Source of the DNA: Actinomycetota bacterium | GTDB taxonomy: Bacteria > Actinomycetota > Acidimicrobiia > Acidimicrobiales > Ilumatobacteraceae | NCBI GenBank assembly: GCA_963169665.1 | Contig: CAUJET010000043.1 | Span: 1 to 64,000 of the forward strand | Direction: 5' to 3' | DNA length: 64,000 nucleotides | In this document: positions 1 through 64,000 of the stretch, one piece after another | Position numbering within the stretch: position 1 is the stretch's first letter | Layout: each line of letters opens with the position of its first letter | Position numbers and translations under genes: made by a program | Notes under the pieces: generated by a model | Databases searched by the model: none | The model's input: only the letters and a program-made list of their open reading frames with translations | What the model was told of the DNA's origin: nothing

Positions 1-81
1 CACGCCGTAGTCACGCGCGACCGACCGTTGCGAACGGCCCTCCAGAACAACAGCAGTGATGATCAGACGCGCCTTGGACAC
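1..81 (-). CDS. IS481-family transposase, N-terminal fragment (partial)
   Basis: A GTG at 81 opens 27 codons running off the left edge. The peptide begins VSKARLIITAVVLEGRSQRS and continues VARDYGV. This matches the helix-turn-helix N-terminus of IS481-type DDE transposases, where a start like MSKA(R/K)LVITAVVxEGRS followed by VARxYGV is common. The GRSxxxVARxYGV part is the DNA-binding helix pair. Only the N-terminus is visible, so the catalytic DDE core and the integrity of the gene cannot be assessed. The assignment rests on recognition of the family, not on an alignment. Confidence 0.6.
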   Translation of the reverse strand, partial: MSKARLIITAVVLEGRSQRSVARDYGV

Positions 82-134
82 CCCGCCAAGGGTTTCCTAT
101 GACGCGCGACATCCCTTTCCTATGTCCTGAGACA
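1..134 (-). mobile_element. 5' end of an IS481-like insertion sequence, cut by window edge
   Basis: Positions 1-81 encode the N-terminus of a transposase. The DNA upstream of it contains two copies of TTTCCTATG 21 bp apart (about 94-102 and 115-123), and on the minus strand TGTCTCAGGACATAGG starts at about 134. A TGTCTCAGGACA-type end recalls the terminal inverted repeats of IS481-family elements; this is from memory and unchecked. The other end lies outside the window, so completeness and target duplication cannot be judged. It sits downstream of the lipoprotein gene that ends at 199. Confidence 0.5.
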
Positions 135-198
135 ACACACCTCCCGTTCCGCCATTCGCTCCGGGTGACGCAGCGCACCTCTCCGGCCGTCGGGGCGG

Positions 199-819
199 TC
201 AGGCGTTCATCGCGGCGGCCGCCGCGAATGCGGCGGCCAGGCCGACTTCGGTGCCGTCGTCCCACTGGTCGAGCGGGTCGTCGATGCTCACCATGATCAC
301 GCCGGTGCGTGCGGGCACGATCAGCGTGCCGAAGCACACGACGGCGCCGGTCCCCGCACCAGCGACGTCCACGGCGGTGTCGCCGTCGCAGGCGAGGTCG
401 CGGATCGTGTCGGCGTCGCCCGTCGGGTCGTAGCCCACCACCAGCGCCGGCACGTCCGTGGGCGCGGTCGCCCATCGGCAGCCGTCGTACAGGCCGAGGC
501 TCGTGTCGCGCGACGTGGTGGTGCCGCTGGTGCCGAGCATCGCGTCGACGGTGCTGACGTCGAACAGACCGCACGCACTCGCCGGTTCGCTCCCGGCGGC
601 ACCACTGCCGGGGTCGGCACCATCGGGCGCGACGACGTCGGGCGTCGTCTCGGATGTCGTCTCGGTGGCCGGGTCGTCGGCGGGCCGGTCGGTGGCGGCC
701 GGATCGTCGCTGCCGCACGCGCCGAGCAGGACGGTCGCGCCGATGAGCAGCGGCAGCGCGAGACGGCGTCGGCGAGAGGTGCGGAGGGTCGTGGGGTTCG
801 GGATCGTGGTCATGGTCAT
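199..819 (-). CDS. Putative lipoprotein, DUF3558-like
   Basis: A 206-residue protein with an RRRR-containing n-region, a hydrophobic stretch and a lipobox LLGAC (lipidated Cys at about residue 35), followed by a low-complexity acidic Asp/Thr/Pro linker to about residue 80. The mature domain begins ACGLFDVSTVDAMLG and has later cysteines. This resembles actinobacterial DUF3558-type lipoproteins, whose function is unknown. A GAGGAAG ribosome-binding site lies just before the ATG at 819. It follows the PIG-L deacetylase gene on the same strand by 64 bp and may share its promoter. Family assignment is tentative; the lipoprotein call is strong. Confidence 0.75.
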   Translation of the reverse strand: MTMTTIPNPTTLRTSRRRRLALPLLIGATVLLGACGSDDPAATDRPADDPATETTSETTPDVVAPDGADPGSGAAGSEPASACGLFDVSTVDAMLGTSGTTTSRDTSLGLYDGCRWATAPTDVPALVVGYDPTGDADTIRDLACDGDTAVDVAGAGTGAVVCFGTLIVPARTGVIMVSIDDPLDQWDDGTEVGLAAAFAAAAAMNA

Positions 820-883
820 GGTGGTCTTCCTCGGATCGGATCGGGTCGGTGATGGTGTGGGTGGTGGTGTCGTGGTGTGCTCG

Positions 884-1669
884 TCAGCCGACGCGGACGA
901 GGTGGTCGGCGCTCAGGAAGGCGTCGCGCAGGGCGGGGCTGAGGCCGTCGAAGGGCGACGACTGCGACGAGTGCATCGAGATCGCCAGCTTCCGGAGGTG
1001 CAGCACCGCGGTCGCGTCGATGACGTGGGTGATCTCGTGGTCGGGTCGGCCGAACGAGTCGGGGTCGATCGAGTGGTAGGCGGCGCCCGGGTCGATCGAG
1101 CGCATCTCCTCGAGCCACTGGCGCATCAACGAGTTCGGCAGGCTCGACTCGTACACGGCGATCTCGTCACCGCACGCGTCGGCGACCTCGACCGCGGCGA
1201 GGGTGGCGGTGCGGATGCGCTGGTGATCGCGGTGGCCGTCGCTGCCGTCGAGCACCACCACGACGTGCGGCCGAACGTCGCTCAGCACGTCGATGATCTG
1301 GCGCACGACGATCTGCTCGTCGATCGCGCACAGCGAACCGTCGGGCAGGTCGCCGCTGAAATCGGAGTCGCCGTGGTCGAGCGTGACGACCCTCGTCGCG
1401 CCGAGCACCTGTGCGGCGAGGTGCAGCTCCAGCAGGCGCTGCTGCGCCAGCTGTGCCGGCGACAGGGGAAGGTGGCTCTCGCCGCGGTCGCCGAGCGTGG
1501 CGCACACGACGGTGACCTCGGCGCCGGCGGCGGAGGCGGCGGCGATGATCGACCCGCAGCCGAAGGTCTCGTCGTCGGGGTGGGCGACCACGACGAGCAT
1601 GCGCTCGCCGGCGGCGACGAGCGACGTGGAACGGGCGGGCAGGGTGGCGGAGGTGACGTTGCTGTTCAT
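884..1669 (-). CDS. PIG-L/LmbE-family N-acetyl-deacetylase
   Basis: A 261-residue zinc-dependent deacetylase of the LmbE/PIG-L family, which includes MshB and Mca of mycothiol metabolism and GlcNAc-PI deacetylase. The metal site is visible as AHPDDE (about residues 29-34) and a later GHRDHQ motif. Between them is the usual ATLGDRGES segment. The substrate cannot be read from the sequence. ATG codons exist at 1678 and 1669; 1669 is chosen because the inferred -10 (1677-1682) overlaps 1678 and would place transcription start at or next to 1669, giving a leaderless message. It is preceded by a triple CAAG repeat promoter and followed by the lipoprotein gene. Confidence 0.85.
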   Translation of the reverse strand: MNSNVTSATLPARSTSLVAAGERMLVVVAHPDDETFGCGSIIAAASAAGAEVTVVCATLGDRGESHLPLSPAQLAQQRLLELHLAAQVLGATRVVTLDHGDSDFSGDLPDGSLCAIDEQIVVRQIIDVLSDVRPHVVVVLDGSDGHRDHQRIRTATLAAVEVADACGDEIAVYESSLPNSLMRQWLEEMRSIDPGAAYHSIDPDSFGRPDHEITHVIDATAVLHLRKLAISMHSSQSSPFDGLSPALRDAFLSADHLVRVG

Positions 1670-1676
1670 GGCACGC

Positions 1677-1719
1677 ATCGTCCGCGGGCGCGCTTGACGA
1701 TCGCTTGGCACCTGCTTGC
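1677..1719 (-). promoter_or_regulatory. SARP-type promoter: three CAAG heptamers, 11-bp period
   Basis: On the minus strand the heptamers GCAAGCA, CCAAGCG and TCAAGCG start at 1719, 1708 and 1697, exactly 11 bp apart. After the third there are 8 bp and then GACGAT (1682-1677), which has the A2 and T6 of an actinobacterial -10 (TAnnnT). Direct heptamer repeats at 11 bp, ending 8 bp before the -10, are the established architecture of SARP activator sites. The same layout recurs at 2690, 15131 and 16872. It drives the deacetylase gene. Confidence 0.7.
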
Positions 1720-1834
1720 AGTCCCGACAGCCGGCCACGGCGGGTGTCGCCCGCGGCCCGCTCGGCCTGGTCCGGTGACAGGATTCCCCGACGACGCAGG
1801 ACCCGGGGGCGGTCCGCAGCGGGGGGAGCGGACG

Positions 1835-2653
1835 ATGACGGAACGATCGGCGTTCAGCGGCGGCGACCAGGCGTACCTGCGCGACGTCCAGTACGGCACC
1901 GGGGCCAAGCTCGACGTCCGCTCGCACCTGCACCGTGCGTATTCCACGTCGCCCGTGCCGCTCGCCACGTTCGAAGCGCGGCTCGTCGACTGGTACGGCC
2001 GTGCCGACGTGCTGGAGTGCGGGTGCGGAACCGGCCGCTTCTGGGAGACGCCCGAGCTCCCGCGATCGCTCGACGTCACGCTCACCGACCTGTCGCCGGG
2101 CATGGTCGACGAGGCCGTGGCACGGGCACGGGCGAACGGCTTCGACCGCGTCAGCGGCCAGGCGGTCGACGTGCAGTCGCTGCCGTTCGGCGACGGCTCG
2201 TTCGACGTCGTGGTCGCGAACCACATGCTGTACCACGTGCCCGATCCCGACCGTGGCGTGGCCGAGCTCGCCCGTGTGCTGCGTCCCGAGGGCGTCGCGC
2301 TCGTGGCGACCAACGGCTACGGCCACATGAAGGAGATCAACGAGGCGTTGGCCGAGGTCTTCGGATCGCACGCCGAGGGGCTCTACGAGGTGTTCGGCAT
2401 CGACACCGGCGAAGCTCGGCTCCGCGAGCGGTTCGCGTCGGTGGTGTGGCACGCGTTCGACAACGACCTCGTGGTGGACGAGCCGCAGGCGGTGATCGAC
2501 TACGGCCTCTCGTTCCCGCCGGGCGAGTTCGCCACCGATGAGCAGCGGGTGGCCTTCGACGCGGCCGTCCGGGCACGGTTCACCGACGGCCGCCTGCGCA
2601 TCCGCACCCGGGCCGGTGTGTTCGTGTGCACGCGGGCTCGCCGCCGCGACTGA
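1835..2653 (+). CDS. Class I SAM-dependent methyltransferase
   Basis: A 272-residue Rossmann-fold methyltransferase. Motif I is seen as VLECGCGTGRF, followed by DLSPGMV (SAM ribose-binding acid), then VDVQSLPFGDGSFDVVVANHMLYHV (motif IV region) and the post-IV segment RVLRPEGVALVATNG. This is a Methyltransf_11-type core with a C-terminal cap. The substrate is unknown. The ATG at 1835 follows a purine-rich GGGGGGAG ribosome-binding site. It is divergent from the PIG-L deacetylase; the 165-bp gap carries that gene's SARP-type promoter, but no CAAG repeats point toward the methyltransferase. Confidence 0.85.
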   Translation: MTERSAFSGGDQAYLRDVQYGTGAKLDVRSHLHRAYSTSPVPLATFEARLVDWYGRADVLECGCGTGRFWETPELPRSLDVTLTDLSPGMVDEAVARARANGFDRVSGQAVDVQSLPFGDGSFDVVVANHMLYHVPDPDRGVAELARVLRPEGVALVATNGYGHMKEINEALAEVFGSHAEGLYEVFGIDTGEARLRERFASVVWHAFDNDLVVDEPQAVIDYGLSFPPGEFATDEQRVAFDAAVRARFTDGRLRIRTRAGVFVCTRARRRD

Positions 2654-2689
2654 CGTCTCCGCCCGGTCCTGCCTGCGTGTTCGGGCGTT

Positions 2690-2732
2690 GCAAGCGGGCT
2701 CCAAGTCGGCGTCAAGCGGCCGGCCGCATCGT
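2690..2732 (+). promoter_or_regulatory. SARP-type promoter upstream of the HtrA-like protease
   Basis: Heptamers GCAAGCG (2690), CCAAGTC (2701) and TCAAGCG (2712) lie 11 bp apart. An 8-bp spacer, GCCGGCCG, separates the last from the -10-like CATCGT (2727-2732). The 34 bp starting at the second CAAG align without gaps to the promoter at 16884, including a shared GCATCGTGTG. Transcription would begin near 2739, leaving a short leader with an AGGAG ribosome-binding site before the ATG at 2766. Confidence 0.72.
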
Positions 2733-2765
2733 GTGTCCCATCAACCGGACACACAGGAGCAACCC

Positions 2766-4436
2766 ATGTACCGCAACCGCACCCAGCGGCGCGCCGACCG
2801 GCGCAACCACACCACCACACCCACCAACCGCACGAACGCCACCCGCTCGCTCACCATGGTGCCGATCCTCGGCATCGCCCTGCTCGCCAGCGCATGCGGC
2901 AGCGACGTCACGGCGAGCGACCTCCGCGACCTCACCAGCACCACGACGGCCGAGGCCCCCACCACGACCGCACAGCCACCCGTGAGCCTCCCGGTCGCCA
3001 CGGTCCCGCCGTCCACCGTCCCCGTGTCGAGCCTCGACTCGGTGCAGGGCGCGACCGTGCAGATCGTCGCCCAGGGCACCTTCGTCGATCCCGAGTTCGG
3101 TGCCTACGAGAGCGTCGGTCGCGGCTCGGGCTTCGTCGTCGATCCGAGCGGCATCGCCGTCACCAACCACCACGTCGTCGGCGGCGCCGGTCTCATCCAG
3201 GTGTTCGTCCAGGGTGAGGACAAGCCGCGCAACGCCAAGGTGCTCGGCGTGTCGGAGTGCTCCGACCTCGCCGTCATCGACATCGAGGGCGATCCGCTGC
3301 CGTCGCTGTCGTGGTACACCGGCGAGGTCCAGCCGGGCCTCGAGATCTACGCCGCCGGCTACCCGCTCGGCGACCCCGAGTTCACCCTCACCCGTGGCAT
3401 CGTCTCGAAGGCCGACGCCCCCGGCGAGACCCAGTGGGCGTCGATCGACCACGCCATCGAGCACGACGCGAACACCCAGCCCGGCAACTCGGGCGGCCCG
3501 CTCGTGAGCGCCGACGGCGAGGTCGTCGCGATCAACTACGCGTCGGGCAGCTTCACCAACACCGACCAATTCTTCTCGATCGAGGCATCCGACGCGGCGG
3601 GCATCATCGCCGAGATGACGGCCGGCAACGACGTCGACTCGCTCGGCGTGAACGGCCAGATCGTGATGAGCGACGACGGCACGATCGCCGGCCTCTGGGT
3701 GTCGGGCGTCGAGTCCGGTTCGCCCGCCGACGACACCGGTATCGAGCCCGGCGACATCATCACCCGCATCGAGGGCGTCAGCGTCGGCACCGACGGCACG
3801 ATGGCCGACTACTGCGACGTGATGCGCACCCACAACCCGGGCGACGTGCTGTCGGTCGAGGTGCTGCGCTTCGCGACCGAGGAGGTGCTGACCGGGCAGT
3901 TCAACGGTGAGTACCTCACCACGGCGTTCAGTTTCGCCGACAGCGTCGACACCGGCACCGATGCCGGCGCCGAGTACACCGAGTACACGACGGTCACCGA
4001 CGACAGCGGCACGCTGACCGTGTCGGTGCCGACCGCGTGGTCGTCGATCGACGGAGCACCGGTGGACATCGACGGCATCTCGTCGCCGTCGATCATCGCC
4101 AGCACCGACGTCGCCGCCTACAACAGCGCCTGGGACGTGCCGGGCGTGCAGTTCGTGGCCAGCGAGGCGCTCACCGGCTTCACCGCCGACGAGCTGCTCG
4201 ACCTCGGTGCCACCACCGAGTGCACCTTCGAGAGTCGTGAGGACTACGACGACGGTGCGTTCGTCGGCCGCTTCGACACCTACTCGAACTGCGGTGGCAC
4301 GGGTGCCACGTCGATCGTGGTCGCGGCCTTCCCGGCCGACGGCAGCTACGGCGTGCTCGTCGTCGTGCAGGTCGTCACCGACGCCGACCTGGTTGCGCTC
4401 GACGAGATCATCCGCACGTTCAACGTCGTCGCCTGA
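2766..4436 (+). CDS. Secreted HtrA/DegP-like S1C serine protease, lipoprotein
   Basis: A 556-residue protein. An arginine-rich n-region and hydrophobic core end in a lipobox LLASAC (Cys about 44), then a Thr/Pro-rich linker. A trypsin-like domain follows, with catalytic His in VTNHHVVGG (about 135), Asp in CSDLAVID (about 167) and Ser in QPGNSGGPL (about 241). A PDZ domain then starts near IAGLWVSGVESGSPA and includes the GIEPGDIITRIEG segment. The last 150 residues form an additional domain not recognised here. It probably acts on misfolded or specific envelope proteins outside the membrane. The start is fixed by AGGAG 6 bp upstream. The promoter carries three SARP-type repeats. Confidence 0.9.
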   Translation: MYRNRTQRRADRRNHTTTPTNRTNATRSLTMVPILGIALLASACGSDVTASDLRDLTSTTTAEAPTTTAQPPVSLPVATVPPSTVPVSSLDSVQGATVQIVAQGTFVDPEFGAYESVGRGSGFVVDPSGIAVTNHHVVGGAGLIQVFVQGEDKPRNAKVLGVSECSDLAVIDIEGDPLPSLSWYTGEVQPGLEIYAAGYPLGDPEFTLTRGIVSKADAPGETQWASIDHAIEHDANTQPGNSGGPLVSADGEVVAINYASGSFTNTDQFFSIEASDAAGIIAEMTAGNDVDSLGVNGQIVMSDDGTIAGLWVSGVESGSPADDTGIEPGDIITRIEGVSVGTDGTMADYCDVMRTHNPGDVLSVEVLRFATEEVLTGQFNGEYLTTAFSFADSVDTGTDAGAEYTEYTTVTDDSGTLTVSVPTAWSSIDGAPVDIDGISSPSIIASTDVAAYNSAWDVPGVQFVASEALTGFTADELLDLGATTECTFESREDYDDGAFVGRFDTYSNCGGTGATSIVVAAFPADGSYGVLVVVQVVTDADLVALDEIIRTFNVVA

Positions 4437-4460
4437 CGCGACGTACTCCCCCCAACTGGC

Positions 4461-4508
4461 CGGCCCGGTGCCGGTGCGTTCTTCCCCCGACGCACCGACA
4501 CCGGGCCG
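4461..4508 (+). terminator. Long hairpin after the protease gene
   Basis: Arms 4461-4479 and 4490-4508 pair over 19 positions with one mismatch, around a 10-nt pyrimidine-rich loop. The stem is very GC-rich. It begins 25 bp after the stop codon, and a weak T-containing tail (GTCGTTCCC) follows. This is probably an intrinsic terminator; there is no run of T as in classical examples. Confidence 0.7.
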
Positions 4509-4543
4509 CCGTCGTTCCCAAGCCTGTTCCGAGTCGATTCGGT

Positions 4544-4612
4544 GTGACGGAGGGCGACCCGGTTGCATCCGGCGAGGCCATCCGCACGTTCAACGTCGGC
4601 GCCCTCCGGTGA
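4544..4612 (+). pseudogene. Remnant duplicate of the protease gene's 3' end
   Basis: Positions 4544-4612 translate to VTEGDPVASGEAIRTFNVGA, then LR and stop. This parallels the last residues of the protease, VTDADLVALDEIIRTFNVVA and stop. At DNA level 20 bases are identical (CATCCGCACGTTCAACGTCG at 4409 and 4579), and the flanks are also similar. No start codon or upstream reading frame belongs to it. It looks like the residue of a tandem duplicate or of a recombination that removed a second protease gene. Confidence 0.6.
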
Positions 4613-4762
4613 GGGCGCTCCGGCGCCATGCGCAAACGAGATGAACGACACCGGAACTTGACCCGACCTGAAGGCGATCGATGGCTCGGCGACCTTATGG
4701 TGAACACGGCTGTTCCTCTCCCGCTCGTTGCGGCGATGACCGGTCGCGAAGGAGTGCGTGGG

Positions 4763-5488
4763 TTGAACGATGTGATGAGAAGTCCCGACCTCGACCCCGA
4801 CCTCGGGCTCGAGGCGACACCGCGAGCATCTGCCCCGCATCCGGTCGCGGTGCTCCGTGCCGTCGGGCGGCGTCTGCTGCCGAGCCTCATCGAGGCGACG
4901 CTCGTACCGACGCTGCTCTTCTACGCCGTGTTCGCACTGGTCGGTGCGACCGGCGCCTTCATCGCCGCGCTCGGCTGGTCGTACCTCGCCATCGGTCGAC
5001 GGCTCGCGAGTCGCACGCCGATCCCGGGGATCATGATCCTGGCGGGCATCGGCATCACCCTGCGCACGACGTTCGCGATCGCGAGCGGCAGCAGCTTCGT
5101 CTACTTCGTCCAGCCGGTCCTCGGCACGCTGGTGCTCAGCGCGGTGATGGTGATCTCGGTCATCGTCGGCCGCCCGTTGATCGGACGTTTCGCGAGCGAC
5201 TTCTGTGCGCTCGAGCCCGGCATCGCCTCGAGACCGGGTGTCGTGCGGCTGTACAGCCACCTCACCTATCTCTGGGCGGCGGTCAACCTCTGCGCGGCGT
5301 CGGCCACGCTCGTCATGTTGCTCACCATGCCGGTCGGCGCGTTCGTTGCCGTCCGGCCCGTGGTCTGCTGGCTGCTCACCCTCACCGGCATCGTGATCAC
5401 CGTGTCGGCGTCGGTGCGGGCGGTGCACCGTGAGGGCCTGCTCCTCGCGATCACCAGCGGCGGCACCCTCAGCGCAGCCGTCAGGTAG
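4763..5488 (+). CDS. Multi-pass membrane protein, VC0807-like
   Basis: About 241 residues with roughly six hydrophobic helices (for example VPTLLFYAVFALVGATGAFI and VLGTLVLSAVMVISVIVG). The pattern recalls VC0807-family/DUF3159-type membrane proteins of unknown function. I place the start at TTG 4763 because AAGGAG (4749-4754) sits 8 bp upstream. ATG 4775 is an alternative, and the frame stays open back to ATG 4628, but the added N-terminus looks non-coding. A hairpin at 5524-5557 follows. Membrane topology is clear; the family name is a guess. Confidence 0.7.
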   Translation: MNDVMRSPDLDPDLGLEATPRASAPHPVAVLRAVGRRLLPSLIEATLVPTLLFYAVFALVGATGAFIAALGWSYLAIGRRLASRTPIPGIMILAGIGITLRTTFAIASGSSFVYFVQPVLGTLVLSAVMVISVIVGRPLIGRFASDFCALEPGIASRPGVVRLYSHLTYLWAAVNLCAASATLVMLLTMPVGAFVAVRPVVCWLLTLTGIVITVSASVRAVHREGLLLAITSGGTLSAAVR

Positions 5489-5523
5489 CGCCCCGGCCGT
5501 CGCACACCACTCGCCACGGCTCG

Positions 5524-5557
5524 ATCGGACCGGGGCCTGAGCGGCCCCGAGCCCGAT
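5524..5557 (+). terminator. Hairpin after the VC0807-like gene
   Basis: CGGGGCC (5531-5537) and GGCCCCG (5543-5549) pair perfectly around TGAGC. Outer arms ATCGG (5524-5528) and CCGAT (5553-5557) can extend the stem. It lies 36 bp beyond the stop codon in a 141-bp gap and is a probable terminator; no T tract follows. Confidence 0.5.
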
Positions 5558-5629
5558 CCGGCTGACGGATCCAGTGATCACGGCCACTCCGCTCCGTGTG
5601 CGCCGCTGCTCACCTGGTGAACTGAGCCG

Positions 5630-6163
5630 ATGGAGACCCGAACCCTGTTCCAGGTGGCGTATCTGGTGAACGACCTCGAGACGTCGATCCAGCGGTGGAG
5701 CGACGTGCACGGCGCCGGCCCGTTCGTCGTGACCCACCACCACCGCACCGATCGCTTCATGTATCGGGGCACCGATGCCGAGGCCGACGTGTCGTACGCG
5801 TTCGGCTACCTCGGCGACGTGATGATCCAGTTCATCGTGCAGCACGACGACACGCCGTCGATCTACCGCGACATGTACGCAGCGGGCGTCGAGGGCTTCC
5901 ACCACCAGGCGTACCTGGTGCACGACTTCGAGGCCGAGTACCAGCGCCTCACCGACATGGGCTACGAGCCGGCGTGCCGGCTGTACGCCGACGGCGTGGA
6001 TGCGGCCTACTTCGACACCCGCGCGATGAACGGCGGCTTCACCGAGATCCACGGCGACCCGCCGCACATCCTCGCCGCATTCGCCCAGTGGCGCCGGGCC
6101 CACGAGCTGTACCGCCCGGGCGTCGACCCGGTGATCCTGCAGCGCCCGCCGAAACCGCGATGA
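5630..6163 (+). CDS. VOC-superfamily (glyoxalase-like) protein
   Basis: A 177-residue protein built of two beta-alpha-beta-beta-beta modules typical of vicinal oxygen chelate proteins. It begins FQVAYLVNDLETSIQRW, like the Glyoxalase_4/methylmalonyl-CoA epimerase-type subfamily. Candidate metal ligands are the histidines of the second module (GFHHQAYLVHDF) and the glutamate in GGFTEIHGD. The enzymatic activity is unknown. The gene is monocistronic. Its stop codon is embedded in the left arm of the double-hairpin repeat at 6157-6261. Confidence 0.85.
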   Translation: METRTLFQVAYLVNDLETSIQRWSDVHGAGPFVVTHHHRTDRFMYRGTDAEADVSYAFGYLGDVMIQFIVQHDDTPSIYRDMYAAGVEGFHHQAYLVHDFEAEYQRLTDMGYEPACRLYADGVDAAYFDTRAMNGGFTEIHGDPPHILAAFAQWRRAHELYRPGVDPVILQRPPKPR

Positions 6164-6261
6164 GAGATGAGCGCCCCTGCCGCCCCGATCTCTCATCGGT
6201 GTCGGGCGGGCCGGCAGTCCGGTGAGAGATGGGCGCGCCAGGGCCACTCATCGCTCATCGC
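6157..6261 (+). repeat. GATGAGAGAT double-hairpin element, copy A
   Basis: Hairpin 1 has perfect 11-bp arms CGATGAGAGAT (6158-6168) and ATCTCTCATCG (6188-6198) around 19 nt. Hairpin 2 has arms TGAGAGAT (6223-6230) and ATCGCTCA (6250-6257) with one mismatch. Hairpin 2's loop shares GCGCCAGGGCC with copy B. The element fills the gap between the convergent VOC and ferredoxin genes and even contains the VOC stop codon. Related copies are at 58085-58190 and 63340-63443. Confidence 0.85.
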
Positions 6262-6269
6262 GGGGGTGG

Positions 6270-6560
6270 TCAGGGGGCGAGGCGGTTCACGATCGCTCGC
6301 GCTGCGTCACGGTCGCGGAACCACAGCGCGTTCGCCTCGGTCCACGCGGCGGGCGCGGCCGGGGCACCGTCGGCGGTGAAGATCGCGCCGACCGGACACG
6401 CCGGCAGGCAGAGGTTGCAGCCGATGCACTCGTCGGGATCGATGTAACAGATGCGGTCGGCGGCGTCGCCGACGTGGATGCAGTCGACCGGGCAGACCTC
6501 GATGCAGCTGCGGTCCATGACGTCCACGCACGGGTCGGTGATGACGTACACCTGGGGCAC
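6270..6560 (-). CDS. 7Fe-type ferredoxin (3Fe-4S/4Fe-4S)
   Basis: About 96 residues. The N-terminal part YVITDPCVDVMDRSCIEVCP carries C-x7-C-x3-CP spacing as in actinobacterial 7Fe ferredoxins (FdxA type). The second cluster motif is CIGCNLCLPACP (CxxCxxCxxxCP). A roughly 35-residue C-terminal tail follows. The start is taken as GTG 6560; GTG 6551 would be equally conventional. The adjacent divergent P450 suggests this ferredoxin is its electron donor, which is common in actinobacteria but unproven here. A much longer open frame upstream overlaps the P450 start and is not credible. Confidence 0.9.
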   Translation of the reverse strand: MPQVYVITDPCVDVMDRSCIEVCPVDCIHVGDAADRICYIDPDECIGCNLCLPACPVGAIFTADGAPAAPAAWTEANALWFRDRDAARAIVNRLAP

Positions 6561-6657
6561 GACCAGAGTCTGCACACCGCCCGGGTTCGAGGGCGAACGC
6601 AAGCGCTCGTAGAGTCGCCCGCACCCGGTCCCACCGGTCCGATGGAGGTTCAGCCAC

Positions 6658-8130
6658 ATGAGCGCGTGCCCGTTCCACCAGGTCCTCGACGAGACGCTCC
6701 GCCTCTCCGATCCCTCACCCGACGCGGCCGGCGCCCGACGTGACTTCCCGCTGATGCCCGTCGGCCAGGCCTGCGACATGGGCCGAGCATCTGACGGCAC
6801 GCCACTCATCGACCCGCGCCTGTTCGACTCGGCCGAGTTCCAACGCAACCCGTACCCGTACTACCGCATCATGCGCGACCACCATCCGGTGTTCCACGAC
6901 ACGCTGCACAACTGCTACTGGGTGACGCGCTACGCCGACGTCGAGGCCGGCTATCTCGACGACGAGGGCTTCAACACGATTCCGAAGGGCATGTCGAACG
7001 GCGTGCTGGGCAACACCCAGCTCGAGCTGTCCGGCATCGAGCACCGCCGCCGTCGGAACCTGTACGGCCGCCACCTGGTCGGCCAGGCGCTCGATCGACG
7101 CATCCCGATCATCGAGCGTCTCGCCGCCGAGATGATCGCCAGTTGGTTCGACGGCACCGCGCCCGACGGGTCGATCGTCGTCGACGAGCGCGATCCGTCG
7201 CGACGCAGCGTCGAGCTCGGCAAGGCCTTCGCCAACGAGTTCCCGATCCGCGTGGTGTGCCAGGTGCTGGGCTTCCCCGACGAGGCCCGCTCGCAGTTCT
7301 TCTACTGGTACTCGTCGATGATGAACGGCCTCGGTGGGTCCGAGACGGCTCACCTCGGCATCGGAGCCCGACAGGATCTCGAGGACTACGTGGCCGATCT
7401 GGTGGCGCAGCGGCGCGTGCAGCCCACGTTCTTGTACGACGACGCCGGCGACCCGATCGGCAAGGACATCATCAGCGAGCTGTGCACCACGGTCGTCGAC
7501 GGCGACCTGCTCTCCGCCGAGGAGATCACCTCCAACATCGCCCTCGTCGTCGGCGGCGGAGGCGAGACCACCCGTGGGGCGATCCTCAACATGTGGTACC
7601 TGCTGCTGCAGCACCGCGACCAGTTCGACCGGGTGCGGGCCGACCCGACCCTGTGGGACGCAGCGTTCCACGAGACGCTCCGGTGCGCGAGTTCGATCGG
7701 CGGTCAGCCGCGCCACACCACGTGGGACGTCACGATCCACGGCGTCACGATCCCGGCCGGCTCGCTCGTGAACATGGTCGACTTCTCGGCCAACCACGAC
7801 GACCGGGTGTTCGCGGATCCGGAGCGCTTCGACGTCTTCCGACCCGACCTCCACACCGGCAAGATCATCCGCAGCGGCGTCGATCGCGACGGTCGCCGCA
7901 GCCATATGGCCTTCGGTGTCGGCCCCCACCTGTGCCCGGGAGCGTGGATCAGCCAGCAGGAGTCGGTGCTCGGCTCGAGGGTGCTCGCCGCCGCGCTCGA
8001 CGCCCGCCGCGTCCGGGTCGGCATCGACGTCGACCGCATGCCCGCGGACATCGACGGGACGTCGTTGGCCCCCATCGGGCTCGGCGCGATCCGCTCGCTG
8101 TGGCTCACGCTCGAGGACGCGTCGAGGTGA
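6658..8130 (+). CDS. Cytochrome P450
   Basis: A 490-residue P450. The I-helix motif reads VVGGGGETTRGA (a variant of AGxxTT with acid-Thr-Thr). The K-helix ExxR is ETLR, and the heme-ligand motif FGVGPHLCPG carries the proximal Cys near residue 425. The N-terminus MSACPFHQVLDETLRL is unusual, with a ferredoxin-like CP. Substrate is unknown; the general look is of bacterial steroid/alkane-type CYPs. It is divergent from the ferredoxin and translationally coupled (GTGA overlap) to the heme-less P450-like gene downstream. Confidence 0.93.
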   Translation: MSACPFHQVLDETLRLSDPSPDAAGARRDFPLMPVGQACDMGRASDGTPLIDPRLFDSAEFQRNPYPYYRIMRDHHPVFHDTLHNCYWVTRYADVEAGYLDDEGFNTIPKGMSNGVLGNTQLELSGIEHRRRRNLYGRHLVGQALDRRIPIIERLAAEMIASWFDGTAPDGSIVVDERDPSRRSVELGKAFANEFPIRVVCQVLGFPDEARSQFFYWYSSMMNGLGGSETAHLGIGARQDLEDYVADLVAQRRVQPTFLYDDAGDPIGKDIISELCTTVVDGDLLSAEEITSNIALVVGGGGETTRGAILNMWYLLLQHRDQFDRVRADPTLWDAAFHETLRCASSIGGQPRHTTWDVTIHGVTIPAGSLVNMVDFSANHDDRVFADPERFDVFRPDLHTGKIIRSGVDRDGRRSHMAFGVGPHLCPGAWISQQESVLGSRVLAAALDARRVRVGIDVDRMPADIDGTSLAPIGLGAIRSLWLTLEDASR

Positions 8131-9353
8131 GCGGGTTCCGCACCTACGAGGTGTACCAGCGCACCCGGCCCGGTGAGACCACCGAGTGGATCAAGCCGCG
8201 CCAACTCACCTCCGACGCGTACCTCGTCGACCCGTACCCGCTGGTGGCGATCCTGCGCGAGCACACCCCGTGCTACCGCGACTGGCCGGGGAACGCCTTC
8301 TGGGTCACCCGCTATGACGACGTGACCAGCGTGTTCGTCGACGACGCCAACTTCGAGACCCGGTCGCGGGCGCAGCGGTGCGGGCGTGACGGGTGGGGGC
8401 GAGATCTCGGTGAAGAGCTCGAGGTGCTCCGTTGCCTCGAACGCGCCGCCGATCAACAGGGCGAGGCGATCGCTCGCCGCGTGCTGAGCGAGATGGAAGG
8501 CGACCTCGCCACCGAGGTGTTCGCCCGCCTGCCGTTCGAGCTGCTCTGCACCGCGATGGCCGTCGAACCCACCACCGACCTGGCTCGCACGTACCTGCAT
8601 CTCCGCCGCGCCACCAGCTGGGAGCCGGCGGCACGGCGCGACGGCCTCGACGCGCTCGATCGTCTCGCGGCCTGGGCCGCGCCGTTGCTCGAGCAACGCC
8701 GCAGCGGCGACGGCGACGACCTGCTGTCGATCGTCGCCCGCGTCGGCGGATCCGGCGCCGACCTCGCGATCACCGTGCTGGAGATGGATCACGACACGCT
8801 GCACGGTGTGCTCGCCAACCTCTGGTGTCGACTGCTGACCGAGCCCGAGCTGATGGATGAAGTGCGCGGCGATCCGTTGCTGGTGAAGGCCGCGGTGCTC
8901 GAGACGCTGCGCCACCGCCCGCCGATCGTGTCGGCCGATCGGTTCACCCGGCACGAGGTGGAGCGCTTCGGTCGGCTGCTGCCCGAGGGCGCGCTCGTCC
9001 GCCTCTCCGCCGCCGCCGCCAACCACGACCCGCGAGTGTTCACCGATCCGGACGTGTTCGATCTGCACCGCCGCGACCTGTGCCAACGCGAGCCGCGGGG
9101 TCAGTACCGTGCCGACGGGCTGCCGAGCGGCATCTCGTTCGGCACCGGCGCGCCGTCACGGCACCCGGCTGTGCCGGAGGACCGTCCCCGGTCGCGCTAC
9201 GCGATCGTGCGCGACCTCGCCTCGACGACCACGCGAGCGATCCTCGAGGATGCGCCGCAGCTGCGGCCGGCCGACGGGGCGACGCCGACGTTGCGGTCGC
9301 TGCGCATCGGCGAGCCCCACACCTGCTGGTCGCTGCCCGTCGTGCGCGGCTGA
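8127..9353 (+). CDS. P450-like protein lacking the heme cysteine
   Basis: 408 residues, starting with GTG at 8127 that overlaps the upstream P450 stop by 4 bp. The P450 fold is evident: DPYPLVAILREHTP and FWVTRYDDVTSVF near the N-terminus, ExxR as ETLR, and AAANHDPRVFTDPDVFDLHR before the heme loop. The heme-binding segment is SFGTGAPSRHPAVPEDRPRS, where FGxGxHxCxG is expected, so there is no cysteine. The I-helix has MDHDTLHG in place of AGxDTT. The reading frame is intact over its full length, so this is probably a retained non-heme paralogue partnering the upstream P450, not recent decay. Confidence 0.8.
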   Translation: MSGFRTYEVYQRTRPGETTEWIKPRQLTSDAYLVDPYPLVAILREHTPCYRDWPGNAFWVTRYDDVTSVFVDDANFETRSRAQRCGRDGWGRDLGEELEVLRCLERAADQQGEAIARRVLSEMEGDLATEVFARLPFELLCTAMAVEPTTDLARTYLHLRRATSWEPAARRDGLDALDRLAAWAAPLLEQRRSGDGDDLLSIVARVGGSGADLAITVLEMDHDTLHGVLANLWCRLLTEPELMDEVRGDPLLVKAAVLETLRHRPPIVSADRFTRHEVERFGRLLPEGALVRLSAAAANHDPRVFTDPDVFDLHRRDLCQREPRGQYRADGLPSGISFGTGAPSRHPAVPEDRPRSRYAIVRDLASTTTRAILEDAPQLRPADGATPTLRSLRIGEPHTCWSLPVVRG

Positions 9354-9375
9354 CTCGCCGCGCGGGTACTGGGGC

Positions 9376-10032
9376 TCAGTCGCCGCGGCAGTCGGGGCAG
9401 AGGCCACCGACGAGCACCGCGACGGACCACTGGAACCCGCACTGTCCGGCGCACAGGGCCCGAGCCGGTTCCTTCGGCTTCACGGGCGCCGGCGGAGCGG
9501 CAGCCTTGCGAGCGCGGGGCGCGGCCTTGGGCGGCGGCGAGAACCGGCGCGGCGGCCGGTCGGTGGGCAGGTCGCGCGACCCGACCTGGTCGAGCCACCA
9601 CTCGGTGTCGCGCAGCTCGATGACCGCCCCCGACACGTCGAGGTACTTGAGCTTGTGCTGGAGCCAGCTGTCGCTGCGGTCGAGCCAGCCGAGCCAGTCG
9701 ACCGTGTGCGTGTGGTGGTAGCCCGGCACCGGCGGTTCGGTCAGGTACTCGTACGGACCCGTCACCATCGACACCCACAGGTCGTGCTCCGTGCCGTTGG
9801 GCGTGATCACGAGGTCACCGATGTGCACGTCGTTCACGAAGCGCATCAGCCGTGACCGCAGGTTCTCGACGCCGGTACGTCCGCTGGCTGCAATGGCGTG
9901 CTCGATCTCCTGCTGGGTCATCGTGCGCACGTCGCCCACGGTCTCGAAATCGACACCGATGACGCCTGCTTCGCGCATGGCGTCGATCTCCTTCGCGTTC
10001 TTGCCCGCCCGTACGACCCACGCTCGCCTCAT
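9376..10032 (-). CDS. PUA/EVE-like domain protein with C-terminal zinc ribbon
   Basis: 218 residues. The N-terminal domain (WVVRAGKNAKEID... then VNDVHIGDLVITPNGTEHDLWVSMVTGPYEY) resembles the small domain at the N-terminus of Mrr-like and methylation-dependent restriction proteins, where RxGKxG and IGDLVVTP...xGxVTGxYEY are typical. The middle is a Lys/Arg/Pro-rich linker. The C-terminus holds CAGQC and CPDC, a plausible zinc ribbon. No nuclease catalytic motif is visible, so it may be a stand-alone reader of modified nucleic acid; this is inference. ATG 10032 is preferred to TTG 10041. It is convergent with the P450 pair. Confidence 0.6.
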   Translation of the reverse strand: MRRAWVVRAGKNAKEIDAMREAGVIGVDFETVGDVRTMTQQEIEHAIAASGRTGVENLRSRLMRFVNDVHIGDLVITPNGTEHDLWVSMVTGPYEYLTEPPVPGYHHTHTVDWLGWLDRSDSWLQHKLKYLDVSGAVIELRDTEWWLDQVGSRDLPTDRPPRRFSPPPKAAPRARKAAAPPAPVKPKEPARALCAGQCGFQWSVAVLVGGLCPDCRGD

Positions 10033-10110
10033 GCCGTGCAAGGTATCCGGCGAAGGCCGCCGAACGGCTTTCGCCGCGGACCGCTGCGTGTCGGACCGGG
10101 TCAGGGGCCG

Positions 10111-10899
10111 TCAGTCGCCGGGTCGCAGCGCGCGAATGGCGGCGATCTGGGCCAGGTACTCCTCGCGGGGCGTGCCGGTGAAGCCCACGTCCCACACCTG
10201 TCCTGTCGGTCCGTCGGGACCCTGATCAACGATCGCGCACGCTGCGTCGGCCATGTCCGACGCCCGCATCGCGCTGTCGGCGAGGCGGGGCGACACGCCG
10301 CGCAGCATCGGCGTGTCGGTGGCGCCGAACGCCAGCCCGTTCACCCGGATCCCGACGGGCGCGAGCTCGGCCGCCCAGCCCTCGGTGAGTCGCCACAGCG
10401 CGAACTTCGTGGCGTCGTAGCCCGTGGCGTATCCGCTGGCGAGCGCGTGCGCCGGCCGGATGTGGTCGGTGATCATGTTGACGACCGTGCCGCCCCCACC
10501 GGCGACCATCACCGGCGCTGCGGCAGCCGTGCAGTGGAACGCCCCGTTCGAACAGGCATCCATCGCCCGGTGCCAGGCCGCCACCTGGCGGTCGTAGTCG
10601 CCGCTCAACAAGCGGGTGTCGCCGAACACCGCGGCGTTGTTCACCAACACGTCGATGCGTCCGGTGCGCGCGACGAGGTCGTCGATCGCCGCCTTCACCG
10701 CGACCGCATCACCGACGTCGCAGGTGGCGGTGGCCATCGACGGCCCGACCAGGTCGGCGGTCTCGGCGTTGCCGGCACCGTCGATGTCGAGGCCGAGCAC
10801 GCACATCCCACGTGCGCCGAACGCCCGACACAGCTCACGACCGATCCCGACGGCCGAGCCGGTGACGACGGCGACGGGTCGGGACTCGGCGGTGTTCAT
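10111..10899 (-). CDS. SDR-family oxidoreductase
   Basis: A 262-residue short-chain dehydrogenase. The cofactor motif is TGSAVGIG and the NNA motif is LVNNAAVFG. The catalytic tyrosine and lysine appear as YDATK, preceded by a conserved-type segment NMITDHIRPAHALASGY. It is the last gene of a three-gene operon; its ATG overlaps the stop of the selenoprotein candidate by 4 bp. Its natural substrate is unknown. Co-transcription with two CMD/AhpD proteins suggests a redox or hydroperoxide-linked role. Confidence 0.88.
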   Translation of the reverse strand: MNTAESRPVAVVTGSAVGIGRELCRAFGARGMCVLGLDIDGAGNAETADLVGPSMATATCDVGDAVAVKAAIDDLVARTGRIDVLVNNAAVFGDTRLLSGDYDRQVAAWHRAMDACSNGAFHCTAAAAPVMVAGGGGTVVNMITDHIRPAHALASGYATGYDATKFALWRLTEGWAAELAPVGIRVNGLAFGATDTPMLRGVSPRLADSAMRASDMADAACAIVDQGPDGPTGQVWDVGFTGTPREEYLAQIAAIRALRPGD

Positions 10900-11393
10900 C
10901 GCACCCAGTTCCCGGCGTCGTCGAAGACCAGATCACTCAGTTCCCCGGGCCGGAGCCACACGTCGGTCCCGAGCGCGACGGGCACCTTCTGCGCGTTCCA
11001 CTTCATGACGTCGAGCGTCAGCTCCACCAGCTGCTCGTCGGTGAAGTGCTCGCGCAGCGCCGCGACGGTGTCGTCGGGCAGCGATGTCGGTTGGGTCATC
11101 AGCGCGTCCGCCAACGCGAGCGCGAGCCGGTGGTGGTGGGGGAACGTGTCGAGGTCGCCCGCGAGCACGTCCGCGATCGTGTCCTCGTCGAGTCCGGCAT
11201 CCCTGGCGACCGCCAGGCGAACGGACATTCAAGTCCCGCAGTCGTGGTGCTTGGCGCAACGCATGCGCACGATCTCGGTGGTCACCGGATCGACCGTCGC
11301 GAGGCGGACGGTCGACGCGGCGATCGCACCCAACGCACGCCGTAGGGTCGGGTCGGCCGTGGTGCCGGCCGCGACTCGTCGTTCGCGTTCCAT
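10896..11393 (-). CDS. AhpD/CMD-family selenoprotein candidate with in-frame TGA
   Basis: Read through an in-frame TGA (11231-11229), this gives 165 residues: MERERRVAAG... up to CAKHHDC-GT-U, then MSVRLAVARDAGL. The residue coded by TGA is number 55 and forms CxxU, the position of the second redox cysteine in AhpD-like carboxymuconolactone-decarboxylase proteins (C-x2-C-x3-R in the related subfamily, from memory). Both halves are in the same frame with no gap and similar coding quality. A SECIS-like hairpin follows the TGA. The likely role is thiol/selenol peroxide or disulfide chemistry. The gene starts 2 bp after the preceding CMD gene, and its end overlaps the SDR by 4 bp. A nonsense mutation of TGC is the alternative. 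Confidence 0.75.
11192..11231 (-). promoter_or_regulatory. Bacterial SECIS-like element directly after the TGA
   Basis: Numbering from U of UGA, a 6-bp stem (CCUGGC 15-20 with GCCAGG 25-30) closes a GGUC tetraloop at 21-24. A lower stem GUCCG (6-10) pairs with CGGAC (36-40) around an internal loop beginning UU. In E. coli fdhF the GGUC of the SECIS apical loop lies at almost the same distance from UGA. Known bSECIS rules ask for an apical loop 16-37 nt after UGA with a G in its first positions; this fits. Confidence 0.7.
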
Positions 11394-11395
11394 CG

Positions 11396-11884
11396 TCAGT
11401 CCTCCATCGATCCGGGCGCGCCGGCGGCGAACAGTCGGTCCCACATCAGTCGGAGCCGGATGCGCTGCTCCACCACCAGCAACGCGCTCACGAACGACTG
11501 CACGCCGTCATCGCCGAGGTGATCGCGTACGGCGGCGACGGTCGCGTCGTCGACCGACGCGACGTCGATCACGTAGTGCTCGGTGAACGCGAGGCACGCG
11601 CGGTCGGCCGCCTCGAAGCGATGGTCGGTCGGCCAGGCGCCGATGGCGTCGAGCAGTTCTGCCGGCGCGTCGCTGTCGGCCGTGCGGGCGTTCGCCTCCA
11701 CCTCGCAGCCGAGCATCGTGGCGATCCGCACCCGGCACAGCTCGAGCAGCCGTGGCGAGACGGCCGCCCAGGCGGCATCGTGCGCGGCGGTCATGTCGGC
11801 GTGGACGTCGCGGTGGCCGGTCGCGCCGGTGCCGAGCACGCGGTCGAGCACCGTGTCGGTCGGCATCGTCCCCAGTGCGCCCAT
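11396..11884 (-). CDS. Carboxymuconolactone decarboxylase (CMD)-family protein
   Basis: About 162 residues of all-helical CMD/AhpD-like sequence. The segment LLELCRVRIATMLGCEVEANAR corresponds to the active-site helix, but it has a single Cys and no CxxC. ACLAFTEHYVIDVASVDDATVAAVRDHLGDDGVQSFV is the typical following helix pair. It is the first gene of a three-gene operon with the CxxU paralogue and an SDR. A pairing of a Cys-poor and a redox-active CMD protein suggests a heteromeric complex; this is inferred only. ATG 11884 is chosen; ATG 11866 is possible. Confidence 0.78.
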   Translation of the reverse strand: MGALGTMPTDTVLDRVLGTGATGHRDVHADMTAAHDAAWAAVSPRLLELCRVRIATMLGCEVEANARTADSDAPAELLDAIGAWPTDHRFEAADRACLAFTEHYVIDVASVDDATVAAVRDHLGDDGVQSFVSALLVVEQRIRLRLMWDRLFAAGAPGSMED

Positions 11885-11978
11885 GCGGACGATCGTACGG
11901 CGCTGCTCGACGACGGTCGCCACCGGGCCGACGCGCTCGTGCCTCGCGTCGGGACGCATCGGGCGCGAGGATGCACCG

Positions 11979-12560
11979 ATGGCAGCATCGAGCCCCGACG
12001 AGGTGTTCCTCACCGCACGACAGGCGATGGTCCGCGGCGACTGGGAGGCCTTCTTCCGGTGCCTCACCAGAGCGCGGCTCCAGGCGATCGCATCGATGGT
12101 GATCCCGATGGTGGGTGACGATCCGTCCGGACGCTTCGCCGATCTGTGCCACGCCCACGGCATCCCCGACGATCTCCTCGCGGCCGTGCGCGAGGCGGGT
12201 ACGGCCATCGTCGCCTCCGCCCAACGCGCTCGTGTCGCGGACGTGTCCACGGAGCAGATGCTCGCCGAGTCGCAGCGACACCACGAACTGGTGACGGCGC
12301 ACAAGCGTGCGACCAAGGCCTGCGTGCAGGCGATCGCCGACCCGGTCGCGTTCGTCGCCGCGTCGGAGCGCTACCGCCGCGAGACGAGCGGCGGCGGGTC
12401 GATCAGCTCGCAGATGTTCGTCGACGAGACCCTGACCGACGTGGTGGTCACCGGCACCAAGGCCACCGGCGTCCGCCGGTTCCCGCGCGGCCAGACCGAG
12501 GGACTCGCGTTCGCGCTGGAGCGGGGCGAGTGGCGCATCGGTGGGGCGACGCGTCGCTGA
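11979..12560 (+). CDS. Hypothetical protein
   Basis: 193 residues, soluble and largely helical, beginning MAASSPDEVFLTARQAMVRG. No motif or family is recognised. It contains a repeated-looking aspartate/arginine helical segment and ends RRFPRGQTEGLAFALERGEW with a positively charged tail, which gives a faint NTF2-like or DUF4878-like impression (dose of 'GDWEAFFRCL' at the start). The start is set by GCGAGG 8 bp upstream. It is divergent from the CMD operon with a 94-bp shared control region and convergent with the LLM gene. Confidence 0.65.
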   Translation: MAASSPDEVFLTARQAMVRGDWEAFFRCLTRARLQAIASMVIPMVGDDPSGRFADLCHAHGIPDDLLAAVREAGTAIVASAQRARVADVSTEQMLAESQRHHELVTAHKRATKACVQAIADPVAFVAASERYRRETSGGGSISSQMFVDETLTDVVVTGTKATGVRRFPRGQTEGLAFALERGEWRIGGATRR

Positions 12561-12575
12561 CCGACCGATGACGGG

Positions 12576-13703
12576 TCAGGCGCCGGTGGTCGCCGCCTCG
12601 GTGGCGAGGAGTTCTCGGACCTTGGGGATCACCTCGCCGCCGTAGAGCTCGATGCTGCTCATCATCGCCTCGTGCGGCATCGTGCCCGCCGAGTACTTCA
12701 TGTCGAAGCGCGACAGCTGCAGCGTCTGCACGGTGGCCGCGATCTTGCGGGCGACCGTGTCGGGCGACCCGACGTAGAGCGCGCCGTCGGGCGAGGCCAT
12801 GTGCTCGAACTCGGCCCGGGTGGTGGGACCCCAGCCGCGCTCGCTGCCGATCTTGTTGCGCATCCGCTGCCAGTGCGGCCACAGCTCGTCCTTGGCCTGT
12901 TCGTCGGTGGCGGCGACGTGGCCGGGGGAGTGCACACCGACCCTCGGCCGGCAGGCCTGTGAAACGCCGAGCGTGCGAGGTGTATCACCGTGTGATGGGA
13001 GCTGAGGGTGCTCGAACTGGGTGAGCGCTCGTTGGTAGAGATCGACGAACGGTGCGAAGCGCACGCTCTCGCCACCGATGATCGCGATCATCAGCGGGAG
13101 CCCGTACTTGGCGGCACGGACCACCGATTGCGGGCTGCCGCCCACGCCGACCCAGGTGGTGAGGCCACCGGCGGTGCGCGGGTACACCTGCTGGTTGCGC
13201 AGTCCCGCACGCGTCTCGCCCGACCAGGTGACCGGCTGCTCGGCGAGCAGCACGGAGAACAGGTCGAGCTTCTCCTCGAACAGCTCCTCGTACTGGTCGA
13301 GCTGGTAGCCGAAGAGCGGGAACGACTCGATGAACGAGCCGCGACCGAGGATCACCTCGGCCCGCCCGTTCGAGACGGCGTCGAGGGTGGCGAAGCGTTG
13401 GAACACGCGCACCGGGTCGTCGGAGCTGAGCACGGTGACGGCCGAGCCGAGCCGGATCCGTTCCGTCCGTCCGGCGATCGCGGCCAGCACCGTCTCGGGC
13501 GAGGAGACGGCGAAGTCGTCGCGGTGGTGCTCGCCCACACCGATGAAGTCGACGCCGAGGCGGTCGGCCAGCACGGCCTCCTCCACGACGTTGCGGATCA
13601 CCTCGGCGTCGGTGAGCCGTCGGCCGTCGGCATCGACGGTGACGTCACCGAAGGTGTCCAACCCGAGTTCCACGAAGGGCGTCTGCCCTGACGTGCGATC
13701 CAT
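12576..13703 (-). CDS. LLM-class flavin-dependent oxidoreductase
   Basis: A 375-residue luciferase-like TIM-barrel protein. Typical segments are GVDFIGVGEHHRDDFAVSSP, RIRLGSAVTVLSSDDPVRVF, NGRAEVILGRGSF and VYPRTAGGLTTWVGVGGSP. It probably binds FMN (or F420) and acts as a monooxygenase or reductase; the substrate is unknown. Between EHPQLP and VGVHSPGHVA there are about 18 extra residues (SHGDTPRTLGVSQACRPR) where related proteins usually pass directly into a (V/I)GVHS motif. ATG 13703 is taken as the start. Confidence 0.88.
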   Translation of the reverse strand: MDRTSGQTPFVELGLDTFGDVTVDADGRRLTDAEVIRNVVEEAVLADRLGVDFIGVGEHHRDDFAVSSPETVLAAIAGRTERIRLGSAVTVLSSDDPVRVFQRFATLDAVSNGRAEVILGRGSFIESFPLFGYQLDQYEELFEEKLDLFSVLLAEQPVTWSGETRAGLRNQQVYPRTAGGLTTWVGVGGSPQSVVRAAKYGLPLMIAIIGGESVRFAPFVDLYQRALTQFEHPQLPSHGDTPRTLGVSQACRPRVGVHSPGHVAATDEQAKDELWPHWQRMRNKIGSERGWGPTTRAEFEHMASPDGALYVGSPDTVARKIAATVQTLQLSRFDMKYSAGTMPHEAMMSSIELYGGEVIPKVRELLATEAATTGA

Positions 13704-13851
13704 GTTCCTTGCCTCCGAGATCCGGCGCATTCGTTGCGCGCACAAGTATCTCAACCGGAGGCCTGTCCCGTGCATTCCCGGCCGCCTGCATGGCGGATCG
13801 GTGGGCGACCTGGCGTTGTGTCAGCACGGCGCACCGGGTGGGATGGCATCC

Positions 13852-14238
13852 ATGACCGACGACGAAACGGCGACGCTGCACCGCTATCTCACGGCGTGGG
13901 GCGACGGCGACGTGATGACCGTGCTCGGCAGCTACCACGAACGCCTCGAGCTGCGCTGGCCCGGTTCGCATCGGCTGTCGGGAACGCATTCGGGTCGCGA
14001 CGCAGCGGTCACCGCGCTCGCCGAACTCCAAGCGGCGACCGGCCGGGTGCTGGCCGAGGTCCGGTCGATCACCCCGGCCGACGGGTTCGCCGATGTCGAG
14101 GTCGTCGAGCGCTGGACCGTCGACGGATCGATCATCGACCTGCCGCGGCTGCTGCGGTTCGGCGTACGGGACGGTCTGATCGCATGGTGTTCGGTCACCG
14201 AACACCAGCCCGAACTCGTCGACCGCATCCTCGGCTGA
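13852..14238 (+). CDS. SnoaL/NTF2-like protein
   Basis: 128 residues with the alpha+beta cone pattern of SnoaL-like proteins: an N-terminal helix ATLHRYLTAWGDGDVMTVLGSYHE, a central SGRDAAVTALAELQAATG, and C-terminal strands ADVEVVERWTVDGSIIDLPRLLRFGVRDG followed by a short tail. It may be an isomerase/cyclase-type enzyme or only a ligand-binding fold. ATG 13852 is used; ATG 13843 in frame is possible. It is divergent from the LLM gene. Confidence 0.78.
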   Translation: MTDDETATLHRYLTAWGDGDVMTVLGSYHERLELRWPGSHRLSGTHSGRDAAVTALAELQAATGRVLAEVRSITPADGFADVEVVERWTVDGSIIDLPRLLRFGVRDGLIAWCSVTEHQPELVDRILG

Positions 14239-14287
14239 GGGCCCGGAAAGGTTGTGCGCGCACGGGGCGACGAGGGTCACCGTCGCC

Positions 14288-14320
14288 GTGCTTGCAATTG
14301 CAAGCACCCGGGCGGAGGAT
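14288..14320 (+). promoter_or_regulatory. 20-bp perfect palindrome and possible SARP-like half site
   Basis: GTGCTTGCAATTGCAAGCAC (14288-14307) is a perfect palindrome. Its right half contains the heptamer GCAAGCA (14300-14306), which is followed by 8 bp and GAGGAT (14315-14320), the same spacing as in the four SARP-type promoters. Only one CAAG lies in the forward direction, so it may be an operator for a dimeric regulator, a degenerate SARP site, or both. The gene at 14386 follows. Confidence 0.5.
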
Positions 14321-14385
14321 GATCTCGGGCCGAGTGTGCTCGACCCCCGGTCTCGAACGCGAGACCCGAACGAGGAGGTGTCGAG

Positions 14386-14844
14386 ATGACGACCACCACC
14401 ACCAAGACCCATGAGACCCACGAGACCCGTGAGATCCACGGACGCACGTGGCAGGACGAGTACTTCACGTTCGTGAAGCGGATCGAGGCGCCGGTGCTGC
14501 GCACCACGACGCAGCTCGCCACCCGGTTCGCCGAGCTCGTGCCCGGCCGACCCGCCTTCCTGGCCCCGATGCCGAAGGCGCACACCGTGCGCGACGTGAT
14601 GGACACCGGCTTCACCTTCCGCAAGCGGATGGTGGAGGAGCAGACGATGTTCGCCCGCCGGATGATGAAGGCGATCGAGCCGGTGTTGACCACCCTCGAC
14701 CGGGTCGACCCGGTGCCGGCGATGCCCGAGCAGCGCACGACCCGCGTCAGGCCCGAACAGACCCCGACGACGCCGCCGATGAAGACGCCGACGACGAGGG
14801 GTTCGCAGCGGGCCGATCGCACGACGGACCACCGTGCCGCCTGA
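14386..14844 (+). CDS. Hypothetical protein, phasin-like helical core
   Basis: 152 residues. The N-terminus is a Thr/His/Glu low-complexity run (MTTTTTKTHETHETREIHG), followed by an amphipathic helical core (QDEYFTFVKRIEAPVLRTTT and VMDTGFTFRKRMVEEQTMFA) and a Pro/Thr-rich, arginine-containing tail. The helical core recalls phasin-like or granule-associated proteins but no family is confirmed. A strong ribosome-binding site (AGGAGGT) lies 8 bp upstream. A 13-bp hairpin at 14903 terminates it. Confidence 0.7.
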   Translation: MTTTTTKTHETHETREIHGRTWQDEYFTFVKRIEAPVLRTTTQLATRFAELVPGRPAFLAPMPKAHTVRDVMDTGFTFRKRMVEEQTMFARRMMKAIEPVLTTLDRVDPVPAMPEQRTTRVRPEQTPTTPPMKTPTTRGSQRADRTTDHRAA

Positions 14845-15037
14845 GCGCGGCGCCTGATCCCTGATCGCGCCCGCTGACCGCGACCCCTGCCAGCGGGCAC
14901 GCGAGCGGTGAGCGGTTCGTCCGCTCACCGCTCGGTCGCGTCTGGTGCTCCAGGCGCATGGGTCGGGTGGGCCTGCTCGGTGCGGCTGCTCCGGCCGCGA
15001 AGGCGCCGGCGAGAGCGCGGATGTCGATGGGGTGCAT
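14747..15037 (-). CDS. Possible small protein downstream of a SARP-type promoter
   Basis: From ATG 15037, 96 codons are open (MHPIDIRALAGAFAAGAAAP...). An AAGGA site lies 10 bp upstream, and a SARP-type promoter with the same -10 as the deacetylase promoter would start transcription near 15082. The first 40 codons show GC-rich third positions. The rest overlaps the gene at 14386-14844 in antisense and crosses the terminator hairpin at 14903-14933, so the coding part may be shorter, or the product may be a regulatory RNA of about 150-180 nt. Confidence 0.35.
   Translation of the reverse strand: MHPIDIRALAGAFAAGAAAPSRPTRPMRLEHQTRPSGERTNRSPLACPLAGVAVSGRDQGSGAALRRHGGPSCDRPAANPSSSASSSAASSGSVRA
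14903..14933. terminator. Perfect 13-bp hairpin terminator
   Basis: GAGCGGTGAGCGG (14903-14915) and CCGCTCACCGCTC (14921-14933) pair perfectly around TTCGT. It lies 58 bp after the stop of the 14386 gene and could also end the minus-strand transcript from 15082. No T tract is present, as usual in high-GC actinobacteria. Confidence 0.65.
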
Positions 15038-15088
15038 GGGTCGGGTGTCCTTCGTGTCGCCGGACGCTCGGGCGGCCGGCACCACGAC

Positions 15089-15131
15089 ATCGTCGGTCTC
15101 GGCGCTTGCAGACGACTTGGGGGGTGCTTGC
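15089..15131 (-). promoter_or_regulatory. SARP-type promoter: three CAAG heptamers, 11-bp period
   Basis: On the minus strand the heptamers GCAAGCA, CCAAGTC and GCAAGCG start at 15131, 15120 and 15109. An 8-bp spacer leads to GACGAT (15094-15089), identical to the -10 at 1682. It lies between the exonuclease III stop (15168) and the small frame at 15037, so it cannot serve the exonuclease gene. Confidence 0.68.
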
Positions 15132-15167
15132 AACAGCGAGCGTGCTCGTTGTTCGACCTGGGCGCGA

Positions 15168-15956
15168 TCAGTCGCGGAGGTCGAGCACCACGGGTGCGTG
15201 ATCGCTGGCCACCTCACCGGCACGCTCGTCCCGGTCGATCCGCACGCGGGTCACCCGGTCGGCGACGGCCGGGGAGCACAGGGCCAGGTCGATGCGCAGA
15301 CCACGGTTCTGCTCGAACTGTCCTGGCCGGTAGCTCCACCACGTGTACACCGCCGGCTCCGGGAGGTGCACCGGGGTCACGTCGACCAGGCCGAGGTCGG
15401 CGAAGGCGGCGACGGCCGCACGTTCGGGCGGGCTCGCGTGCGTTCGGCGGCGCCAGCGGACGGGGTCGTAGATGTCGAGGTCGGTCGGGGCGACGTTGAA
15501 GTCGCCCGTGAGCGCGTGCGGTGCGCCCGAAGGATCGGCCGCAACCGCCCCACGGAGACGTTCGAACCAGACCAGCTTGAACAGGTAGTGCGGATCGTCG
15601 AGCTCTCGGCCGTTCGGCGCGTAGATCGACCACACCCGGATCCCTCCGCAGGTGGCGGCGATCACCCGCGCCTCGTCGAACGGTGGCCGATTGGCGCCTG
15701 GGAAGCCCCGCTGCACGTCGGCCAGGCCCACCCTGCTCAGGATCGCGACGCCGTTCCAGTGGTCGCGTCCGTGGTGGGCCACCTCGTACCCGAGCGCCTC
15801 GTACTCGTCGGTGAACCCCTCGCTCCCGAACAGGGCATCGGTGCACTTCGTCTCCTGGAGCAGGGCGACGTCGGGCCGGTGACGGGCGAGCCAGGCGAGC
15901 ACGCGTGGCTGGCGCGCCCGGATGGAGTTCACGTTCCAGGTGACGATGCGCAGCAC
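15168..15956 (-). CDS. xth: Exodeoxyribonuclease III / AP endonuclease
   Basis: 262 residues of the EEP nuclease fold. The family signatures are all visible: LRIVTWNVNSIRAR at the start, LLQETKC with the Mg-binding Glu, NGVAILSR, YAPNGRE, TGDFNVAPTDLDIYD, and the final SDHAPVV with the catalytic His. The enzyme removes 3' blocking groups and incises abasic sites in base excision repair. A GTG at 15956 gives the conventional N-terminus (V/M)LRIVTWNVNS. It is divergent from the AAC(3) gene. Confidence 0.95.
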   Translation of the reverse strand: MLRIVTWNVNSIRARQPRVLAWLARHRPDVALLQETKCTDALFGSEGFTDEYEALGYEVAHHGRDHWNGVAILSRVGLADVQRGFPGANRPPFDEARVIAATCGGIRVWSIYAPNGRELDDPHYLFKLVWFERLRGAVAADPSGAPHALTGDFNVAPTDLDIYDPVRWRRRTHASPPERAAVAAFADLGLVDVTPVHLPEPAVYTWWSYRPGQFEQNRGLRIDLALCSPAVADRVTRVRIDRDERAGEVASDHAPVVLDLRD

Positions 15957-16035
15957 CCCCGCAGCATGGCGGCCGGACGCACGGCCCGCGCGATCCGACG
16001 ACGGGGCGTGCCACGATCGTCGTAACGTCGGCCAC

Positions 16036-16857
16036 ATGGCCCGTGCAGCCGCAGCCCTGTCGGTGGACGACCTCGCCGCCGCGCTCGCGCGGCTCGGGGT
16101 CCGACCTGGCGACGTGCTCATGGTGCATGCCTCGCTGCGCAGGATCGGACCGGTCGACGGTCGCGCCGCCGGGGTGGTGGCCGCGATCGACCGCGCCCTC
16201 GGTTCGGAGGGAACCTGGATGATGACGCTCGGTGCCGACGACGAATGGTCGTGGGTCAACGAGCGGCCCGAGGACGAGCGGCCCGCGCTGCTGGCCGATG
16301 CCGTGCCGTTCGACGTGCTGGCGACGCCGGCCGACGAGGACATCGGTGTGCTGGCCGAGGTGTTCCGCACCACGCCGGGCACGATCGTGAGCGATCACCC
16401 GGAGGGCCGCATGGGTGCCCGTGGCCGGCTCGCCGCAGCGTTCACCGAGCACGTGCCGTGGGACCACTACTACGGGCCCGGTTCGCCGCTCGATCGGTTC
16501 GTCGAGGCCGGCGGACGGGTGCTGCGACTCGGTGCCGACCTCGACACCGTGACCCTCCTCCACCTCGCCGAGTACCTGGTGGAGCTGCCCGCCAAGCGCC
16601 AGGTCCGACGACACCGCATGGTGTCGACGGCCCAGGGGCCACAGCTGCGCGTGGTCGAGTGCCTCGACGACAGCGACGGGATCGTCGAACGCGACGACCC
16701 GGATGCGGAGGACTACTTCGCCTCGATCACGCGGGACTACCTGACGACGGATCGCGCCGCGCTCGGTGCCGTCGGCGGTGCCACGGCCGAACTGCTCGAC
16801 GGCCCCGATCTCGTCGCGTTCGCCGTCGACTGGATGGGGACCCACCTCGCCCGGTAG
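16036..16857 (+). CDS. AAC(3)-family N-acetyltransferase
   Basis: 273 residues of the aminoglycoside 3-N-acetyltransferase (antibiotic_NAT) family. Family segments are GVRPGDVLMVHASLRRIG, FRTTPGTIVSDHPEGRMGAR, YYGPGSPLDRFVEAGGRVLRLG and the later histidine-containing HRMV region. Members acetylate aminoglycosides or other amines using acetyl-CoA. Chromosomal relatives are often not resistance determinants. There is no mobile element next to it, so a housekeeping or unknown substrate is more likely. The xth gene is divergent. Confidence 0.87.
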   Translation: MARAAAALSVDDLAAALARLGVRPGDVLMVHASLRRIGPVDGRAAGVVAAIDRALGSEGTWMMTLGADDEWSWVNERPEDERPALLADAVPFDVLATPADEDIGVLAEVFRTTPGTIVSDHPEGRMGARGRLAAAFTEHVPWDHYYGPGSPLDRFVEAGGRVLRLGADLDTVTLLHLAEYLVELPAKRQVRRHRMVSTAQGPQLRVVECLDDSDGIVERDDPDAEDYFASITRDYLTTDRAALGAVGGATAELLDGPDLVAFAVDWMGTHLAR

Positions 16858-16871
16858 TCGGACCGGCAGCG

Positions 16872-16914
16872 GTCAGCGGACGTCAAGTGGGCTGCAAGCG
16901 CGGGCTCGCATCGT
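16872..16914 (+). promoter_or_regulatory. SARP-type promoter giving a leaderless MBL transcript
   Basis: Heptamers TCAAGTG (16883) and GCAAGCG (16894) are 11 bp apart, with a degenerate third one, GTCAGCG, at 16872. An 8-bp spacer separates the last from CATCGT (16909-16914), the same -10 as in the protease promoter. Transcription would start about 7 bp later, at the ATG of the MBL gene (16922). Confidence 0.68.
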
Positions 16915-16921
16915 GTGCTCC

Positions 16922-17764
16922 ATGAACACGACCCTCATCCAACAGCCCGCCAGTCACCCGACCAAGACCCGCCTCGCGCCCACCAAGGTGGCCAATGAGA
17001 CGTTCCTCATCCACGACCACGCCGGCGAAGGCCATGCCCCCGTGCTGGTCCCGCTCAACGCGATGGTGATCCGCGGCGCCGAACCCGTCGTCGTCGACAC
17101 CGGCATGATGGAGAACCAGGACTGGTTCCTCGAGGACGTCTTCTCGATCGTCGAGCCCGAGGACATCCGCTGGGTGTTCATCAGTCACGACGACGTCGAT
17201 CACACCGGCAACCTCAACGCCCTGATGGCGGCCGCGCCGAACGCAACGGTGATCGTCAACTGGTTCATGCAGGAACGCATGGGCGCCTCGCTCGGCGTGT
17301 CGCCGATGCGGCAGCGCTGGGTGATGGACGGCGAGCGCATCGACGTCGGCGACCGCACCCTGGTGACCGTTCGCCCGCCCGTGTACGACTCGCCCACCAC
17401 TCGCGGCCTGTTCGACCCGACGACCGGCGTGTACTGGGCGTCAGATGCGTTCGCGACACCGATGCTCACCCCGGTGCGCGACGTGGCAGCGCTCGACCCG
17501 ATGTTCTGGGACGAGGGAATGCTCATGTTCAACCAGTACGTCTCGCCGTGGATCACCATGGCCGAGGAGCACAAGTACCAGGCCACGGTCGACCGCGTGC
17601 AGGCGCTGGGCGCGTCGTTCATCACCGGCTGCCACACGCCGGTGATCGGTCGCGCCCACATCGACCAGGCGATCGCCGCGACGCGGCGCTCGAACACGGC
17701 CGTCGTGCCACCGCAGCCCGATCAGGCGGTGCTCGAGCAGATCCAGCTCACACTGGCCGGCTGA
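16922..17764 (+). CDS. MBL-fold protein of the flavodiiron (ODP) metal-site type
   Basis: 280 residues of metallo-beta-lactamase fold. The metal motif reads SHDDVDHTGN (H89-x-D91-x-D93-H94), close to the HxExDH found in flavodiiron proteins and oxygen-binding diiron proteins, not the classical HxHxDH. Later ligands are ASDAF and GCHTPVIG. These proteins bind a diiron centre and reduce or sense O2 or NO; here no flavodoxin domain is fused. The ATG lies at the predicted transcription start, and there is no ribosome-binding site, consistent with a leaderless message. It is upstream of the SARP regulator. Confidence 0.85.
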   Translation: MNTTLIQQPASHPTKTRLAPTKVANETFLIHDHAGEGHAPVLVPLNAMVIRGAEPVVVDTGMMENQDWFLEDVFSIVEPEDIRWVFISHDDVDHTGNLNALMAAAPNATVIVNWFMQERMGASLGVSPMRQRWVMDGERIDVGDRTLVTVRPPVYDSPTTRGLFDPTTGVYWASDAFATPMLTPVRDVAALDPMFWDEGMLMFNQYVSPWITMAEEHKYQATVDRVQALGASFITGCHTPVIGRAHIDQAIAATRRSNTAVVPPQPDQAVLEQIQLTLAG

Positions 17765-17851
17765 TCGCCACCTCCGAGGCCGAGCGCCCGCCACGCCCGA
17801 TGGTCACGACCATGCTCCCCGCCACGGTCCACTCCGTTGCCCCCGACAGGG

Positions 17852-17899
17852 CGACGACGCCCCGGCGATGTCCTGCACCCGACGTGCAGGGTGTCGTCG
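17852..17899 (+). other. Two-tier hairpin between the MBL and SARP genes
   Basis: CCTGCAC (17872-17878) and GTGCAGG (17884-17890) pair around CCGAC. Flanking arms CGACGAC (17852-17858) and GTCGTCG (17893-17899) can close an outer stem. It ends 63 bp before the SARP start. It may terminate the MBL transcript or act as an operator or leader structure for the regulator. Confidence 0.4.
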
Positions 17900-17961
17900 T
17901 GGTGTCGTCGCGCCGGAACTCGCCCGGTCTCGCGGTCGCTCCGTGTGGTATCTCTCGACGG

Positions 17962-20900
17962 ATGCTCTCGGTGCAGCTGCTCGGACCGGTGGAGGTCCGC
18001 ATCGACGACGTGCTCGTCGACCTCGGCGGACCGCAGCAGCGCGCCGTGATCGCGCACCTCGCGCTCGAGCCGGGCCACGTGGTGTCCGTGGAACGGCTGA
18101 TCGATCGCCTGTGGGGCGACGAGCCGCCGCGGACACCGCTCGGCACCCTGCAGAGCTACGTCTCGCGGCTGCGCCGAGCGCTCGAACCGAGACGAGCCGC
18201 CGGGGCTCCTGCCGAGGTGCTGGTGTCGGAGGCCCCCGGCTACCTCCTGCGCGTCGACCCGACGCAGGTGGACGTCCATCGGTTCCGTTCGCTCGTCGAC
18301 GAGGCACGCCTCGCGGCCGATGCCGGCGACCACGCAGCAGCCCTCGCCCGCCTCGACGTGGCGCTCGGGCTGTGGCGCGGTCCAGCGCTGGCGGGCATCG
18401 GCGCCGACGACCTCGTGCGGCCGATCGTCGTGCGCCTCGAGGAGGAACGCGCCGCCGCGTTCGACGAACGTTTCGAGGCGTTGCTCGCGCTCGGCCGGCA
18501 CCAGGAGGCGATCCCGCAGCTGCAGGCCGCCGTCGACGAGCAGCCGATGCACGAACGCCTGTGGGGACTGCTCGCGCTCGCGCTGTACCGGAGCGGCCGC
18601 CAGGCCGACGCGCTGCGGGCGCTGTCGTCCGCGCGAGAGGTGCTGCTCGACGAGCTGGGCCTCGACCCCGGACCCGACCTACGTGAGCTCGAACAGCGCA
18701 TCCTCGCCCAGGACCCGGGTCTGCAGCTCGACGGTGGGGCGCACCGGCCGGCACCGGCATCGCCGCCACCCGTGCCCGTCGACGTCCCACGGATCGCCCT
18801 GGTCGGCCGACCGGCCGAGTGGTCCGCGTTGCAGGGTGCGCTCGAGGCCGCGGTGGCCGCACCCGGGCTCGTGCTGCTCGAGGGCGAGCCCGGCATCGGC
18901 AAGTCGACCCTGTGCGACGCCTTCCTGGCCCAGGCCCGTGCCGCCGGGTGGCACACCGTCACCGGCCGTTGTCTGGAGCCAGGTCTCGCGCCCACGCTGT
19001 GGCCCTGCATCGAGATCGCCCGCACGCTGCTCGCGATCGACGAGGCAGCTGGCGGCGCGGCCAGCCGTGGTGACACGGGTGATGGCGCGCCGCAGGCCAA
19101 CCCGTGGCAGCGGCTCGCAGCGGGCCGGCAGGTCGCCACCGCCACCGTCGAGCTGGCCGATCACTTCGTCGACCTCCTCCATGCCGCCGTCGAACGACCG
19201 GGCACGACCGGGTGTGTCGTCCTGGTCGACGACCTCCACTGGGCCGACCAGGCGACCCTCGACGTCTTGCAGCTCGTGCTGTCGCGCCTCGGGCGGGGTG
19301 GCGTGCTGGTGGTGGCCGCCCATCGGCCGCCCGAGCTGGTGCCCGACTCGCTGCTCGCCGCGGCGTTGGCCGGCCTGCACCGGTCGGTCGCGGCTGCGAC
19401 CCGCGTGCCGATGGCCCCGCTCGACGCACCCGGGGTCGCCGAGCTCATCGCGGCCACCACGGGCGTGGCACCGTCGGCCGAGCTGGCCGAACGAGTGCAG
19501 GCCCGCACGAGCGGCAACCCGCTGTTCGTGACCGAGTTGGCGCGCCTCGCCGGCGAGCGCGGTCTCGACGACGCGAGCGTCGTGCCCGACGCCGTACGCG
19601 ACGTGGTGCGCTCACGTCTGGCCGCGCTGCCCGTGCAGGCCATCGCCGAGCTCGAGGTGGCCGCAGTCGTCGGTGAACGCTTCGACGTGCGCACCGTGAT
19701 GGCGGCCAGCGAACGCGATCCCGACAGCTGCCTCGACGCGCTCGACGCCGCGATCGTGACGCGCATCCTCGTGCCAGAGGCGAACGGATACCGCTTCGCC
19801 CACGCGTTGGTGCGCGACGCGGTGCTGGCCGATCTGCCGGCGCTGCGCAGCGCCCGGCTGCACCGGCGTGTGGCCGATGCGATCCTTGCCGTGCAGGGAG
19901 ACGCCGCCGACGCGGCCGAACCGGTGGCGCACCATCGATATGCGGCCCGGTCGTTCCTCGATCCCCTGATGGTGGCCCAGGCGCTGGTGCGTGCGTCGGA
20001 CGTCGCCCGGTGGCGCAACGCGCTCGACGCTGCCGAGCGATGGGCGAACCTCGCGCTCGACGTGCTCGACGGCGCCACGCGAACCAGCGATGCGGCACGT
20101 GCCGAGGTGGCTCGCGTGGAGGTGGAGGTGCTCGAGGCGTTGCTCGGCATGGTCGTGCGCCGCAACGACCAGGCCCGGCTCGAGGCGCTGGTGGAGCGGG
20201 TGCGCGCCCGAGGCGAGTCGAGCGACAACGACGGCGTTCGTGCACTCGGCCTCTTCCTCGTGTGGGACGACGTCGACACGGTCGCCGACCTCGCCGACCC
20301 GGGTCTGATGGCCGGGCTCGAGGAGGCTCGACGGCTCGTGGCGCGGACGACCGATCCGTACGCGCTGCTGACGTGCCACTACATGATCGGTGCGCACGCG
20401 ATGCTCTGCGGCCGCCTCCACGAGGCGGCCGAGCATCTCGACCTCGCCCTCGGTGGCGACCGCGACCGGCCGGCGGAGGTGACGCCGCAACACGTGCCGG
20501 TGGTGCTGCTGCCCGTGGTGGCGGCGATCACCGCAGCGGTGCGGGGCGACGCCGACGAGGCCCGCCGCCACGGCCATGTCCGGATCCGCGCCTGGCTCGC
20601 CCAGCGGGCCGAGGTCGACGAGTCGGTGCAGGCGGCGCTCGCGTTCACCAGCGCGCTGGTGGAGGCGCTCCTCGGCGATCCGCGGCACGTCGTGGAGCGG
20701 TTGCCCGCTGGTGCACGCGCCGGCCTGCACGGCTTCCTCGACGGGCAGGCCCCGGCGACGGACGTGCTGCGTGCCTGGGCGCTGGTGATGACCGGCGTCG
20801 GAGACGATGCCGGCGACCGACCGCCGAGCGACCCGGGGACGGCGTCGCTCGTCGACGCGATGCTGACTTCGATCGCGGCGTTCGAAGCGGGCGGTGAGCA

Positions 20901-21198
20901 CTCGCTGCGGGGCACGCTGTGGACGTTCGTCGCCGACGCATTGGTCGCCCTCGGCGACGAGCGGGCCTGGGATGCGCTCGACCGCGCGACCGGGGAGGCG
21001 AACGGTCGGGGCGAGTACCTCTGGTTCGCCGAGACGTTGCGCGTGCGTGCGCTCGCCGATCGTCGGCTCGGCGACGGCAGCCGCGTCGGAGCGCTGCTCG
21101 ACGAGGCGGAGGCGCGCGCCGTGGCGAGCGGCGCAGGCGGGATCCTCGCGCGGGTGCGAGCGACCCGCGAGGGCCTCGCCGGTCAGGCGAGCCGGTAG
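17962..21198 (+). CDS. SARP-family transcriptional activator with AAA ATPase and TPR-like region
   Basis: 1078 residues. Residues 1-95 form an OmpR-like winged helix (LLGPVEVRIDDVLVDLGGPQ, RLIDRLWGDEPP, LQSYVSRLRRALEP). Residues about 100-245 form the bacterial transcriptional activation domain (VDVHRFRSLVDEARLAADAG, WRGPALAGIG, LDELGLDPGPDLRELEQRIL). An AAA/STAND ATPase follows, with Walker A GEPGIGKST (about 311) and Walker B VVLVDDLHWAD (about 420). The C-terminal half is helical and repeat-like. AfsR-type regulators of this design bind heptamer direct repeats at 11-bp spacing. Such repeats precede the MBL gene just upstream and three other nearby transcripts, so it is the obvious candidate for their activator. 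Its stop overlaps the convergent amidohydrolase by 16 bp. Confidence 0.92.
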   Translation: MLSVQLLGPVEVRIDDVLVDLGGPQQRAVIAHLALEPGHVVSVERLIDRLWGDEPPRTPLGTLQSYVSRLRRALEPRRAAGAPAEVLVSEAPGYLLRVDPTQVDVHRFRSLVDEARLAADAGDHAAALARLDVALGLWRGPALAGIGADDLVRPIVVRLEEERAAAFDERFEALLALGRHQEAIPQLQAAVDEQPMHERLWGLLALALYRSGRQADALRALSSAREVLLDELGLDPGPDLRELEQRILAQDPGLQLDGGAHRPAPASPPPVPVDVPRIALVGRPAEWSALQGALEAAVAAPGLVLLEGEPGIGKSTLCDAFLAQARAAGWHTVTGRCLEPGLAPTLWPCIEIARTLLAIDEAAGGAASRGDTGDGAPQANPWQRLAAGRQVATATVELADHFVDLLHAAVERPGTTGCVVLVDDLHWADQATLDVLQLVLSRLGRGGVLVVAAHRPPELVPDSLLAAALAGLHRSVAAATRVPMAPLDAPGVAELIAATTGVAPSAELAERVQARTSGNPLFVTELARLAGERGLDDASVVPDAVRDVVRSRLAALPVQAIAELEVAAVVGERFDVRTVMAASERDPDSCLDALDAAIVTRILVPEANGYRFAHALVRDAVLADLPALRSARLHRRVADAILAVQGDAADAAEPVAHHRYAARSFLDPLMVAQALVRASDVARWRNALDAAERWANLALDVLDGATRTSDAARAEVARVEVEVLEALLGMVVRRNDQARLEALVERVRARGESSDNDGVRALGLFLVWDDVDTVADLADPGLMAGLEEARRLVARTTDPYALLTCHYMIGAHAMLCGRLHEAAEHLDLALGGDRDRPAEVTPQHVPVVLLPVVAAITAAVRGDADEARRHGHVRIRAWLAQRAEVDESVQAALAFTSALVEALLGDPRHVVERLPAGARAGLHGFLDGQAPATDVLRAWALVMTGVGDDAGDRPPSDPGTASLVDAMLTSIAAFEAGGEHSLRGTLWTFVADALVALGDERAWDALDRATGEANGRGEYLWFAETLRVRALADRRLGDGSRVGALLDEAEARAVASGAGGILARVRATREGLAGQASR

Positions 21199-22181
21199 AC
21201 GCGGCGGGCCGTCCCGCTGAACATCGCGGCGCGCTCGTCGGCCGAGAAGTCGGCGGTGAGCTTCTTGAACGCGTTCCACACCGTGCGGTACGACAGCGAG
21301 AACCGGTCGACCGGGAAGTTCGACTCGAACATGCAGCGGTCGGGGCCGAAGCACTCGATCGCGTGCAGGTAGTAGCGGGACTGCGCGGCGACGAACTCGT
21401 CGGACGTCGGCGGACGCTCGGCGGTGTTCCATCCGAAGCCGTTGTCGGGCATCGCCAGGCCGCCGAGCTTGGCGACCACGTTGTCGCACGAGGCGATCGC
21501 GGCGATGTCGAGCTTCCACTGCTCGAAGATCTCCTCGCGCTGCGACGCGTATGGCCCGACCCCGAGCGGCGTGCCGAAGTGGTCGAACACGATGGTGGTG
21601 CCGGGCACCGCGCGGGCCAGTTCGAGCAGCTCGGGGTTCTGGTAGTGGTAGTGCCAGGTGTCGTAGGTGAGGCCGCGCTCGCCGAGGCGTGCGACGCCCG
21701 CCCGGAACGCCGGCTCGAGGTACAGGTCGGCGCCCGCGCGGCCCGGGATCATCAAGACCTCGGGATGGCGTGCATGCGACAGAGCGTGGCGGATGCCGCG
21801 GAACAGCCCCTGCCCGGCGGCCTCGTGCGCGTCGAGGACCTCGTCGAGGCGCGGCGACCGGAGGTCGGCGTGGGCGACGATGCCACCGATGAGGTGTGCC
21901 GGATCGCGCATCGCTTCACCCGCGACGAACTCCGTCTCGCCCACCGGGGCGAGCTCGGGGTCGCCACCGTCGCGATACCCGGCGTGGCACTCGACGAACA
22001 CGGTCTGCTCCACGCGATGGCCGTCGCCGGTGTCGGCGTGCAGTTCGGCCAGGCCGTACGGCAGCGCGCCGCCCGCGGGCCAGAGGTGGTGGTGCGGATC
22101 GACGATCGGGAGGTCGGGCTCGACCACGTCCTCGACCACGAGGTCGAGCCACTCCTGGGTGCCGGGTGCCGGTGCGCTCAT
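21183..22181 (-). CDS. Amidohydrolase 2-family metal-dependent hydrolase
   Basis: 332 residues. The N-terminal metal motif is IVDPHHHLWP, typical of amidohydrolase 2 (PF04909) enzymes such as ACMSD-like decarboxylases and L-fuconolactonase-type lactonases. Downstream are FVECHAGY, IVFDHFGTPLG (histidine ligand) and MFESNFPVDRF (catalytic Asp region). It could be a lactonase or decarboxylase in aromatic or sugar breakdown. It is divergent from the Gfo/Idh/MocA operon across 130 bp. Confidence 0.87.
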   Translation of the reverse strand: MSAPAPGTQEWLDLVVEDVVEPDLPIVDPHHHLWPAGGALPYGLAELHADTGDGHRVEQTVFVECHAGYRDGGDPELAPVGETEFVAGEAMRDPAHLIGGIVAHADLRSPRLDEVLDAHEAAGQGLFRGIRHALSHARHPEVLMIPGRAGADLYLEPAFRAGVARLGERGLTYDTWHYHYQNPELLELARAVPGTTIVFDHFGTPLGVGPYASQREEIFEQWKLDIAAIASCDNVVAKLGGLAMPDNGFGWNTAERPPTSDEFVAAQSRYYLHAIECFGPDRCMFESNFPVDRFSLSYRTVWNAFKKLTADFSADERAAMFSGTARRVYRLA

Positions 22182-22228
22182 GCGAGTTCCCCTCTACGCG
22201 CTCTCGATGGGCCGGTCCCCTCACCGAC

Positions 22229-22261
22229 GCCGCGCGCAATGTAGCCGTGCCGGCGCGCGGC
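22229..22261. other. Inverted repeat in the divergent amidohydrolase/oxidoreductase gap
   Basis: GCCGCGCGC (22229-22237) and GCGCGCGGC (22253-22261) pair perfectly around 15 nt. It lies between divergent starts at 22181 and 22311, so it may be an operator, though in such GC-rich DNA a 9-bp match can arise by chance. Confidence 0.3.
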
Positions 22262-22310
22262 AATCGGTGGCGGGCGTCGCGGCCGCCGCCGACGTGCCAG
22301 AGTGACGGCC

Positions 22311-23204
22311 ATGAGCGAACGACTGCGCATGGGACTCGTCGGAGCCGGCCCGTGGGGCCACCTGTTCACCGGACCGATGCTGGCGGCATCGCCCGACGTC
22401 GACTTCGTCGGGGTGTGGGCCCGCCGGCCCGAGGCGGCGAGCGAGCTCGCCGCCACCCACGAGGTCGCGGCCTACGCCGACCTCGACGCGCTGTTCGAGG
22501 CGTGCGACGCCGTCACGTTCAGCCTCCCGCCCGACGTACAGGCCGACCTGGCGGCTCGCGCCGCCCGCGCCGGCAAGGCCGTGCTGCTCGACAAGCCGGT
22601 GGGCCTCGACACCGCCCAGGCCGAGGGCCTCGCTGCCGAGATCGATGCCGCCGGCGTGATCTCGCAGGTGATCTTCACCAACCGCTACTACGACTCGATG
22701 CGCACCTTCCTCGAGGAGGCCCGCACGTTCGACAGTTACGGCGGGCGGGCATCGTTCTTCGGCAACGGATGTGTGCCGGGCACCTACTTCGCCACTCCGT
22801 GGCGCCTGCAGCAGGGCGGCCTGCTCGACCTCGGCCCGCACGTGCTCGACGGCCTCGACGCGGCGCTCGGCACGATCGTCGGCATCACCGCTCGGGGCGA
22901 CGCACAGAAGATCGTGCTGCTCGAGTGCGAGCACGAGAACGGTCGGGTCAGCCAGGCGGCCCTGTCCGCGACGTCCAACCAGAACGGCGGGCTCGCGGTG
23001 GAGGTGCACGGCCTCGACGGCAACCGTCGCTTCGATGCCGCTGCGTTCACCCAGGAGCAGATGGTCGCCGAGGCGCGCACCGCGCAGCGCCGCATCGTGG
23101 CCGAGTTCGCCGAGGCCGTGCGCACCGCGACGCCGCACCCGCTCGACATCCATCGGGGCCTGCACCTGCAGCGCCTCATCGACACAGCCGCCGCGCAGCT
23201 CTAG
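22311..23204 (+). CDS. Gfo/Idh/MocA-family NAD(P)-dependent oxidoreductase
   Basis: 297 residues. The Rossmann motif GLVGAGPWGHLF starts at residue 8; AVLLDKPVGLDTAQAE holds the EKP-type lysine (here DKP). The C-terminal domain has the expected beta-sheet segments (FFGNGCVPGTYFATPWRLQQ and GLLDLGPHVLDGLDAALG with the conserved His). Substrates are typically sugars or related polyols. ATG 22311 is chosen over GTG 22302. It heads a likely operon with the SRPBCC gene 12 bp downstream. Confidence 0.9.
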   Translation: MSERLRMGLVGAGPWGHLFTGPMLAASPDVDFVGVWARRPEAASELAATHEVAAYADLDALFEACDAVTFSLPPDVQADLAARAARAGKAVLLDKPVGLDTAQAEGLAAEIDAAGVISQVIFTNRYYDSMRTFLEEARTFDSYGGRASFFGNGCVPGTYFATPWRLQQGGLLDLGPHVLDGLDAALGTIVGITARGDAQKIVLLECEHENGRVSQAALSATSNQNGGLAVEVHGLDGNRRFDAAAFTQEQMVAEARTAQRRIVAEFAEAVRTATPHPLDIHRGLHLQRLIDTAAAQL

Positions 23205-23216
23205 GAGAGACGACCC

Positions 23217-23675
23217 ATGGCCACCGGATCTGCCCGCACCGTCATCGCCCGCCCCCCTGCCGAGGTGTGGGCGGCCGTCGCCGACATCACGCGCATGGGC
23301 GAGTGGAGCCCCGAGTGCGTCGCCGGCCGGTGGGTGGGCGGCGCCACCGGCCCGGCCGTCGGCGCACGCTTCGAGGGTGACAACGTCGCCCGCGTCGCCG
23401 GCCGCACGGTGAAGGCATGGACCACCACGTCCGAGGTCACCGCGTGCGAGCCCGGCAGCGTGTTCCAGTTCGTCGCCGAGGGCTACACGACGTGGACCTA
23501 TCGCTTCGAGCCGTCGGGCGTCGACGGCTCGGCCACCGCGGTGATCGAGACGTTCGAATACGAACCGAAGGGTGTGATGGGCTTCGTCTACGAGCGGGTC
23601 CTCTTCCGCTCGAAGGCGATGACAAAAGGCATGCAGCGCACGCTCGACCGGGTGAAGGCGGCCCTCGAAGCCTGA
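23217..23675 (+). CDS. SRPBCC-family (polyketide cyclase/START-like) protein
   Basis: 152 residues with the START/Bet v1-like pattern: IARPPAEVWAAVADITRMGEWSPECV (the first strand and helices), GARFEGDN..., then TTWTYRFEPSGVDGSATAVIET and a long C-terminal helix ending MTKGMQRTLDRVKAALEA. Such proteins bind hydrophobic ligands, or catalyse cyclisation or hydrolysis. It has a GGAGAGAC ribosome-binding site and follows the Gfo/Idh/MocA gene closely, suggesting co-transcription. Confidence 0.87.
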   Translation: MATGSARTVIARPPAEVWAAVADITRMGEWSPECVAGRWVGGATGPAVGARFEGDNVARVAGRTVKAWTTTSEVTACEPGSVFQFVAEGYTTWTYRFEPSGVDGSATAVIETFEYEPKGVMGFVYERVLFRSKAMTKGMQRTLDRVKAALEA

Positions 23676-23765
23676 CCGTCGCTCTGTCGGCCTGGGTCCC
23701 GGCGACATCGGGTCGCGCCCGGCCGTAGTGTCGCGGGCACACCCTGCTCCGCCTGGAGGCACCCC

Positions 23766-24905
23766 ATGTCCGAACTCCCCGCCACGATGCGCCAGATCCG
23801 GTCGCTCGTCACCGTCGACGGCACGCTGGAGCTGTCGATCGCCTCGATCGACATGCCCACGCCCGCCGCGCACGAGGTCCTGGTGCGCATGGAAGCCGCG
23901 CCGATCAACCCGTCCGACCTCGGTCTGCTGCTCGCGATGGCCGACGTGAGCAAGGCCGTGAACACCGGTTCCGCCGAGTCGCCCGTGGTCACCGCCCCCG
24001 TTCCGTCGGCCGTGATGCAGGGCCTCACGCCGCGGCTCGGCGAGTCGATGCCGGTCGGCAACGAAGGATCGGGCATCGTGGTGGCGGCCGGCGATCACCC
24101 CGACGCGCAGGCGCTGCTCGGCAAGCTCGTCGCGATCATCGGTGGCGCCACCTACGGCGAGTACCGCGCCGTGCCCGCCATGTCGTGCCTCGTGCTGCCC
24201 GACGGCACCGACCCGCGCGACGGCGCGTCGTGCTTCGTCAACCCGCTCACCGCCCTGAGCATGGTGGAGACGATGCGGATGGAGGGACACACAGCGCTGG
24301 TCCACACGGCGGCGGCGTCGAACCTCGGCCAGATGCTCGTGAAGATCTGCCTCGCCGACGAGGTGCCGCTCGTCAACATCGTCCGCCGACCCGAGCAGGC
24401 GGGTCTGCTGCGCGATCTCGGCGCCGAGTACGTGTGTGACTCGAGCGCGCCCACGTTCACCGACGACCTCATCGCCGCCCTGCGGGCGACGGGTGCCACG
24501 ATCGCGTTCGACGCCACCGGCGGCGGCCGCCTGGCCAGCCAGATCCTCGGCTGCATGGAGGCGGCGATCAACGCCAACGCCACCGAGTACAGCCGCTACG
24601 GCTCGTCGGTGCACAAGCAGGTCTACATCTACGGCGGTCTCGATCGCAGCCCGACCGAGCTGATCCGCAGCTTCGGCATGATGTGGAGCATCGGCGGCTG
24701 GTTGCTCACCCCGTTCCTGCAGAAGCTCGGCGTGCCGGGCATGCTGCGCCTCCGGCAGCGCGTGGTGGACGAGCTCACCACCACCTTCGCCAGCCACTAC
24801 ACCGACGAGGTGTCGCTCGCCGGTGCGCTGTCGCTCGACGCGATCCAGACCTACGCGAAGCAGGCGACCGGACAGAAGTTCCTCATCCGCCCGTCGCTGC
24901 CCTGA
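23766..24905 (+). CDS. MDR-superfamily alcohol dehydrogenase/quinone reductase-like protein
   Basis: 379 residues of the medium-chain dehydrogenase/reductase type without catalytic zinc cysteines. The N-terminal GroES-like domain contains EVLVRMEAAPINPSDLGLLL and VGNEGSGIVVAAG. The cofactor domain shows ALVHTAAASNLGQMLVKICLA, a zinc-independent (quinone oxidoreductase-like) nucleotide-binding pattern, and IAFDATGGGRLASQIL. The function is NAD(P)H-dependent reduction of a carbonyl or enone, in an unknown pathway. Confidence 0.88.
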   Translation: MSELPATMRQIRSLVTVDGTLELSIASIDMPTPAAHEVLVRMEAAPINPSDLGLLLAMADVSKAVNTGSAESPVVTAPVPSAVMQGLTPRLGESMPVGNEGSGIVVAAGDHPDAQALLGKLVAIIGGATYGEYRAVPAMSCLVLPDGTDPRDGASCFVNPLTALSMVETMRMEGHTALVHTAAASNLGQMLVKICLADEVPLVNIVRRPEQAGLLRDLGAEYVCDSSAPTFTDDLIAALRATGATIAFDATGGGRLASQILGCMEAAINANATEYSRYGSSVHKQVYIYGGLDRSPTELIRSFGMMWSIGGWLLTPFLQKLGVPGMLRLRQRVVDELTTTFASHYTDEVSLAGALSLDAIQTYAKQATGQKFLIRPSLP

Positions 24906-24950
24906 GCGACGTCGACGGGTCGGAGGCGCGCGGTCGCGTTCATGACGAAT

Positions 24951-24964
24951 CGCGATCAATCGCG
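24951..24964 (+). promoter_or_regulatory. Palindromic operator candidate upstream of the methyltransferase gene
   Basis: CGCGAT, CA, ATCGCG form an inverted repeat of 6 bp around a 2-bp spacer at 24951-24964, about 57 bp before the ATG of the homocysteine S-methyltransferase. Nothing else in the 115-bp gap is recognisable. It could be a regulator site or chance. Confidence 0.3.
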
Positions 24965-25020
24965 TGGAATGCGACGCGCGTGCCGCGACCACGCGGTGCG
25001 CGACTGGGAGACTCGCCGGC

Positions 25021-25926
25021 ATGCGCAGCTCTCGTCGGATCACCATTCTCGACGGTGGCATGGGACGCGAACTCATGCGCATCGGGGCACCTTTTCGTCA
25101 GCCCGAATGGTCGGCACTGGCGCTGCTCGAGGGTCCCGATTGGGTGGTGCAGGCACACACGAACTTCATCGACGCGGGTGCCGAGGTGATCACCACCAAC
25201 AGCTACGCGATCGTGCCGTTCCACCTCGGTGACGAGCGGTTCGCGGTGCGCGGGCTCGAGCTCGCCGAGCTGTCGGGTCGTCTCGCCCGCCAGGCCGCCG
25301 ACGCCGCACCGTCACCGGTGCAGGTGGCCGGTTCGTTGCCGCCGCTGTTCGGTTCGTACCGTCCCGACCTGTTCGACGCCGCCGCGGCCGGTGCGATCAT
25401 CGACCCGCTCGTCGAGGGGCTCGCACCACACGTCGACCTCTGGCTGGGCGAGACCCTCGGCGCGATCGCCGAGGCCCGCACCGTCCGCGACGCGATCGAT
25501 CGGGCCGGCGTCGGCGACCGGCCGCTGTGGATCTCGTTCACCCTCGACGACCACCATCCCGGCACGTTGCGCTCGGGCGAACCGATCGACGCCGCCGTGG
25601 CCGCTGCCCTCGACCTCGGTGCGTCGGCGGTGCTGTTCAACTGCTGCCAAGCCGAGACGATCACCCCGGCGATCCGCACGGCCGCGGCACGCGCCGTCGG
25701 CGCCGGCGCGGCGGTGGGCGGTTACGCCAACCGCTTCGTGTCGAGCCACACCGACGGCGGCGAGGCGAACGCTCAGATCGCCGCGTTCCGCGACGATCTC
25801 GACCCGAGCAGCTACAGCGAGTACGTCGACGAGTGGCTCACGGCCGGGGCGACGATCGTGGGCGGGTGCTGCGGCATGCAGCCCGAGCACATCGCCCGGC
25901 TCGTGCAGCTCGTGGCCGGCCGCTGA
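25021..25926 (+). CDS. Homocysteine S-methyltransferase-family protein
   Basis: 301 residues of the zinc-dependent S-methyltransferase TIM barrel (as in YbgG/MmuM and the MetH N-terminal domain). Signatures: ILDGGMGRELMRIG at the N-terminus, GAEVITTNSYAIVP, and the zinc ligands NCCQAE and GGCCGMQPEHI at the end. It transfers a methyl group from S-methylmethionine or a similar donor to homocysteine or another thiol. The ATG at 25021 gives the expected start and is preceded by GGGAG. It is convergent with the ABC permease gene. Confidence 0.9.
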   Translation: MRSSRRITILDGGMGRELMRIGAPFRQPEWSALALLEGPDWVVQAHTNFIDAGAEVITTNSYAIVPFHLGDERFAVRGLELAELSGRLARQAADAAPSPVQVAGSLPPLFGSYRPDLFDAAAAGAIIDPLVEGLAPHVDLWLGETLGAIAEARTVRDAIDRAGVGDRPLWISFTLDDHHPGTLRSGEPIDAAVAAALDLGASAVLFNCCQAETITPAIRTAAARAVGAGAAVGGYANRFVSSHTDGGEANAQIAAFRDDLDPSSYSEYVDEWLTAGATIVGGCCGMQPEHIARLVQLVAGR

Positions 25927-25944
25927 TCACGGCCCGACCGCGGA

Positions 25945-26766
25945 TCAGAGGCGGGCGAAGCGGCGGGCCGACAGGCCCGCGAACACCACGAGGATCACCG
26001 CCGACCACAGCAGCGAGCGCACGACGAACCAGGTGGTCGAGTGCCCGAGCAGCGCCTCGGTGTCGCCGCCGATCGTGAGGGCACGGACGGCGCCGACCAT
26101 CGCGGTGACGGGTTGGTTCTCGGCGATCGGCTGCAGCCAGCCCGGCATCGACTCCACCGGCACGTAGGCGCTCGACACGAAGATCAGCGGGAACACCGAG
26201 AACGACATGCCCTGCGCGGCCTGGGCCGAACCGGAGACCAGCCCGAGGAAGATCATCAGCCACGTGAACGCCGTCGAGAAGACCAGGCACAGCGCCAGCG
26301 CCGCGAGCGCACCCACGAGGCCACCGTTGACCCGGAAGCCGACGAGGAAGCCCACGAGCAGGGTGACGACGGTGCCCCACGCGTTGAGCGCGGTGTCGGC
26401 CAACGACCGGCCGAGCAGGACCGCGGGCCGCGGGACCGGGAGGGAGCGCAGCCGATCGAACAGGCCGCTCTCGAGATCCTCGGCGACGCCGACGGCGCCA
26501 CCGGCGAACAATCCGCTCACGGCAGCCAGCGCCGGGATGAGGAAGTTGACGTACTTCACCTCGGTCGTGATCGCCCCGCCGAACACGAAGCGGAAGATCA
26601 GCAGGAACATGGTGGACGTGACCGCGTTGACGATGAGCAGCTGCGGGGTGCGGATGAACTGGCGGATGGTGCGGCCCGCGTAGGTGGAGGCCGTGGCCCA
26701 GACACCCGGTGGGTTCGCGGGCGGGTGGATGGAGGCGCTGATGCTGGTGGCCGATGCGGTGTTCAT
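25945..26766 (-). CDS. ABC-2-type transporter permease, DrrB-like
   Basis: 273 residues with six hydrophobic helices: FIRTPQLLIVNAVTSTMFLL, then ALAAVSGLFAGGAVG, LVGFLVGFRV, LALCLVFSTAFTWLMIFLG, FPLIFVSSAYVPVESMPGWL and a C-terminal helix. The VPVESMPGWLQPIAENQPVT segment is characteristic of DrrB-type efflux permeases. It is translationally coupled (ATGA) to the ATPase gene. With it, the protein would export a drug or lipid; the cargo is unknown. Confidence 0.9.
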   Translation of the reverse strand: MNTASATSISASIHPPANPPGVWATASTYAGRTIRQFIRTPQLLIVNAVTSTMFLLIFRFVFGGAITTEVKYVNFLIPALAAVSGLFAGGAVGVAEDLESGLFDRLRSLPVPRPAVLLGRSLADTALNAWGTVVTLLVGFLVGFRVNGGLVGALAALALCLVFSTAFTWLMIFLGLVSGSAQAAQGMSFSVFPLIFVSSAYVPVESMPGWLQPIAENQPVTAMVGAVRALTIGGDTEALLGHSTTWFVVRSLLWSAVILVVFAGLSARRFARL

Positions 26767-27734
26767 GAGGGGGCTCCGGTGAGGGTCAGGAAGACTTCGT
26801 CGAGGGTGGGACGGCGCAGGCCGACGTCATCGAGGGCGATGTCGCGCTCGCCGATGATGCGGACCGCCTCGGTGAGTGCCTTGGTGCCGTCGTGCACGGG
26901 GACGGCGACACGGCGTGCCGGTTCGTCGATGTGCGGCGGCTCGGTGCCGAGCGGCGCGAGCACCTCGGCGATCGCGGCGATGTCGGCAGCGTGGCGGACG
27001 CGCACCTCGACGACGTCGAGGCCGGCTCGGGTCTTCAGCTCGGTGGGCGTGCCGTCCGCGATGACGCGACCGTGGTCGACGATCACGATGTGGTCGGCCA
27101 ACTGGTCGGCCTCTTCGAGGTACTGCGTGGTGAGCAGCACGTCGGTGCCGCCACGCACCAGCGAGCGGATCGACTCCCAGAGCTCGAGGCGGGTGCGCGG
27201 GTCGAGGCCGGTCGTGGGCTCGTCGAGCAGCAGCACCTTCGGGGCACCGACGAGGCTGGCGCCGAGGTCGAGACGTCGACGCATGCCGCCCGAGTAGCCC
27301 TTCACCGGCCGGTCGGCGTCGTCGCTCAGCCCGATCTCGTCGAGCACCACCTGTGCCGCTGCCTTCGCCGCCTGCTGATCGTGGCCGAACAGCCTGGCGA
27401 CCATGACCAGGTTCTCGCGCCCGGTGAGGGCGGGCTCGACCGCGGCGTTCTGGCCGGCGAGGCCGATGACGCGGCGGACGAGGTCGGGCCGGGCGATGGC
27501 GTCGATGCCGGCGACCCGCAGCGATCCGGCATCGGGCTTGAGCAGGGTGGCGACGGCCTTCACGAACGTGGTCTTGCCGGCGCCGTTGGGACCGAGGATG
27601 GCGGTGACCTGACCTGCGGGGGCCACGAGGTCGAAGCCGGCGAGGGCGTGCACGTCGCCGTAGTGCTTGCGCAGCCCGCTGGCTTCGATGGTGGGGGCGT
27701 CGGAGGAGCCCGACGAGGGGATGACGGGGGACAT
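26763..27734 (-). CDS. ABC transporter ATP-binding protein, DrrA-like
   Basis: 323 residues. Walker A is GPNGAGKTT, the signature YSGGMRRRLDLG, Walker B LLLDEPTTGLD, and the H-loop lies after TTQYLEEADQLADH. The C-terminal extension (DVVEVRVRHAADIAAIAEVL... RRPTLDEVFLTLTG) is of the daunorubicin-resistance (DrrA) type. Start ATG 27734. It pairs with the permease downstream and is divergent from a WYL regulator. An AAACTGG/CCAGTTT inverted repeat lies 20 bp upstream. Confidence 0.92.
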   Translation of the reverse strand: MSPVIPSSGSSDAPTIEASGLRKHYGDVHALAGFDLVAPAGQVTAILGPNGAGKTTFVKAVATLLKPDAGSLRVAGIDAIARPDLVRRVIGLAGQNAAVEPALTGRENLVMVARLFGHDQQAAKAAAQVVLDEIGLSDDADRPVKGYSGGMRRRLDLGASLVGAPKVLLLDEPTTGLDPRTRLELWESIRSLVRGGTDVLLTTQYLEEADQLADHIVIVDHGRVIADGTPTELKTRAGLDVVEVRVRHAADIAAIAEVLAPLGTEPPHIDEPARRVAVPVHDGTKALTEAVRIIGERDIALDDVGLRRPTLDEVFLTLTGAPS

Positions 27735-27753
27735 CGGATGAGTGTGCCCGAGA

Positions 27754-27778
27754 AAACTGGTCAGGATGTGGCCAGTTT
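27754..27778. promoter_or_regulatory. Inverted repeat AAACTGG-N11-CCAGTTT between divergent exporter and WYL genes
   Basis: AAACTGG at 27754-27760 and CCAGTTT at 27772-27778 are perfect inverted repeats with an 11-bp spacer, midway between the starts at 27734 and 27799. The position overlaps both promoters. It is the natural operator for the WYL regulator to control itself and the DrrAB-like exporter. Confidence 0.65.
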
Positions 27779-27798
27779 CCGAGAGAAGATGTCCATGT

Positions 27799-28896
27799 AT
27801 GCGCGCCGATCGCCTGGTGGCCACCCTGCTCATCCTCCAGCGGCGCGGCCGCGTCACCGCCGCCGAGCTCGCCCGCGAGCTGGAGGTGTCGGAGAAGACG
27901 GCCCGCCGTGACCTGGAGGCCCTGGGCATGGCCGGGCTGCCGGTGTACTCCCAGGCCGGGCGCGGTGGCGGATGGCAGCTGCTCGGCGGCGCCTCCACCG
28001 ACCTCACCGGGCTCACCGCCGACGAGGCGCGCAACCTCTTCCTCGCGGCCGGTGCGTCGTCGTCGACGACGACCGAGATGCGCAGCGCGATGCGCAAGCT
28101 CCTCGGTGCCCTGCCCGCCTCGTTCCGCGACGACGCCGAGGTGGCCGCACAGGCGGTGGTGGTCGATCCGGCGGCCTGGGGCGCGTCGGCGCCGCCGCCA
28201 CCGCCCGAGCACCTCCCCGCGCTGCAGCGGGCGGTGATCGAACGTCGCCGGATCGTGCTCGGCTACGTCGACCGCACCCGCGCCGTCAGCGAGCGACTCG
28301 CCGATCCGCTCGGCCTGGTCTCCAAGGGCACGGTCTGGTACCTCGTCGCGGGGACGGATCGCGGTCGGCGCACGTTCCGGGTGAGCCGGGTGCGTTCGGT
28401 GGTGCTCACCGACGAACGGGCCGAGCGGCCCGAGGGGTTCGACCTCCGCACGGCGTGGCAGGAGGTGGTCACCACCGTGGGCGAGCGACGCATCCCGATA
28501 CGGGCCACGATCCGCATCGACGCCTCGTTCGTGCCGGCCCTGCGCGGCCAGTTCGGCGACGACATGATGTTGGCCGAGATGGACGGCCCGGCGCCCGACG
28601 GGCGCGAGCTGGTGATCATCGGCGGGCCGACGACGCAGGTGATCGCCCGGCACCTCGCCGGATGGGGTGGTCTCGTGGAGGTGGTGGAGCCGCCCGAGGT
28701 GCGGGCCCACCTCGTGCGCATGGCCCGGGAGTTGCTGCGCACGTACGGTGCGAGCGCCGACCCGGAGGCCGCGGATGCCATGCTGAACGCCGACCCGCCG
28801 GCCTGGCCCGGCGACATGGTCCAGGGCGACATGGTCCAGGGCAACAGGGGCCAGAACGACGGAGTCACGGAGACGGGCGTGGAGGAACAGGCATGA
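27799..28896 (+). CDS. WYL-domain HTH transcriptional regulator
   Basis: 365 residues. The N-terminal HTH_11 winged helix reads VATLLILQRRGRVTAAELAREL followed by EVSEKTARRDLEALGMAGLP. The WYL domain contains AVIERRRIVLGYVD, LADPLGLVSKGTVWYLVAG and RTFRVSRVRSVVLTDE; the C-terminal WCX part ends near residue 340. The tail carries a 5-residue tandem repeat, GDMVQ-GDMVQ-GNRGQ. It likely senses a small ligand or nucleotide and represses or activates the divergent DrrAB-like exporter. Its stop overlaps the hydrolase start (ATGA). Confidence 0.9.
   Translation: MRADRLVATLLILQRRGRVTAAELARELEVSEKTARRDLEALGMAGLPVYSQAGRGGGWQLLGGASTDLTGLTADEARNLFLAAGASSSTTTEMRSAMRKLLGALPASFRDDAEVAAQAVVVDPAAWGASAPPPPPEHLPALQRAVIERRRIVLGYVDRTRAVSERLADPLGLVSKGTVWYLVAGTDRGRRTFRVSRVRSVVLTDERAERPEGFDLRTAWQEVVTTVGERRIPIRATIRIDASFVPALRGQFGDDMMLAEMDGPAPDGRELVIIGGPTTQVIARHLAGWGGLVEVVEPPEVRAHLVRMARELLRTYGASADPEAADAMLNADPPAWPGDMVQGDMVQGNRGQNDGVTETGVEEQA
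28810..28854 (+). repeat. 15-bp tandem repeat in the WYL regulator tail
   Basis: GGCGACATGGTCCAG occurs at 28810 and again at 28825; a third, diverged copy GGCAACAGGGGCCAG follows at 28840. It stays in frame and encodes GDMVQ twice, then GNRGQ. This looks like recent slippage expansion of a disordered C-terminus. Confidence 0.85.
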
Positions 28897-29573
28897 GATT
28901 GCACGTGGTGAGAGCCGGGACCGGCGCAGCGGGAGCGCCGCCGATCGTGTTCGTTCACGGGCTCGGGTCGTCCGCTGCCACGTGGGCAAGGTGCATGAAC
29001 CTCCTCGGGCAGCGCCACGAGGTGGTGGCCGTCGACCTGCTGGGCCACGGCGACTCGCCGGTGCCCGACGATCCCGACGCCTACTCGCGCGACACCGCGC
29101 TCGCCGATCTCGACGACGTGCTCGCCTCGCTCGACGAACCGGCCGTGCTGGTCGGCCACTCCCTCGGCGGCTACCTCTCGCTCGCCCACGCGGTCACCCG
29201 CCCGGGTGCCGCGCGGGCCATCGTCGTCATCAACACCGGTCCGGGTTTCCGCGACCCCGACAGGCGCGAGGCGTGGAACGAGCGGTCGCGCCGCAACGCG
29301 CACAAGTTCGGCGTGCCGCCGCAGGCGACGAACCTCAACCTCCAGCACGACGCCGTGGTGATGGACCACCTCGCCGAGGTGCAGGTGCCCACGCTCGTGC
29401 TCGCCGGCGAGCTCGACCGGCCCGAGTACGTCGTGTCCGGTCAGTACCTCGAGCGCAAGATGCCCCACGCCCGGCTGCAGGTGATCGCGGGCGGCGAGCA
29501 CTCGATGCACGAGGACACCCACGCAGCCGAGGTGGCCGCGGCCATCGAGCAGTTCATCGCCGACGGGGCCTGA
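28893..29573 (+). CDS. Alpha/beta-fold hydrolase
   Basis: 226 residues. The oxyanion segment is VFVHGLGSSAATW, the nucleophile elbow GHSLGGY, the acid in AGELDRPEYV and the catalytic His in GGEHSMHED. No cap domain insertion is evident, so the protein is small for the family. Esterase or lipase-like activity is likely; the substrate is unknown. The start overlaps the WYL regulator by 4 bp, so the two are coupled. It is convergent with the CHAD gene. Confidence 0.88.
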   Translation: MRLHVVRAGTGAAGAPPIVFVHGLGSSAATWARCMNLLGQRHEVVAVDLLGHGDSPVPDDPDAYSRDTALADLDDVLASLDEPAVLVGHSLGGYLSLAHAVTRPGAARAIVVINTGPGFRDPDRREAWNERSRRNAHKFGVPPQATNLNLQHDAVVMDHLAEVQVPTLVLAGELDRPEYVVSGQYLERKMPHARLQVIAGGEHSMHEDTHAAEVAAAIEQFIADGA

Positions 29574-29603
29574 GGCCGCGGCACGGCCGGGCACTGCTCC
29601 GGG

Positions 29604-31187
29604 TCAGTCGCGCAGGTCGTCGAGCACGCGACGAAGGGCGCGCCGCGTCGCCTTCCCGTCGAAGGCGTCGAGCGCGTCGACGAGCTCGCCGCGCAGTGCG
29701 GTGCAGCGGGCGTCGAGCACCTCGGCCATCGAGGCCAGGGCATCGAACGTCGCCTGCGGCGCGGTGAGCAGCTCGCCGGCCACGTCGTCGAGTTCGCTCC
29801 GGTGCACGGTCGCGTCCTGCAGCGCACCCAGCCGGTCCTGCAGCGTCTTCAGCTCCGCGAGGTAGGTGCGGCGGTGCGACGACGAGGCGAGGGAACCGAA
29901 TGCGTCGAGCAGGTAGCGGAGTTGCTTCGCGTCCTTGCGGAGACGATGGATCGCGTCGCTCGTCGAGGTGGCGGTGATCTTGCGGCCGCGGGCCACGAGC
30001 CGCCGGTGGGCGCGCTCGATCCGCTTGGCGATCACCTTGCCCACGGCTCGTCGTGCCTCAGACGGTCGGTCGCCGTCGAGCTCGCGGCGGGTGTCGATCA
30101 GCTCGTCGAACCGCCGGTGCCAGCGGTCGCGACCAGCAGCGTCCATCGCCTCCTGCAGCGAGACGTGTGCAGTGTCGCGACGGGCGGCGAGGACCTCGCG
30201 CACCGGTTCGAGGAGCGCACGGTCGGACGGGTCGAGCGGCGCCACGTACGAGGTCCACTCGAGCAGGTGCACGTCGAGGTCACGCGGCGCGCCGGTGTGG
30301 CGCGCCAACGAGACGACCAGGTCGAGGGCCTCCTCGCGAGCGTGCTCGGGCACCACGTCGCGCGACGCACGCAGCACCGCTCTCGCCCGTCGCAGCGCCA
30401 CCCGCAGCTCGTGCAGCGACTCGGGGTCGGAACCGTCGGACGCTCCCTGCCAGCTGACGGCGACCACGTCGCCCAGTCGGCGCAGCACCGCGCGGGTGGC
30501 TCGTCCCGCTCGGTCGTCCGACCGCAGCCGCAGCCGCACCCGTTCGGCCGGCACGACGCCGGCGAGATCGATCCGCGCCATGGCTGCTGCCCAGCCGAGG
30601 GAGTCGGACGCGATCGTGTCGAGTCCGATCTCGTCGAGCCGGCGTCGCGCCTTGGTCGCCTGTCCGGGGTGCTCGGGGAGTTCGTGGAGTTCGAGACACC
30701 AGGTCGCCGCGCCGAGGTCGCGCGTCGTGCCGGTTCCGTCGACGACCTGCACGTCGGTGTGCAGCTCCACCCGCGCGACCGCCTTGCCGTCGCGGTTGCG
30801 CCGGAGCGCGTGTGCGCACTGCGACGTCATCGTGAACTGCACCTGCAGCGTGTGGTCCTGCACGATCGACGCGAGCTGCAGGTTGAACTGTCCGGCCGGC
30901 AGATCGCCGGGGCCGCTCGGCATCCGCCCCACCACGAGCGGTCGGTCGGGGAGCGCGGCGCCGTGTGGCGACAGCTCGACCGCATCGGCGCTCCCGGGCT
31001 TGTACACCGGTCGGGCATCGAGGCGAGCCCCGGCACGGTGCAGCCGCCCGTCGACGGTGTCGAGCACGGAACGGGTGGACGGTTGTGGCGGTCCGAACTC
31101 GAAGCCCGACGCCTCGAGGGCCGCGACGGCCTGTTCCGGGCCGGGCGCATGCGGGCCGGACGGGGAGGAGCAGGTGACGCCGCTCAC
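29604..31187 (-). CDS. CHAD-domain protein with CYTH-like N-terminal region
   Basis: 527 residues. The N-terminal 200 residues include STRSVLDTVDGRLHRAGARL, which is typical of the CYTH/triphosphatase tunnel, but the ExExK pattern is poorly conserved. The C-terminal half has CHAD features: LHELRVALRRARAVLR with its histidine and arginines, VARGRKITATSTSDAIHRLR and LRKDAKQLRYLLDAFG. CHAD domains bind polyphosphate. The GTG at 31187 follows the zinc-finger gene stop by 7 bp, so the two form an operon. Biochemical activity of the CYTH part is doubtful. Confidence 0.82.
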   Translation of the reverse strand: MSGVTCSSPSGPHAPGPEQAVAALEASGFEFGPPQPSTRSVLDTVDGRLHRAGARLDARPVYKPGSADAVELSPHGAALPDRPLVVGRMPSGPGDLPAGQFNLQLASIVQDHTLQVQFTMTSQCAHALRRNRDGKAVARVELHTDVQVVDGTGTTRDLGAATWCLELHELPEHPGQATKARRRLDEIGLDTIASDSLGWAAAMARIDLAGVVPAERVRLRLRSDDRAGRATRAVLRRLGDVVAVSWQGASDGSDPESLHELRVALRRARAVLRASRDVVPEHAREEALDLVVSLARHTGAPRDLDVHLLEWTSYVAPLDPSDRALLEPVREVLAARRDTAHVSLQEAMDAAGRDRWHRRFDELIDTRRELDGDRPSEARRAVGKVIAKRIERAHRRLVARGRKITATSTSDAIHRLRKDAKQLRYLLDAFGSLASSSHRRTYLAELKTLQDRLGALQDATVHRSELDDVAGELLTAPQATFDALASMAEVLDARCTALRGELVDALDAFDGKATRRALRRVLDDLRD

Positions 31188-31194
31188 CGGATCG

Positions 31195-31548
31195 TCAGCT
31201 CGCACAGCGGATGCAGGTGCGGACACCCGGGAGAGCGAGGAGGCGTTCGGCACCGATCGGGCCACCACAGCCCTGGCAGACGGGCAGCTCACCGTGGGCG
31301 AGGGAGGGCGCCGCGTCGTCGATCGCGGCGAGGTCGTGGCGTGCCTGTTGCAGCAACGCCCACACCTGGGCCCGTTCGTAGGCGATGGTGGCGCCCTCGG
31401 GATCGTGCTCGTCGTCGGTGGAGGTGAGTTCGGCCGCGGCGACGATGTCGTCGAAGCGGTGCTCGAGGTCGGCGATCTGTTGCACCACCCGGGCGCGCTC
31501 GTCGGCGAACGCGTCACGCAGCGCGTCGAGGTCGGTGCGGGGGGTCAC
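31195..31548 (-). CDS. TraR/DksA C4-type zinc-finger protein
   Basis: 117 residues. An N-terminal coiled coil (LRDAFADERARVVQQIADLE) is followed by a C-terminal C4 zinc finger, CQGCGGPIGAERLLALPGVR then TCIRCAS. This is the domain order of DksA/TraR proteins, which act in the RNA polymerase secondary channel. The start is taken at GTG 31548 (VTPRTDLDALR...). The CHAD gene follows immediately, so the two may be expressed together. Confidence 0.82.
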   Translation of the reverse strand: MTPRTDLDALRDAFADERARVVQQIADLEHRFDDIVAAAELTSTDDEHDPEGATIAYERAQVWALLQQARHDLAAIDDAAPSLAHGELPVCQGCGGPIGAERLLALPGVRTCIRCAS

Positions 31549-31757
31549 GTCCCCAGCATCGCATTCGCGGTGGACGCACTTCAGGGGCTTCACGCGACGG
31601 TTCGGTGACGATCGGCCGGCGGACGCGCAGAACGGCCCACACCGGCAGGACAACCGAAGGAACCGACGGATTCCGTGCGACCGAGGGCGCTGCACCCGCG
31701 CGTGCGGGGTCGGGGAGCATTCTCAAGCTCGTACGTGCCCTTGCCGATACCCAGACC

Positions 31758-33059
31758 ATGTCCGACGTCTCCGATCTGGTCGACGCGTCCTCGGCACCGG
31801 ACACGACGGTACCGACATTCGAGTCCGACCTGCCGCAACCAGCGCTGCCCGTGCCCGCCGGCGCCGCGGCCGACGTCCCCCCACCCCGGCTCGGTCCGGC
31901 GTTGCCGACGTTGCCCACCGCTGGTCGCCCGAGCCGGCCGACGAGCGGCAAGGCCGCGGCGGCGCCCGGGATGGTGTCGGTCGGTGCCGCCGACGATGCC
32001 ACCACGGAGGCTGGTCAGGTCGCCGAGGAACCCGACTCGATGGCAGCTGCGGCAGCGTCGGGCAATCCGCACGCTTTGGCGGCCGCCGCCCATTTCGCCG
32101 CGATGAGGCAAGCTGCGTCCCTGCCGCAGGTGAGGTCGGTGCGCAAGCCGAAGCGTCGCAGCAAGAAGCCGGTCGTGGTGCCCGTCCTGCTCCTCGGCGT
32201 GCTCGCCGGTGCTGCGTACGTCGGTCGCGACTCGGCGTTGATGACCCGCCTGCAGGGCGTGGGGTACGACACCGAGGCCCTGCCGATGATCGTGTATCCC
32301 CGGCCCGCGCCCGCCGGCGTCGAACGCAGCGTCACCGAGTTCGGGGTGATCGTCGATGCCGCCGGCGTGGCGAACGTCGTCGAGCAGTTCCGGGACATCC
32401 TCAGCGTCTCCAGCACCGGCGATCGGTCGATCGGGTTCCGTACCTCGAGGTTCGCGGTGGCCGACGGGGCTGCGACGAGCCCGGCCCTGACCGTGGAGGA
32501 GCAGGACATGCTCTTCGTGGGCGAATTCGTCTATGTCGAGTCCGAGGTCGACGGCGAACCGTGGCAGCGGCAGGATCGTGGGTGGCCGCTCACCGGACCC
32601 GAGATCAGCGACGTCTGGATGTACCAGGACCTCGTCGACCAGTCGTTGCGTCACGTGCCGCCGGTGTCGACGGTGTCGGAGACCTTGGCCGCCGTCGAGG
32701 TGACGACCTATCGGTGGGAGATCCCCCTCGGCGAGCTGTACGAGTCCGCGCCGTTCGCGTACGCGCCGTTCGGCGTCCTGAACGGCAATGCCGATCCGAC
32801 GTCCACCGTGACGCTCGCCATCAGCGTCGACGCCGACGGTGTCGTCCGCGTGGTGGACATCCGACTCGACCTCGACGCGGTGATCGCACATGCGACGGAG
32901 CAGGACGACCACCTGAACTACCCGTTCGGCTTCCGAGTCGAGCTCGACTCGCTCGACGACACGGCGCCGACGATCACCGCGCCGACCGACGTCGCGTCGG
33001 CGGACTCGCCGGCGCCGGCGGACCCGGCAGCGGACCCGGCCGCCGAGGGAGGTGCCTGA
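31758..33059 (+). CDS. Membrane-anchored exported protein (paralogue 1)
   Basis: 433 residues. The first 130 residues are low-complexity (Ala/Pro/Ser), then RKPKRRSKKP and one transmembrane segment VVVPVLLLGVLAGAAYVG (about 145-162). The outer domain (about 270 residues) contains YPRPAPAGVERSVTEFGVIV, DQSLRHVPPVSTVSETLAAV and DVWMYQDLVD, and ends with a conserved VDIRLDLDAVIAHA. The domain is not recognised. It resembles the next gene in anchoring and C-terminal pattern, so they are tandem paralogues. Start ATG 31758; the adjacent AAA-less stretch 31549-31757 is the divergent promoter region with the DksA-like gene. Confidence 0.75.
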   Translation: MSDVSDLVDASSAPDTTVPTFESDLPQPALPVPAGAAADVPPPRLGPALPTLPTAGRPSRPTSGKAAAAPGMVSVGAADDATTEAGQVAEEPDSMAAAAASGNPHALAAAAHFAAMRQAASLPQVRSVRKPKRRSKKPVVVPVLLLGVLAGAAYVGRDSALMTRLQGVGYDTEALPMIVYPRPAPAGVERSVTEFGVIVDAAGVANVVEQFRDILSVSSTGDRSIGFRTSRFAVADGAATSPALTVEEQDMLFVGEFVYVESEVDGEPWQRQDRGWPLTGPEISDVWMYQDLVDQSLRHVPPVSTVSETLAAVEVTTYRWEIPLGELYESAPFAYAPFGVLNGNADPTSTVTLAISVDADGVVRVVDIRLDLDAVIAHATEQDDHLNYPFGFRVELDSLDDTAPTITAPTDVASADSPAPADPAADPAAEGGA

Positions 33060-33060
33060 G

Positions 33061-34065
33061 ATGCAGCCGTCGACGAGCAACAGGAACATCACGGGGACGG
33101 TCCGCCGCGTCGCGTCGTGGCTGGTGGTGGTCGGTGTCGGCGTGGGCGGATGGTTCGCGTACCGCTCCGAACCCGTGCAGCGTGCGCTCGGCAACCGTGA
33201 GCAGTTCCGTGTCGAGCCGCCCGAGGAACGGCCCGAGTACGCCGGTGCGGTCGTGGAGTCGATCGGCGAGTTCGCGTACGCCGCAGGGGAGAGCACGATC
33301 GCCAGCGCGTCGGTGACCACCGTCGATCGGGCCACGCAGCGGGCCACGGTGACACGAACCAATACGCTCACCGGCGTCACCATCGACGGGCAGAGCGTGC
33401 CCATCACCGTCGCGTTGCCCGGCGTGGCGGCCCCTGCGGGGACGGTGGTCCCCGCGGCGGCATCTTCTCGGATCGTGACCTTCGACGCGATCTTCCGCAA
33501 GGGTGCGACCGACGCCGATCCGTGGATCCGGTCGCCGCGCGCGCCGTACGTCGGCGGCACGGAGCTCGATCCGTATCTCGTCCCCACCATCGACGACGTC
33601 ATCGGGTTCGAACTCGCCTCGATCCCGGGTCGTGATCCCCGTGCCGTGGGAGGTGCGACCGGTGAGATCCGCCGGCCGACCGCCGAGGACGCGCTGGGGC
33701 CGGAGGCCGGGCAGCCGTTGATGTCGCTTCCCGAGCACGACCTGGCCAACGTGCCGGAGGACGTGGTCGACCTGCGACGCTGGACCACCGACGACGGGAC
33801 GTTCGCGCTCGTGTCGCCGATCGGCTACGCCATCGCCGGTCTGTCCCTCCCCGACGACACCCGACTGGTGTTCACGTACGGTTTCGACGAGGACGGCCTG
33901 CTGCGGTATCTCGATGTCGAGATCGATCCGGCCGTCGTGATGGCTTCGCTCGATCACATGGACGAGTCGATGCTGTCGTTCGAATGGCGCGTGACGAGCG
34001 TGTCGGACCTCGGGGTCACGATCGATCTCCCCACGAACGTGGTGGACGAGGTGCCCGCGGCCTGA
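33061..34065 (+). CDS. Membrane-anchored exported protein (paralogue 2)
   Basis: 334 residues with one N-terminal anchor (ASWLVVVGVGVGGWFAY, about 16-32) and an extracytoplasmic domain. Its C-terminus, DEDGLLRYLDVEIDPAVVMA, aligns with DADGVVRVVDIRLDLDAVIA of the upstream gene. GGAGGTG lies 4-10 bp before the ATG at 33061, one base after the previous stop, so translation is coupled. Function unknown. The gene is convergent with the hotdog-like gene, with only 3 bp between the stops. Confidence 0.75.
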   Translation: MQPSTSNRNITGTVRRVASWLVVVGVGVGGWFAYRSEPVQRALGNREQFRVEPPEERPEYAGAVVESIGEFAYAAGESTIASASVTTVDRATQRATVTRTNTLTGVTIDGQSVPITVALPGVAAPAGTVVPAAASSRIVTFDAIFRKGATDADPWIRSPRAPYVGGTELDPYLVPTIDDVIGFELASIPGRDPRAVGGATGEIRRPTAEDALGPEAGQPLMSLPEHDLANVPEDVVDLRRWTTDDGTFALVSPIGYAIAGLSLPDDTRLVFTYGFDEDGLLRYLDVEIDPAVVMASLDHMDESMLSFEWRVTSVSDLGVTIDLPTNVVDEVPAA

Positions 34066-34068
34066 GGG

Positions 34069-34989
34069 TCAGGGTGCGAGGCGATCGGCCGGGTAGTCGG
34101 CGTACGACGCCTTGAACACGCCCGAGTGCAGCAGGACCGTCGCGACGGCGACGTCGGTGTCGGGATCGATCAGCGTGGTCTCCACCCAATAGCTCTCGGT
34201 GCGCTTGCTCTGCCCGAGGCCGACGATGCGCCGGGTGACGGCGTACGTGTGGTCGACGAAGACCGGGCCGGCGAGCAGGCGGATCTCCAGGTCGACGAAC
34301 AGACCGACCGCGGGTCCGCGCACGGGGAACGACTGCGGCTGCTTCATCGCGAGCACGCTGATCATCTCGATCGGCACGATCGCCCGGCCCCACGGCGACG
34401 AGGCGCCGCCCTCGGGCGAGTACCACGGGTGCGTTTCGGTGATGTGGGTGAGCTTCTGCGCGAGCGAGAACGGGTAGAGGTTGCCGTTGTGTCCGTCGTG
34501 GGTGAGCACGGCGGTCTCGCCCGGCGTGCCGGTCATGCCGACCTCGAGGCGGTCGACGATGAACAGCTCGCCCGGCTCGCGCAGGGAGCCGAGGCGTGCG
34601 CTGAGTTCGGTCGTCGGGTGATCGGGCCCGATCGAGGCGGTGCCGGTGAGCACCGGGGTGCCGTCCGGCTTGCGGGCGTCGATGCGAGCGAGCCGTGTGT
34701 CGCCGCCGGTGGTGAGCGTGGCCTGCACCTCCTCGCCGCTCACGACCATGTTGAGGAAGTGGGAGCTGATGCAGCCGCGCTCGAACCAGGCGTCGCCCCA
34801 CACCGCCACGGCGAGCGGATCGAACTGGCTGAAGTGGGTGGGGCCCTCGATGGGTGCGCCACGTAGGCCGAGGCGCGCGGCGGTCTCCTCGTCGTGCACG
34901 CTCGTGTGGCCGTCGTACTCCTGCTCGTCGAGCATCTGGGCCGGCGCCCGCCACGGACCGGTGAGCGTGATCTCGGTGTCGAACCTCAT
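34069..34989 (-). CDS. Hotdog/MaoC-like protein
   Basis: 306 residues. YDGHTSVHDEETAARLGLRGAPIEGPTHFSQFDPL looks like the substrate-binding helix region of hotdog-fold dehydratases (MaoC), with a histidine in GHTSV and another in PTHFSQ. The C-terminal half includes LFVDLEIRLLAGPVFVDHTY, like a second hotdog. It may hydrate or hydrolyse an acyl-CoA or be a degraded binding protein. The family call is from overall pattern and could be wrong. Confidence 0.55.
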   Translation of the reverse strand: MRFDTEITLTGPWRAPAQMLDEQEYDGHTSVHDEETAARLGLRGAPIEGPTHFSQFDPLAVAVWGDAWFERGCISSHFLNMVVSGEEVQATLTTGGDTRLARIDARKPDGTPVLTGTASIGPDHPTTELSARLGSLREPGELFIVDRLEVGMTGTPGETAVLTHDGHNGNLYPFSLAQKLTHITETHPWYSPEGGASSPWGRAIVPIEMISVLAMKQPQSFPVRGPAVGLFVDLEIRLLAGPVFVDHTYAVTRRIVGLGQSKRTESYWVETTLIDPDTDVAVATVLLHSGVFKASYADYPADRLAP

Positions 34990-34999
34990 CGCGCCGACG

Positions 35000-36322
35000 C
35001 TACGCGGTGCGAGCGGCCGACGGTGCCGCCGCCGGCGACGCCGTGGTGGCGCTGCCGATCACGGTGGCCGTGGGGGAGAGGCGCCGCACCCGGTCGCGGC
35101 TGAGCGCCAGCATCGACACCGGCAACCCCACGCCGGCCACCACCAGCACCGGCCACATGCCCACGTGCCCCATCGCCACCCCGGCGCAGATCGCGCCGAG
35201 GGCGTTGCCGATCAACTGCTGCGATTCGAGCGCACCGAACACCACGCCCGTGATCCCGGTGTCCGACCGGCACACGTGCCGGTGCAGGAGGAGCCACCCC
35301 GACACGAGCACGGTCTGCATGCCGACGCCGACCAGCGCGAACGCCACCATGGACCACGCCGCGCCCCACGACACCCCGGCGGCCAACAGCGAGACGCCGG
35401 CGATGAGGGAACCGATGCGCATGGCTGCGCGTTCGTTCGCCCGTCGGACCACGACGCCGGCGAGCGGTGCGCCGAGCAGCAGGCCGCCGCCGGTGGCGGC
35501 GAGCAGGACGCCGGTTCCCGACCCGCCGGTGCGGTTGCTCGTGAACGAGACCTCGGTGGCCAGCGTCTCGATCGTGCCGAGCACCACGGCCACCATCCCG
35601 AGCAGCGCGAACAGGAGCACGACGCAGGCGCGAGTGCCCGCCGGCCGGTGGCGCAGCACGGCCCCTGCTGGCGAGGTGGCGGCGGGCGAGGTGGCGGCGG
35701 GCGAGGGGAGCGGGCTGCCCGCCGTGAGGTGGCGGTTCGACGGCAGCCTGAGGGTGAGCAGCGTGGCCATGAGCAGCAGCACGGTCGCAACGGTGAACAC
35801 ATGCACCACCTGCCACCGGGTGAGCAGCGCCGCCGCCATCAACGGGCCGACGAGCTGGGCGCCGCCGGAGACGGCACCGGTGGCCACGGTGGCGGCGACG
35901 GTGGGTCCCCGCAGTGCGAGGAACGCGTGGTGAGCAGGGCGACTGAAGACGGTCGTGATCGTCACCAACACGCCCGCCAGGTAGAACAGCGCGAGGTCGA
36001 GGTCGAGGGCGAGCACGCCGGTGGCCAACGAGAGCGTCATCGCCTGCATCGCGTAGCCGGTTGCCAGCGGGCTCCGCACGCCAGGGGCGGTCATCTCCCG
36101 GGCCACGATCGGCGCCATCAGCGCGGCGGGTGCGAGGAGGGCCGCCGACACGCTGCCCGCCTCGCCCACGCCACCCTGCTGGTACGCCACCACCAGCACG
36201 GTCACCCACACGGCGTGTTCCGCCAGGGAGAACAGGCCGAGCGCCACGACGGCGCGCACCGCGTACGGGTCGTCGCGGAGGCGGGGTGGTCGGGCGTCGG
36301 TCGGGGAGTGGGCGCTCGGCAT
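35000..36322 (-). CDS. Major facilitator superfamily transporter
   Basis: 440 residues with 12 predicted membrane helices in two halves separated by a cytoplasmic loop rich in SPAATSPAAT repeats (15-bp tandem repeat GGCGAGGTGGCGGCG near 35670). Helices such as AVRAVVALGLFSLAEHAVWV and LLFALLGMVAVVLGTIETLA carry no substrate signature. MFS drug or metabolite efflux is the general expectation. It follows the hotdog-like gene closely on the same strand (10 bp upstream of it in transcription), so the two may be co-transcribed. Confidence 0.87.
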   Translation of the reverse strand: MPSAHSPTDARPPRLRDDPYAVRAVVALGLFSLAEHAVWVTVLVVAYQQGGVGEAGSVSAALLAPAALMAPIVAREMTAPGVRSPLATGYAMQAMTLSLATGVLALDLDLALFYLAGVLVTITTVFSRPAHHAFLALRGPTVAATVATGAVSGGAQLVGPLMAAALLTRWQVVHVFTVATVLLLMATLLTLRLPSNRHLTAGSPLPSPAATSPAATSPAGAVLRHRPAGTRACVVLLFALLGMVAVVLGTIETLATEVSFTSNRTGGSGTGVLLAATGGGLLLGAPLAGVVVRRANERAAMRIGSLIAGVSLLAAGVSWGAAWSMVAFALVGVGMQTVLVSGWLLLHRHVCRSDTGITGVVFGALESQQLIGNALGAICAGVAMGHVGMWPVLVVAGVGLPVSMLALSRDRVRRLSPTATVIGSATTASPAAAPSAARTA

Positions 36323-36504
36323 CGCCCGACGATGCGCCGATCATCCGTGTGGTCGCATCGGGAGTTCTCCCACTCCGCGACGTCGGCCGGGTCGGGTGCG
36401 TCGGTCATCGCCGAAGCGGGTGAATTCCCGATGTGCCGGTCGGGTCTGCCGACGCAGAGTCGACGGGCACACCTCGATCCACGCCGAACTCGTAGGAGTA
36501 CGCC

Positions 36505-36735
36505 ATGTCCAGCCCTCTTCGCCTCCGCCACCCGCGTGGCAACCGTCCCCATCTCGTCGTCCTGCAGGGCGGGCGTGCGTCCGCCCCTGCCCCGTTCGTG
36601 GTCGCACCGCCGGCCGTGCTCCGCCTCACCCCGTCCGATCGGTCCCCCGGGTCCGGCGCGACGGGCGAGGCGCAGGTGCGCGCCGACGAGGCCGACCTGA
36701 TCCGGTGTCGTCGCCTCGTCAGCAGCTGGCGCTGA
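36505..36735 (+). CDS. Small hypothetical protein
   Basis: 76 residues, basic and proline-rich (MSSPLRLRHPRGNRPHLVVL...), with no domain recognised. A good ribosome-binding site, AGGAG, sits 7 bp before the ATG, and the third-position GC is high, which favours a real gene. It precedes the LAL regulator by 88 bp. In the upstream gap the inverted pair CATCGGGA (36356) and TCCCGATG (36426) is seen. Confidence 0.5.
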   Translation: MSSPLRLRHPRGNRPHLVVLQGGRASAPAPFVVAPPAVLRLTPSDRSPGSGATGEAQVRADEADLIRCRRLVSSWR

Positions 36736-36823
36736 GGTCGCCGGCCGCCCTGCCGTGTCGGCGCGGGCCGTGCACGGGCGCGCCCGTGCGTCCCGTGCGT
36801 CCCGTGTGGCAACCTGACCCCCG

Positions 36824-39508
36824 ATGCTGCCACTCGGCGACCCGGCAGGGCCCGGCCGGTTCCACGGCCGCGACCAGGAGCTCGATGCCCTGGTCGCGGC
36901 CTTCGCCGCGTGCCGGAGCAACCAGTCCGGACGTGTCGTGGTGGTCCACGGGGCGCCCGGGACGGGTGCGTCCGCTCTCGTGCGCCGACTGCGCGACGAG
37001 CTGCGCCATCGTGGCCTCGCCCACCAGTGGTGGTCGGGTCGGTGCACCCGTCGAGCGCCGCTGCCCTACGAGCCCGTCGCCGGTCTTCTGCGGACGGTGC
37101 CGGGCGATGCGTCGGCCTGGCTGGCGGAGGGGTCGGCAGCGGGCGCAGCGGGCGGTGTGGAGGCGAGTGGGCTCGCACTCCTCGTCGGCCTCGCCCGACG
37201 TGCGCGCGATGCTGCGGGCGAGTCGCCGTTGGTGCTCGTCGTCGACGACGTCGACGGTGTGGATGCGTCGACCCTGCGGCTGCTGTCGGGTGTGGTGCCC
37301 CTGCTCGACGACGTGCCGGTGCTCGTGCTGCTGGCGGGTCGGTCGACCGATGTGGGCACGGCACCGCACGGGCTGGCCGAGCTGTGCGACCAGGAGCTCG
37401 TGGTGAGTCCGCTCGAGCCCGAGCACGTGGCCGAGGTGGTGCGCGACGTGGCGCCCGAGCTCGGCGAGGTCGAGGTGGCCGCCGTGGTGGCGGCGGCCGG
37501 AGGTCGACCGGCGGTCGCGGCGGCGCTGTCGTCGGCGGGCGACGCCGAACGGACGATGGCCTCGCTGCTGTCGTCGATCGATCCGCTCGCACCGGTCGCG
37601 GTGCTCGCCGCCGCGTACGCCGACGGCTGGCTCGCACCGGTCGACCTCGCCGATGCGATCGCGGTGCCGACCGCGACATGGACCACGCTCGAGCAGCGGC
37701 AGGTGGTGATCGCATCCGAACGCCCGGCCTGTGGCCCGGTGCCCGTGTCGGACCTGTGGGTGGCTGCGGCCCGTCGTGCCGTGGGTGCCGGGGCACGCTC
37801 GTCGGCGGCGTCGGTGGCGACCCTGCTCGAGTCGGCGGCACCGGCGGCCGTCACGGCGACGGTGTGGGAGCAGGCGGGCGACGACTCCCGCGCCAGCGTC
37901 GCCTGGGAACGGGCAGCCACCGAAGCGGCGGCCGGACACGCGGTGGCGACGGCGGCGGCAGCGCTCCGGCGGGCGGTCGAGCTCGGTGGCGACGACACCC
38001 TCCTGAGACTCGGCCGTCGGGCGGGTGAGCTGTCGCTGGCTGCCGGCGATCGTCACGAGGCCGACCATCTGGCGGCGCGCCTGTTGCCGCGCCTCGCCCG
38101 TACCGACGACGACGAGCAGTTGGCCACCCTCCTGCTGCGATACCGCGCGCGGCTCGAGGCCGGGCTGCCCGATCACGACGAGCTGCTCGACCGTGCGCTG
38201 GGCATCGCGGCAGCGCCGTCGGCCGCGCACGTGGAGGTGCTCGTCGTCGATGCGTTGCGACGAGTGCTCGACGAGCCGAGCGCAGCCGCGGCGCAAGCGA
38301 TGCGTGCGCTGGCGGAGGCCGAGGGCCTCGGCGATCCCGCCTCGATCGCGAACGCAGCCGGTGCCGCCGGTCTGGCCGCGGCGATCGCCGGCGACCTCGA
38401 CGGCGGGCTCGCTCACTTCGATCGAGCGCTCGATGCCGCGGCTCGCGCCGGCGACGGTGCCGCCGAGGCCCGCCTCGCGAGCAACCGGGTGTTCGTGCTG
38501 TGGCGCGCCGGTCGACCCGTCGACGTCGAACGGGCATCGGTCGCCGAACTCGATCGTCTCCGTGTGCGCGGGCTGGAGGCGCTGGGCGATCAGCTCGCGG
38601 TCGGCCGGTGCGGGGCCCTGATCACCCTCGGTCGGCTCGACGATGCCGAGCGGGCGATCGCCGAATCGCGGGCGATGCGGATGGCGGCCGATCCGACCGC
38701 TCATCTCGATCTCGCCGACGCATCGCTGGCCCTGTGGCGCGGGGAGGTCGACCGGGCCGCGGTGCTCGTCCGACGCGTCGAGTCGACGCCCGCTGGCGGG
38801 CTGGCCGAGGTGATCGGTGAACGCTGGGTCGTACGATCCGCCGTCGATCTCGCGCGTGGCGACCGTGCAGCCGCACTGGCGTCGGCGCGCCAGGGTCTGG
38901 TCGAGTGCGCCGAGGGCGATGCCATCGCCCACTGGCGACTGGTGCTGGCCTGGTGGCGGGCCGCCGCGGGCGTCGATGCGGTCGCCGGGTCGGCGGAGGC
39001 GCCGATGGATCCACCGCCCGATCCGGTGGCGTGCGTGGGTGCCGAGCAGGCGGCCCTCGCGGCGACGGTGGTCGCGATGCGTGAGCGCTCGAGCCTGTCG
39101 TGGGCCGCCGCGGTGTCGGCGTGGGCCGAGGTGCCGGCGCCGCTGGAGGCGTTGCGGTGCCGGCTGGCGGCGTCAGCCGAGGCGAGGGACCTCCACGAGC
39201 TCGACCGCATCGCCGACGAAGCCCGGGCCCTCGGTGCGTTCGGCCTCGCATCGGAGGCCGACGGCGAGTGGCGCAGCGCAGGCGGTCGCCGGGCGCCCAA
39301 GCGCATCTCGGGTCTGTTGACGGCGAGGGAGGTGGAGGTGCTGGTGCTCGTCGCCGAGGGGCTCACCAACCGCGAGATCGCCGAGCGCCTCTACATCAGC
39401 GTGCGAACGGTGGGTGCGCACCTCGAGCGCAGCACGGCGAAGCTCGGCGTGGGCACGCGCGGCGCGGCCGTGCACGAGGCCCGCCGCCAGGGGCTGCTCG
39501 GCGACTGA
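36824..39508 (+). CDS. LAL-type LuxR-family regulator with STAND ATPase
   Basis: 894 residues. The N-terminal P-loop region is FHGRDQELDALVAAFAACRS and VVVHGAPGTGASALVRRL (Walker A GAPGTGAS, lacking the usual Lys), with Walker B LVVDDVDGVD. A long helical TPR-like region follows. The C-terminal LuxR HTH is LLTAREVEVLVLVAEGLTNR, then EIAERLYISVRTVGAHLERS. The Walker A GTGAS variant lacks the catalytic lysine, so ATP hydrolysis may be impaired. It could control the small upstream gene or others; the target is unknown. Confidence 0.88.
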   Translation: MLPLGDPAGPGRFHGRDQELDALVAAFAACRSNQSGRVVVVHGAPGTGASALVRRLRDELRHRGLAHQWWSGRCTRRAPLPYEPVAGLLRTVPGDASAWLAEGSAAGAAGGVEASGLALLVGLARRARDAAGESPLVLVVDDVDGVDASTLRLLSGVVPLLDDVPVLVLLAGRSTDVGTAPHGLAELCDQELVVSPLEPEHVAEVVRDVAPELGEVEVAAVVAAAGGRPAVAAALSSAGDAERTMASLLSSIDPLAPVAVLAAAYADGWLAPVDLADAIAVPTATWTTLEQRQVVIASERPACGPVPVSDLWVAAARRAVGAGARSSAASVATLLESAAPAAVTATVWEQAGDDSRASVAWERAATEAAAGHAVATAAAALRRAVELGGDDTLLRLGRRAGELSLAAGDRHEADHLAARLLPRLARTDDDEQLATLLLRYRARLEAGLPDHDELLDRALGIAAAPSAAHVEVLVVDALRRVLDEPSAAAAQAMRALAEAEGLGDPASIANAAGAAGLAAAIAGDLDGGLAHFDRALDAAARAGDGAAEARLASNRVFVLWRAGRPVDVERASVAELDRLRVRGLEALGDQLAVGRCGALITLGRLDDAERAIAESRAMRMAADPTAHLDLADASLALWRGEVDRAAVLVRRVESTPAGGLAEVIGERWVVRSAVDLARGDRAAALASARQGLVECAEGDAIAHWRLVLAWWRAAAGVDAVAGSAEAPMDPPPDPVACVGAEQAALAATVVAMRERSSLSWAAAVSAWAEVPAPLEALRCRLAASAEARDLHELDRIADEARALGAFGLASEADGEWRSAGGRRAPKRISGLLTAREVEVLVLVAEGLTNREIAERLYISVRTVGAHLERSTAKLGVGTRGAAVHEARRQGLLGD

Positions 39509-39571
39509 GCGAGCGCGAGTCGTCGGCCGCCTGGTTCGCTTCGCGCGGTCAGCGTGACAGCTCGACGGGCG

Positions 39572-39874
39572 TCACTTCTTGATGCCCATCGAGGCGAACT
39601 GCAGCGACCGCGACTCGACCCGCACCTCGGTGCGCTTTGCCTTGGCCAGGTCGAACACCAGGTGTCCGGTGACGACGAACCCGCCGGCGGCGAACCCGCC
39701 GACCGGCACGACGATCGTGCTGAGTGCGGCAGCGGCGTCGACGATCGCCGCGGCGAGCGAGTCGGCGTCGTCCGCGCTCGCGGTCAGGATCTCCTCGGTG
39801 GCGCCGTCGACGTCGATGAGCACGAAGTGCTGCGTGCGATCGGGGACCGAGGGCTTCATCTTCGCGGTGGCCAT
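39572..39874 (-). CDS. Hypothetical protein
   Basis: 100 residues, no recognised family. Composition is mostly beta/alpha with TQHFVLIDVDGATEEILTAS, then an AAAALSTIVVPVGGFAAGGF hydrophobic middle and FDLAKAKRTEVRVESRSLQF at the C-terminus. It is convergent with the LAL gene and divergent from the S4-domain gene, whose start is 6 bp away. Complete start and stop codons are present. Confidence 0.6.
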   Translation of the reverse strand: MATAKMKPSVPDRTQHFVLIDVDGATEEILTASADDADSLAAAIVDAAAALSTIVVPVGGFAAGGFVVTGHLVFDLAKAKRTEVRVESRSLQFASMGIKK

Positions 39875-39879
39875 GCGCG

Positions 39880-40254
39880 ATGGTACCCCTCGTGGAGAGC
39901 ACCAGGGTCGACAAGTGGGTGTGGGCGGTGCGCCTGTACCCCACGCGCACCGCGGCGACGGACGCGTGCGGTGGCGGCCACATCAAGGTGAACGGGTCGT
40001 CGGCGAAGGCCGCCACGCCGGTGAAGATCGGCGACCGCGTGACCGCCACGGTGGGTGGCCGCGAGCGGGTGCTCGAGGTGGTGCAGGTGATCGACAAGCG
40101 CGTCGGCTCGAGCGTCGCAGTCGCGTGCTACGTCGACCACAGCGCGCCCGTACCGCCCAAGGACTCGTCGGCCCCGCTGTTCGTGCGCGACCGTGCGACT
40201 GGTCGACCCACCAAGCGCGAGCGCCGTCAGCTCGACCGCTTCCGGTCGCGCTGA
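39880..40254 (+). CDS. S4-domain RNA-binding protein, Hsp15-like
   Basis: 124 residues. The S4 domain begins TRVDKWVWAVRLYPTRTAAT and contains GHIKVNGSSAKAATPVKIGD, matching the R-x-D-x-W...R-x-x-T-x-A...V-x-V-N-G pattern of Hsp15/RsmA-like proteins that bind the ribosome or tRNA. A C-terminal basic tail (PTKRERRQLDRFRSR) follows. It overlaps the TetR gene end by 28 bp, in convergent orientation. Confidence 0.88.
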   Translation: MVPLVESTRVDKWVWAVRLYPTRTAATDACGGGHIKVNGSSAKAATPVKIGDRVTATVGGRERVLEVVQVIDKRVGSSVAVACYVDHSAPVPPKDSSAPLFVRDRATGRPTKRERRQLDRFRSR

Positions 40255-40853
40255 CCCGATCGGGTTGCGCGAGCGGGTTCGGCCGCGCGCAGCAACTGTC
40301 CGAAGCGTTCGAACGCGAGGGTCGTCGCCGCCACGTCGCCGGTGGCGAGCAGGTCGAGCAGGAGGCCGCGGGTGACGGCCAGCGCCAGCCGTGCATCGGA
40401 GCGCGCGTCGGCTTCGTCGACGCCGGCGGCGCGGCGCAGCGCGGTCATCGGTTCGAGCCACGGCAGGATCAGGTCGTCGAGCAGGGGCTGCATCGCCGGA
40501 TCACCTTGCAGGGCCATCCCGACCATCTCGAAGAAGAGCCGCTCCTGCGCCTGCATGGCCGGATCGACCCAGCGCGCCCACATCGCGCGGATGCGTTGCG
40601 ACGTGCCGCCGTCCGTCGACGTGTTGCTGGCAGCGAGGGCCTCGAGTTGGGCGCGCTGGTCGGCCTCGACGTGGCGCACCACCTCGGCGAGCAGCCCGGC
40701 CTTGGAACCGAAGTGGTACACGAGCATGCGATGGCTGGTGCCGATCGATGCGGCGAGGTCGCGGAGGCTGAGGCCGGCGACGCCCGTCCGGGCGAGGTGG
40801 TCGACCACCTCGGCGAGGAGTTGGGCTCGTGCGTCGGTTCGGGGACGGGCCAT
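40227..40853 (-). CDS. TetR-family repressor
   Basis: 208 residues with an N-terminal TetR HTH (ARAQLLAEVVDHLARTGVAG then SLRDLAASIGTSHRMLVYHF) and a helical ligand domain. Its start is 33 bp from a 7-bp inverted repeat (ATGTACC-N4-GGTACAT) that also lies just before the SRPBCC gene, so the regulator probably represses itself and the divergent SRPBCC gene. The ligand is unknown. Confidence 0.9.
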   Translation of the reverse strand: MARPRTDARAQLLAEVVDHLARTGVAGLSLRDLAASIGTSHRMLVYHFGSKAGLLAEVVRHVEADQRAQLEALAASNTSTDGGTSQRIRAMWARWVDPAMQAQERLFFEMVGMALQGDPAMQPLLDDLILPWLEPMTALRRAAGVDEADARSDARLALAVTRGLLLDLLATGDVAATTLAFERFGQLLRAAEPARATRSGQRDRKRSS

Positions 40854-40885
40854 CGTCCGGCACTGTAGCGGCCCGTGGACAATTC

Positions 40886-40903
40886 ATGTACCAAGTGGTA
40901 CAT
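40886..40903. promoter_or_regulatory. TetR operator: ATGTACC-AAGT-GGTACAT
   Basis: Arms 40886-40892 and 40897-40903 are perfect inverted repeats around AAGT, lying between the TetR start (40853) and SRPBCC start (40912), where both promoters overlap. Size and symmetry are typical of TetR sites. Confidence 0.8.
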
Positions 40904-40911
40904 TCATTCGC

Positions 40912-41367
40912 ATGAGCCGCCGCCGTACCGTCGAGGGCATCGCCCACAGCACCGCCGATCCCGCCACCGTCCACGCCATCTTGCGCGACCGTCCCACCTG
41001 GCCCGACTGGTCGTCGCTCGGCCGCTACGAGTTCGTCAGCGGCACCGAAGGCGAGCTCGACTCGGTGTGCGTGTTCATCACCAACGGCATCCACTCGGTG
41101 GAGCGCATCGTCGAGCTGGTGCCCGACCGCCGCCTCAGCTACGAGCTGCTGTCGGGCCTGCCCATGCGCGGCTATCGCGCCGACATCGACCTCACCCCGT
41201 CGGCGAACCCCGACGGCAGCACCGGCACCGACATCCGCTGGTGCTCGTCGTTCGAACCGAAGATCCCCGGCACCGGGTGGTTCTTCTCGCTGATGATGGG
41301 GCAGCTGTTGCCGCGCATGGCCACTGCGCTCGCTCAGCGGGCGGCCGTGCAACCGGCAGCGCACTGA
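40912..41367 (+). CDS. SRPBCC-family protein
   Basis: 151 residues with the START-like sequence VEGIAHSTADPATVHAILRD at the N-terminus, RPTWPDWSSLGRYEFVSGTE, strands DSVCVFITNGIHSVERIVEL and YELLSGLPMRGYRADIDLTP, and a C-terminal helix ending TALAQRAAVQ. It binds a hydrophobic ligand or acts as a cyclase. Divergent from its probable TetR repressor; followed by the phytanoyl-CoA dioxygenase-like gene 60 bp downstream. Confidence 0.85.
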   Translation: MSRRRTVEGIAHSTADPATVHAILRDRPTWPDWSSLGRYEFVSGTEGELDSVCVFITNGIHSVERIVELVPDRRLSYELLSGLPMRGYRADIDLTPSANPDGSTGTDIRWCSSFEPKIPGTGWFFSLMMGQLLPRMATALAQRAAVQPAAH

Positions 41368-41427
41368 CCCATCTGCGGCGCCGTTCCCCTGAACGACAGG
41401 TCGGGACGGGTTGGCTACCGTTTCGTC

Positions 41428-42294
41428 ATGACCGATGCAGCGACGACGGTGACGGCCCCCGAGATCCCGCGACGCGGTGTCGACGTGTCGGCCGAGGAGA
41501 TCAGCGATCTGTTGCGCGAGCACGGCGCGGTGATCATCGAGCGCCTCGTCGACGGGGAGGTGTGCGACCGACTCGCCGACGAACTCGGCCCGTGGCTCGA
41601 GGCGACGCCGCCCGGTGCCGACGCGTTCTCGGGCCACAACACGCGGCGCACCGGGGCCCTGCTCACCCGGGCACCGGCGAGCGCCGAGCTCGTCGCCCAT
41701 CCGCTCGTGCTCGATGTGGTCGATCGCACGCTGTGGCCGAAGAAGACCACGTTCCAGCTCCATCTCACCCAGTCGATCGCGATCGGGCCCGACTCGCCGG
41801 CGCAGATGCTGCACCGCGATCACTGGTGCTTCGACTTCTTCCCGTTCCCGCGCGACGTCGACGTCGAGGTGAGCACCATCTGGGCGCTCACCGACTTCAC
41901 CGAGGCGAACGGGGCGACCCGTGTGGTGCCCGACAGCCATCGCACCCCCGACGACGTGAAGTACACGTTCGAGCAGTCGGCACCGGCGGAGATGCCGCGA
42001 GGGTCGGTGGTGCTGTACCTCGGCTCGACGGTGCATGCGGGCGGGGCGAACACGACCGACACCACCCGCATCGGCATCAACGTCGACTACGTGTTGGGGT
42101 GGCTGCGGCAGGAGGAGAACCAGTACCTGTCGTACACGCTGGACGAGGTGCGCACGATGCCCGAACGGCTCCAGCGCCTGCTCGGCTACGAGGTGGGCGC
42201 GTACGCGCTCGGGTACATCGACGGTGGCAGGAGCCCGATGGAGTTGGTGCGAGGCGAGTCGGCCGGCGACACCACCAGCTTCGTGCCGCGATGA
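41428..42294 (+). CDS. Phytanoyl-CoA dioxygenase-family (PhyH) protein
   Basis: 288 residues of Fe(II)/2-oxoglutarate-dependent dioxygenase fold. The metal facial triad is visible as HRD in QMLHRDHWCFDF (about 129-131) and the distal His in GSTVHAGGAN (about 203). The 2-oxoglutarate-binding arginine is probably in TTRIGINVDYV. Substrates of the family vary (acyl-CoA, ectoine, halogenated compounds). Its last codons overlap the SGNH gene start (ATGA). Confidence 0.88.
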   Translation: MTDAATTVTAPEIPRRGVDVSAEEISDLLREHGAVIIERLVDGEVCDRLADELGPWLEATPPGADAFSGHNTRRTGALLTRAPASAELVAHPLVLDVVDRTLWPKKTTFQLHLTQSIAIGPDSPAQMLHRDHWCFDFFPFPRDVDVEVSTIWALTDFTEANGATRVVPDSHRTPDDVKYTFEQSAPAEMPRGSVVLYLGSTVHAGGANTTDTTRIGINVDYVLGWLRQEENQYLSYTLDEVRTMPERLQRLLGYEVGAYALGYIDGGRSPMELVRGESAGDTTSFVPR

Positions 42295-44204
42295 CGCGTC
42301 GGCCCGTGGTCGCACGGCTGGTCGCGCTCGTCGTCGCCGCTGTGGTGGCCGGATCGGGAGCCGGGTTCGTGGCGCCATCGCTCGATGCGCCCGTCGCCTT
42401 TGCCGCGCCGGAGCCGTTGTCGTCGCCGTCTCGGTTCGTGCCGGTCGGGCCCGAACGCCTCGCCGACACGCGTGATGCGGTGTGCGAGTGCACGAGGATC
42501 GACGCCACCACGATCCGGGTGCAGGTGACGGGTCGGGTCGGCATCCCGACCGGAGCCGGGGCGGCGGCGATCACCGTCACCGCCACGGGTTCGGCGGCAG
42601 CCACGTTCGTCACCGTGTGGCCATCGGGCGCCGCTCGTCCGGAGACCTCGACCGTCAACGTGGCGTCGGGGCAGACCGTGGCGAACGCAGCCATCGTGCC
42701 GCTGTCCGATGGCGGTGCGATCGACCTGTTCTCGCCGGCCGGTGTGGACCTGGTGGTCGACGTGTCGGGCGTGTTCGTCGCCGCAACCACGGCTCGTGCG
42801 GGACGGTTCGTGCCCGCGTCGCCGGTCCGGCTGCTCGACACGCGCGAGACCGGCTCGCTCGCTGCCGGTGCAGGCGCCGCCGTCGCACGTCCGACGGAGG
42901 TGCCGGCCGATGCGCTCGCGCTCGCCGTGAACGTCACCAGCGTCGGCGCGACCAGTGCGGGCTTCGTGACCGCACATGCGGGTGGGACGCCGGTGCCGTC
43001 GAGTTCGGTGCTCAACCCGGACGGTTCCGGTGCAGCGATCGCAGCATCGGTGATCGTGCCGATGTCACCGGCGGGGATCGCGCTGTTCAACTCCGGTCCG
43101 ACGGACCTGCTGGTCGATCTCGTCGGCTGGTTCACCGGGCCGAGTGCGGCCGACAGCGGCGAGGGGCTGTTCGTGGCGGTGGTGCCCACCCGCCTGCTCG
43201 ACACGCGCACGAGCGCGCCGCGGCTGTGGGCCGACGGCACCCGCGAGCTGGCGGTCGACCTGTCGGGCGCGGCGGCCCTCGTCACCAACGTCACGCTCGA
43301 TCGAACCGACGCCGCCGGCTTCGTGACCGCGTACCCGGCGGGCACCGGCCGTCCGCCGACGTCGTCGCTCAACGCCCGGTCGCGCAACGCTGTGGTGGCG
43401 AACGCGGCGATCACCGGCCTCTCCGATCGTGGTCTCGCCTGGTATTCGAACGCGGGCACCGATCTGGTGGTCGACATGACCGGCTGGTTCGTCGGTTCGC
43501 CGGTCGCGTCGGTGGCGCCGGTGCCGTCGAACGCACCGGTGCCGCCCCGGGTGTTGCTGATCGGCGACTCCACGCTCGCAGCCCTCGACGTCGTGACCGC
43601 GTCGCAGCGGGCGCTGCAGGGCATGGTGCCGGTGCTCGATGCTGCGCCGTGTCGCCGACTGGTTCGTCCGTCGTGCCGCAGCGCGTTCACCGGACAGGTG
43701 CCCGACACCGCGGTGCAGTCGATCGCGCGCACGCCTGGTCCGATCGATGTCGTGGTCGTGAAGGCGGGCTACAACGAGGGCACGTCCGGCTTCCAGCAGG
43801 CGGTCGAGGAGGTGCTGTCCGCTGCCCGCACGCGCGGTGCCCGAGTGGTGGTGTGGCTCAGCTACAGCGAGGGCACGGGCAATCAGCTCCGCACGTACAC
43901 GGTGAACAACGCGGTGCTCACCACGTTGCGCGACAGCGGCGCATGGCCCGAGCTGGTGATCGCCGACTGGCGGACGTATGCCGCCACCTCGAGCGGGTGG
44001 TACTCGGGCGACCGCGTACATCTGCAGGGAGGTGGTGCGTGGGCAACCGCCGACTACGCGGCGCGTTGGGTGGCGAGCGCGCTGCACCGGCCGTGCCCGC
44101 AGCCGTGGGCGCCGGGTGAGACGGTCGACGAGCGGTGCCCGTCACCCGACGTGGCGGCGTCGCAGCGCGGCACCCCCGACCTCCGCGGTCTCTACGGCTT
44201 CTGA
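42291..44204 (+). CDS. Secreted SGNH hydrolase with three RLxDTR repeats
   Basis: 637 residues. A signal peptide (ARLVALVVAAVVAGSGAGFV...PVAFAAP) is followed by three roughly 120-residue repeats. Each begins with a FVPVxPxRLxDTR motif (42,440; 42,810; 43,175 region) and ends in (V/D)LVVD(V/L/M)xGxF. The C-terminal SGNH domain has RVLLIGDSTLAALD (nucleophile Ser about 427), and the D-x-x-H pair in YSGDRVHLQG (about 574-577). It probably is an extracellular or cell-wall esterase/acetylhydrolase. Such RLxDTR repeats are common in Ilumatobacter-like genomes (from memory). Coupled to the PhyH gene. Confidence 0.87.
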   Translation: MTRRPVVARLVALVVAAVVAGSGAGFVAPSLDAPVAFAAPEPLSSPSRFVPVGPERLADTRDAVCECTRIDATTIRVQVTGRVGIPTGAGAAAITVTATGSAAATFVTVWPSGAARPETSTVNVASGQTVANAAIVPLSDGGAIDLFSPAGVDLVVDVSGVFVAATTARAGRFVPASPVRLLDTRETGSLAAGAGAAVARPTEVPADALALAVNVTSVGATSAGFVTAHAGGTPVPSSSVLNPDGSGAAIAASVIVPMSPAGIALFNSGPTDLLVDLVGWFTGPSAADSGEGLFVAVVPTRLLDTRTSAPRLWADGTRELAVDLSGAAALVTNVTLDRTDAAGFVTAYPAGTGRPPTSSLNARSRNAVVANAAITGLSDRGLAWYSNAGTDLVVDMTGWFVGSPVASVAPVPSNAPVPPRVLLIGDSTLAALDVVTASQRALQGMVPVLDAAPCRRLVRPSCRSAFTGQVPDTAVQSIARTPGPIDVVVVKAGYNEGTSGFQQAVEEVLSAARTRGARVVVWLSYSEGTGNQLRTYTVNNAVLTTLRDSGAWPELVIADWRTYAATSSGWYSGDRVHLQGGGAWATADYAARWVASALHRPCPQPWAPGETVDERCPSPDVAASQRGTPDLRGLYGF

Positions 44205-44368
44205 CAGTCGGGGCCCGGCACACGGAGTGACGTCGATGGCGAGGTCGCGAACGCCCCGCCAGACATCAAGAGCCCGCCCAGATCACTTGCGAGACAGCGC
44301 ACAACACGTCCACGTGACGCGCCGGAACTGCCGCTCGGCGCTACCCGATCTCGACAAGGATTGGAATG

Positions 44369-44669
44369 ATGAATCCGGAAAGTCGAGGCGCGGTGGGTCG
44401 AACTGCGGCAAGCCATCGAGCGCGACCTCGGTGACGCTGTCACCGTGGCGAGGGTGCCAACCTGGCCGCCAACCACAGTCGAGGCCGCGTTGAAGTGGGC
44501 GCGAACTTCCGTCTACGAAGGCTGGTACGTGACGCATCTGGTCGATCGAAGCGAGGTGCCCACCACGCTGTGGATGAAGGTGTGGGAGTTCGGTGACGAC
44601 GAGCCGACGTGGGATGACGTGAAGGCGACTCCGGTCGCGCCATCGAACCCATCGAACGACGTCTGGTAG
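44369..44669 (+). pseudogene. Small gene with a probable single-base frameshift
   Basis: From ATG 44369 with AAGGA 8 bp upstream, the frame gives MNPE and then stops usefully after a one-base shift near 44379-44382 (GGAAAG). Reading the next frame gives VEARWVELRQAIERDLGDAV, then TVARVPTWPPTTVEAALKWA... to NPSNDVW and a stop at 44669. Joined, this makes about 100 coherent residues of unknown function. The upstream stretch 44205-44368 has nothing else identifiable. A sequencing error or a recent mutation would produce it. Confidence 0.45.
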
Positions 44670-44690
44670 CGCCGATCGGGCGCGGCGCGG

Positions 44691-45089
44691 TCAGCGTCGA
44701 CGGCGACGTGCGAGGAGTCGTGAGAGTCGGGTGGTGATGTCCTCGAGAGACGCGTTGGTCGAGGCGATCCAGATGACGAGGTCGTAGACGTCGTCGTTGG
44801 AGATCTTGGATGCGTTGAACCCGTTGAGCTCGAGGAACACGGCTGTGGCGAGCCAGCCGAGGCGCTTGTTGCCGTCGACGAGCGCATGGTTGTTGACGAT
44901 CGATTGCAGCAGCGCAGCTGCCTTCGTGATGACGTCCGGGTAGGCGTCCTGGCCGAACGCCGTTGCCTGAGGTCGGGCTGCGGCTGATCCGAGGAGGCCG
45001 ACGTCGCGGATCGGTGGTGGATCGCCGAGCAGCGCGCGGGCGAGATCGATGAGGTCGTCGAGGTCGAGGTACTCGACCGGATCGTTCAT
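44691..45089 (-). CDS. Doc/Fic-type toxin of a toxin-antitoxin pair
   Basis: 132 residues. The Doc-type motif HALVDGNKRLGWLA (H68-x3-D-G-N-K-R) is complete, the Fic-fold signature for kinase-like phosphorylation or AMPylation; Doc phosphorylates EF-Tu. The preceding helix YPDVITKAAALLQSIVNN is typical. The ATG overlaps the antitoxin stop (ATGA). Convergent with the frameshifted gene. Confidence 0.85.
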   Translation of the reverse strand: MNDPVEYLDLDDLIDLARALLGDPPPIRDVGLLGSAAARPQATAFGQDAYPDVITKAAALLQSIVNNHALVDGNKRLGWLATAVFLELNGFNASKISNDDVYDLVIWIASTNASLEDITTRLSRLLARRRRR

Positions 45090-45289
45090 TCGCCGAGGCG
45101 ACGCAGCGCGTCGGCGTGGCGGTCCATCACGAGCGCGGCTGCCGACGAGACGCGGTCGCGGTGCTCGCCCCTGGCAACGAACTCGCGCACGGCGCGCCTG
45201 GCCGCTTCCTGCATCGAGATGCCCTCTGCCTCGGCGCGCTCGCGAAGGGCGTCTTGTTCGCTGTCCGTCAGTCGAAGGGTCATGGCCAT
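45086..45289 (-). CDS. Ribbon-helix-helix antitoxin
   Basis: 67 residues: the MAMTLRLTDSEQDALRERAEAEG segment is a CopG/Arc-like RHH strand and helix, followed by a helix SMQEAARRAVREFVARG. It precedes and overlaps the Doc toxin by 4 bp, which is the normal order. It probably binds the GGTATC/GATACC inverted repeat upstream to autoregulate the operon. Unlike Phd it is an RHH type. Confidence 0.85.
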   Translation of the reverse strand: MAMTLRLTDSEQDALRERAEAEGISMQEAARRAVREFVARGEHRDRVSSAAALVMDRHADALRRLGE

Positions 45290-45293
45290 TGGC

Positions 45294-45318
45294 GCATGGT
45301 ATCAGTTCGATACCGTGC
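45294..45318 (-). promoter_or_regulatory. Antitoxin operator GGTATC-N5-GATACC
   Basis: GGTATC (45298-45303) and GATACC (45309-45314) are perfect inverted repeats with a 5-bp spacer (AGTTC). They extend to GCAtGGTATC and GATACCgTGC with one mismatch. The site starts 5-9 bp before the antitoxin ATG (45289), so the bound antitoxin would block transcription. Confidence 0.75.
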
Positions 45319-45496
45319 AGATCTGCCGTACTGCTCGGCTGGATGCCGTGCGCTCGCCGCCCGGTCCGGGCAATCGGTGCGGTCGTCGCTCGGGCGAGGT
45401 ACCTCTCCCTGAGTTCCCAGTCGGCTCGTGGCTGGCCTCCCCATCGGCGCAGTCTGTTTCCTTGCGCTGAGCGCTCGGTCGGGGCAGTCTCTGCGC

Positions 45497-46024
45497 GTGG
45501 ATTCAAGGGTTCCGGCGATCTTCCTCACCGGCGGTCCGGGATCTGGCAAGACAGCTCTGGCACACGAGATCAGCGAGCTGCTTTGGCGGCTCGGCGAACC
45601 ACACGCGGTCATCGACCTCGATGAGCTCGGCCGTGGTGTGATTCCGGGAGGGTCGGACGACTTCAACCTCTCGCTGACGGTCGACAACATGAAGGCAGTC
45701 TGGGAGAACTTCCGAGCTGCCGGTGTTCGACGACTTGTGTTGGCTCGCGTGGTGCGGACGCCTGCGGAGTTGCAGCGGCTTGTCGATGCGATTCCGGAGT
45801 GCGATGTCACCGTGTGGCATGTCGTCGCGTCGGACGAGGCGATCGCCGCACGGATCGCTCGGCGCGAGGCCGGGTCTGCTCGCGACTTCCTTCTCACAGT
45901 GGCTCGCGACCTCAATGCCGATTCGACCGGGCTTCTCGGCACGAGAGTCGTCAACGAGGGCGCGGCATCGATCACAGACGTGGCGAGGTCGGTGCTGACG
46001 CAAGCGCACTGGCCATGCCCCTGA
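45497..46024 (+). CDS. P-loop kinase-like ATPase
   Basis: 175 residues. Walker A is LTGGPGSGKTA at the N-terminus, followed by AVIDLDELGRG. This is a small-molecule kinase-type NTPase (adenylyl-sulfate or gluconate kinase-like). A possible lid motif is ARIARREAGSA. The GTG at 45497 is preferred; the frame is open back to 45428. It lies in the low-GC-looking accessory island near the TA system. Substrate unknown. Confidence 0.75.
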   Translation: MDSRVPAIFLTGGPGSGKTALAHEISELLWRLGEPHAVIDLDELGRGVIPGGSDDFNLSLTVDNMKAVWENFRAAGVRRLVLARVVRTPAELQRLVDAIPECDVTVWHVVASDEAIAARIARREAGSARDFLLTVARDLNADSTGLLGTRVVNEGAASITDVARSVLTQAHWPCP

Positions 46025-46031
46025 GCCGGGC

Positions 46032-46050
46032 GCAGACAGCATCGGTCTGC
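46032..46050 (+). terminator. Short hairpin after the P-loop gene
   Basis: GCAGAC (46032-46037) pairs with GTCTGC (46045-46050) around AGCATCG, 8 bp past the stop codon, in a 138-bp gap. It is a modest terminator candidate, and nothing else is seen in the gap. Confidence 0.4.
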
Positions 46051-46162
46051 CGCTCTGTTCGCCGGCTGCACCATCGAGCAGCGCGGAGCTCGACGTGTCG
46101 ACCTCGACTGACTGAACGGAGGTGAACCCGCCTGCCTTCGATCGGCGGAACCGAGTGCTCGG

Positions 46163-47968
46163 CTAGGGCTTCTCCTCGTCGGTGGTGGCGCTCTCGCGGT
46201 CCTCCCAGTCGATCCAGTGGACGCCCGACTCGGCCACCCATGCGTGCACCGACTCACCGGTCGTCCGCGTGAGGTGTTGCGTGCCGATCTGGTCGATCAG
46301 TCCGTACGCCTCCATCCGCTCACGCACGTGACCCTTCAGCTCGGTGAAGCGCAGCGTGACGTCGCGTGCAGCCAGGTCGCGGATCAGCTCGTCGATCGCG
46401 TCGGCAGCCGTCGTGTCGACGTCGGTGATCGGCTCGGCCGTCACCACCACCACACGCACGTCCCGGCCCGCGTGCTCGGCACGATCGATCCGCTCGAGCA
46501 CGTCCTCGACGAAGAAGCGGGCGTTGGCGAAGAACAGCGGCGCGTCGAACCGGTACAGCATCAGCCCGGGGATGTGCCGACCTTCGGGGTGGCGCTGGTC
46601 GTCGTGGTACCCCTTCAGACCGTCGACACGCACCAGTTCGGTGGTGTGCGGCTTCCACGCCTTGCGCATGAAGTTCAACAGCGACAGCGCGATCGCCACC
46701 ACGACACCCGTGATCGCACCGAACAACGCGACCGCCACGAACGCGGCCATCGAGAGCAGGAACTCGCTGTGACGGATCCGGGCGAGGCGGGCCACGGGCG
46801 CGATGCTGAACATCCGCAGCGCGGCCGAGATCACGACTGCAGCGAGCGTGGCCTGCGGCAGGTTGCGGAACGTCGCCGATCCCACCACCAGCAACACGAG
46901 CAGCACGGCTGATGCGAACACACCGGTGAGCTGCGTGCGAGCGCCTGCGGCCTCGGCCACGGGGGTGCGCGACGAACTGCCGCTCACCGGGAAGCCCTGG
47001 AAGAAGCCCGAGGTGATGTTCACCAGGCCCAACGCCACCAGCTCCTGGTTCGAGTCGACCTTGGCGCCGCGCTTGAGCGCGAACACGCGGGCCAGCACGC
47101 TCGTGTCGGCGAACGCGACGAACGAGATGCCGAGCGCTGCGCCGAACATGGCGCTCAGGTTGTCCCAGTCGGTGTCGGGCAGGCTCGGCCGCGGGAAGCC
47201 CGACGGCAGGTCGCCCACGAGCTGCAGACCGTTGCCGCTCAGCCCGAAGGCGACCGTCACGACGATCGCTCCCACGACGGCGACGAGCACGCCGGGCACG
47301 ACCTTGGTGAGGCGCCCCATCAGCAAGATCACCGCCAGGCTGCCGGCGGCGATGCCGACCGCCCAGCCGTTCGTCTCGCCCTCGATCACGCCGTCCACGA
47401 ACTCGCGGGCAACACCGACGAGACCGTCCGCCTCCACCGAGAAGCCGAACGCCTTCGGCAGCTGGTTGACGACGATCGTGAGCGCGATGCCGTTGAGGTA
47501 GCCGAACCGCACCGGTGCGGACAGCAGCTCGGCGAGGAAGCCGAACCGGGCGAGCCCGGCCAGCACCCCGATCACGCCGACCACCACCGACAGCAACCCG
47601 GCGAGGGCGACCGCGTCCCCGGGATCGCTCGCGGCGAGCGGCACGATCGCGGCGAGGATCAGCGGTGCGAGCGACGAGTCGGGCCCCATCACCAACACGC
47701 GCGACGGGCCCACCACCGCGTACACGAGCAGCGGGACGATCGTGGCGTACAGGCCGGTGATCGGCGGCAGTCCCGACGCCTGTGCGTAGGCCATCCCGGC
47801 CGGCACCAGCAGGGCGACCAGCACCGTGCCCGCGACAGCGTCCTTCGCGAGCCATCCGCGCTCGTACGAACGCAGCTGCTCGATCAACGGGACGAGTCGC
47901 GTCCACGACCGCGCGGCATCGTCGGGCGTGTTCCCGGATCGTTGCCCGGTGGGGTGCTGCGTGCTCAC
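46163..47968 (-). CDS. SulP-family anion (sulfate) transporter
   Basis: 601 residues. The SulP signature region is VALLVPAGMAYAQASGLPPI with LYATIVPLLVYAVVG, followed by about 12-14 helices and the GISFVAFADTSVLARVFALK segment. A C-terminal STAS domain (about 450-560) includes LMLYRFDAPLFFANARFFVE and VVVTAEPITDVDTTAADAID. It transports sulfate or another anion. The gene lies 43 bp after the sulfatase on the same strand, so imported or released sulfate may link the two. Confidence 0.92.
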   Translation of the reverse strand: MSTQHPTGQRSGNTPDDAARSWTRLVPLIEQLRSYERGWLAKDAVAGTVLVALLVPAGMAYAQASGLPPITGLYATIVPLLVYAVVGPSRVLVMGPDSSLAPLILAAIVPLAASDPGDAVALAGLLSVVVGVIGVLAGLARFGFLAELLSAPVRFGYLNGIALTIVVNQLPKAFGFSVEADGLVGVAREFVDGVIEGETNGWAVGIAAGSLAVILLMGRLTKVVPGVLVAVVGAIVVTVAFGLSGNGLQLVGDLPSGFPRPSLPDTDWDNLSAMFGAALGISFVAFADTSVLARVFALKRGAKVDSNQELVALGLVNITSGFFQGFPVSGSSSRTPVAEAAGARTQLTGVFASAVLLVLLVVGSATFRNLPQATLAAVVISAALRMFSIAPVARLARIRHSEFLLSMAAFVAVALFGAITGVVVAIALSLLNFMRKAWKPHTTELVRVDGLKGYHDDQRHPEGRHIPGLMLYRFDAPLFFANARFFVEDVLERIDRAEHAGRDVRVVVVTAEPITDVDTTAADAIDELIRDLAARDVTLRFTELKGHVRERMEAYGLIDQIGTQHLTRTTGESVHAWVAESGVHWIDWEDRESATTDEEKP

Positions 47969-48011
47969 TCGCCGCGACGGTACTGCTGTCGCGTCGCCCG
48001 CAGCGTGTGGG

Positions 48012-49547
48012 TCAGACCGGCGCCTGCACGGCGGGCAGCGGCGACTTCATCGGCGGCTGGTGGTCCCACAGGTCTGCCACGAGATCGCTGCGGATGGCGG
48101 CCAGCGCCGGATCGTCCCACCGGTTCTCGCGCTGCAGCGGGTCGTTGGCCAGGTCGTACAGCTCGCCCTCGGTGCCGTCGTGCGCGGTGCCCGGCTGATA
48201 CGTGGTGCACACCCAACCCTCGCGGGTGATCGTGCGCAGGTGCACGCTCACGCCGAACAGATCGCTGTCCCACTCGGTGAGCACGCGCTCGAAGCCGCGG
48301 GCGTCGGCGTCGCCGTCGTCCACGGGCAACGGCTTGCCCTCCATCCAGGCAGGCACCGGCAGACCGGCGATCGCGCAGAACGTCGGCGCCAGATCGACCA
48401 GGCCGACCGGACGCGTCACCGTGGACGGCGTGGCGCTGCTCGACGGCGCGGGCCGCCAGATGAGCGGCAACCGCATCAACCCGTCCACGTGGTACGGGCC
48501 CTTGAACAGCAGACCGAAGTCGCCGCCCAACTCGCCGTGGTCGGTGGTGAACACGATGTCGACGTCGTCGTCCCAGCCGCGCTGTGCGACGGCGGCGAGC
48601 ACGCGACCGATGGCCTCGTCGATGAGTTCGCACTCCACCGCGTTGAGCGCGGTGACCTCGCGGAGCTGATCGGGCGTGAGCGTGGCCGGGGCCCACTTGG
48701 CGGGCGCCTCGTAGTTGCTGACGAGCGTGCCGTCGTACCAGGCTCGGTAGTGGCGCGGCTTCGCGTCGATCACGCGCTCGCGCTCGGCCTTGTCCTCGAT
48801 GTAGCCCTCGACGAGCGGCACGTCGCGCCAGTCGATGCGGCCGACCTCGCTCGCCGGCGGGTCCCACGGGTGGTGCGGGTCGGGGAAGCTCATCCAGCAG
48901 AACCAGTCGTCATCGGCGCCGAGCGAGTCGAGCCAGCTGATCGTGCGGTCGGCCACCCAATCCGTGTGGTACCAGTCCTTGGGGATGTTGTTCACCCACG
49001 CCTGCGGGGCGCCGGTGTCGCCACCGCCCATGGCGTTCACCTCCAGCGAGCCGTCGAGCACGGGATAGAACATCCCGACGGCCTCGGGATGGGTGGACGA
49101 CAGCCAACGGGCGTAGTGCAGCGGGCCGGCGGCGCCATGGGTGGCCGACTCGAAGTGCTCGAAGCCGCGGTGCGGTCCGAAGTTGCCGTTGCGGGCGAAA
49201 CCGTTCTCCGGGAAGCGGGCGAAGGGATCGAGGAACGGCTCGAAGTGCGGCTTGCCGATGATCGCCGTGCGATAGCCGGCGTCCTGCAGCACCTCGGCCA
49301 CCGACGGGGCGTCCTCGGGCAACGGCACGCCGTTCATCCACACGCCGTGCGTGCTCACGTGCTGGCCGGTCAGCATCGTGCTGCGCGACGGCATGCACAC
49401 CACGCTCTGGGGATGCGCTCGCTCGTAGCGCACACCGGCGGCGGCCACACCGTCCATCACCGGGGTGCGGGCGATCGTGCCGCCGTTGCAGCCGAGCGTG
49501 TCGTAGCGCTGCTGGTCGGTGGTGATGAACAGGATCTTGCGGCCCAT
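48012..49547 (-). CDS. Type I sulfatase (arylsulfatase/choline-sulfatase-like)
   Basis: 511 residues. The formylglycine consensus is CMPSR (C51), in VVCMPSRSTMLTGQ. Metal residues are in FITTDQQRYDTLG, GKPHFEPF, FTTDHGELGGDFG. It hydrolyses a sulfate ester; C-x-P-S-R requires oxidation of Cys by a formylglycine-generating enzyme, which is not in the window. A strong AAGGAG site precedes the ATG at 49547, which shares one base with the SRPBCC stop. SulP follows. Confidence 0.92.
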   Translation of the reverse strand: MGRKILFITTDQQRYDTLGCNGGTIARTPVMDGVAAAGVRYERAHPQSVVCMPSRSTMLTGQHVSTHGVWMNGVPLPEDAPSVAEVLQDAGYRTAIIGKPHFEPFLDPFARFPENGFARNGNFGPHRGFEHFESATHGAAGPLHYARWLSSTHPEAVGMFYPVLDGSLEVNAMGGGDTGAPQAWVNNIPKDWYHTDWVADRTISWLDSLGADDDWFCWMSFPDPHHPWDPPASEVGRIDWRDVPLVEGYIEDKAERERVIDAKPRHYRAWYDGTLVSNYEAPAKWAPATLTPDQLREVTALNAVECELIDEAIGRVLAAVAQRGWDDDVDIVFTTDHGELGGDFGLLFKGPYHVDGLMRLPLIWRPAPSSSATPSTVTRPVGLVDLAPTFCAIAGLPVPAWMEGKPLPVDDGDADARGFERVLTEWDSDLFGVSVHLRTITREGWVCTTYQPGTAHDGTEGELYDLANDPLQRENRWDDPALAAIRSDLVADLWDHQPPMKSPLPAVQAPV

Positions 49548-49963
49548 CAGTTCGCTCCTTCGACTGCGAGTGCGGGTGCTTCCATCTGACGCTTGAGCTC
49601 CGCGAGCGCACCGGCCGTACCGCCGGCGATCACGAGCGCCATGGTTCGCGGATCGGCCTCGGTGGAGTACACGACGAGGCACTCGTCGTCGGCCAACTCG
49701 ATCACGTCGATCGTGCCGCGGTGGTGCACGAACATCGGCGCGGTGATCCGGTACTGGAACCGTCGCTGCGTCTGGTCGATCAGCAGGATCTCCTCCGGCA
49801 TCGGTAGGCCGGTGCCCATCGTGATCACTCGCATGTTGCCGTCGACCGTGCAGTCGACGATGCCGGGGAACCAGGTGTGCAGCTTGGTCGCGTCACCGGC
49901 GAGCGCCCAGACGTCGGCCGCGCTGCGATGGATCCGGATCTCGTGGCGGAGGGAGCCGTACAT
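49547..49963 (-). CDS. SRPBCC-family protein
   Basis: 138 residues of START-like sequence (RHEIRIHRSAADVWALAGDA then TKLHTWFPGIVDCTVDGNMR, RFQYRITAPMFVHHRGTIDV, and a C-terminal helix ELKRQMEAPAL). Its stop overlaps the sulfatase ATG by one base (TGATG), so they are coupled. It lies 5 bp downstream of the dehalogenase-like gene. A ligand carrier or small cyclase/hydrolase in the same pathway is likely. Confidence 0.83.
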   Translation of the reverse strand: MYGSLRHEIRIHRSAADVWALAGDATKLHTWFPGIVDCTVDGNMRVITMGTGLPMPEEILLIDQTQRRFQYRITAPMFVHHRGTIDVIELADDECLVVYSTEADPRTMALVIAGGTAGALAELKRQMEAPALAVEGAN

Positions 49964-49968
49964 GCCGG

Positions 49969-50913
49969 TCAGTCTGCCCCACCGGTGGTGCCGCCGGTGC
50001 TGGCGATGAAGTCGACGATCACCGCGGCGAGTTCGGGACCCTTGTCCTCCTGCAGGAAGTGGCCGCCGCCGACGATGGTGGTGTGCGGCTGACCCTCGGC
50101 GCCCGGGATGCGTCGCATGAACGGACCTTCGCCGCCCTTGGTGACGGCGTCCTGATCGCTGAACGCGCACAGCCACGGCTTGCGGAACTGCTCGAGCACC
50201 TCCCAGGCAGCGGCGTTGTCGGCGCTCGCGGGGTCGTCGGGCATGCTCGGCACGAGCGACGGGAAGATGCGGGCGCCGGCCTTGTAGCTGTCGTCGGGGA
50301 ACGGTGCGTCGTAGCCCGCGATCACCTCGGCGCTGAGATCGGTGGCGCAGCCGCCGTTCACGATGCCACCGATGGGGAACACCGGCGACTCGCGGGAGAA
50401 GCGCTGCCAGTTGAGGAACGCCTCGCTGAGGTTGCCGTCACCGACCGGGAGGCCGGTGTTGCCGACGACCACTCGCGCGTAGCGCTCGGGCGCGGAGGCG
50501 ACCAGGCGAAGCCCGACGAGGCCACCCCAGTCCTGTCCGAAGAACGTGATGTCGGCGAGGTCGAGATGACCGAACAGCAGCTCGCTCATCCAGGCGACGT
50601 GCCGGGCGTAGGTGTAGTCGGTGGTCTCGGCCGGCTTGTCGCTGCGGCCGAAGCCGACGAGGTCGGGAGCGACGACCCGATGGCCGGCGGCCACCAGGCT
50701 CGGGATCATGTGCCGGTAGAGGAAGCTCCACGACGGCTCGCCGTGCATGAGCAGCACGGGTGCTGCGTCGCGCGGTCCCTCGTCGAGGTAGTGCACGCGC
50801 AGCGTGCCCGCGTCCGGGTCGCCCGGCACCGCGGCGATCTCGGCGTAGTTCGGCTCGAACGGGAAGTCGGGCAGGTCGACGAAGCGGTCGTCGGGGGTGC
50901 GGAGGATCTGCAT
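49969..50913 (-). CDS. Haloalkane dehalogenase-like alpha/beta hydrolase
   Basis: 314 residues. HGEPSWSFLYRHMIP (oxyanion and halide-binding region), the nucleophile in FFGQDWGG (Asp about 128, Trp next to it) and the His in GGGHFLQED match haloalkane dehalogenases (DhaA/DhmA type) and epoxide hydrolases. The adjacent Trp129 supports dehalogenase. The substrate is unknown. It is in an operon with the MBL, SRPBCC and sulfatase genes. Confidence 0.87.
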   Translation of the reverse strand: MQILRTPDDRFVDLPDFPFEPNYAEIAAVPGDPDAGTLRVHYLDEGPRDAAPVLLMHGEPSWSFLYRHMIPSLVAAGHRVVAPDLVGFGRSDKPAETTDYTYARHVAWMSELLFGHLDLADITFFGQDWGGLVGLRLVASAPERYARVVVGNTGLPVGDGNLSEAFLNWQRFSRESPVFPIGGIVNGGCATDLSAEVIAGYDAPFPDDSYKAGARIFPSLVPSMPDDPASADNAAAWEVLEQFRKPWLCAFSDQDAVTKGGEGPFMRRIPGAEGQPHTTIVGGGHFLQEDKGPELAAVIVDFIASTGGTTGGAD

Positions 50914-50977
50914 GGGTGGCTCCAGTGCTGGCTGTGAGGGGCGCGTGGTGGTGGCGGGTGGTCTGGCGGATCGGATG

Positions 50978-51799
50978 TCAGAGGTCGACGGCGGTGAGGT
51001 CGTCGCCGAGCACGATCGGACCGGAGAAGTGCGGCGATGCGAGCGCACGCCACTCGTCCTCCTGGCCGGGCTGCAGGCTGGGCACGTAGTGGGTGAGCAC
51101 CAACGTGCCCACGCCGTTGCGGGCGGCGGTCTCGGCGGCCTGTGCCACGGTGGAGTGGTAGTCGAGGATGTCCTGCAGGCGCTGCATCGGCACGAGCTTC
51201 ACCAGGTCGTCGCGGATCACGGTCTGCACGTAGGCGGTGGCGTCGCGGCACAGCTCGTCGAGGCCCGCGCACGGCACGCCGTCACCGCCGAGCACGGCCG
51301 ACACGCCGCCGACCTCCACGCGGAACGCGACCGTCGGCTCGACGGGCTTGTGGTCGGTGGCGCCGACGCGGATGGTCGCCGACCCCATGGTGAAGACGTC
51401 GCCCGGCTGCACCTCGATCGCGGTGACCGCCGGTCCCTCGGTGAGGTCGTCGTGGTGGTCGATGCGATAGCGCACGTCGGGTGCGAGCGAGGCGAGCGTG
51501 TGGTCGACGACCTCGCGGATGCCGGGCGGACCCACGATGGTGAGCGGGCGCGAGACCGGGCTCATCACCCAGCGGGTGGTGATCACGTCGCCGAGATCGG
51601 TGATGTGGTCGCTGTGCAGATGGGTGATCAGCAGCCCGTCGAGCATGGGCGGCAACACGGCGGCGGCCACGAGCCGCATCAGCACACCGCGGCCGCAGTC
51701 GACGAGCACCGTGAGACTCTCGGCCGTGACGAGCGTGGACGGGCCGGCCCGACGGGCGTCGGGGATGGGGCTGCCGGTGCCGAGCAGGGTGATGCGCAT
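50978..51799 (-). CDS. MBL-fold metal-dependent hydrolase, RNase Z-like
   Basis: 273 residues. MRITLLGTGSPIPDARRAGPS is the usual N-terminus of RNase Z/AtsA-like proteins; the zinc motif is THLHSDHITDLGD (H60-x-H62-x-D64-H65), with later LGGDG and LTHYVPS. It could be a lactonase or arylsulfatase-type MBL enzyme rather than tRNase Z, which would sit in a housekeeping context. The ATG at 51799 follows the previous stop by one base. Confidence 0.85.
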   Translation of the reverse strand: MRITLLGTGSPIPDARRAGPSTLVTAESLTVLVDCGRGVLMRLVAAAVLPPMLDGLLITHLHSDHITDLGDVITTRWVMSPVSRPLTIVGPPGIREVVDHTLASLAPDVRYRIDHHDDLTEGPAVTAIEVQPGDVFTMGSATIRVGATDHKPVEPTVAFRVEVGGVSAVLGGDGVPCAGLDELCRDATAYVQTVIRDDLVKLVPMQRLQDILDYHSTVAQAAETAARNGVGTLVLTHYVPSLQPGQEDEWRALASPHFSGPIVLGDDLTAVDL

Positions 51800-51800
51800 G

Positions 51801-52502
51801 TCAGCCCTCCGTCTCTGTCGTCGCCGCAGTGGTGGCCCGCTGGATGAGCGTGGCGAGGCGGTCGATCTTCGGGCGCACCACCACACGCTCGCGGTCGGCC
51901 ACCTCGTCGAGCGCCGGCCGATCGGTGTCGGGATCGGTGATGCAGGTGATGCGCAGTTCGGTCCACGAGCGGCCGTCGCCGAGGATCGTGCCCTCCACCG
52001 GGCCGACCGCCTGGCCCGCATCCGGGGTGGTCGGGTGTGCCTCGACACGGTCGTGACGGACGAGGTCGAACACCACGTGCGCATGGTGACCACCGATGCC
52101 ATTGGCCACGACGGTGTGCGGCGGCACGGCGAACACGATGGTGTGATCCATGCCCGCTTCCTTGTGCTGGTGCTTGTCGCGGAAGTCGCGGCGCGACTGC
52201 ATGTCGATGAACGCCCGCCGGCTGGGGTACTGCACGATCCCGATGCGATCCCACCCGGTGCCCTGCGGGTCGGTGACGTCACCGAAGAACGCGACCACCG
52301 CGCCGATGTCGGCCAGCACCTCCGTGGGGGCGTACTCGTCGTCGGCCTCCATGCCGGTGCGACCGCCATCGCTGCCGTCCTTGTAGGCGGCGCGCTCGCG
52401 GTACTTCATGTAGTTCACCATGAGCACCGGGCCGTCCTCGTCGGGCGGGTAGGACGCGAGGCGCCCGGCGTAGTCGAAGTCGATCGTTCCGTAGCGCGGC
52501 AT
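51801..52502 (-). CDS. Hypothetical protein, DUF1330/EthD-like
   Basis: 233 residues. Two ferredoxin-like segments are visible: PVLMVNYMKYRERAAYKDGS... GIVQYPSRRAFIDMQSRRDF in the first half, and HAHVVFDLVRHDRVEAHPTT in the second. The first half resembles DUF1330 or EthD-type dimeric alpha+beta barrel domains. Function unknown. It is the first structural gene after the TetR regulator, with the operator at 52519-52537 upstream. Confidence 0.7.
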   Translation of the reverse strand: MPRYGTIDFDYAGRLASYPPDEDGPVLMVNYMKYRERAAYKDGSDGGRTGMEADDEYAPTEVLADIGAVVAFFGDVTDPQGTGWDRIGIVQYPSRRAFIDMQSRRDFRDKHQHKEAGMDHTIVFAVPPHTVVANGIGGHHAHVVFDLVRHDRVEAHPTTPDAGQAVGPVEGTILGDGRSWTELRITCITDPDTDRPALDEVADRERVVVRPKIDRLATLIQRATTAATTETEG

Positions 52503-52518
52503 CGCGCCACGGTACCAA

Positions 52519-52537
52519 TTGTCAGTCAGAGTGACAA
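52519..52537 (-). promoter_or_regulatory. Operator TTGTCA-N7-TGACAA before the sulfatase operon
   Basis: TTGTCA (52519-52524) and TGACAA (52532-52537) are perfect inverted repeats. They lie in the 38-bp gap between the TetR stop (52541) and the start of the DUF1330-like gene (52502). A half site, ACTGACAG, occurs in the promoter of the SDR-sulfatase operon (about 54473-54480), so the same TetR may control both. Confidence 0.6.
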
Positions 52538-52540
52538 GAG

Positions 52541-53338
52541 TCAGTTCGTCAACAACTTGGCCATCGACCAACGCAGCGTGGTGGCCGTGTCGGCCGCCGA
52601 CAGCTCCTGGTCGAGCCGCATCAGGTCGACCGCCTCCAACGAACACAGCGCGTCGAGCGCCGCGAGCGCACTCGTGCGCTCGGCCGGGTCCATCGCGTCG
52701 AGCTCGGCCCGGAACAGGTGCCGGATCTGCGAGCGGAGGAACGCGCGGGTGACCTTCAGCTCGTTGGCCAGCACCGGTTGCAGTGCGGCGAGCGATCGGG
52801 AGAGGCGAGCGGCGGGGGCGACGACGGCGAACAGTTCGAGCCGGCGTTCGACGAAGCGCTCGATCCGCTCCGACAGCGGGGCACCGGGGCCGACGGTGAG
52901 CGGCACGAGCGGTGCAGCCACCGCCAGCTGGCGCTCGATCGCCGTACGGGCGAGCTCGTCCTTGTCGGCGAAGTAGCGGAACACCGAGCGGTGCGACACG
53001 CCCGACCGGTCGGCGACCTCGGCGATGCTCGGACGAGGATTCCCGTCGCGGACCAGCTCGAGGTATGCGTCGACGACGGCGTACTTGTTGCGGTCGCGGC
53101 GTGCGTGGCGACCGTCTTCCCGAGGTGCCGCCGCCTCGTCGTCCTGCTGGTCGTCCTGCTGTTCGTTGGTTAGGTCGCCCCGCTGGTCCGCCGACCCGGG
53201 CGCCACGCCCGCCGGCCGGGGGGTCGCCGGCGAGGCGGTGCGCATCGAGCCGCTCCCAGCGCGTCCTGCCGATCCCGTGGCGGATCCGGTGGTGGATCTG
53301 CCGACGCGAGTGGCCGGGCGTGCGGTCGGGGACATCAC
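52541..53338 (-). CDS. TetR-family regulator with long N-terminal extension
   Basis: 265 residues. The HTH lies near residues 80-130: KYAVVDAYLELVRDGNPRPS, then IAEVADRSGVSHRSVFRYFA, preceded by a 70-residue low-complexity extension (Ala/Thr/Gln/Asp, QQDDQQDDEAAAPRED). A start nearer RNKYAVV is possible. The C-terminal domain is helical. It is positioned to control the sulfatase operon downstream and perhaps itself through 53389-53399. Confidence 0.85.
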   Translation of the reverse strand: MMSPTARPATRVGRSTTGSATGSAGRAGSGSMRTASPATPRPAGVAPGSADQRGDLTNEQQDDQQDDEAAAPREDGRHARRDRNKYAVVDAYLELVRDGNPRPSIAEVADRSGVSHRSVFRYFADKDELARTAIERQLAVAAPLVPLTVGPGAPLSERIERFVERRLELFAVVAPAARLSRSLAALQPVLANELKVTRAFLRSQIRHLFRAELDAMDPAERTSALAALDALCSLEAVDLMRLDQELSAADTATTLRWSMAKLLTN

Positions 53339-53388
53339 GACACCCTACGCCATGCGCTGGAACAATCGGCAGTTCGCTGCCACTTGTT

Positions 53389-53399
53389 GAACAATGTTC
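53389..53399 (-). promoter_or_regulatory. Small symmetric site GAACAATGTTC upstream of TetR
   Basis: GAACA, A, TGTTC is symmetric around one base at 53389-53399, about 50 bp upstream of the TetR start. A second GAACAAT occurs at 53360. It is the most AT-rich and symmetric part of the gap and could be the promoter or operator of the TetR gene. Confidence 0.35.
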
Positions 53400-53453
53400 G
53401 GTGAACGGTCGGCGCGGCCGACCACTCCGGTGAGGCGACGGCGGGCATTGGCG

Positions 53454-54407
53454 TCAATCGTCGAGCGCCGTGTACTGCAGACCCGCCGTGCCCGATGAGC
53501 TGGTGATCGTCAACGAACCGGCCTCGATCTCGAACGTCACGTCGCCGGCGAGCACCGACAGGACCGACATCTCGAGGGCCATCAACGGCTGCTCGCACGC
53601 CATCTTCGTGAGCCCCAGCGGTTCGAACGTGATCGTGCCCTCGCCGATGCTCACCGTCCCCGAACCGCTGTTGCAGCCCGTCTCGACCACCACGGTGCCG
53701 TCGGCGGCATCGGCACCGTTGACGAAGGTGAGCGTGCTCGTGGCGTCCATCGGGATGCTCGATGCCGCGTCGCCGTCGATGACCGTGGTGAGGGTCCACA
53801 CCGTGCCCTCGATCGGGAGGTCGGGGTCGGCGACCACACGGTCGAGGAACGTGATCGACGCGTCGCCGGCCGTCAGCACCAGGGCGTCGCCGTCGAGGGC
53901 GACGATCGGGCCGGCCATCAGCAGGTCGGCGAGGCGAGTGTCCTGCTCCATCAGTGCCTGCTCGCAGCCCATCTCGGTCATCTCGAGACCACCGTCGATG
54001 CGGAGGGTGTCGCCGTCGATCCTGTACGCGCCGCCGAGCAGGTTGCAGCCCGCGCTGGCCGAGAACGTGCTGTCGTCACGGAACTCGATGCGGACGACGG
54101 TGCCGTCGACGAACTCGAAGCCGGCGCTGCCGGTGGAGAGGAAGGTGCGCCCGTCGAGCGAGGCCGGAGCGGGCGTCGCGGGCGTGGTCGCGGGTGTGGT
54201 CTCGGGTGTGGTGGGCGAGCTCGCGGCGCCGGGGTCGACGGTGTCGTCGCCACAGCCGGCGACCAGGCCCGGCAGCAGTACGGTCAGGGGCAGTGCCAGG
54301 GCGATCGACGCCATGGCGCGACGACGGCCGTTCGCCCTGCCGGGCGAACCGGCGGCCGGGGACGACCAGGGGGATCGGGGGGATCGCGATGCAGGCATGG
54401 GACGCAT
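53454..54407 (-). CDS. Lipoprotein with two META (HslJ-like) domains
   Basis: 317 residues. The signal segment ASIALALPLTVLLPGLVAGC has a lipobox (VAGC). Two META/HslJ-like domains follow. Each contains a conserved GCN motif (SAGCNLLGGAYRIDGDTL and VETGCNSGSGTVSIGEGT) and an MxCEQxLM motif (MGCEQALMEQ and MACEQPLMAL). They start near residues 80 and 195. Such domains occur in secreted stress proteins; function unknown. ATG 54407 is used; ATG 54314 would leave a shorter n-region. Confidence 0.82.
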   Translation of the reverse strand: MRPMPASRSPRSPWSSPAAGSPGRANGRRRAMASIALALPLTVLLPGLVAGCGDDTVDPGAASSPTTPETTPATTPATPAPASLDGRTFLSTGSAGFEFVDGTVVRIEFRDDSTFSASAGCNLLGGAYRIDGDTLRIDGGLEMTEMGCEQALMEQDTRLADLLMAGPIVALDGDALVLTAGDASITFLDRVVADPDLPIEGTVWTLTTVIDGDAASSIPMDATSTLTFVNGADAADGTVVVETGCNSGSGTVSIGEGTITFEPLGLTKMACEQPLMALEMSVLSVLAGDVTFEIEAGSLTITSSSGTAGLQYTALDD

Positions 54408-54461
54408 GTTCGTTGGACGCCGCCCGCACCGCCAGCGGTTCCCCGAGCGACCCGAAAACTA

Positions 54462-54490
54462 TTGCCACAACGACTGACAGAACATAGGGT
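54462..54490 (+). promoter_or_regulatory. Sigma-70-type promoter for a leaderless SDR-sulfatase operon
   Basis: TTGCCA (54462-54467), a 17-bp spacer, and TAGGGT (54485-54490) fit a -35/-10 pair. The A of the ATG at 54497 is 7 bp after the -10, so the transcript probably begins at the start codon. The spacer contains ACTGACAG, related to the operator at 52519. Confidence 0.65.
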
Positions 54491-54496
54491 GATGAG

Positions 54497-55237
54497 ATGA
54501 CCGAACGCCGAGTGGCCCTGATCGCTGGGGCCGGTTTCTACGTCGGGCCCGACCTGGCCCGACTCCTCGCCGAACGGGGTCACGACCTCGTGCTCGGCGA
54601 TCCCCATCCGTCCCTCGTCGCCGAACTCGAGTCGGCCGGCACCGCCGTCGAGGTCGTCACCGGCAGTCGCGACCTGGCCGTGCCGGGCGCCGCGCAGCGG
54701 TTGGTCGACGCGGGTCTGGCCCGGTTCGGGCGCATCGACTCCGCCACCGCGTTCACCGGTCTCATCGTCACCGGGCGGTTCATGAACTCCTCGGTCGACG
54801 ACTACCGCGCCGTCATGGAGGGCTGCATGGTCGCCCCGTACGAGTTCATGAAGGCGGTCCTCGTCCCGATGATCGCCCAGGAGGACGGCCAGGTGCTCGT
54901 CATCACCAGCGCGAGCGCCGCCCGGGCGACCCCTGGCGCACCGCTCTACTCGTCGGCACGCGCCGGCGCCACGCACCTCGTGCGCAACGTCGCCCAGGAG
55001 GTCAGCCGCAACCGGGTGCAGGTGAACGCCGTCGGCACCAACTTCATGGACTTCCCCGAGTTCCGCCGGGCCAGCGGCGCCGACGACCCGGCCGTGCGCG
55101 CCAAGCTCGAGGGCCAGGTGCCCCTCGGCCGCCTCGGCACCATGAACGAGTTCGCCCACTTCTGCGCCCCGTACGTCGACGGCACCAGCCGCTTCACCAC
55201 GGGCCAGTTCACCTCGTACGCCGGAGGCTGGGCATGA
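54497..55237 (+). CDS. SDR-family protein with altered active site
   Basis: 246 residues of short-chain dehydrogenase fold. The cofactor motif is IAGAGFYVGPDL (instead of TGxxxGIG), and the catalytic segment YSSARAGATHLVR has Arg where YxxxK expects Lys. The preceding Ser is in ITSASAARATPG. The changes suggest a non-standard cofactor or reduced activity. The ATG at 54497 sits at the predicted transcription start. It is coupled (ATGA) to the sulfatase gene. Confidence 0.8.
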   Translation: MTERRVALIAGAGFYVGPDLARLLAERGHDLVLGDPHPSLVAELESAGTAVEVVTGSRDLAVPGAAQRLVDAGLARFGRIDSATAFTGLIVTGRFMNSSVDDYRAVMEGCMVAPYEFMKAVLVPMIAQEDGQVLVITSASAARATPGAPLYSSARAGATHLVRNVAQEVSRNRVQVNAVGTNFMDFPEFRRASGADDPAVRAKLEGQVPLGRLGTMNEFAHFCAPYVDGTSRFTTGQFTSYAGGWA

Positions 55238-57498
55238 GCAGCATCTACGAACCCGGGTTCCAGGGCCACATCGGCCGCACCTACCGCGACTCCACGCCCT
55301 GGTGGCCCGAACCGCCGGCCGGCCTCGGCGGCCCGAACATCGTGATGATCGTCCTCGACGATCTCGGCTTCTCGCACTTCGGCGCCTACGGCTCCACGCT
55401 CCGGTCGCCGAACGTCGACCGCCTCGCCGCCAACGGCCTCCGCTACACCAGCTTCCACACCACGGCGCTGTGCTCGCCCACTCGCGCCGCGCTGCTCACC
55501 GGCCGCAACCACCACAGCGTCGGCATGCGCGGCGTCTCCAACTGGAGCACCGGCTTCCCGCACATGCGTGGCGGCATCTCTGACCGCGCCGCCACGCTCG
55601 CCGAACTCCTGCGCGACCAGGGCTACGCCACGTTCGCCACCGGCAAGTGGCACCTCGCCCCGATGGAGGAGACGTCGGCCGCCGGTCCGCACCACAACTG
55701 GCCGCTGCAGAAGGGCTTCGACAAGTTCTACGGCTTCCTGCAGGGCGAGACCGACCAGTTCTTCCCCGAGCTCACCCGCGACAACACCCACATCGACCCG
55801 CCCGCGGGCCCCGACGACGGCTATCACGTCAGCGAGGACATCGTCGACCAGAGCATCGCCTACATCAACGACCTCGTGTCGGTGCGGCCCGACCGCCCGT
55901 TCTTCCACTACCTCGCGTTCGGTGCGATGCACGCGCCGCACCAGGCGCCGCAGTCGTACCTCGACCGGTGGAAGGGTCACTTCGACGAGGGCTACGAGGT
56001 GTTCCGCGAGCGCTGGTTCGCACGCCAGATCGAGCTCGGCATCATCCCTGCCGGCACGACGCTCGCACCGCTGAACCCCGGCGTGCCCCGCTGGACCGAC
56101 CTCACCGACAACCAGCGCGCCTTCGCCTGCCGGCTGCAGGAGGCGTTCGCCGCGATGCTCGAGCACACCGACGACCAGATCGGTCGGCTCATGACGTACC
56201 TCACCGACCGAGGGCTGATCGACGACACGGTCGTGCTCGTGATGAGCGACAACGGCGCCAGCCGCGAGGGCGGACCGTTCGGCGTGATGGACGAGTTCAG
56301 CTTCTTCAACGCGATGTGGGAGGACATCGACGACATCGTCGCCAACCGCCTCGACGACATCGGCACCCCGCACTCGCACAGCAACTACCCGTGGGGCTGG
56401 GCCCAGGCCGGCAACTCGCCGCTGCGCTGGTACAAGCAGAACACGTACGGCGGCGGCGTGCGCGACCCGCTCATCGTGCACTGGCCGGCCGGCATCGACG
56501 CCTCGGTCGCCGGACAGATCCGCCAGCAGTTCTGCCACGCCGTCGACATCACGCCCACCCTGCTCGAGATCACCGGCACCGCGGCGCCGACCACGTACAA
56601 GGGCGTCGAGCAGCTGCCGATGCACGGACGCAGCATCGTGCCCACCTTCGCCGACGCGGCGGCACCGCCACCGCGGCGCGTGCAGTACTTCGAGCAGATG
56701 GGCCACCGTGGCATCTGGGCCGACGGCTGGAAGGCCACCACCTACCACGAGGCCGGTCAGCCGTTCGAGAGCGACCAGTGGGGGCTGTTCCACCTCGACG
56801 AGGACTTCAGCGAGTGCCACGACCTCGCGGCCGAACACCCGGAGAAGCTGCAGGAGCTGATCGAGCTGTGGTGGATCGAGGCCGGCGACAAGGGCGTGCT
56901 GCCCCTCGACGACCGCACCATCGAGCTGTTCGGCGGCGCACCGCGGCCGGGCACCGTGCACGCCCGGCCGAACTACGTGTACGTGCCGCCCCTGTCGCAC
57001 ATCCCCTCCGACGCCTCACCGTCGCTCGGCGCCCGCGCCTGGACCGTCACCGCCGACGTCACCGTCGCCGCGGGCGACCAGGGTGTGCTCTACGCCCGTG
57101 GCAGTCACAACGTGGGCCACAGCTTCTTCGTGAAGGACGGCGTGCTGCACTTCGACTACAACGCGCTCGGCACCCATTCACGGGCGAGTTCGCCGGTGTC
57201 GCTCAGCCCCGGGCGCCACTCGATCACCGCCCGGTTCGATCGCGAGGGCAAGGCCGGTTCGATCGTGATCGGTGTCGACGGCACCGACCTCGCGTCGACG
57301 CCGGTGCCGAAGATCGTGCGGATGCTCGGCAGCACCGGCACCGACATCGGCCGCGATGCGCTCTCGCCCGTGGTCGACGACTACGACGGCACGTTCCCGT
57401 TCACGGGCACGATCCATTCCGTCACCTTCGACATCCGCAGCAAGCGTGATGCCGCCGACATCGCCGCGATCGCGGCGACCGAGATGGCCAGGGAGTGA
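55234..57498 (+). CDS. Type I sulfatase, long form
   Basis: 754 residues. FGly consensus CSPTR (C80) in ALCSPTRAALLTGRN; metal residues in VLDDLGFSHFG, GKWHLAPM, MSDNGASREGG. The C-terminal 150 residues (YVYVPPLSHIPSDASPSLGA... DGVLHFDYNALGTH) form a beta-rich domain, as in arylsulfatases of the AslA/phosphonate hydrolase group. It hydrolyses a sulfate ester. It is coupled to the SDR and followed closely by the DinB-like gene. Confidence 0.92.
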   Translation: MSSIYEPGFQGHIGRTYRDSTPWWPEPPAGLGGPNIVMIVLDDLGFSHFGAYGSTLRSPNVDRLAANGLRYTSFHTTALCSPTRAALLTGRNHHSVGMRGVSNWSTGFPHMRGGISDRAATLAELLRDQGYATFATGKWHLAPMEETSAAGPHHNWPLQKGFDKFYGFLQGETDQFFPELTRDNTHIDPPAGPDDGYHVSEDIVDQSIAYINDLVSVRPDRPFFHYLAFGAMHAPHQAPQSYLDRWKGHFDEGYEVFRERWFARQIELGIIPAGTTLAPLNPGVPRWTDLTDNQRAFACRLQEAFAAMLEHTDDQIGRLMTYLTDRGLIDDTVVLVMSDNGASREGGPFGVMDEFSFFNAMWEDIDDIVANRLDDIGTPHSHSNYPWGWAQAGNSPLRWYKQNTYGGGVRDPLIVHWPAGIDASVAGQIRQQFCHAVDITPTLLEITGTAAPTTYKGVEQLPMHGRSIVPTFADAAAPPPRRVQYFEQMGHRGIWADGWKATTYHEAGQPFESDQWGLFHLDEDFSECHDLAAEHPEKLQELIELWWIEAGDKGVLPLDDRTIELFGGAPRPGTVHARPNYVYVPPLSHIPSDASPSLGARAWTVTADVTVAAGDQGVLYARGSHNVGHSFFVKDGVLHFDYNALGTHSRASSPVSLSPGRHSITARFDREGKAGSIVIGVDGTDLASTPVPKIVRMLGSTGTDIGRDALSPVVDDYDGTFPFTGTIHSVTFDIRSKRDAADIAAIAATEMARE

Positions 57499-57500
57499 CC

Positions 57501-58079
57501 ATGACCGACGCCTCGTCCCCACTCGTGCTCGATTCGTTGCAGCGCCGTATGAAGGCGCTCGAATCGCTGTACGAACAGGCCGTCACCACGATGGACCTCC
57601 AGCACGTGAACCACTTCGAACGCGAGGGTGTGCTGCCGATCGCGTTCAGCCTGTTCCACTACCTGAACATGCACGACGCCTCGTTCATGATGATCACCGG
57701 TGTCGCACCGATCTGGAACGCCGACTGGCAGGCGCGGGTGCAGATGACGATCGACGACCATGGCAAGCACAAGACCGTCGACGAGATGATCCACCAGCGC
57801 ATCGGCGACTACGACGCCTACATCGAGTACCAGCGCGCCGTGTTCGCCCGCACCCACGCGCACCTCGCGTCGATCGACGCGAGCGAACTCGACCGGGTCG
57901 TGATCCCGCACCCGTTCCCGCCGCAGATCGCGTCGACGTACAGCGCACGCGTGGCCGGTCCGCAGGGCATCACCGTGCTCGATGCGTTCGAGTGCTGGAT
58001 CTACCAGCACGGCCTGCGCCACATGGGCGAGATCGAGCTCGCGCGGGGCCTCGTCGGCCTCAACGGCATGACCAGCTGA
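57501..58079 (+). CDS. DinB-like four-helix metal protein
   Basis: 192 residues, all helical. The C-terminal segment AFECWIYQHGLRHMGEIELA with two histidines is typical of DinB/YfiT-type proteins that bind a divalent metal. N-terminal helices are QRRMKALESLYEQAVTTMDL and VNHFEREGVLPIAFSLFHYL. The ATG at 57501 follows the sulfatase stop; GTG 57495 overlaps it and is an alternative. Possible thiol-transferase activity. The element copy B lies just beyond its stop. Confidence 0.78.
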   Translation: MTDASSPLVLDSLQRRMKALESLYEQAVTTMDLQHVNHFEREGVLPIAFSLFHYLNMHDASFMMITGVAPIWNADWQARVQMTIDDHGKHKTVDEMIHQRIGDYDAYIEYQRAVFARTHAHLASIDASELDRVVIPHPFPPQIASTYSARVAGPQGITVLDAFECWIYQHGLRHMGEIELARGLVGLNGMTS

Positions 58080-58084
58080 CCCCC

Positions 58085-58190
58085 GCGATGAGAGATGAGC
58101 GCCCCACGCGGGCCCATCTCTCATCGCCGTGTGGGGCGACCGGTACCCGATGAGAGATCGGTGCGCCAGGGCCGCTCATCTCTCATCGCG
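58085..58190 (+). repeat. GATGAGAGAT double-hairpin element, copy B
   Basis: Hairpin 1 is a perfect 13-bp stem, 58085-58097 with 58115-58127 (CGATGAGAGATG core). Hairpin 2 is a perfect 11-bp stem, 58148-58158 with 58178-58188. The start, TGACCCCCGCGATGAGAG, is nearly identical to copy C after its gene's stop codon. It occupies the whole gap between the convergent DinB-like and LLM genes. Confidence 0.88.
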
Positions 58191-58196
58191 AACTCG

Positions 58197-59054
58197 TCAG
58201 GCGGCGGCTCTCGCGAGTTCGCCGTAGCGGTCGAGCATGCGCAGCGTGGCGTCACGGGTGTCGACCGGGATGCTCAGGGTCACGCGTTCGACGCCCTCGG
58301 CCTCGAGGCTGCGGAACGAATCGAGATCGGGCTTCGCGTCGGCCACGGTGATCGAGATCGTCGACGGGTCGCGGCCCTGGCGCTCGCACTCGGCGTGCAG
58401 CAGCGCGAGCCGATCGGCGATCGAGGCGCGACCCGAGACGGGGAACCAGCCGTCGGCATAACGGACGACGTGACGCAACATGCGCGGTCCCCACCCCCCA
58501 CCGATGACGATCGGCGGGTGCGGTCGCTGCGTCGGCTTCGGCCACGCCCAGCTCTCGCCGAAGTCGACGAACCGTCCGTGGTACTCGGCGGTCTCCTGGG
58601 TCCACAGCAGCTTCATCGCCGCGATCTTCTCGGCGACCACGTCCCACCGGTCGGCCAGGGCGACGCCGTGGTGGCCCATCTCGTCCTCGTTCCAGCCCAT
58701 CCCGATCCCGAAGATCATCCGACCCTTCGACAACCAGTCGACCGTGGCGACCTCCTTCGCGAGCTGCAGCACGTCTCGCTGCGCAGGGAGGGCGACGCCC
58801 GTGCCGATGCGCAGCGTGGTGGTGACCGCGGCCGCCGCGCCGAGCGCGACGAACGGGTCGATCATCCGCTTGTACACGTCGGGGATCGGTGCGCTGCCGT
58901 CGCGGCTGCCGGGCCACGGGGTGATGCGGCTCGTGGGGATGTGCGAGTGGTCGGGGAACAGCAGGCACTCGAACCCACGCTGTTCGACCTCGACGGCGAG
59001 CTCGTCGGGCGGGATCGTCTCGTCGCTGCAGTAGAGGGCCAGGCCGACCTTCAT
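58197..59054 (-). CDS. F420-type LLM oxidoreductase
   Basis: 285 residues of luciferase-like TIM barrel. VGLALYCSDETIPPDELAVE and FECLLFPDHSHIPTSRITPW at the N-terminus, RIGTGVALPAQRDVLQLAKE, GRMIFGIGMGWNEDEMGHHG and HPPIVIGGGWGPRMLRHVVR, are typical of the TIGR03619-type F420-dependent subfamily. Its substrate is unknown. It ends 6 bp from copy B. Followed on the minus strand after 7 bp of the acyl-CoA ligase. Confidence 0.88.
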   Translation of the reverse strand: MKVGLALYCSDETIPPDELAVEVEQRGFECLLFPDHSHIPTSRITPWPGSRDGSAPIPDVYKRMIDPFVALGAAAAVTTTLRIGTGVALPAQRDVLQLAKEVATVDWLSKGRMIFGIGMGWNEDEMGHHGVALADRWDVVAEKIAAMKLLWTQETAEYHGRFVDFGESWAWPKPTQRPHPPIVIGGGWGPRMLRHVVRYADGWFPVSGRASIADRLALLHAECERQGRDPSTISITVADAKPDLDSFRSLEAEGVERVTLSIPVDTRDATLRMLDRYGELARAAA

Positions 59055-59061
59055 CGCCGCC

Positions 59062-60573
59062 TCACCGGATCGGTTCCGACGTGGTCGGCAGGTCGGCGTA
59101 CTCGGCGCGCAGCTCGGCCTTCAGCACCTTGTTGCTCATGTTGCGCGGCAACGGCGTGTCGCGGACCACGAGGTAGCGCGGGAGCTTGAAGTCGGCGAGC
59201 ACGCCCTCGCAGCGATCGAGGACCGCTCGGCCGTCGAGCGGACGACCGTCCGTGACGACGATGACCGCGGGCGTCTCGCCCCACCGCTCGTCCGGCACAC
59301 CGATGACCGCGAGCTCGACGATGCCCTCGATGCCCGACAGCTGACGTTCGATCTCGGCCGGGTACACGTTCAGCCCGCCGGAGATCAGCATGTCCTTGGC
59401 GCGGTCGACCACGTAGAAGTAGCCGTCGGCGTCCATCGTGCCGAGATCGCCGGTGTGGCACCAGCCCTCGCGCAGCGTGGCCGCGGTGGCCTCGGGGTTG
59501 CGCCAGTAGCCCTGCATCACCTCGGGCCCCTTGATGCAGATCTCGCCGACGGTGCCCGGGGGCACCTCGTTGCCGTCGGGATCGCAGATGCGCGCCTGGC
59601 TGTGCATCGCCGGCACCCCGCACGAACCCACCTTCTCCATCGACTGGTGGTACGGCAGGGTGATGCCCGATGCACTCACCTCGGTGAGCGAGTACGTCTG
59701 GGTCATCGTGATGCCGCGGTCGAGATAGGTGCGCAACAGCGGGATCGGCACGGTCGCGCCTCCCGAGCTCGCGCACCGGATCGACGAGATGTCGGTCGCA
59801 GCGAAGTCGGGGTGCAGGCTCATCATCTGGAACAAGGTCGGCACGGCCATGAACACCGTGATCCGCTGGGTCTCGATGAGGTGCAGCGCGCGGCCCGGCT
59901 CGAACGCCGGCTCGAGCACCAGGGTCGCTCCGCTCCACAGCGCCACCATCGACAGCGCGAGGCCGCCGGTGAACGCGAGCGGGAACGGCAGCAGGATCCG
60001 GTCGTTGCGGTTGATGCCGCCCTGCAGCGCACGGACCATCGACGCGTAGAACCAGCTCTGATGCGTGAGCACCGCACCCTTCGGGTCGCCCGTGGTGCCG
60101 GACGTGAAGCAGATGAACCACGGGTCGTCGGGGTCGACGTGCGGCGCAGCGAACGTGCCGTCGTTCGCCATCAGGTCGGTGTAGGAGTCGCCGTCGACGT
60201 CGATCACCGTGAGGGCCCGCTGCTCGGCCGCGAGCGACAGGCCGCCGGCGAGCGCCGACTCGGTCACGACCACGTCGCCATCGGCGTTGTCGACCACGAA
60301 CGCGAGCTCGTGCGGCGTGAAGCGCAGGTTGAACGGCGCCACGATCGCGCCGAGTCGGGCGGCCGCGACGTACACCTCGATGAACTCCGGCCGGTTCGAC
60401 ATCAACAGGCCCACGCGGTCGCCGTGGCCGACACCGAGCCGTGCGAGGCCCGCCGCCACGCGGTCGGCCCACGACGACAGCTCGCGCCATGTCAGCTCCC
60501 GGTCGCCGAACCGGATCGCGACGGCATCACCCTGCCAGCGCGCCCAGTAGGCGACGGTGTCTCCCCAGATCAT
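59062..60573 (-). CDS. Acyl-CoA synthetase (AMP-binding) family protein
   Basis: 503 residues. The P-loop-like motif is FTSGTTGDPKGAVLTHQS, the TYSLTEVS motif follows, then GEICIKGPEVMQGYWRNPEA and the A-loop TGDLGTMDADGYFYVVDRAK with DMLISGGLNVYPAEIE. The catalytic lysine is in NKVLKAELR. It activates a carboxylic acid as its CoA thioester. It lies upstream of the LLM gene and is divergent from the CoA-transferase, suggesting a fatty or aromatic acid catabolic unit. Confidence 0.93.
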   Translation of the reverse strand: MIWGDTVAYWARWQGDAVAIRFGDRELTWRELSSWADRVAAGLARLGVGHGDRVGLLMSNRPEFIEVYVAAARLGAIVAPFNLRFTPHELAFVVDNADGDVVVTESALAGGLSLAAEQRALTVIDVDGDSYTDLMANDGTFAAPHVDPDDPWFICFTSGTTGDPKGAVLTHQSWFYASMVRALQGGINRNDRILLPFPLAFTGGLALSMVALWSGATLVLEPAFEPGRALHLIETQRITVFMAVPTLFQMMSLHPDFAATDISSIRCASSGGATVPIPLLRTYLDRGITMTQTYSLTEVSASGITLPYHQSMEKVGSCGVPAMHSQARICDPDGNEVPPGTVGEICIKGPEVMQGYWRNPEATAATLREGWCHTGDLGTMDADGYFYVVDRAKDMLISGGLNVYPAEIERQLSGIEGIVELAVIGVPDERWGETPAVIVVTDGRPLDGRAVLDRCEGVLADFKLPRYLVVRDTPLPRNMSNKVLKAELRAEYADLPTTSEPIR

Positions 60574-60658
60574 CGGTCCCCCACGTGTCGAAGATGCCGA
60601 CCATATGGCGTCGGTCCGATCATCGACGAGCCGATCTCGTCCGTCCGGTGGGCCCCGT

Positions 60659-60680
60659 GTTGACGCAAATCAACGTTGAC
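60659..60680. promoter_or_regulatory. GTTGA-N6-TCAAC plus GTTGAC site in the ligase/transferase gap
   Basis: GTTGA (60659-60663), CGCAAA, and TCAAC (60670-60674) form an inverted repeat, with GTTGAC repeated at 60675. It lies between the divergent ligase (60573) and the CoA-transferase (60711). It may be an operator for a local regulator, which is not next to it. Confidence 0.35.
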
Positions 60681-60710
60681 CGGCCGTCGCCTGCTGCGCA
60701 GGCTGACGTC

Positions 60711-62018
60711 GTGCGTCCCACCACTGAGCTCACCGGCAGCGGATCCTTCGCGTCGGCCTTCCCCGTCACCAGCCTCGCCGTCGAGTCGGTCGCACTCGCC
60801 GCAGAGGCGATCAGCGACGTCGTCGGTCTCGACTCGCCATCGCCGCACGTGGTGATCGACCGTGACCTCGCCTCGTGCTGGTTCGCCGGGTCGGTGCTGC
60901 CCGAGGGGTGGGAACTGCCGCCCGTGTGGGACCCGATCGCGGGCGATCACGCCACGGCCGACGGGTGGATCCGGCTGCACACGAACGCGCCGCGCCACCG
61001 ACGCGCCGCCCTGACCGCACTCGGCTTCTCGCCCGACGCCGACGCGCCCCGCCAGGCCGTCGCCGACGCGGTGCTCACCTGGACGGCCGACGCGTTGGAA
61101 TCGGCGGTGGTCGATGCCGGTGGCGCTGCGGCGGCGATGCGCAGCGTCGACGACTGGGCGGCCCATCCCCAGGGCCGCGCGGTCGCCGTCGAACCGCTCG
61201 TGCATCGATCGATCGGCACCGACGGACTGCCGGGTCGACCCGGCCCGGCCGATCGCCCGCTCGAGGGCGTGCGCGTGCTCGACCTCACCCGGGTGCTCGC
61301 CGGGCCGGTCGCCACCCGCTTCCTCGCCGGCTTCGGTGCCGACGTGCTGCGGATCGATCCGCCCGACTGGGACGAACCCGCCGTCGTGCCCGAGGTGACG
61401 CTCGGCAAACGGTGCGCGCGCCTCGACGCCCGCACGGACGACGGCCGAGCACAGCTCCGCCGGCTGCTCGCCGCGGCCGACGTGCTGGTGCACGGCTACC
61501 GGCCCGGTGTGCTCGACGCGCTCCTCGGTCTCGACGCCGGCGGGCGGGGGGAGCTGCGACCGGGCCTCGTGGAGGTGTGCCTCGACGCCTACGGCTGGAC
61601 CGGTCCGTGGTCGGCCCGACGCGGCTTCGACAGTCTGGTGCAGATGAGCAGCGGCATCGCCGCCGCCGGGATGCGCTGGGCGGGGCGGGACGTGCCCACT
61701 CCGTTGCCGGTACATGCGCTCGACCACGCCACCGGCTACCTGATGGCGGCGGAGGTGATCGACGGGCTGCGGGCGAGATGGGAGACCGGCCGTGGCTCGG
61801 CGAGCCGGGTCTCGCTGGCCAGGACGGCGGTGTGGCTCACCGGGTTGCCAGCGGACGCCGACGGCCCGCCTCCCGAAACGCCGTGGGGTGACGCGACGTT
61901 CGAGGCGACCCCGTGGGGTCCCGCTCACCGGTTGCGCCCGCCGGTCACGATCGTCGGCACCCCGATGCGGTGGGACCGACCGGCGTCGACGCTCGGATCG
62001 GACGACCCCCGCTGGTGA
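60711..62018 (+). CDS. CaiB/BaiF-type (class III) CoA-transferase family protein
   Basis: 435 residues. The class III core is visible: GVRVLDLTRVLAGPVATRFL, AGFGADVLRIDPPDWDE, LVHGYRPGVLDALL and GFDSLVQMSSGIAAAG. In typical family members the N-terminal active-site Asp lies in a region resembling LDLTRVLAGP; here the first 180 residues are an extra N-terminal part (FPVTSLAVESVALAAEAISD...). GTG 60711 is chosen; an earlier GTG 60657 is in frame. It moves CoA between acids. It is divergent from the ligase. Confidence 0.85.
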   Translation: MRPTTELTGSGSFASAFPVTSLAVESVALAAEAISDVVGLDSPSPHVVIDRDLASCWFAGSVLPEGWELPPVWDPIAGDHATADGWIRLHTNAPRHRRAALTALGFSPDADAPRQAVADAVLTWTADALESAVVDAGGAAAAMRSVDDWAAHPQGRAVAVEPLVHRSIGTDGLPGRPGPADRPLEGVRVLDLTRVLAGPVATRFLAGFGADVLRIDPPDWDEPAVVPEVTLGKRCARLDARTDDGRAQLRRLLAAADVLVHGYRPGVLDALLGLDAGGRGELRPGLVEVCLDAYGWTGPWSARRGFDSLVQMSSGIAAAGMRWAGRDVPTPLPVHALDHATGYLMAAEVIDGLRARWETGRGSASRVSLARTAVWLTGLPADADGPPPETPWGDATFEATPWGPAHRLRPPVTIVGTPMRWDRPASTLGSDDPRW

Positions 62019-62042
62019 GAGCCGCCGCTGCCACGTCGCGCG

Positions 62043-63260
62043 TCAGGCGGCGGCGCGGGTGCGGCGCAACAGCGGATCGGCGAGGCGCAACGCGCCGTCG
62101 GCGACCTTCAGCACCGTGCCGGCCGCGCCGGGGGTGCGGCTGTCGACCAGGTTGCCCATCACCGCGAGGGTGATGTCGGCCGCGGCCTGGGTGCCCACGG
62201 CGATCCGCAGGCCGGGCTTGAGCAACCACGGGTGACCGATGAGGAAGCTGAACCGACGCCCGGTGCGCAGGAAGCTGTCGAAGCGCTCGCCGACGAGCTG
62301 GTCGTAGACGGCCGGGGCCGTGGCCGGGTTGGCGAGGAACTGCTCGGTCGCGAGCATGCCGCTCTCGAGGCCGTAGTCGATGCCCTCGCCGTTCATCGGG
62401 TTGACGAAACCGGCCGCGTCGCCGACGGCGAGCCAGCCCGGTCCGCTGCGGCGCACGCAGCTCATCGGCAGCCGCCACGCACGGGGCTTGTCGAGGTAGC
62501 CGCCGAGGCCCCACGGTTCGCGCACGATCGCCGCGTACTGGTCGAGCAGGGTGTTGAGGTTGAGCTTCTTGAAGCCCTTCATGGTGCTGAGCGCACCGAC
62601 ACCGATGTTCACGGTGCCGTCGCCGGCGGGGAACATCCAGCCGTAGCCGGGCACCGGGGTGCCATGTTCGTCGCGCAGCGACAGGCAGGCCTCGAGATGG
62701 CGCTCCGCGTGCCGAGGCGTGGGGGCGTACGCCCGGATGGCGAGTCCGAACGGCTCGTTGGGGTCGCGCTCGGCGCCGAGCAGCTTCGCGGCCGCACCCT
62801 GGGCGCCTGCGGCCAGCACGGTGAGGGGTGCACGCCACGACTCGCCACCGGCGCGCACGCCGACCACACGGTCGCCCTCGAGCTCGGGCAGCGCCTCGCA
62901 CTCGAAGCGCACGTCGGCACCGGCCTCGATCGCGACGTCGATGAGGTGGGTGTCGAAGCGATGCCGCGGCCACACGGCGCCGTGGTTGGGGAACCGGTCG
63001 GTGGTGGGCCAGGCCAGCTCGCGGGTCTTCTTGCCCGCGATCATGCGCAGACCGTCGATGCGGTGCGCCGGCGAGAGGTCGATCTTGAGCTCCTCGAGGG
63101 CGGCCACCGCTCGCGGGGTGAGGCCGTCGCCGCACACCTTGTCGCGGCCGTGCGGACCCTTCTCGAACACCACGACCCGCACGCCGGCGCGTGCCGCGAC
63201 GATGGCGGCCGCAGCGCCCGCCGGGCCACCGCCGATGACGATCAGGTCGCACTGGTTCAC
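62043..63260 (-). CDS. Geranylgeranyl-reductase-family FAD oxidoreductase, MenJ-like
   Basis: 405 residues. The FAD motif is IVIGGGPAGAAAAIVAARAG, then KVCGDGLTPRAVAALEEL (family motif CGDGL), HRFDTHLIDVAIEAG, and GDAAGFVNPMNGEGIDYGLE for the second FAD contact. MenJ (Rv0561c) saturates an isoprenyl double bond of menaquinone in mycobacteria; related enzymes reduce geranylgeranyl groups. It is convergent with the CoA-transferase, and preceded by element copy C. Confidence 0.9.
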   Translation of the reverse strand: MNQCDLIVIGGGPAGAAAAIVAARAGVRVVVFEKGPHGRDKVCGDGLTPRAVAALEELKIDLSPAHRIDGLRMIAGKKTRELAWPTTDRFPNHGAVWPRHRFDTHLIDVAIEAGADVRFECEALPELEGDRVVGVRAGGESWRAPLTVLAAGAQGAAAKLLGAERDPNEPFGLAIRAYAPTPRHAERHLEACLSLRDEHGTPVPGYGWMFPAGDGTVNIGVGALSTMKGFKKLNLNTLLDQYAAIVREPWGLGGYLDKPRAWRLPMSCVRRSGPGWLAVGDAAGFVNPMNGEGIDYGLESGMLATEQFLANPATAPAVYDQLVGERFDSFLRTGRRFSFLIGHPWLLKPGLRIAVGTQAAADITLAVMGNLVDSRTPGAAGTVLKVADGALRLADPLLRRTRAAA

Positions 63261-63339
63261 GCCCGACAGCCTGCCAGCGACGACGCCCGATCACCCCACC
63301 GTCGCCCGGCGGATTCCGTCACAGCCCGGTCCGCCCTGG

Positions 63340-63443
63340 CGATGAGAGATGAGTGCCGGTACCGACCCCAACTCTCATCGGGGCCAAGCGTGTCGCCAGG
63401 GTGATGAGAGATGAGGTCGCCACAGGCACTCATCTCTCATCGC
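63340..63443 (-). repeat. GATGAGAGAT double-hairpin element, copy C
   Basis: Read on the minus strand, the first hairpin has 13-bp perfect arms, GATGAGAGATGAG and CTCATCTCTCATC (63403-63415 and 63429-63441). The second has 9-bp perfect arms, 63340-63348 with 63372-63380. On this strand TGACCCC-GCGATGAGAGATGAG follows the stop of the epimerase, matching copy B after the DinB stop. Confidence 0.87.
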
Positions 63444-63447
63444 GGGG

Positions 63448-64000
63448 TCAGTAGGCGGCGAACCAGGCGGCGAGTTCGGCGAGGCCCTGGTCGATCGTCA
63501 CCGTCGGCCGCCAGCCCAGGTCGTCACGGGCCGGCCTGGGATCGAACCAGTGCGCAGTGCCCAACTGCTCGGCGAGAAACCGGGTGAGCGGCGGCTCCTC
63601 GTCAGGCTTCGCCCGCGCCCAGATCTTCTCGACGACCGATCCCGCGCCGAGCGCGAGCCGGAGCGGCACGACCTTCGGCTCCGCGGTCACGCCGGCGGCG
63701 CGCAGGATCCCCTCGATCAGCTCGCGGATCGGCCGCGGCTCGCCGTTGGCGATCACGTACGCCCGGCCGATGCACGCCGCGCCGGGGACGGCAGCGTCGA
63801 GCGCGGCGACGAGCGCCGACGCCGCGTTGTCGATGTAGGTGGTGTCGATCAGCGCCGTGCCGCCACCGACGAGGGCGAGCCGACCCGCCCGAGCGCGTTC
63901 GACGAGGCGACCGACGAGCTGGGTGTCGCCCGGCCCCCACACGAGGTGCGGCCGGATCGCGACGATCGGCAGGGCGTCGCTCGCCGCGCCGACGGCGAGC
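63448..64000 (-). CDS. NAD-dependent epimerase/3-beta-HSD-like protein (partial)
   Basis: The visible 184 residues continue past the right edge. They include the segment PIVAIRPHLVWGPGDTQLVG typical of extended SDRs (3-beta-hydroxysteroid dehydrogenase/NAD epimerases), then YIDNAASALVAALDAAVPGA and GRAYVIANGEPRPIRELIEG, and a C-terminal RDDLGWRPTVTIDQGLAELA. The catalytic YxxxK and cofactor motif lie outside the window. It probably oxidises a sterol-like or sugar substrate. Copy C follows its stop. Confidence 0.85.
   Translation of the reverse strand, partial: LAVGAASDALPIVAIRPHLVWGPGDTQLVGRLVERARAGRLALVGGGTALIDTTYIDNAASALVAALDAAVPGAACIGRAYVIANGEPRPIRELIEGILRAAGVTAEPKVVPLRLALGAGSVVEKIWARAKPDEEPPLTRFLAEQLGTAHWFDPRPARDDLGWRPTVTIDQGLAELAAWFAAY

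What the first reader, a model, noticed from the sequence alone, without database searches (positions are those of the whole stretch)
10896..11393. AhpD/CMD-family selenoprotein: in-frame TGA in a CxxU motif with a SECIS-like hairpin
Seen: two short frames are the same frame split only by TGA at 11231-11229, giving HHDC-GT-U-MSVR where AhpD relatives have C-x2-C. Six base pairs close a GGUC loop 17 nt after the TGA, plus a lower 5-bp stem. Known: bacterial SECIS lie directly after UGA with an apical loop containing G; AhpD-like selenoproteins have been reported. Inferred: this gene encodes a 165-residue selenoprotein in an operon with a second CMD protein and an SDR. Automatic annotation would split it into two truncated genes.
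Basis: partly seen in the sequence, partly recalled or inferred. Interest (0 to 1): 0.87.

Follow-up and report, generated by a model that had tools for sequence, protein, structure and literature searches.

The report
Selenocysteine AhpD/CMD protein with inactive partner
A gene that software would split at a stop codon most likely encodes a small redox enzyme carrying the rare amino acid selenocysteine; it always travels with a related gene that has lost the redox motif, and it belongs to a large, poorly catalogued set of such proteins in aquatic actinobacteria.

Summary
Window 11393-10896 (minus strand) is one 165-residue CMD/AhpD-like frame interrupted only by TGA at 11231-11229, in C52-G-T-U55.

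The selenocysteine reading passes every test I could run. The genome has selA, selB, selD, tRNA-Sec and a second, textbook selenoprotein (formate dehydrogenase). Of 49 homologues readable at this column, 40 have TGA, 9 have Cys, none anything else. The hairpin after UGA covaries strongly (39 distinct sequences) and is much weaker in Cys homologues.

Three additions. (2) The upstream "second CMD" is a homologue without CxxC, present just upstream in nearly every relative, usually with a 4-nt ATGA overlap; the SDR is only local. (3) The invariant AhpD relay His is an invariant Arg here.

CxxU AhpD/CMD selenoproteins are already known, so this is a new, unnamed subfamily of a known kind, far below the NCBIfam cut-offs. 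Acidimicrobiales relatives show many more: 20 of 20 sampled single-TGA CMD frames are CxxU. The enzyme's substrate is inferred, not shown.

The parts
10899..11393 (-). Sec-CMD: CMD/AhpD-like selenoprotein, 165 residues, C52-x2-U55 (stop codon TGA at 10898-10896)
   Evidence: Open when TGA is read as Sec; Pfam CMD PF02627 28.4 bits over cut-off 23; 40 TGA and 9 Cys homologues; predicted fold matches AhpD-like PDB entries 2gmy, 7xw1, 2ijc
11229..11231 (-). in-frame UGA, predicted Sec codon 55
   Evidence: TGA or Cys codon in all readable homologues; aligns with Cys51 of P. aeruginosa PA0269
11202..11217 (-). bSECIS upper hairpin CCUGGC-GGUC-GCCAGG, 11 nt after the UGA (loop starts 17 nt after it)
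   Evidence: Covariation: 59 cells with double-sided changes against 16.3 in shuffles, 0/500; MFE fold of the window
11399..11884 (-). CMD-A: partner gene upstream, CMD/AhpD homologue without CxxC (stop codon at 11398-11396)
   Evidence: Found immediately upstream in nearly all Sec loci; profile-profile match to the Sec-CMD family, prob 97.9; matches PA0269, E 4.7e-9; no CxxC in 44 aligned members
10111..10899 (-). SDR-family oxidoreductase; its ATG overlaps the Sec-CMD stop (ATGA at 10899-10896)
   Evidence: PF00106 E 4e-36; downstream of the pair only in the close relatives L073, L074, L080

Best explanation
The frame is a genuine selenoprotein gene. SelB binds the GGUC-tipped hairpin just after the UGA and delivers Sec-tRNA-Sec, giving a 165-residue AhpD-like protein with a C-x2-U redox site (supported by comparative evidence, not by experiment). 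It is translated from a coupled two-gene unit with CMD-A, an upstream homologue that has lost the CxxC, and the two most likely form a hetero-oligomer in which CMD-A is structural or substrate-binding and Sec-CMD is catalytic (inferred). Sec55 is the probable attacking residue (as the second cysteine, Cys133, is discussed for AhpD) and Cys52 the resolving one, forming a selenenylsulfide recycled by a cellular thiol; the most likely activity is reduction of organic (hydro)peroxides or a related thiol-dependent reduction (inferred from fold and motif; the substrate is unknown).
For: Machinery: selD 312 bits, selA 391, selB 272, all over cut-off; tRNA-Sec 64 bits, UCA anticodon; selA and selB adjacent. 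Another canonical selenoprotein in the genome: formate dehydrogenase SCNRTUHAPS with a GGUC-type hairpin. Column 55 is TGA in 40 and Cys in 9 of 49 readable homologues. Hairpin covariation and weaker pairing in Cys homologues (mean MFE -9.3 against -4.2 kcal/mol). selA is over cut-off in 14 of 16 genomes with the TGA form (the two lacking it are 78% and 83% complete) and 2 of 10 with only non-TGA relatives among the hits chosen, Fisher p = 0.001. In 38 of 40 TGA loci the codon after TGA is not ATG/GTG/TTG, so reinitiation cannot explain the family. Partner: upstream in 38 of 40 TGA loci (the other two: one contig edge, one not called by ORF search but hit by tblastn); 30 with a 4-nt overlap.
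Against: No protein data. Fold of the single window sequence is only z = -1.83. The invariant AhpD relay His is Arg here, so peroxidase chemistry may differ. The hetero-oligomer was not modelled. Two close relatives, and the window itself, do have an ATG right after the TGA.
Confidence: 0.95

Rival explanations
1. The TGA is a true stop and there are two genes: a 71-aa upstream product and a 110-aa product restarted at the ATG directly after the TGA.
For: In the window TGA is followed at once by ATG, and the two ORFs are listed separately.
Against: 38 of 40 TGA homologues have no ATG/GTG/TTG there (CTG, CGT, AAG, CTC...). Protein similarity runs through the TGA in all of them and Cys homologues are uninterrupted at that column. 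The stop is always TGA, never TAA or TAG, in the matches listed.
Confidence: 0.02
2. Pseudogene or sequencing error: the TGA is a recent nonsense mutation or base-call error of a CxxC gene.
For: The source is a draft, metagenome-like assembly of 230 contigs.
Against: The same TGA is in 40 loci of independent assemblies, down to about 50% protein identity, with a covarying hairpin behind it.
Confidence: 0.01
3. The UGA is read as another residue (reassigned code, TGA = Trp or Cys) rather than Sec.
For: Cys homologues have Cys at this column.
Against: UGA is a normal terminator in the family (21 of 39 readable TGA genes end in TGA), including this one; the genome has a complete Sec system.
Confidence: 0.01
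4. Alternative function: the pair is not a peroxidase but a substrate-specific enzyme in catabolism (for example a reductive dehalogenase-like or CoA/ketone pathway step), fitting the SDR, P450 and luciferase-like genes around it.
For: SDR in the same operon; two P450-like genes and a luciferase-like monooxygenase nearby; P450s near several relatives; the solved AhpD-fold enzyme Bmp8 is a debrominase; His to Arg change in the relay.
Against: Apart from CMD-A no neighbour is conserved across the family; such genes are common in these genomes, so proximity may be chance.
Confidence: 0.3

Closest known systems
AhpD-like and CMD-domain CxxU selenoproteins (Sargasso Sea set, PMC1088965; catalogue in PMC13188914: TIGR01926, PF02627, NF041047, NF041238)
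   Same: CMD/AhpD fold, Sec at the second position of CxxC, bSECIS directly after the UGA
   Different: Far below every equivalog or subfamily cut-off scanned; Arg instead of His four residues after Sec; fixed partner gene without CxxC. Some marine relatives may have been counted in those sets without being separated; I could not compare the sequences.
NCBIfam NF053654 GroundWater_YciW, YciW-related (seleno)protein
   Same: Best-scoring curated family for both Sec-CMD and CMD-A (39.9 and 17.5 bits)
   Different: Cut-off is 310 bits; not a member
P. aeruginosa PA0269 (2ijc, 2o4d, 7xw1) and M. tuberculosis AhpD
   Same: Fold, Glu and CxxC positions (E40, C52, U55 align with Glu36, Cys48, Cys51)
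   Different: Sec for the second Cys; Thr54 for Tyr50; Arg59 for the His55 reported as invariant
Sestrin2 (PMC4674687)
   Same: One catalytic AhpD-like unit paired with one AhpD-like unit that has lost the motif
   Different: Fused in one eukaryotic chain, single Cys, catalytic half first; here two genes, inactive one first. Analogy of layout, not a claim of descent
E. coli fdhF-type bSECIS
   Same: Short stem with GGUC-type tip, and the same kind of hairpin in this genome's own Sec-FDH
   Different: Most relatives have AGUU instead of GGUC

Membership tests
bacterial selenoproteins | complete Sec machinery in the genome (selA, selB, selD, tRNA-Sec) | tested here: met
bacterial selenoproteins | in-frame UGA aligned with Cys in homologues | tested here: met
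   40 TGA, 9 TGC/TGT
bacterial selenoproteins | bSECIS: 3-9 nt apical loop, 4-16 bp stem, G in the first two loop positions, UGA to loop 16-37 nt (model as given in PMC13188914) | tested here: met
   6-bp stem, GGUC loop, 17 nt; conserved with covariation
bacterial selenoproteins | Sec present in the protein | not testable with these tools
   needs 75Se labelling or mass spectrometry
Pfam CMD (PF02627) | score over the gathering cut-off | tested here: met
   28.4 against 23 bits
AhpD-like peroxidases | Glu and CxxC (or CxxU) of the proton relay | tested here: met
   E40, C52, U/C55 invariant in 42 sequences; alignment to PA0269
AhpD-like peroxidases | His four residues after the second Cys (reported invariant, PMC3141380) | tested here: not met
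   Arg59 invariant in 42 sequences
AhpD-like peroxidases | peroxidase activity | not testable with these tools
   no assay
NCBIfam NF053654, NF041047, TIGR01926, TIGR00778 | score over the curated cut-off | tested here: not met
   39.9/310, 23/110, 14.5/81.8, 18/27.8 bits

The most novel reading that the evidence does not exclude
Sec-CMD and CMD-A form a new type of split, Sestrin-like hetero-oligomeric selenoenzyme, and it is one branch of a large, mostly uncatalogued radiation of CMD selenoproteins in aerobic aquatic Acidimicrobiales, with several independently shaped SECIS hairpins and a relay in which Arg has replaced His.
Probability: 0.5. Interest if true: 0.6.

Novelty: new variant of a known kind. 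Interest (0 to 1): 0.5.

Why it matters
It adds a well-supported selenoprotein subfamily, missed by the curated models tested, in abundant freshwater and marine actinobacteria, where the reviewed selenoproteome literature speaks mostly of anaerobes. About half of the CMD-like matches listed in an order-wide scan carry one in-frame TGA, and all 20 sampled were CxxU, so standard annotation probably truncates many redox genes in these genomes. The conserved catalytic plus motif-less pairing is directly testable and resembles the layout of Sestrins.

Tried and rejected
The lower 5-bp stem as part of the SECIS: not conserved (58.5% of cells paired). The SDR as a fixed part of the system: downstream only in close relatives. 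Membership in named NCBIfam (seleno)protein families: all far below cut-off. P450, luciferase-like or SelO neighbours as functional clues: not recurrent enough. Searching the genome with the covariance model for other genes with this SECIS: only the two CMD genes score well, the rest is at chance level; this misses selenoproteins with other hairpins, such as the formate dehydrogenase. Literature searches for selenocysteine in Acidimicrobiia or Ilumatobacter gave nothing relevant. An attempt to test Sec as ancestral or derived: the tree needs 3 changes and has open forks, so direction is unresolved, though the window's 23-sequence Sec clade is well supported (97/91).

Full report
What is in the sequence. 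On the minus strand, 11393 to 10896 is one frame broken only by TGA at 11231-11229. Read with TGA as Sec it is a 165-residue protein with the motif HHDC-GT-U-MSVR. The gene ends in TGA inside the ATGA that starts the SDR gene (10899). Upstream, ending at 11396, lies a second gene of similar length.

Family. The protein matches Pfam CMD (28.4 bits, cut-off 23). Its best NCBIfam match is NF053654, a YciW-related (seleno)protein, at 39.9 bits against a cut-off of 310; GSU3128 (NF041047), TIGR01926 and TIGR00778 are also below cut-off. An AlphaFold2 model built on 42 relatives (mean pLDDT 84.7) matches the AhpD-like structures 2gmy, 7xw1 and 2ijc, and the profile finds the same entries by sequence.

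Sec machinery. The genome holding the window (5.8 Mb, 98% complete) has selD, selA and selB over their cut-offs, selA and selB adjacent on one contig, and a tRNA-Sec with UCA anticodon on the same contig. It also has a formate dehydrogenase alpha subunit with in-frame TGA at the canonical place (SCNRTUHAPS) followed by GTGGTC-GGTCT-GGCCAC, again a GGUC-type tip. That the tip matches is my reading of the sequence; the program's minimum-energy fold of that stretch was a different one.

The Sec column. A scan of 298 genomes of the order gave 106 with a match, and a scan of named genomes gave 51 loci, nearly all uncultured Acidimicrobiia-type actinobacteria, including Ilumatobacteraceae. At column 55, 40 have TGA, 9 have TGC or TGT; one locus is cut off before the column and one is a spurious match. 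The Cys forms are in Solirubrobacterales, Prauserella, Woeseiaceae and Lysobacterales. In 38 of 40 TGA loci the next codon is not ATG, GTG or TTG, which rules out reinitiation as the general explanation. selA is present over cut-off in 14 of 16 genomes with the TGA form and in 2 of 10 whose listed best match had no TGA (these genomes were picked from the hit list, so the p of 0.001 is indicative only).

The hairpin. In 39 distinct sequences the stem starts 11 nt after UGA at fixed spacing. 96% of cells pair, 59 cells show double-sided changes (shuffles 16.3), covariation 0.566 against 0.227, 0 of 500 shuffles; sliding the partner by 1 to 3 columns destroys it. The two outer letters of the tetraloop covary as A-U or G-C, leaving a G-U (once G-G) tip, which fits the bSECIS rule of a G at the start of the apical loop (PMC13188914). 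The lower stem does not hold across the family. Cys homologues pair less well (mean MFE -4.2 against -9.3 kcal/mol), although a few of them show 5 or 6 of 7 possible pairs, as expected of GC-rich DNA. In Sec proteins residues 61-63 are A-V-A, the codons of the hairpin tip, while Cys homologues vary there.

The partner. The upstream protein, here called CMD-A, is homologous to Sec-CMD (hhalign probability 97.9) and to PA0269 (E 4.7e-9), and its model (pLDDT 93.6) has the same fold, but none of the 44 aligned members keeps CxxC. It is immediately upstream in nearly all Sec loci and all Cys loci inspected; 30 of 40 Sec and 6 of 9 Cys loci overlap by 4 nt. The second Sec-CMD of this genome (contig C205) also has a CMD-A-like gene directly upstream. 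This pairing is the most constant feature after the CxxU. The layout, one catalytic and one motif-less AhpD unit, is that of Sestrin2 (PMC4674687), there fused in one chain.

Active site. E40, C52, U/C55 and R59 are invariant in 42 sequences. They align with Glu36, Cys48, Cys51 and His55 of PA0269. His55 was reported invariant in AhpD-like proteins (PMC3141380), so the Arg is a real departure and warns against assuming the AhpD reaction.

Wider picture. In one search about 80 of about 150 listed CMD-like matches have exactly one in-frame stop, always TGA (counted by hand from the table). I fetched 20 of these from other branches: all 20 are CxxU, several with quite different hairpins (for example GCATC-GGC-GATGC). 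So Acidimicrobiales hold a radiation of Sec-CMD proteins, of which this is one clade.

What is known and what is new. CxxU AhpD-like and CMD-domain selenoproteins were described from the Sargasso Sea in 2005 (PMC1088965) and are in the 2026 catalogue (PMC13188914). The kind is therefore known. What I did not find described is this subfamily, its fixed motif-less partner, the Arg for His change, and the extent in Acidimicrobiales. I could not compare with the 2005 sequences, so some marine members may already be counted there.

Confidence. That this is a selenoprotein: about 0.95, from comparative evidence alone. That CMD-A and Sec-CMD form a complex: about 0.7. That the activity is peroxide reduction: about 0.5. 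These are judgements, not computed values.

Noticed in passing
window 8178-9350 (+): P450-like protein without the heme-binding Cys: FGTGAPSRHPAVP where FGxGxHxCxG is expected. Homologues in L080 and L101 (52-58% identical) lack it too, and each follows a canonical P450 (window 6658-8127). A conserved, possibly non-heme P450 partner.
   Followed up: partly
G000:C205:48590-48988 (L059:8519-9031): Second Sec-CMD of the same genome (DCGYURNVR) with a GGTC-tipped hairpin and its own CMD-A-like gene directly upstream (L059:8076-8519).
   Followed up: partly
G000:C215:35146-37032 (L129): Formate dehydrogenase alpha subunit with in-frame TGA at the canonical Sec position, followed by a GGUC-type hairpin.
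   Followed up: partly
L133-L152: Twenty further CMD-like genes of the same order, all with TGA in a CxxU motif, and with several unrelated-looking hairpins after it.
   Followed up: partly
window 15925-16854 (+): Protein matching aminoglycoside 3-N-acetyltransferase (PF02522, E 1.5e-49); a second such protein lies near selAB (L057:12235-13242, by resemblance only).
   Followed up: no
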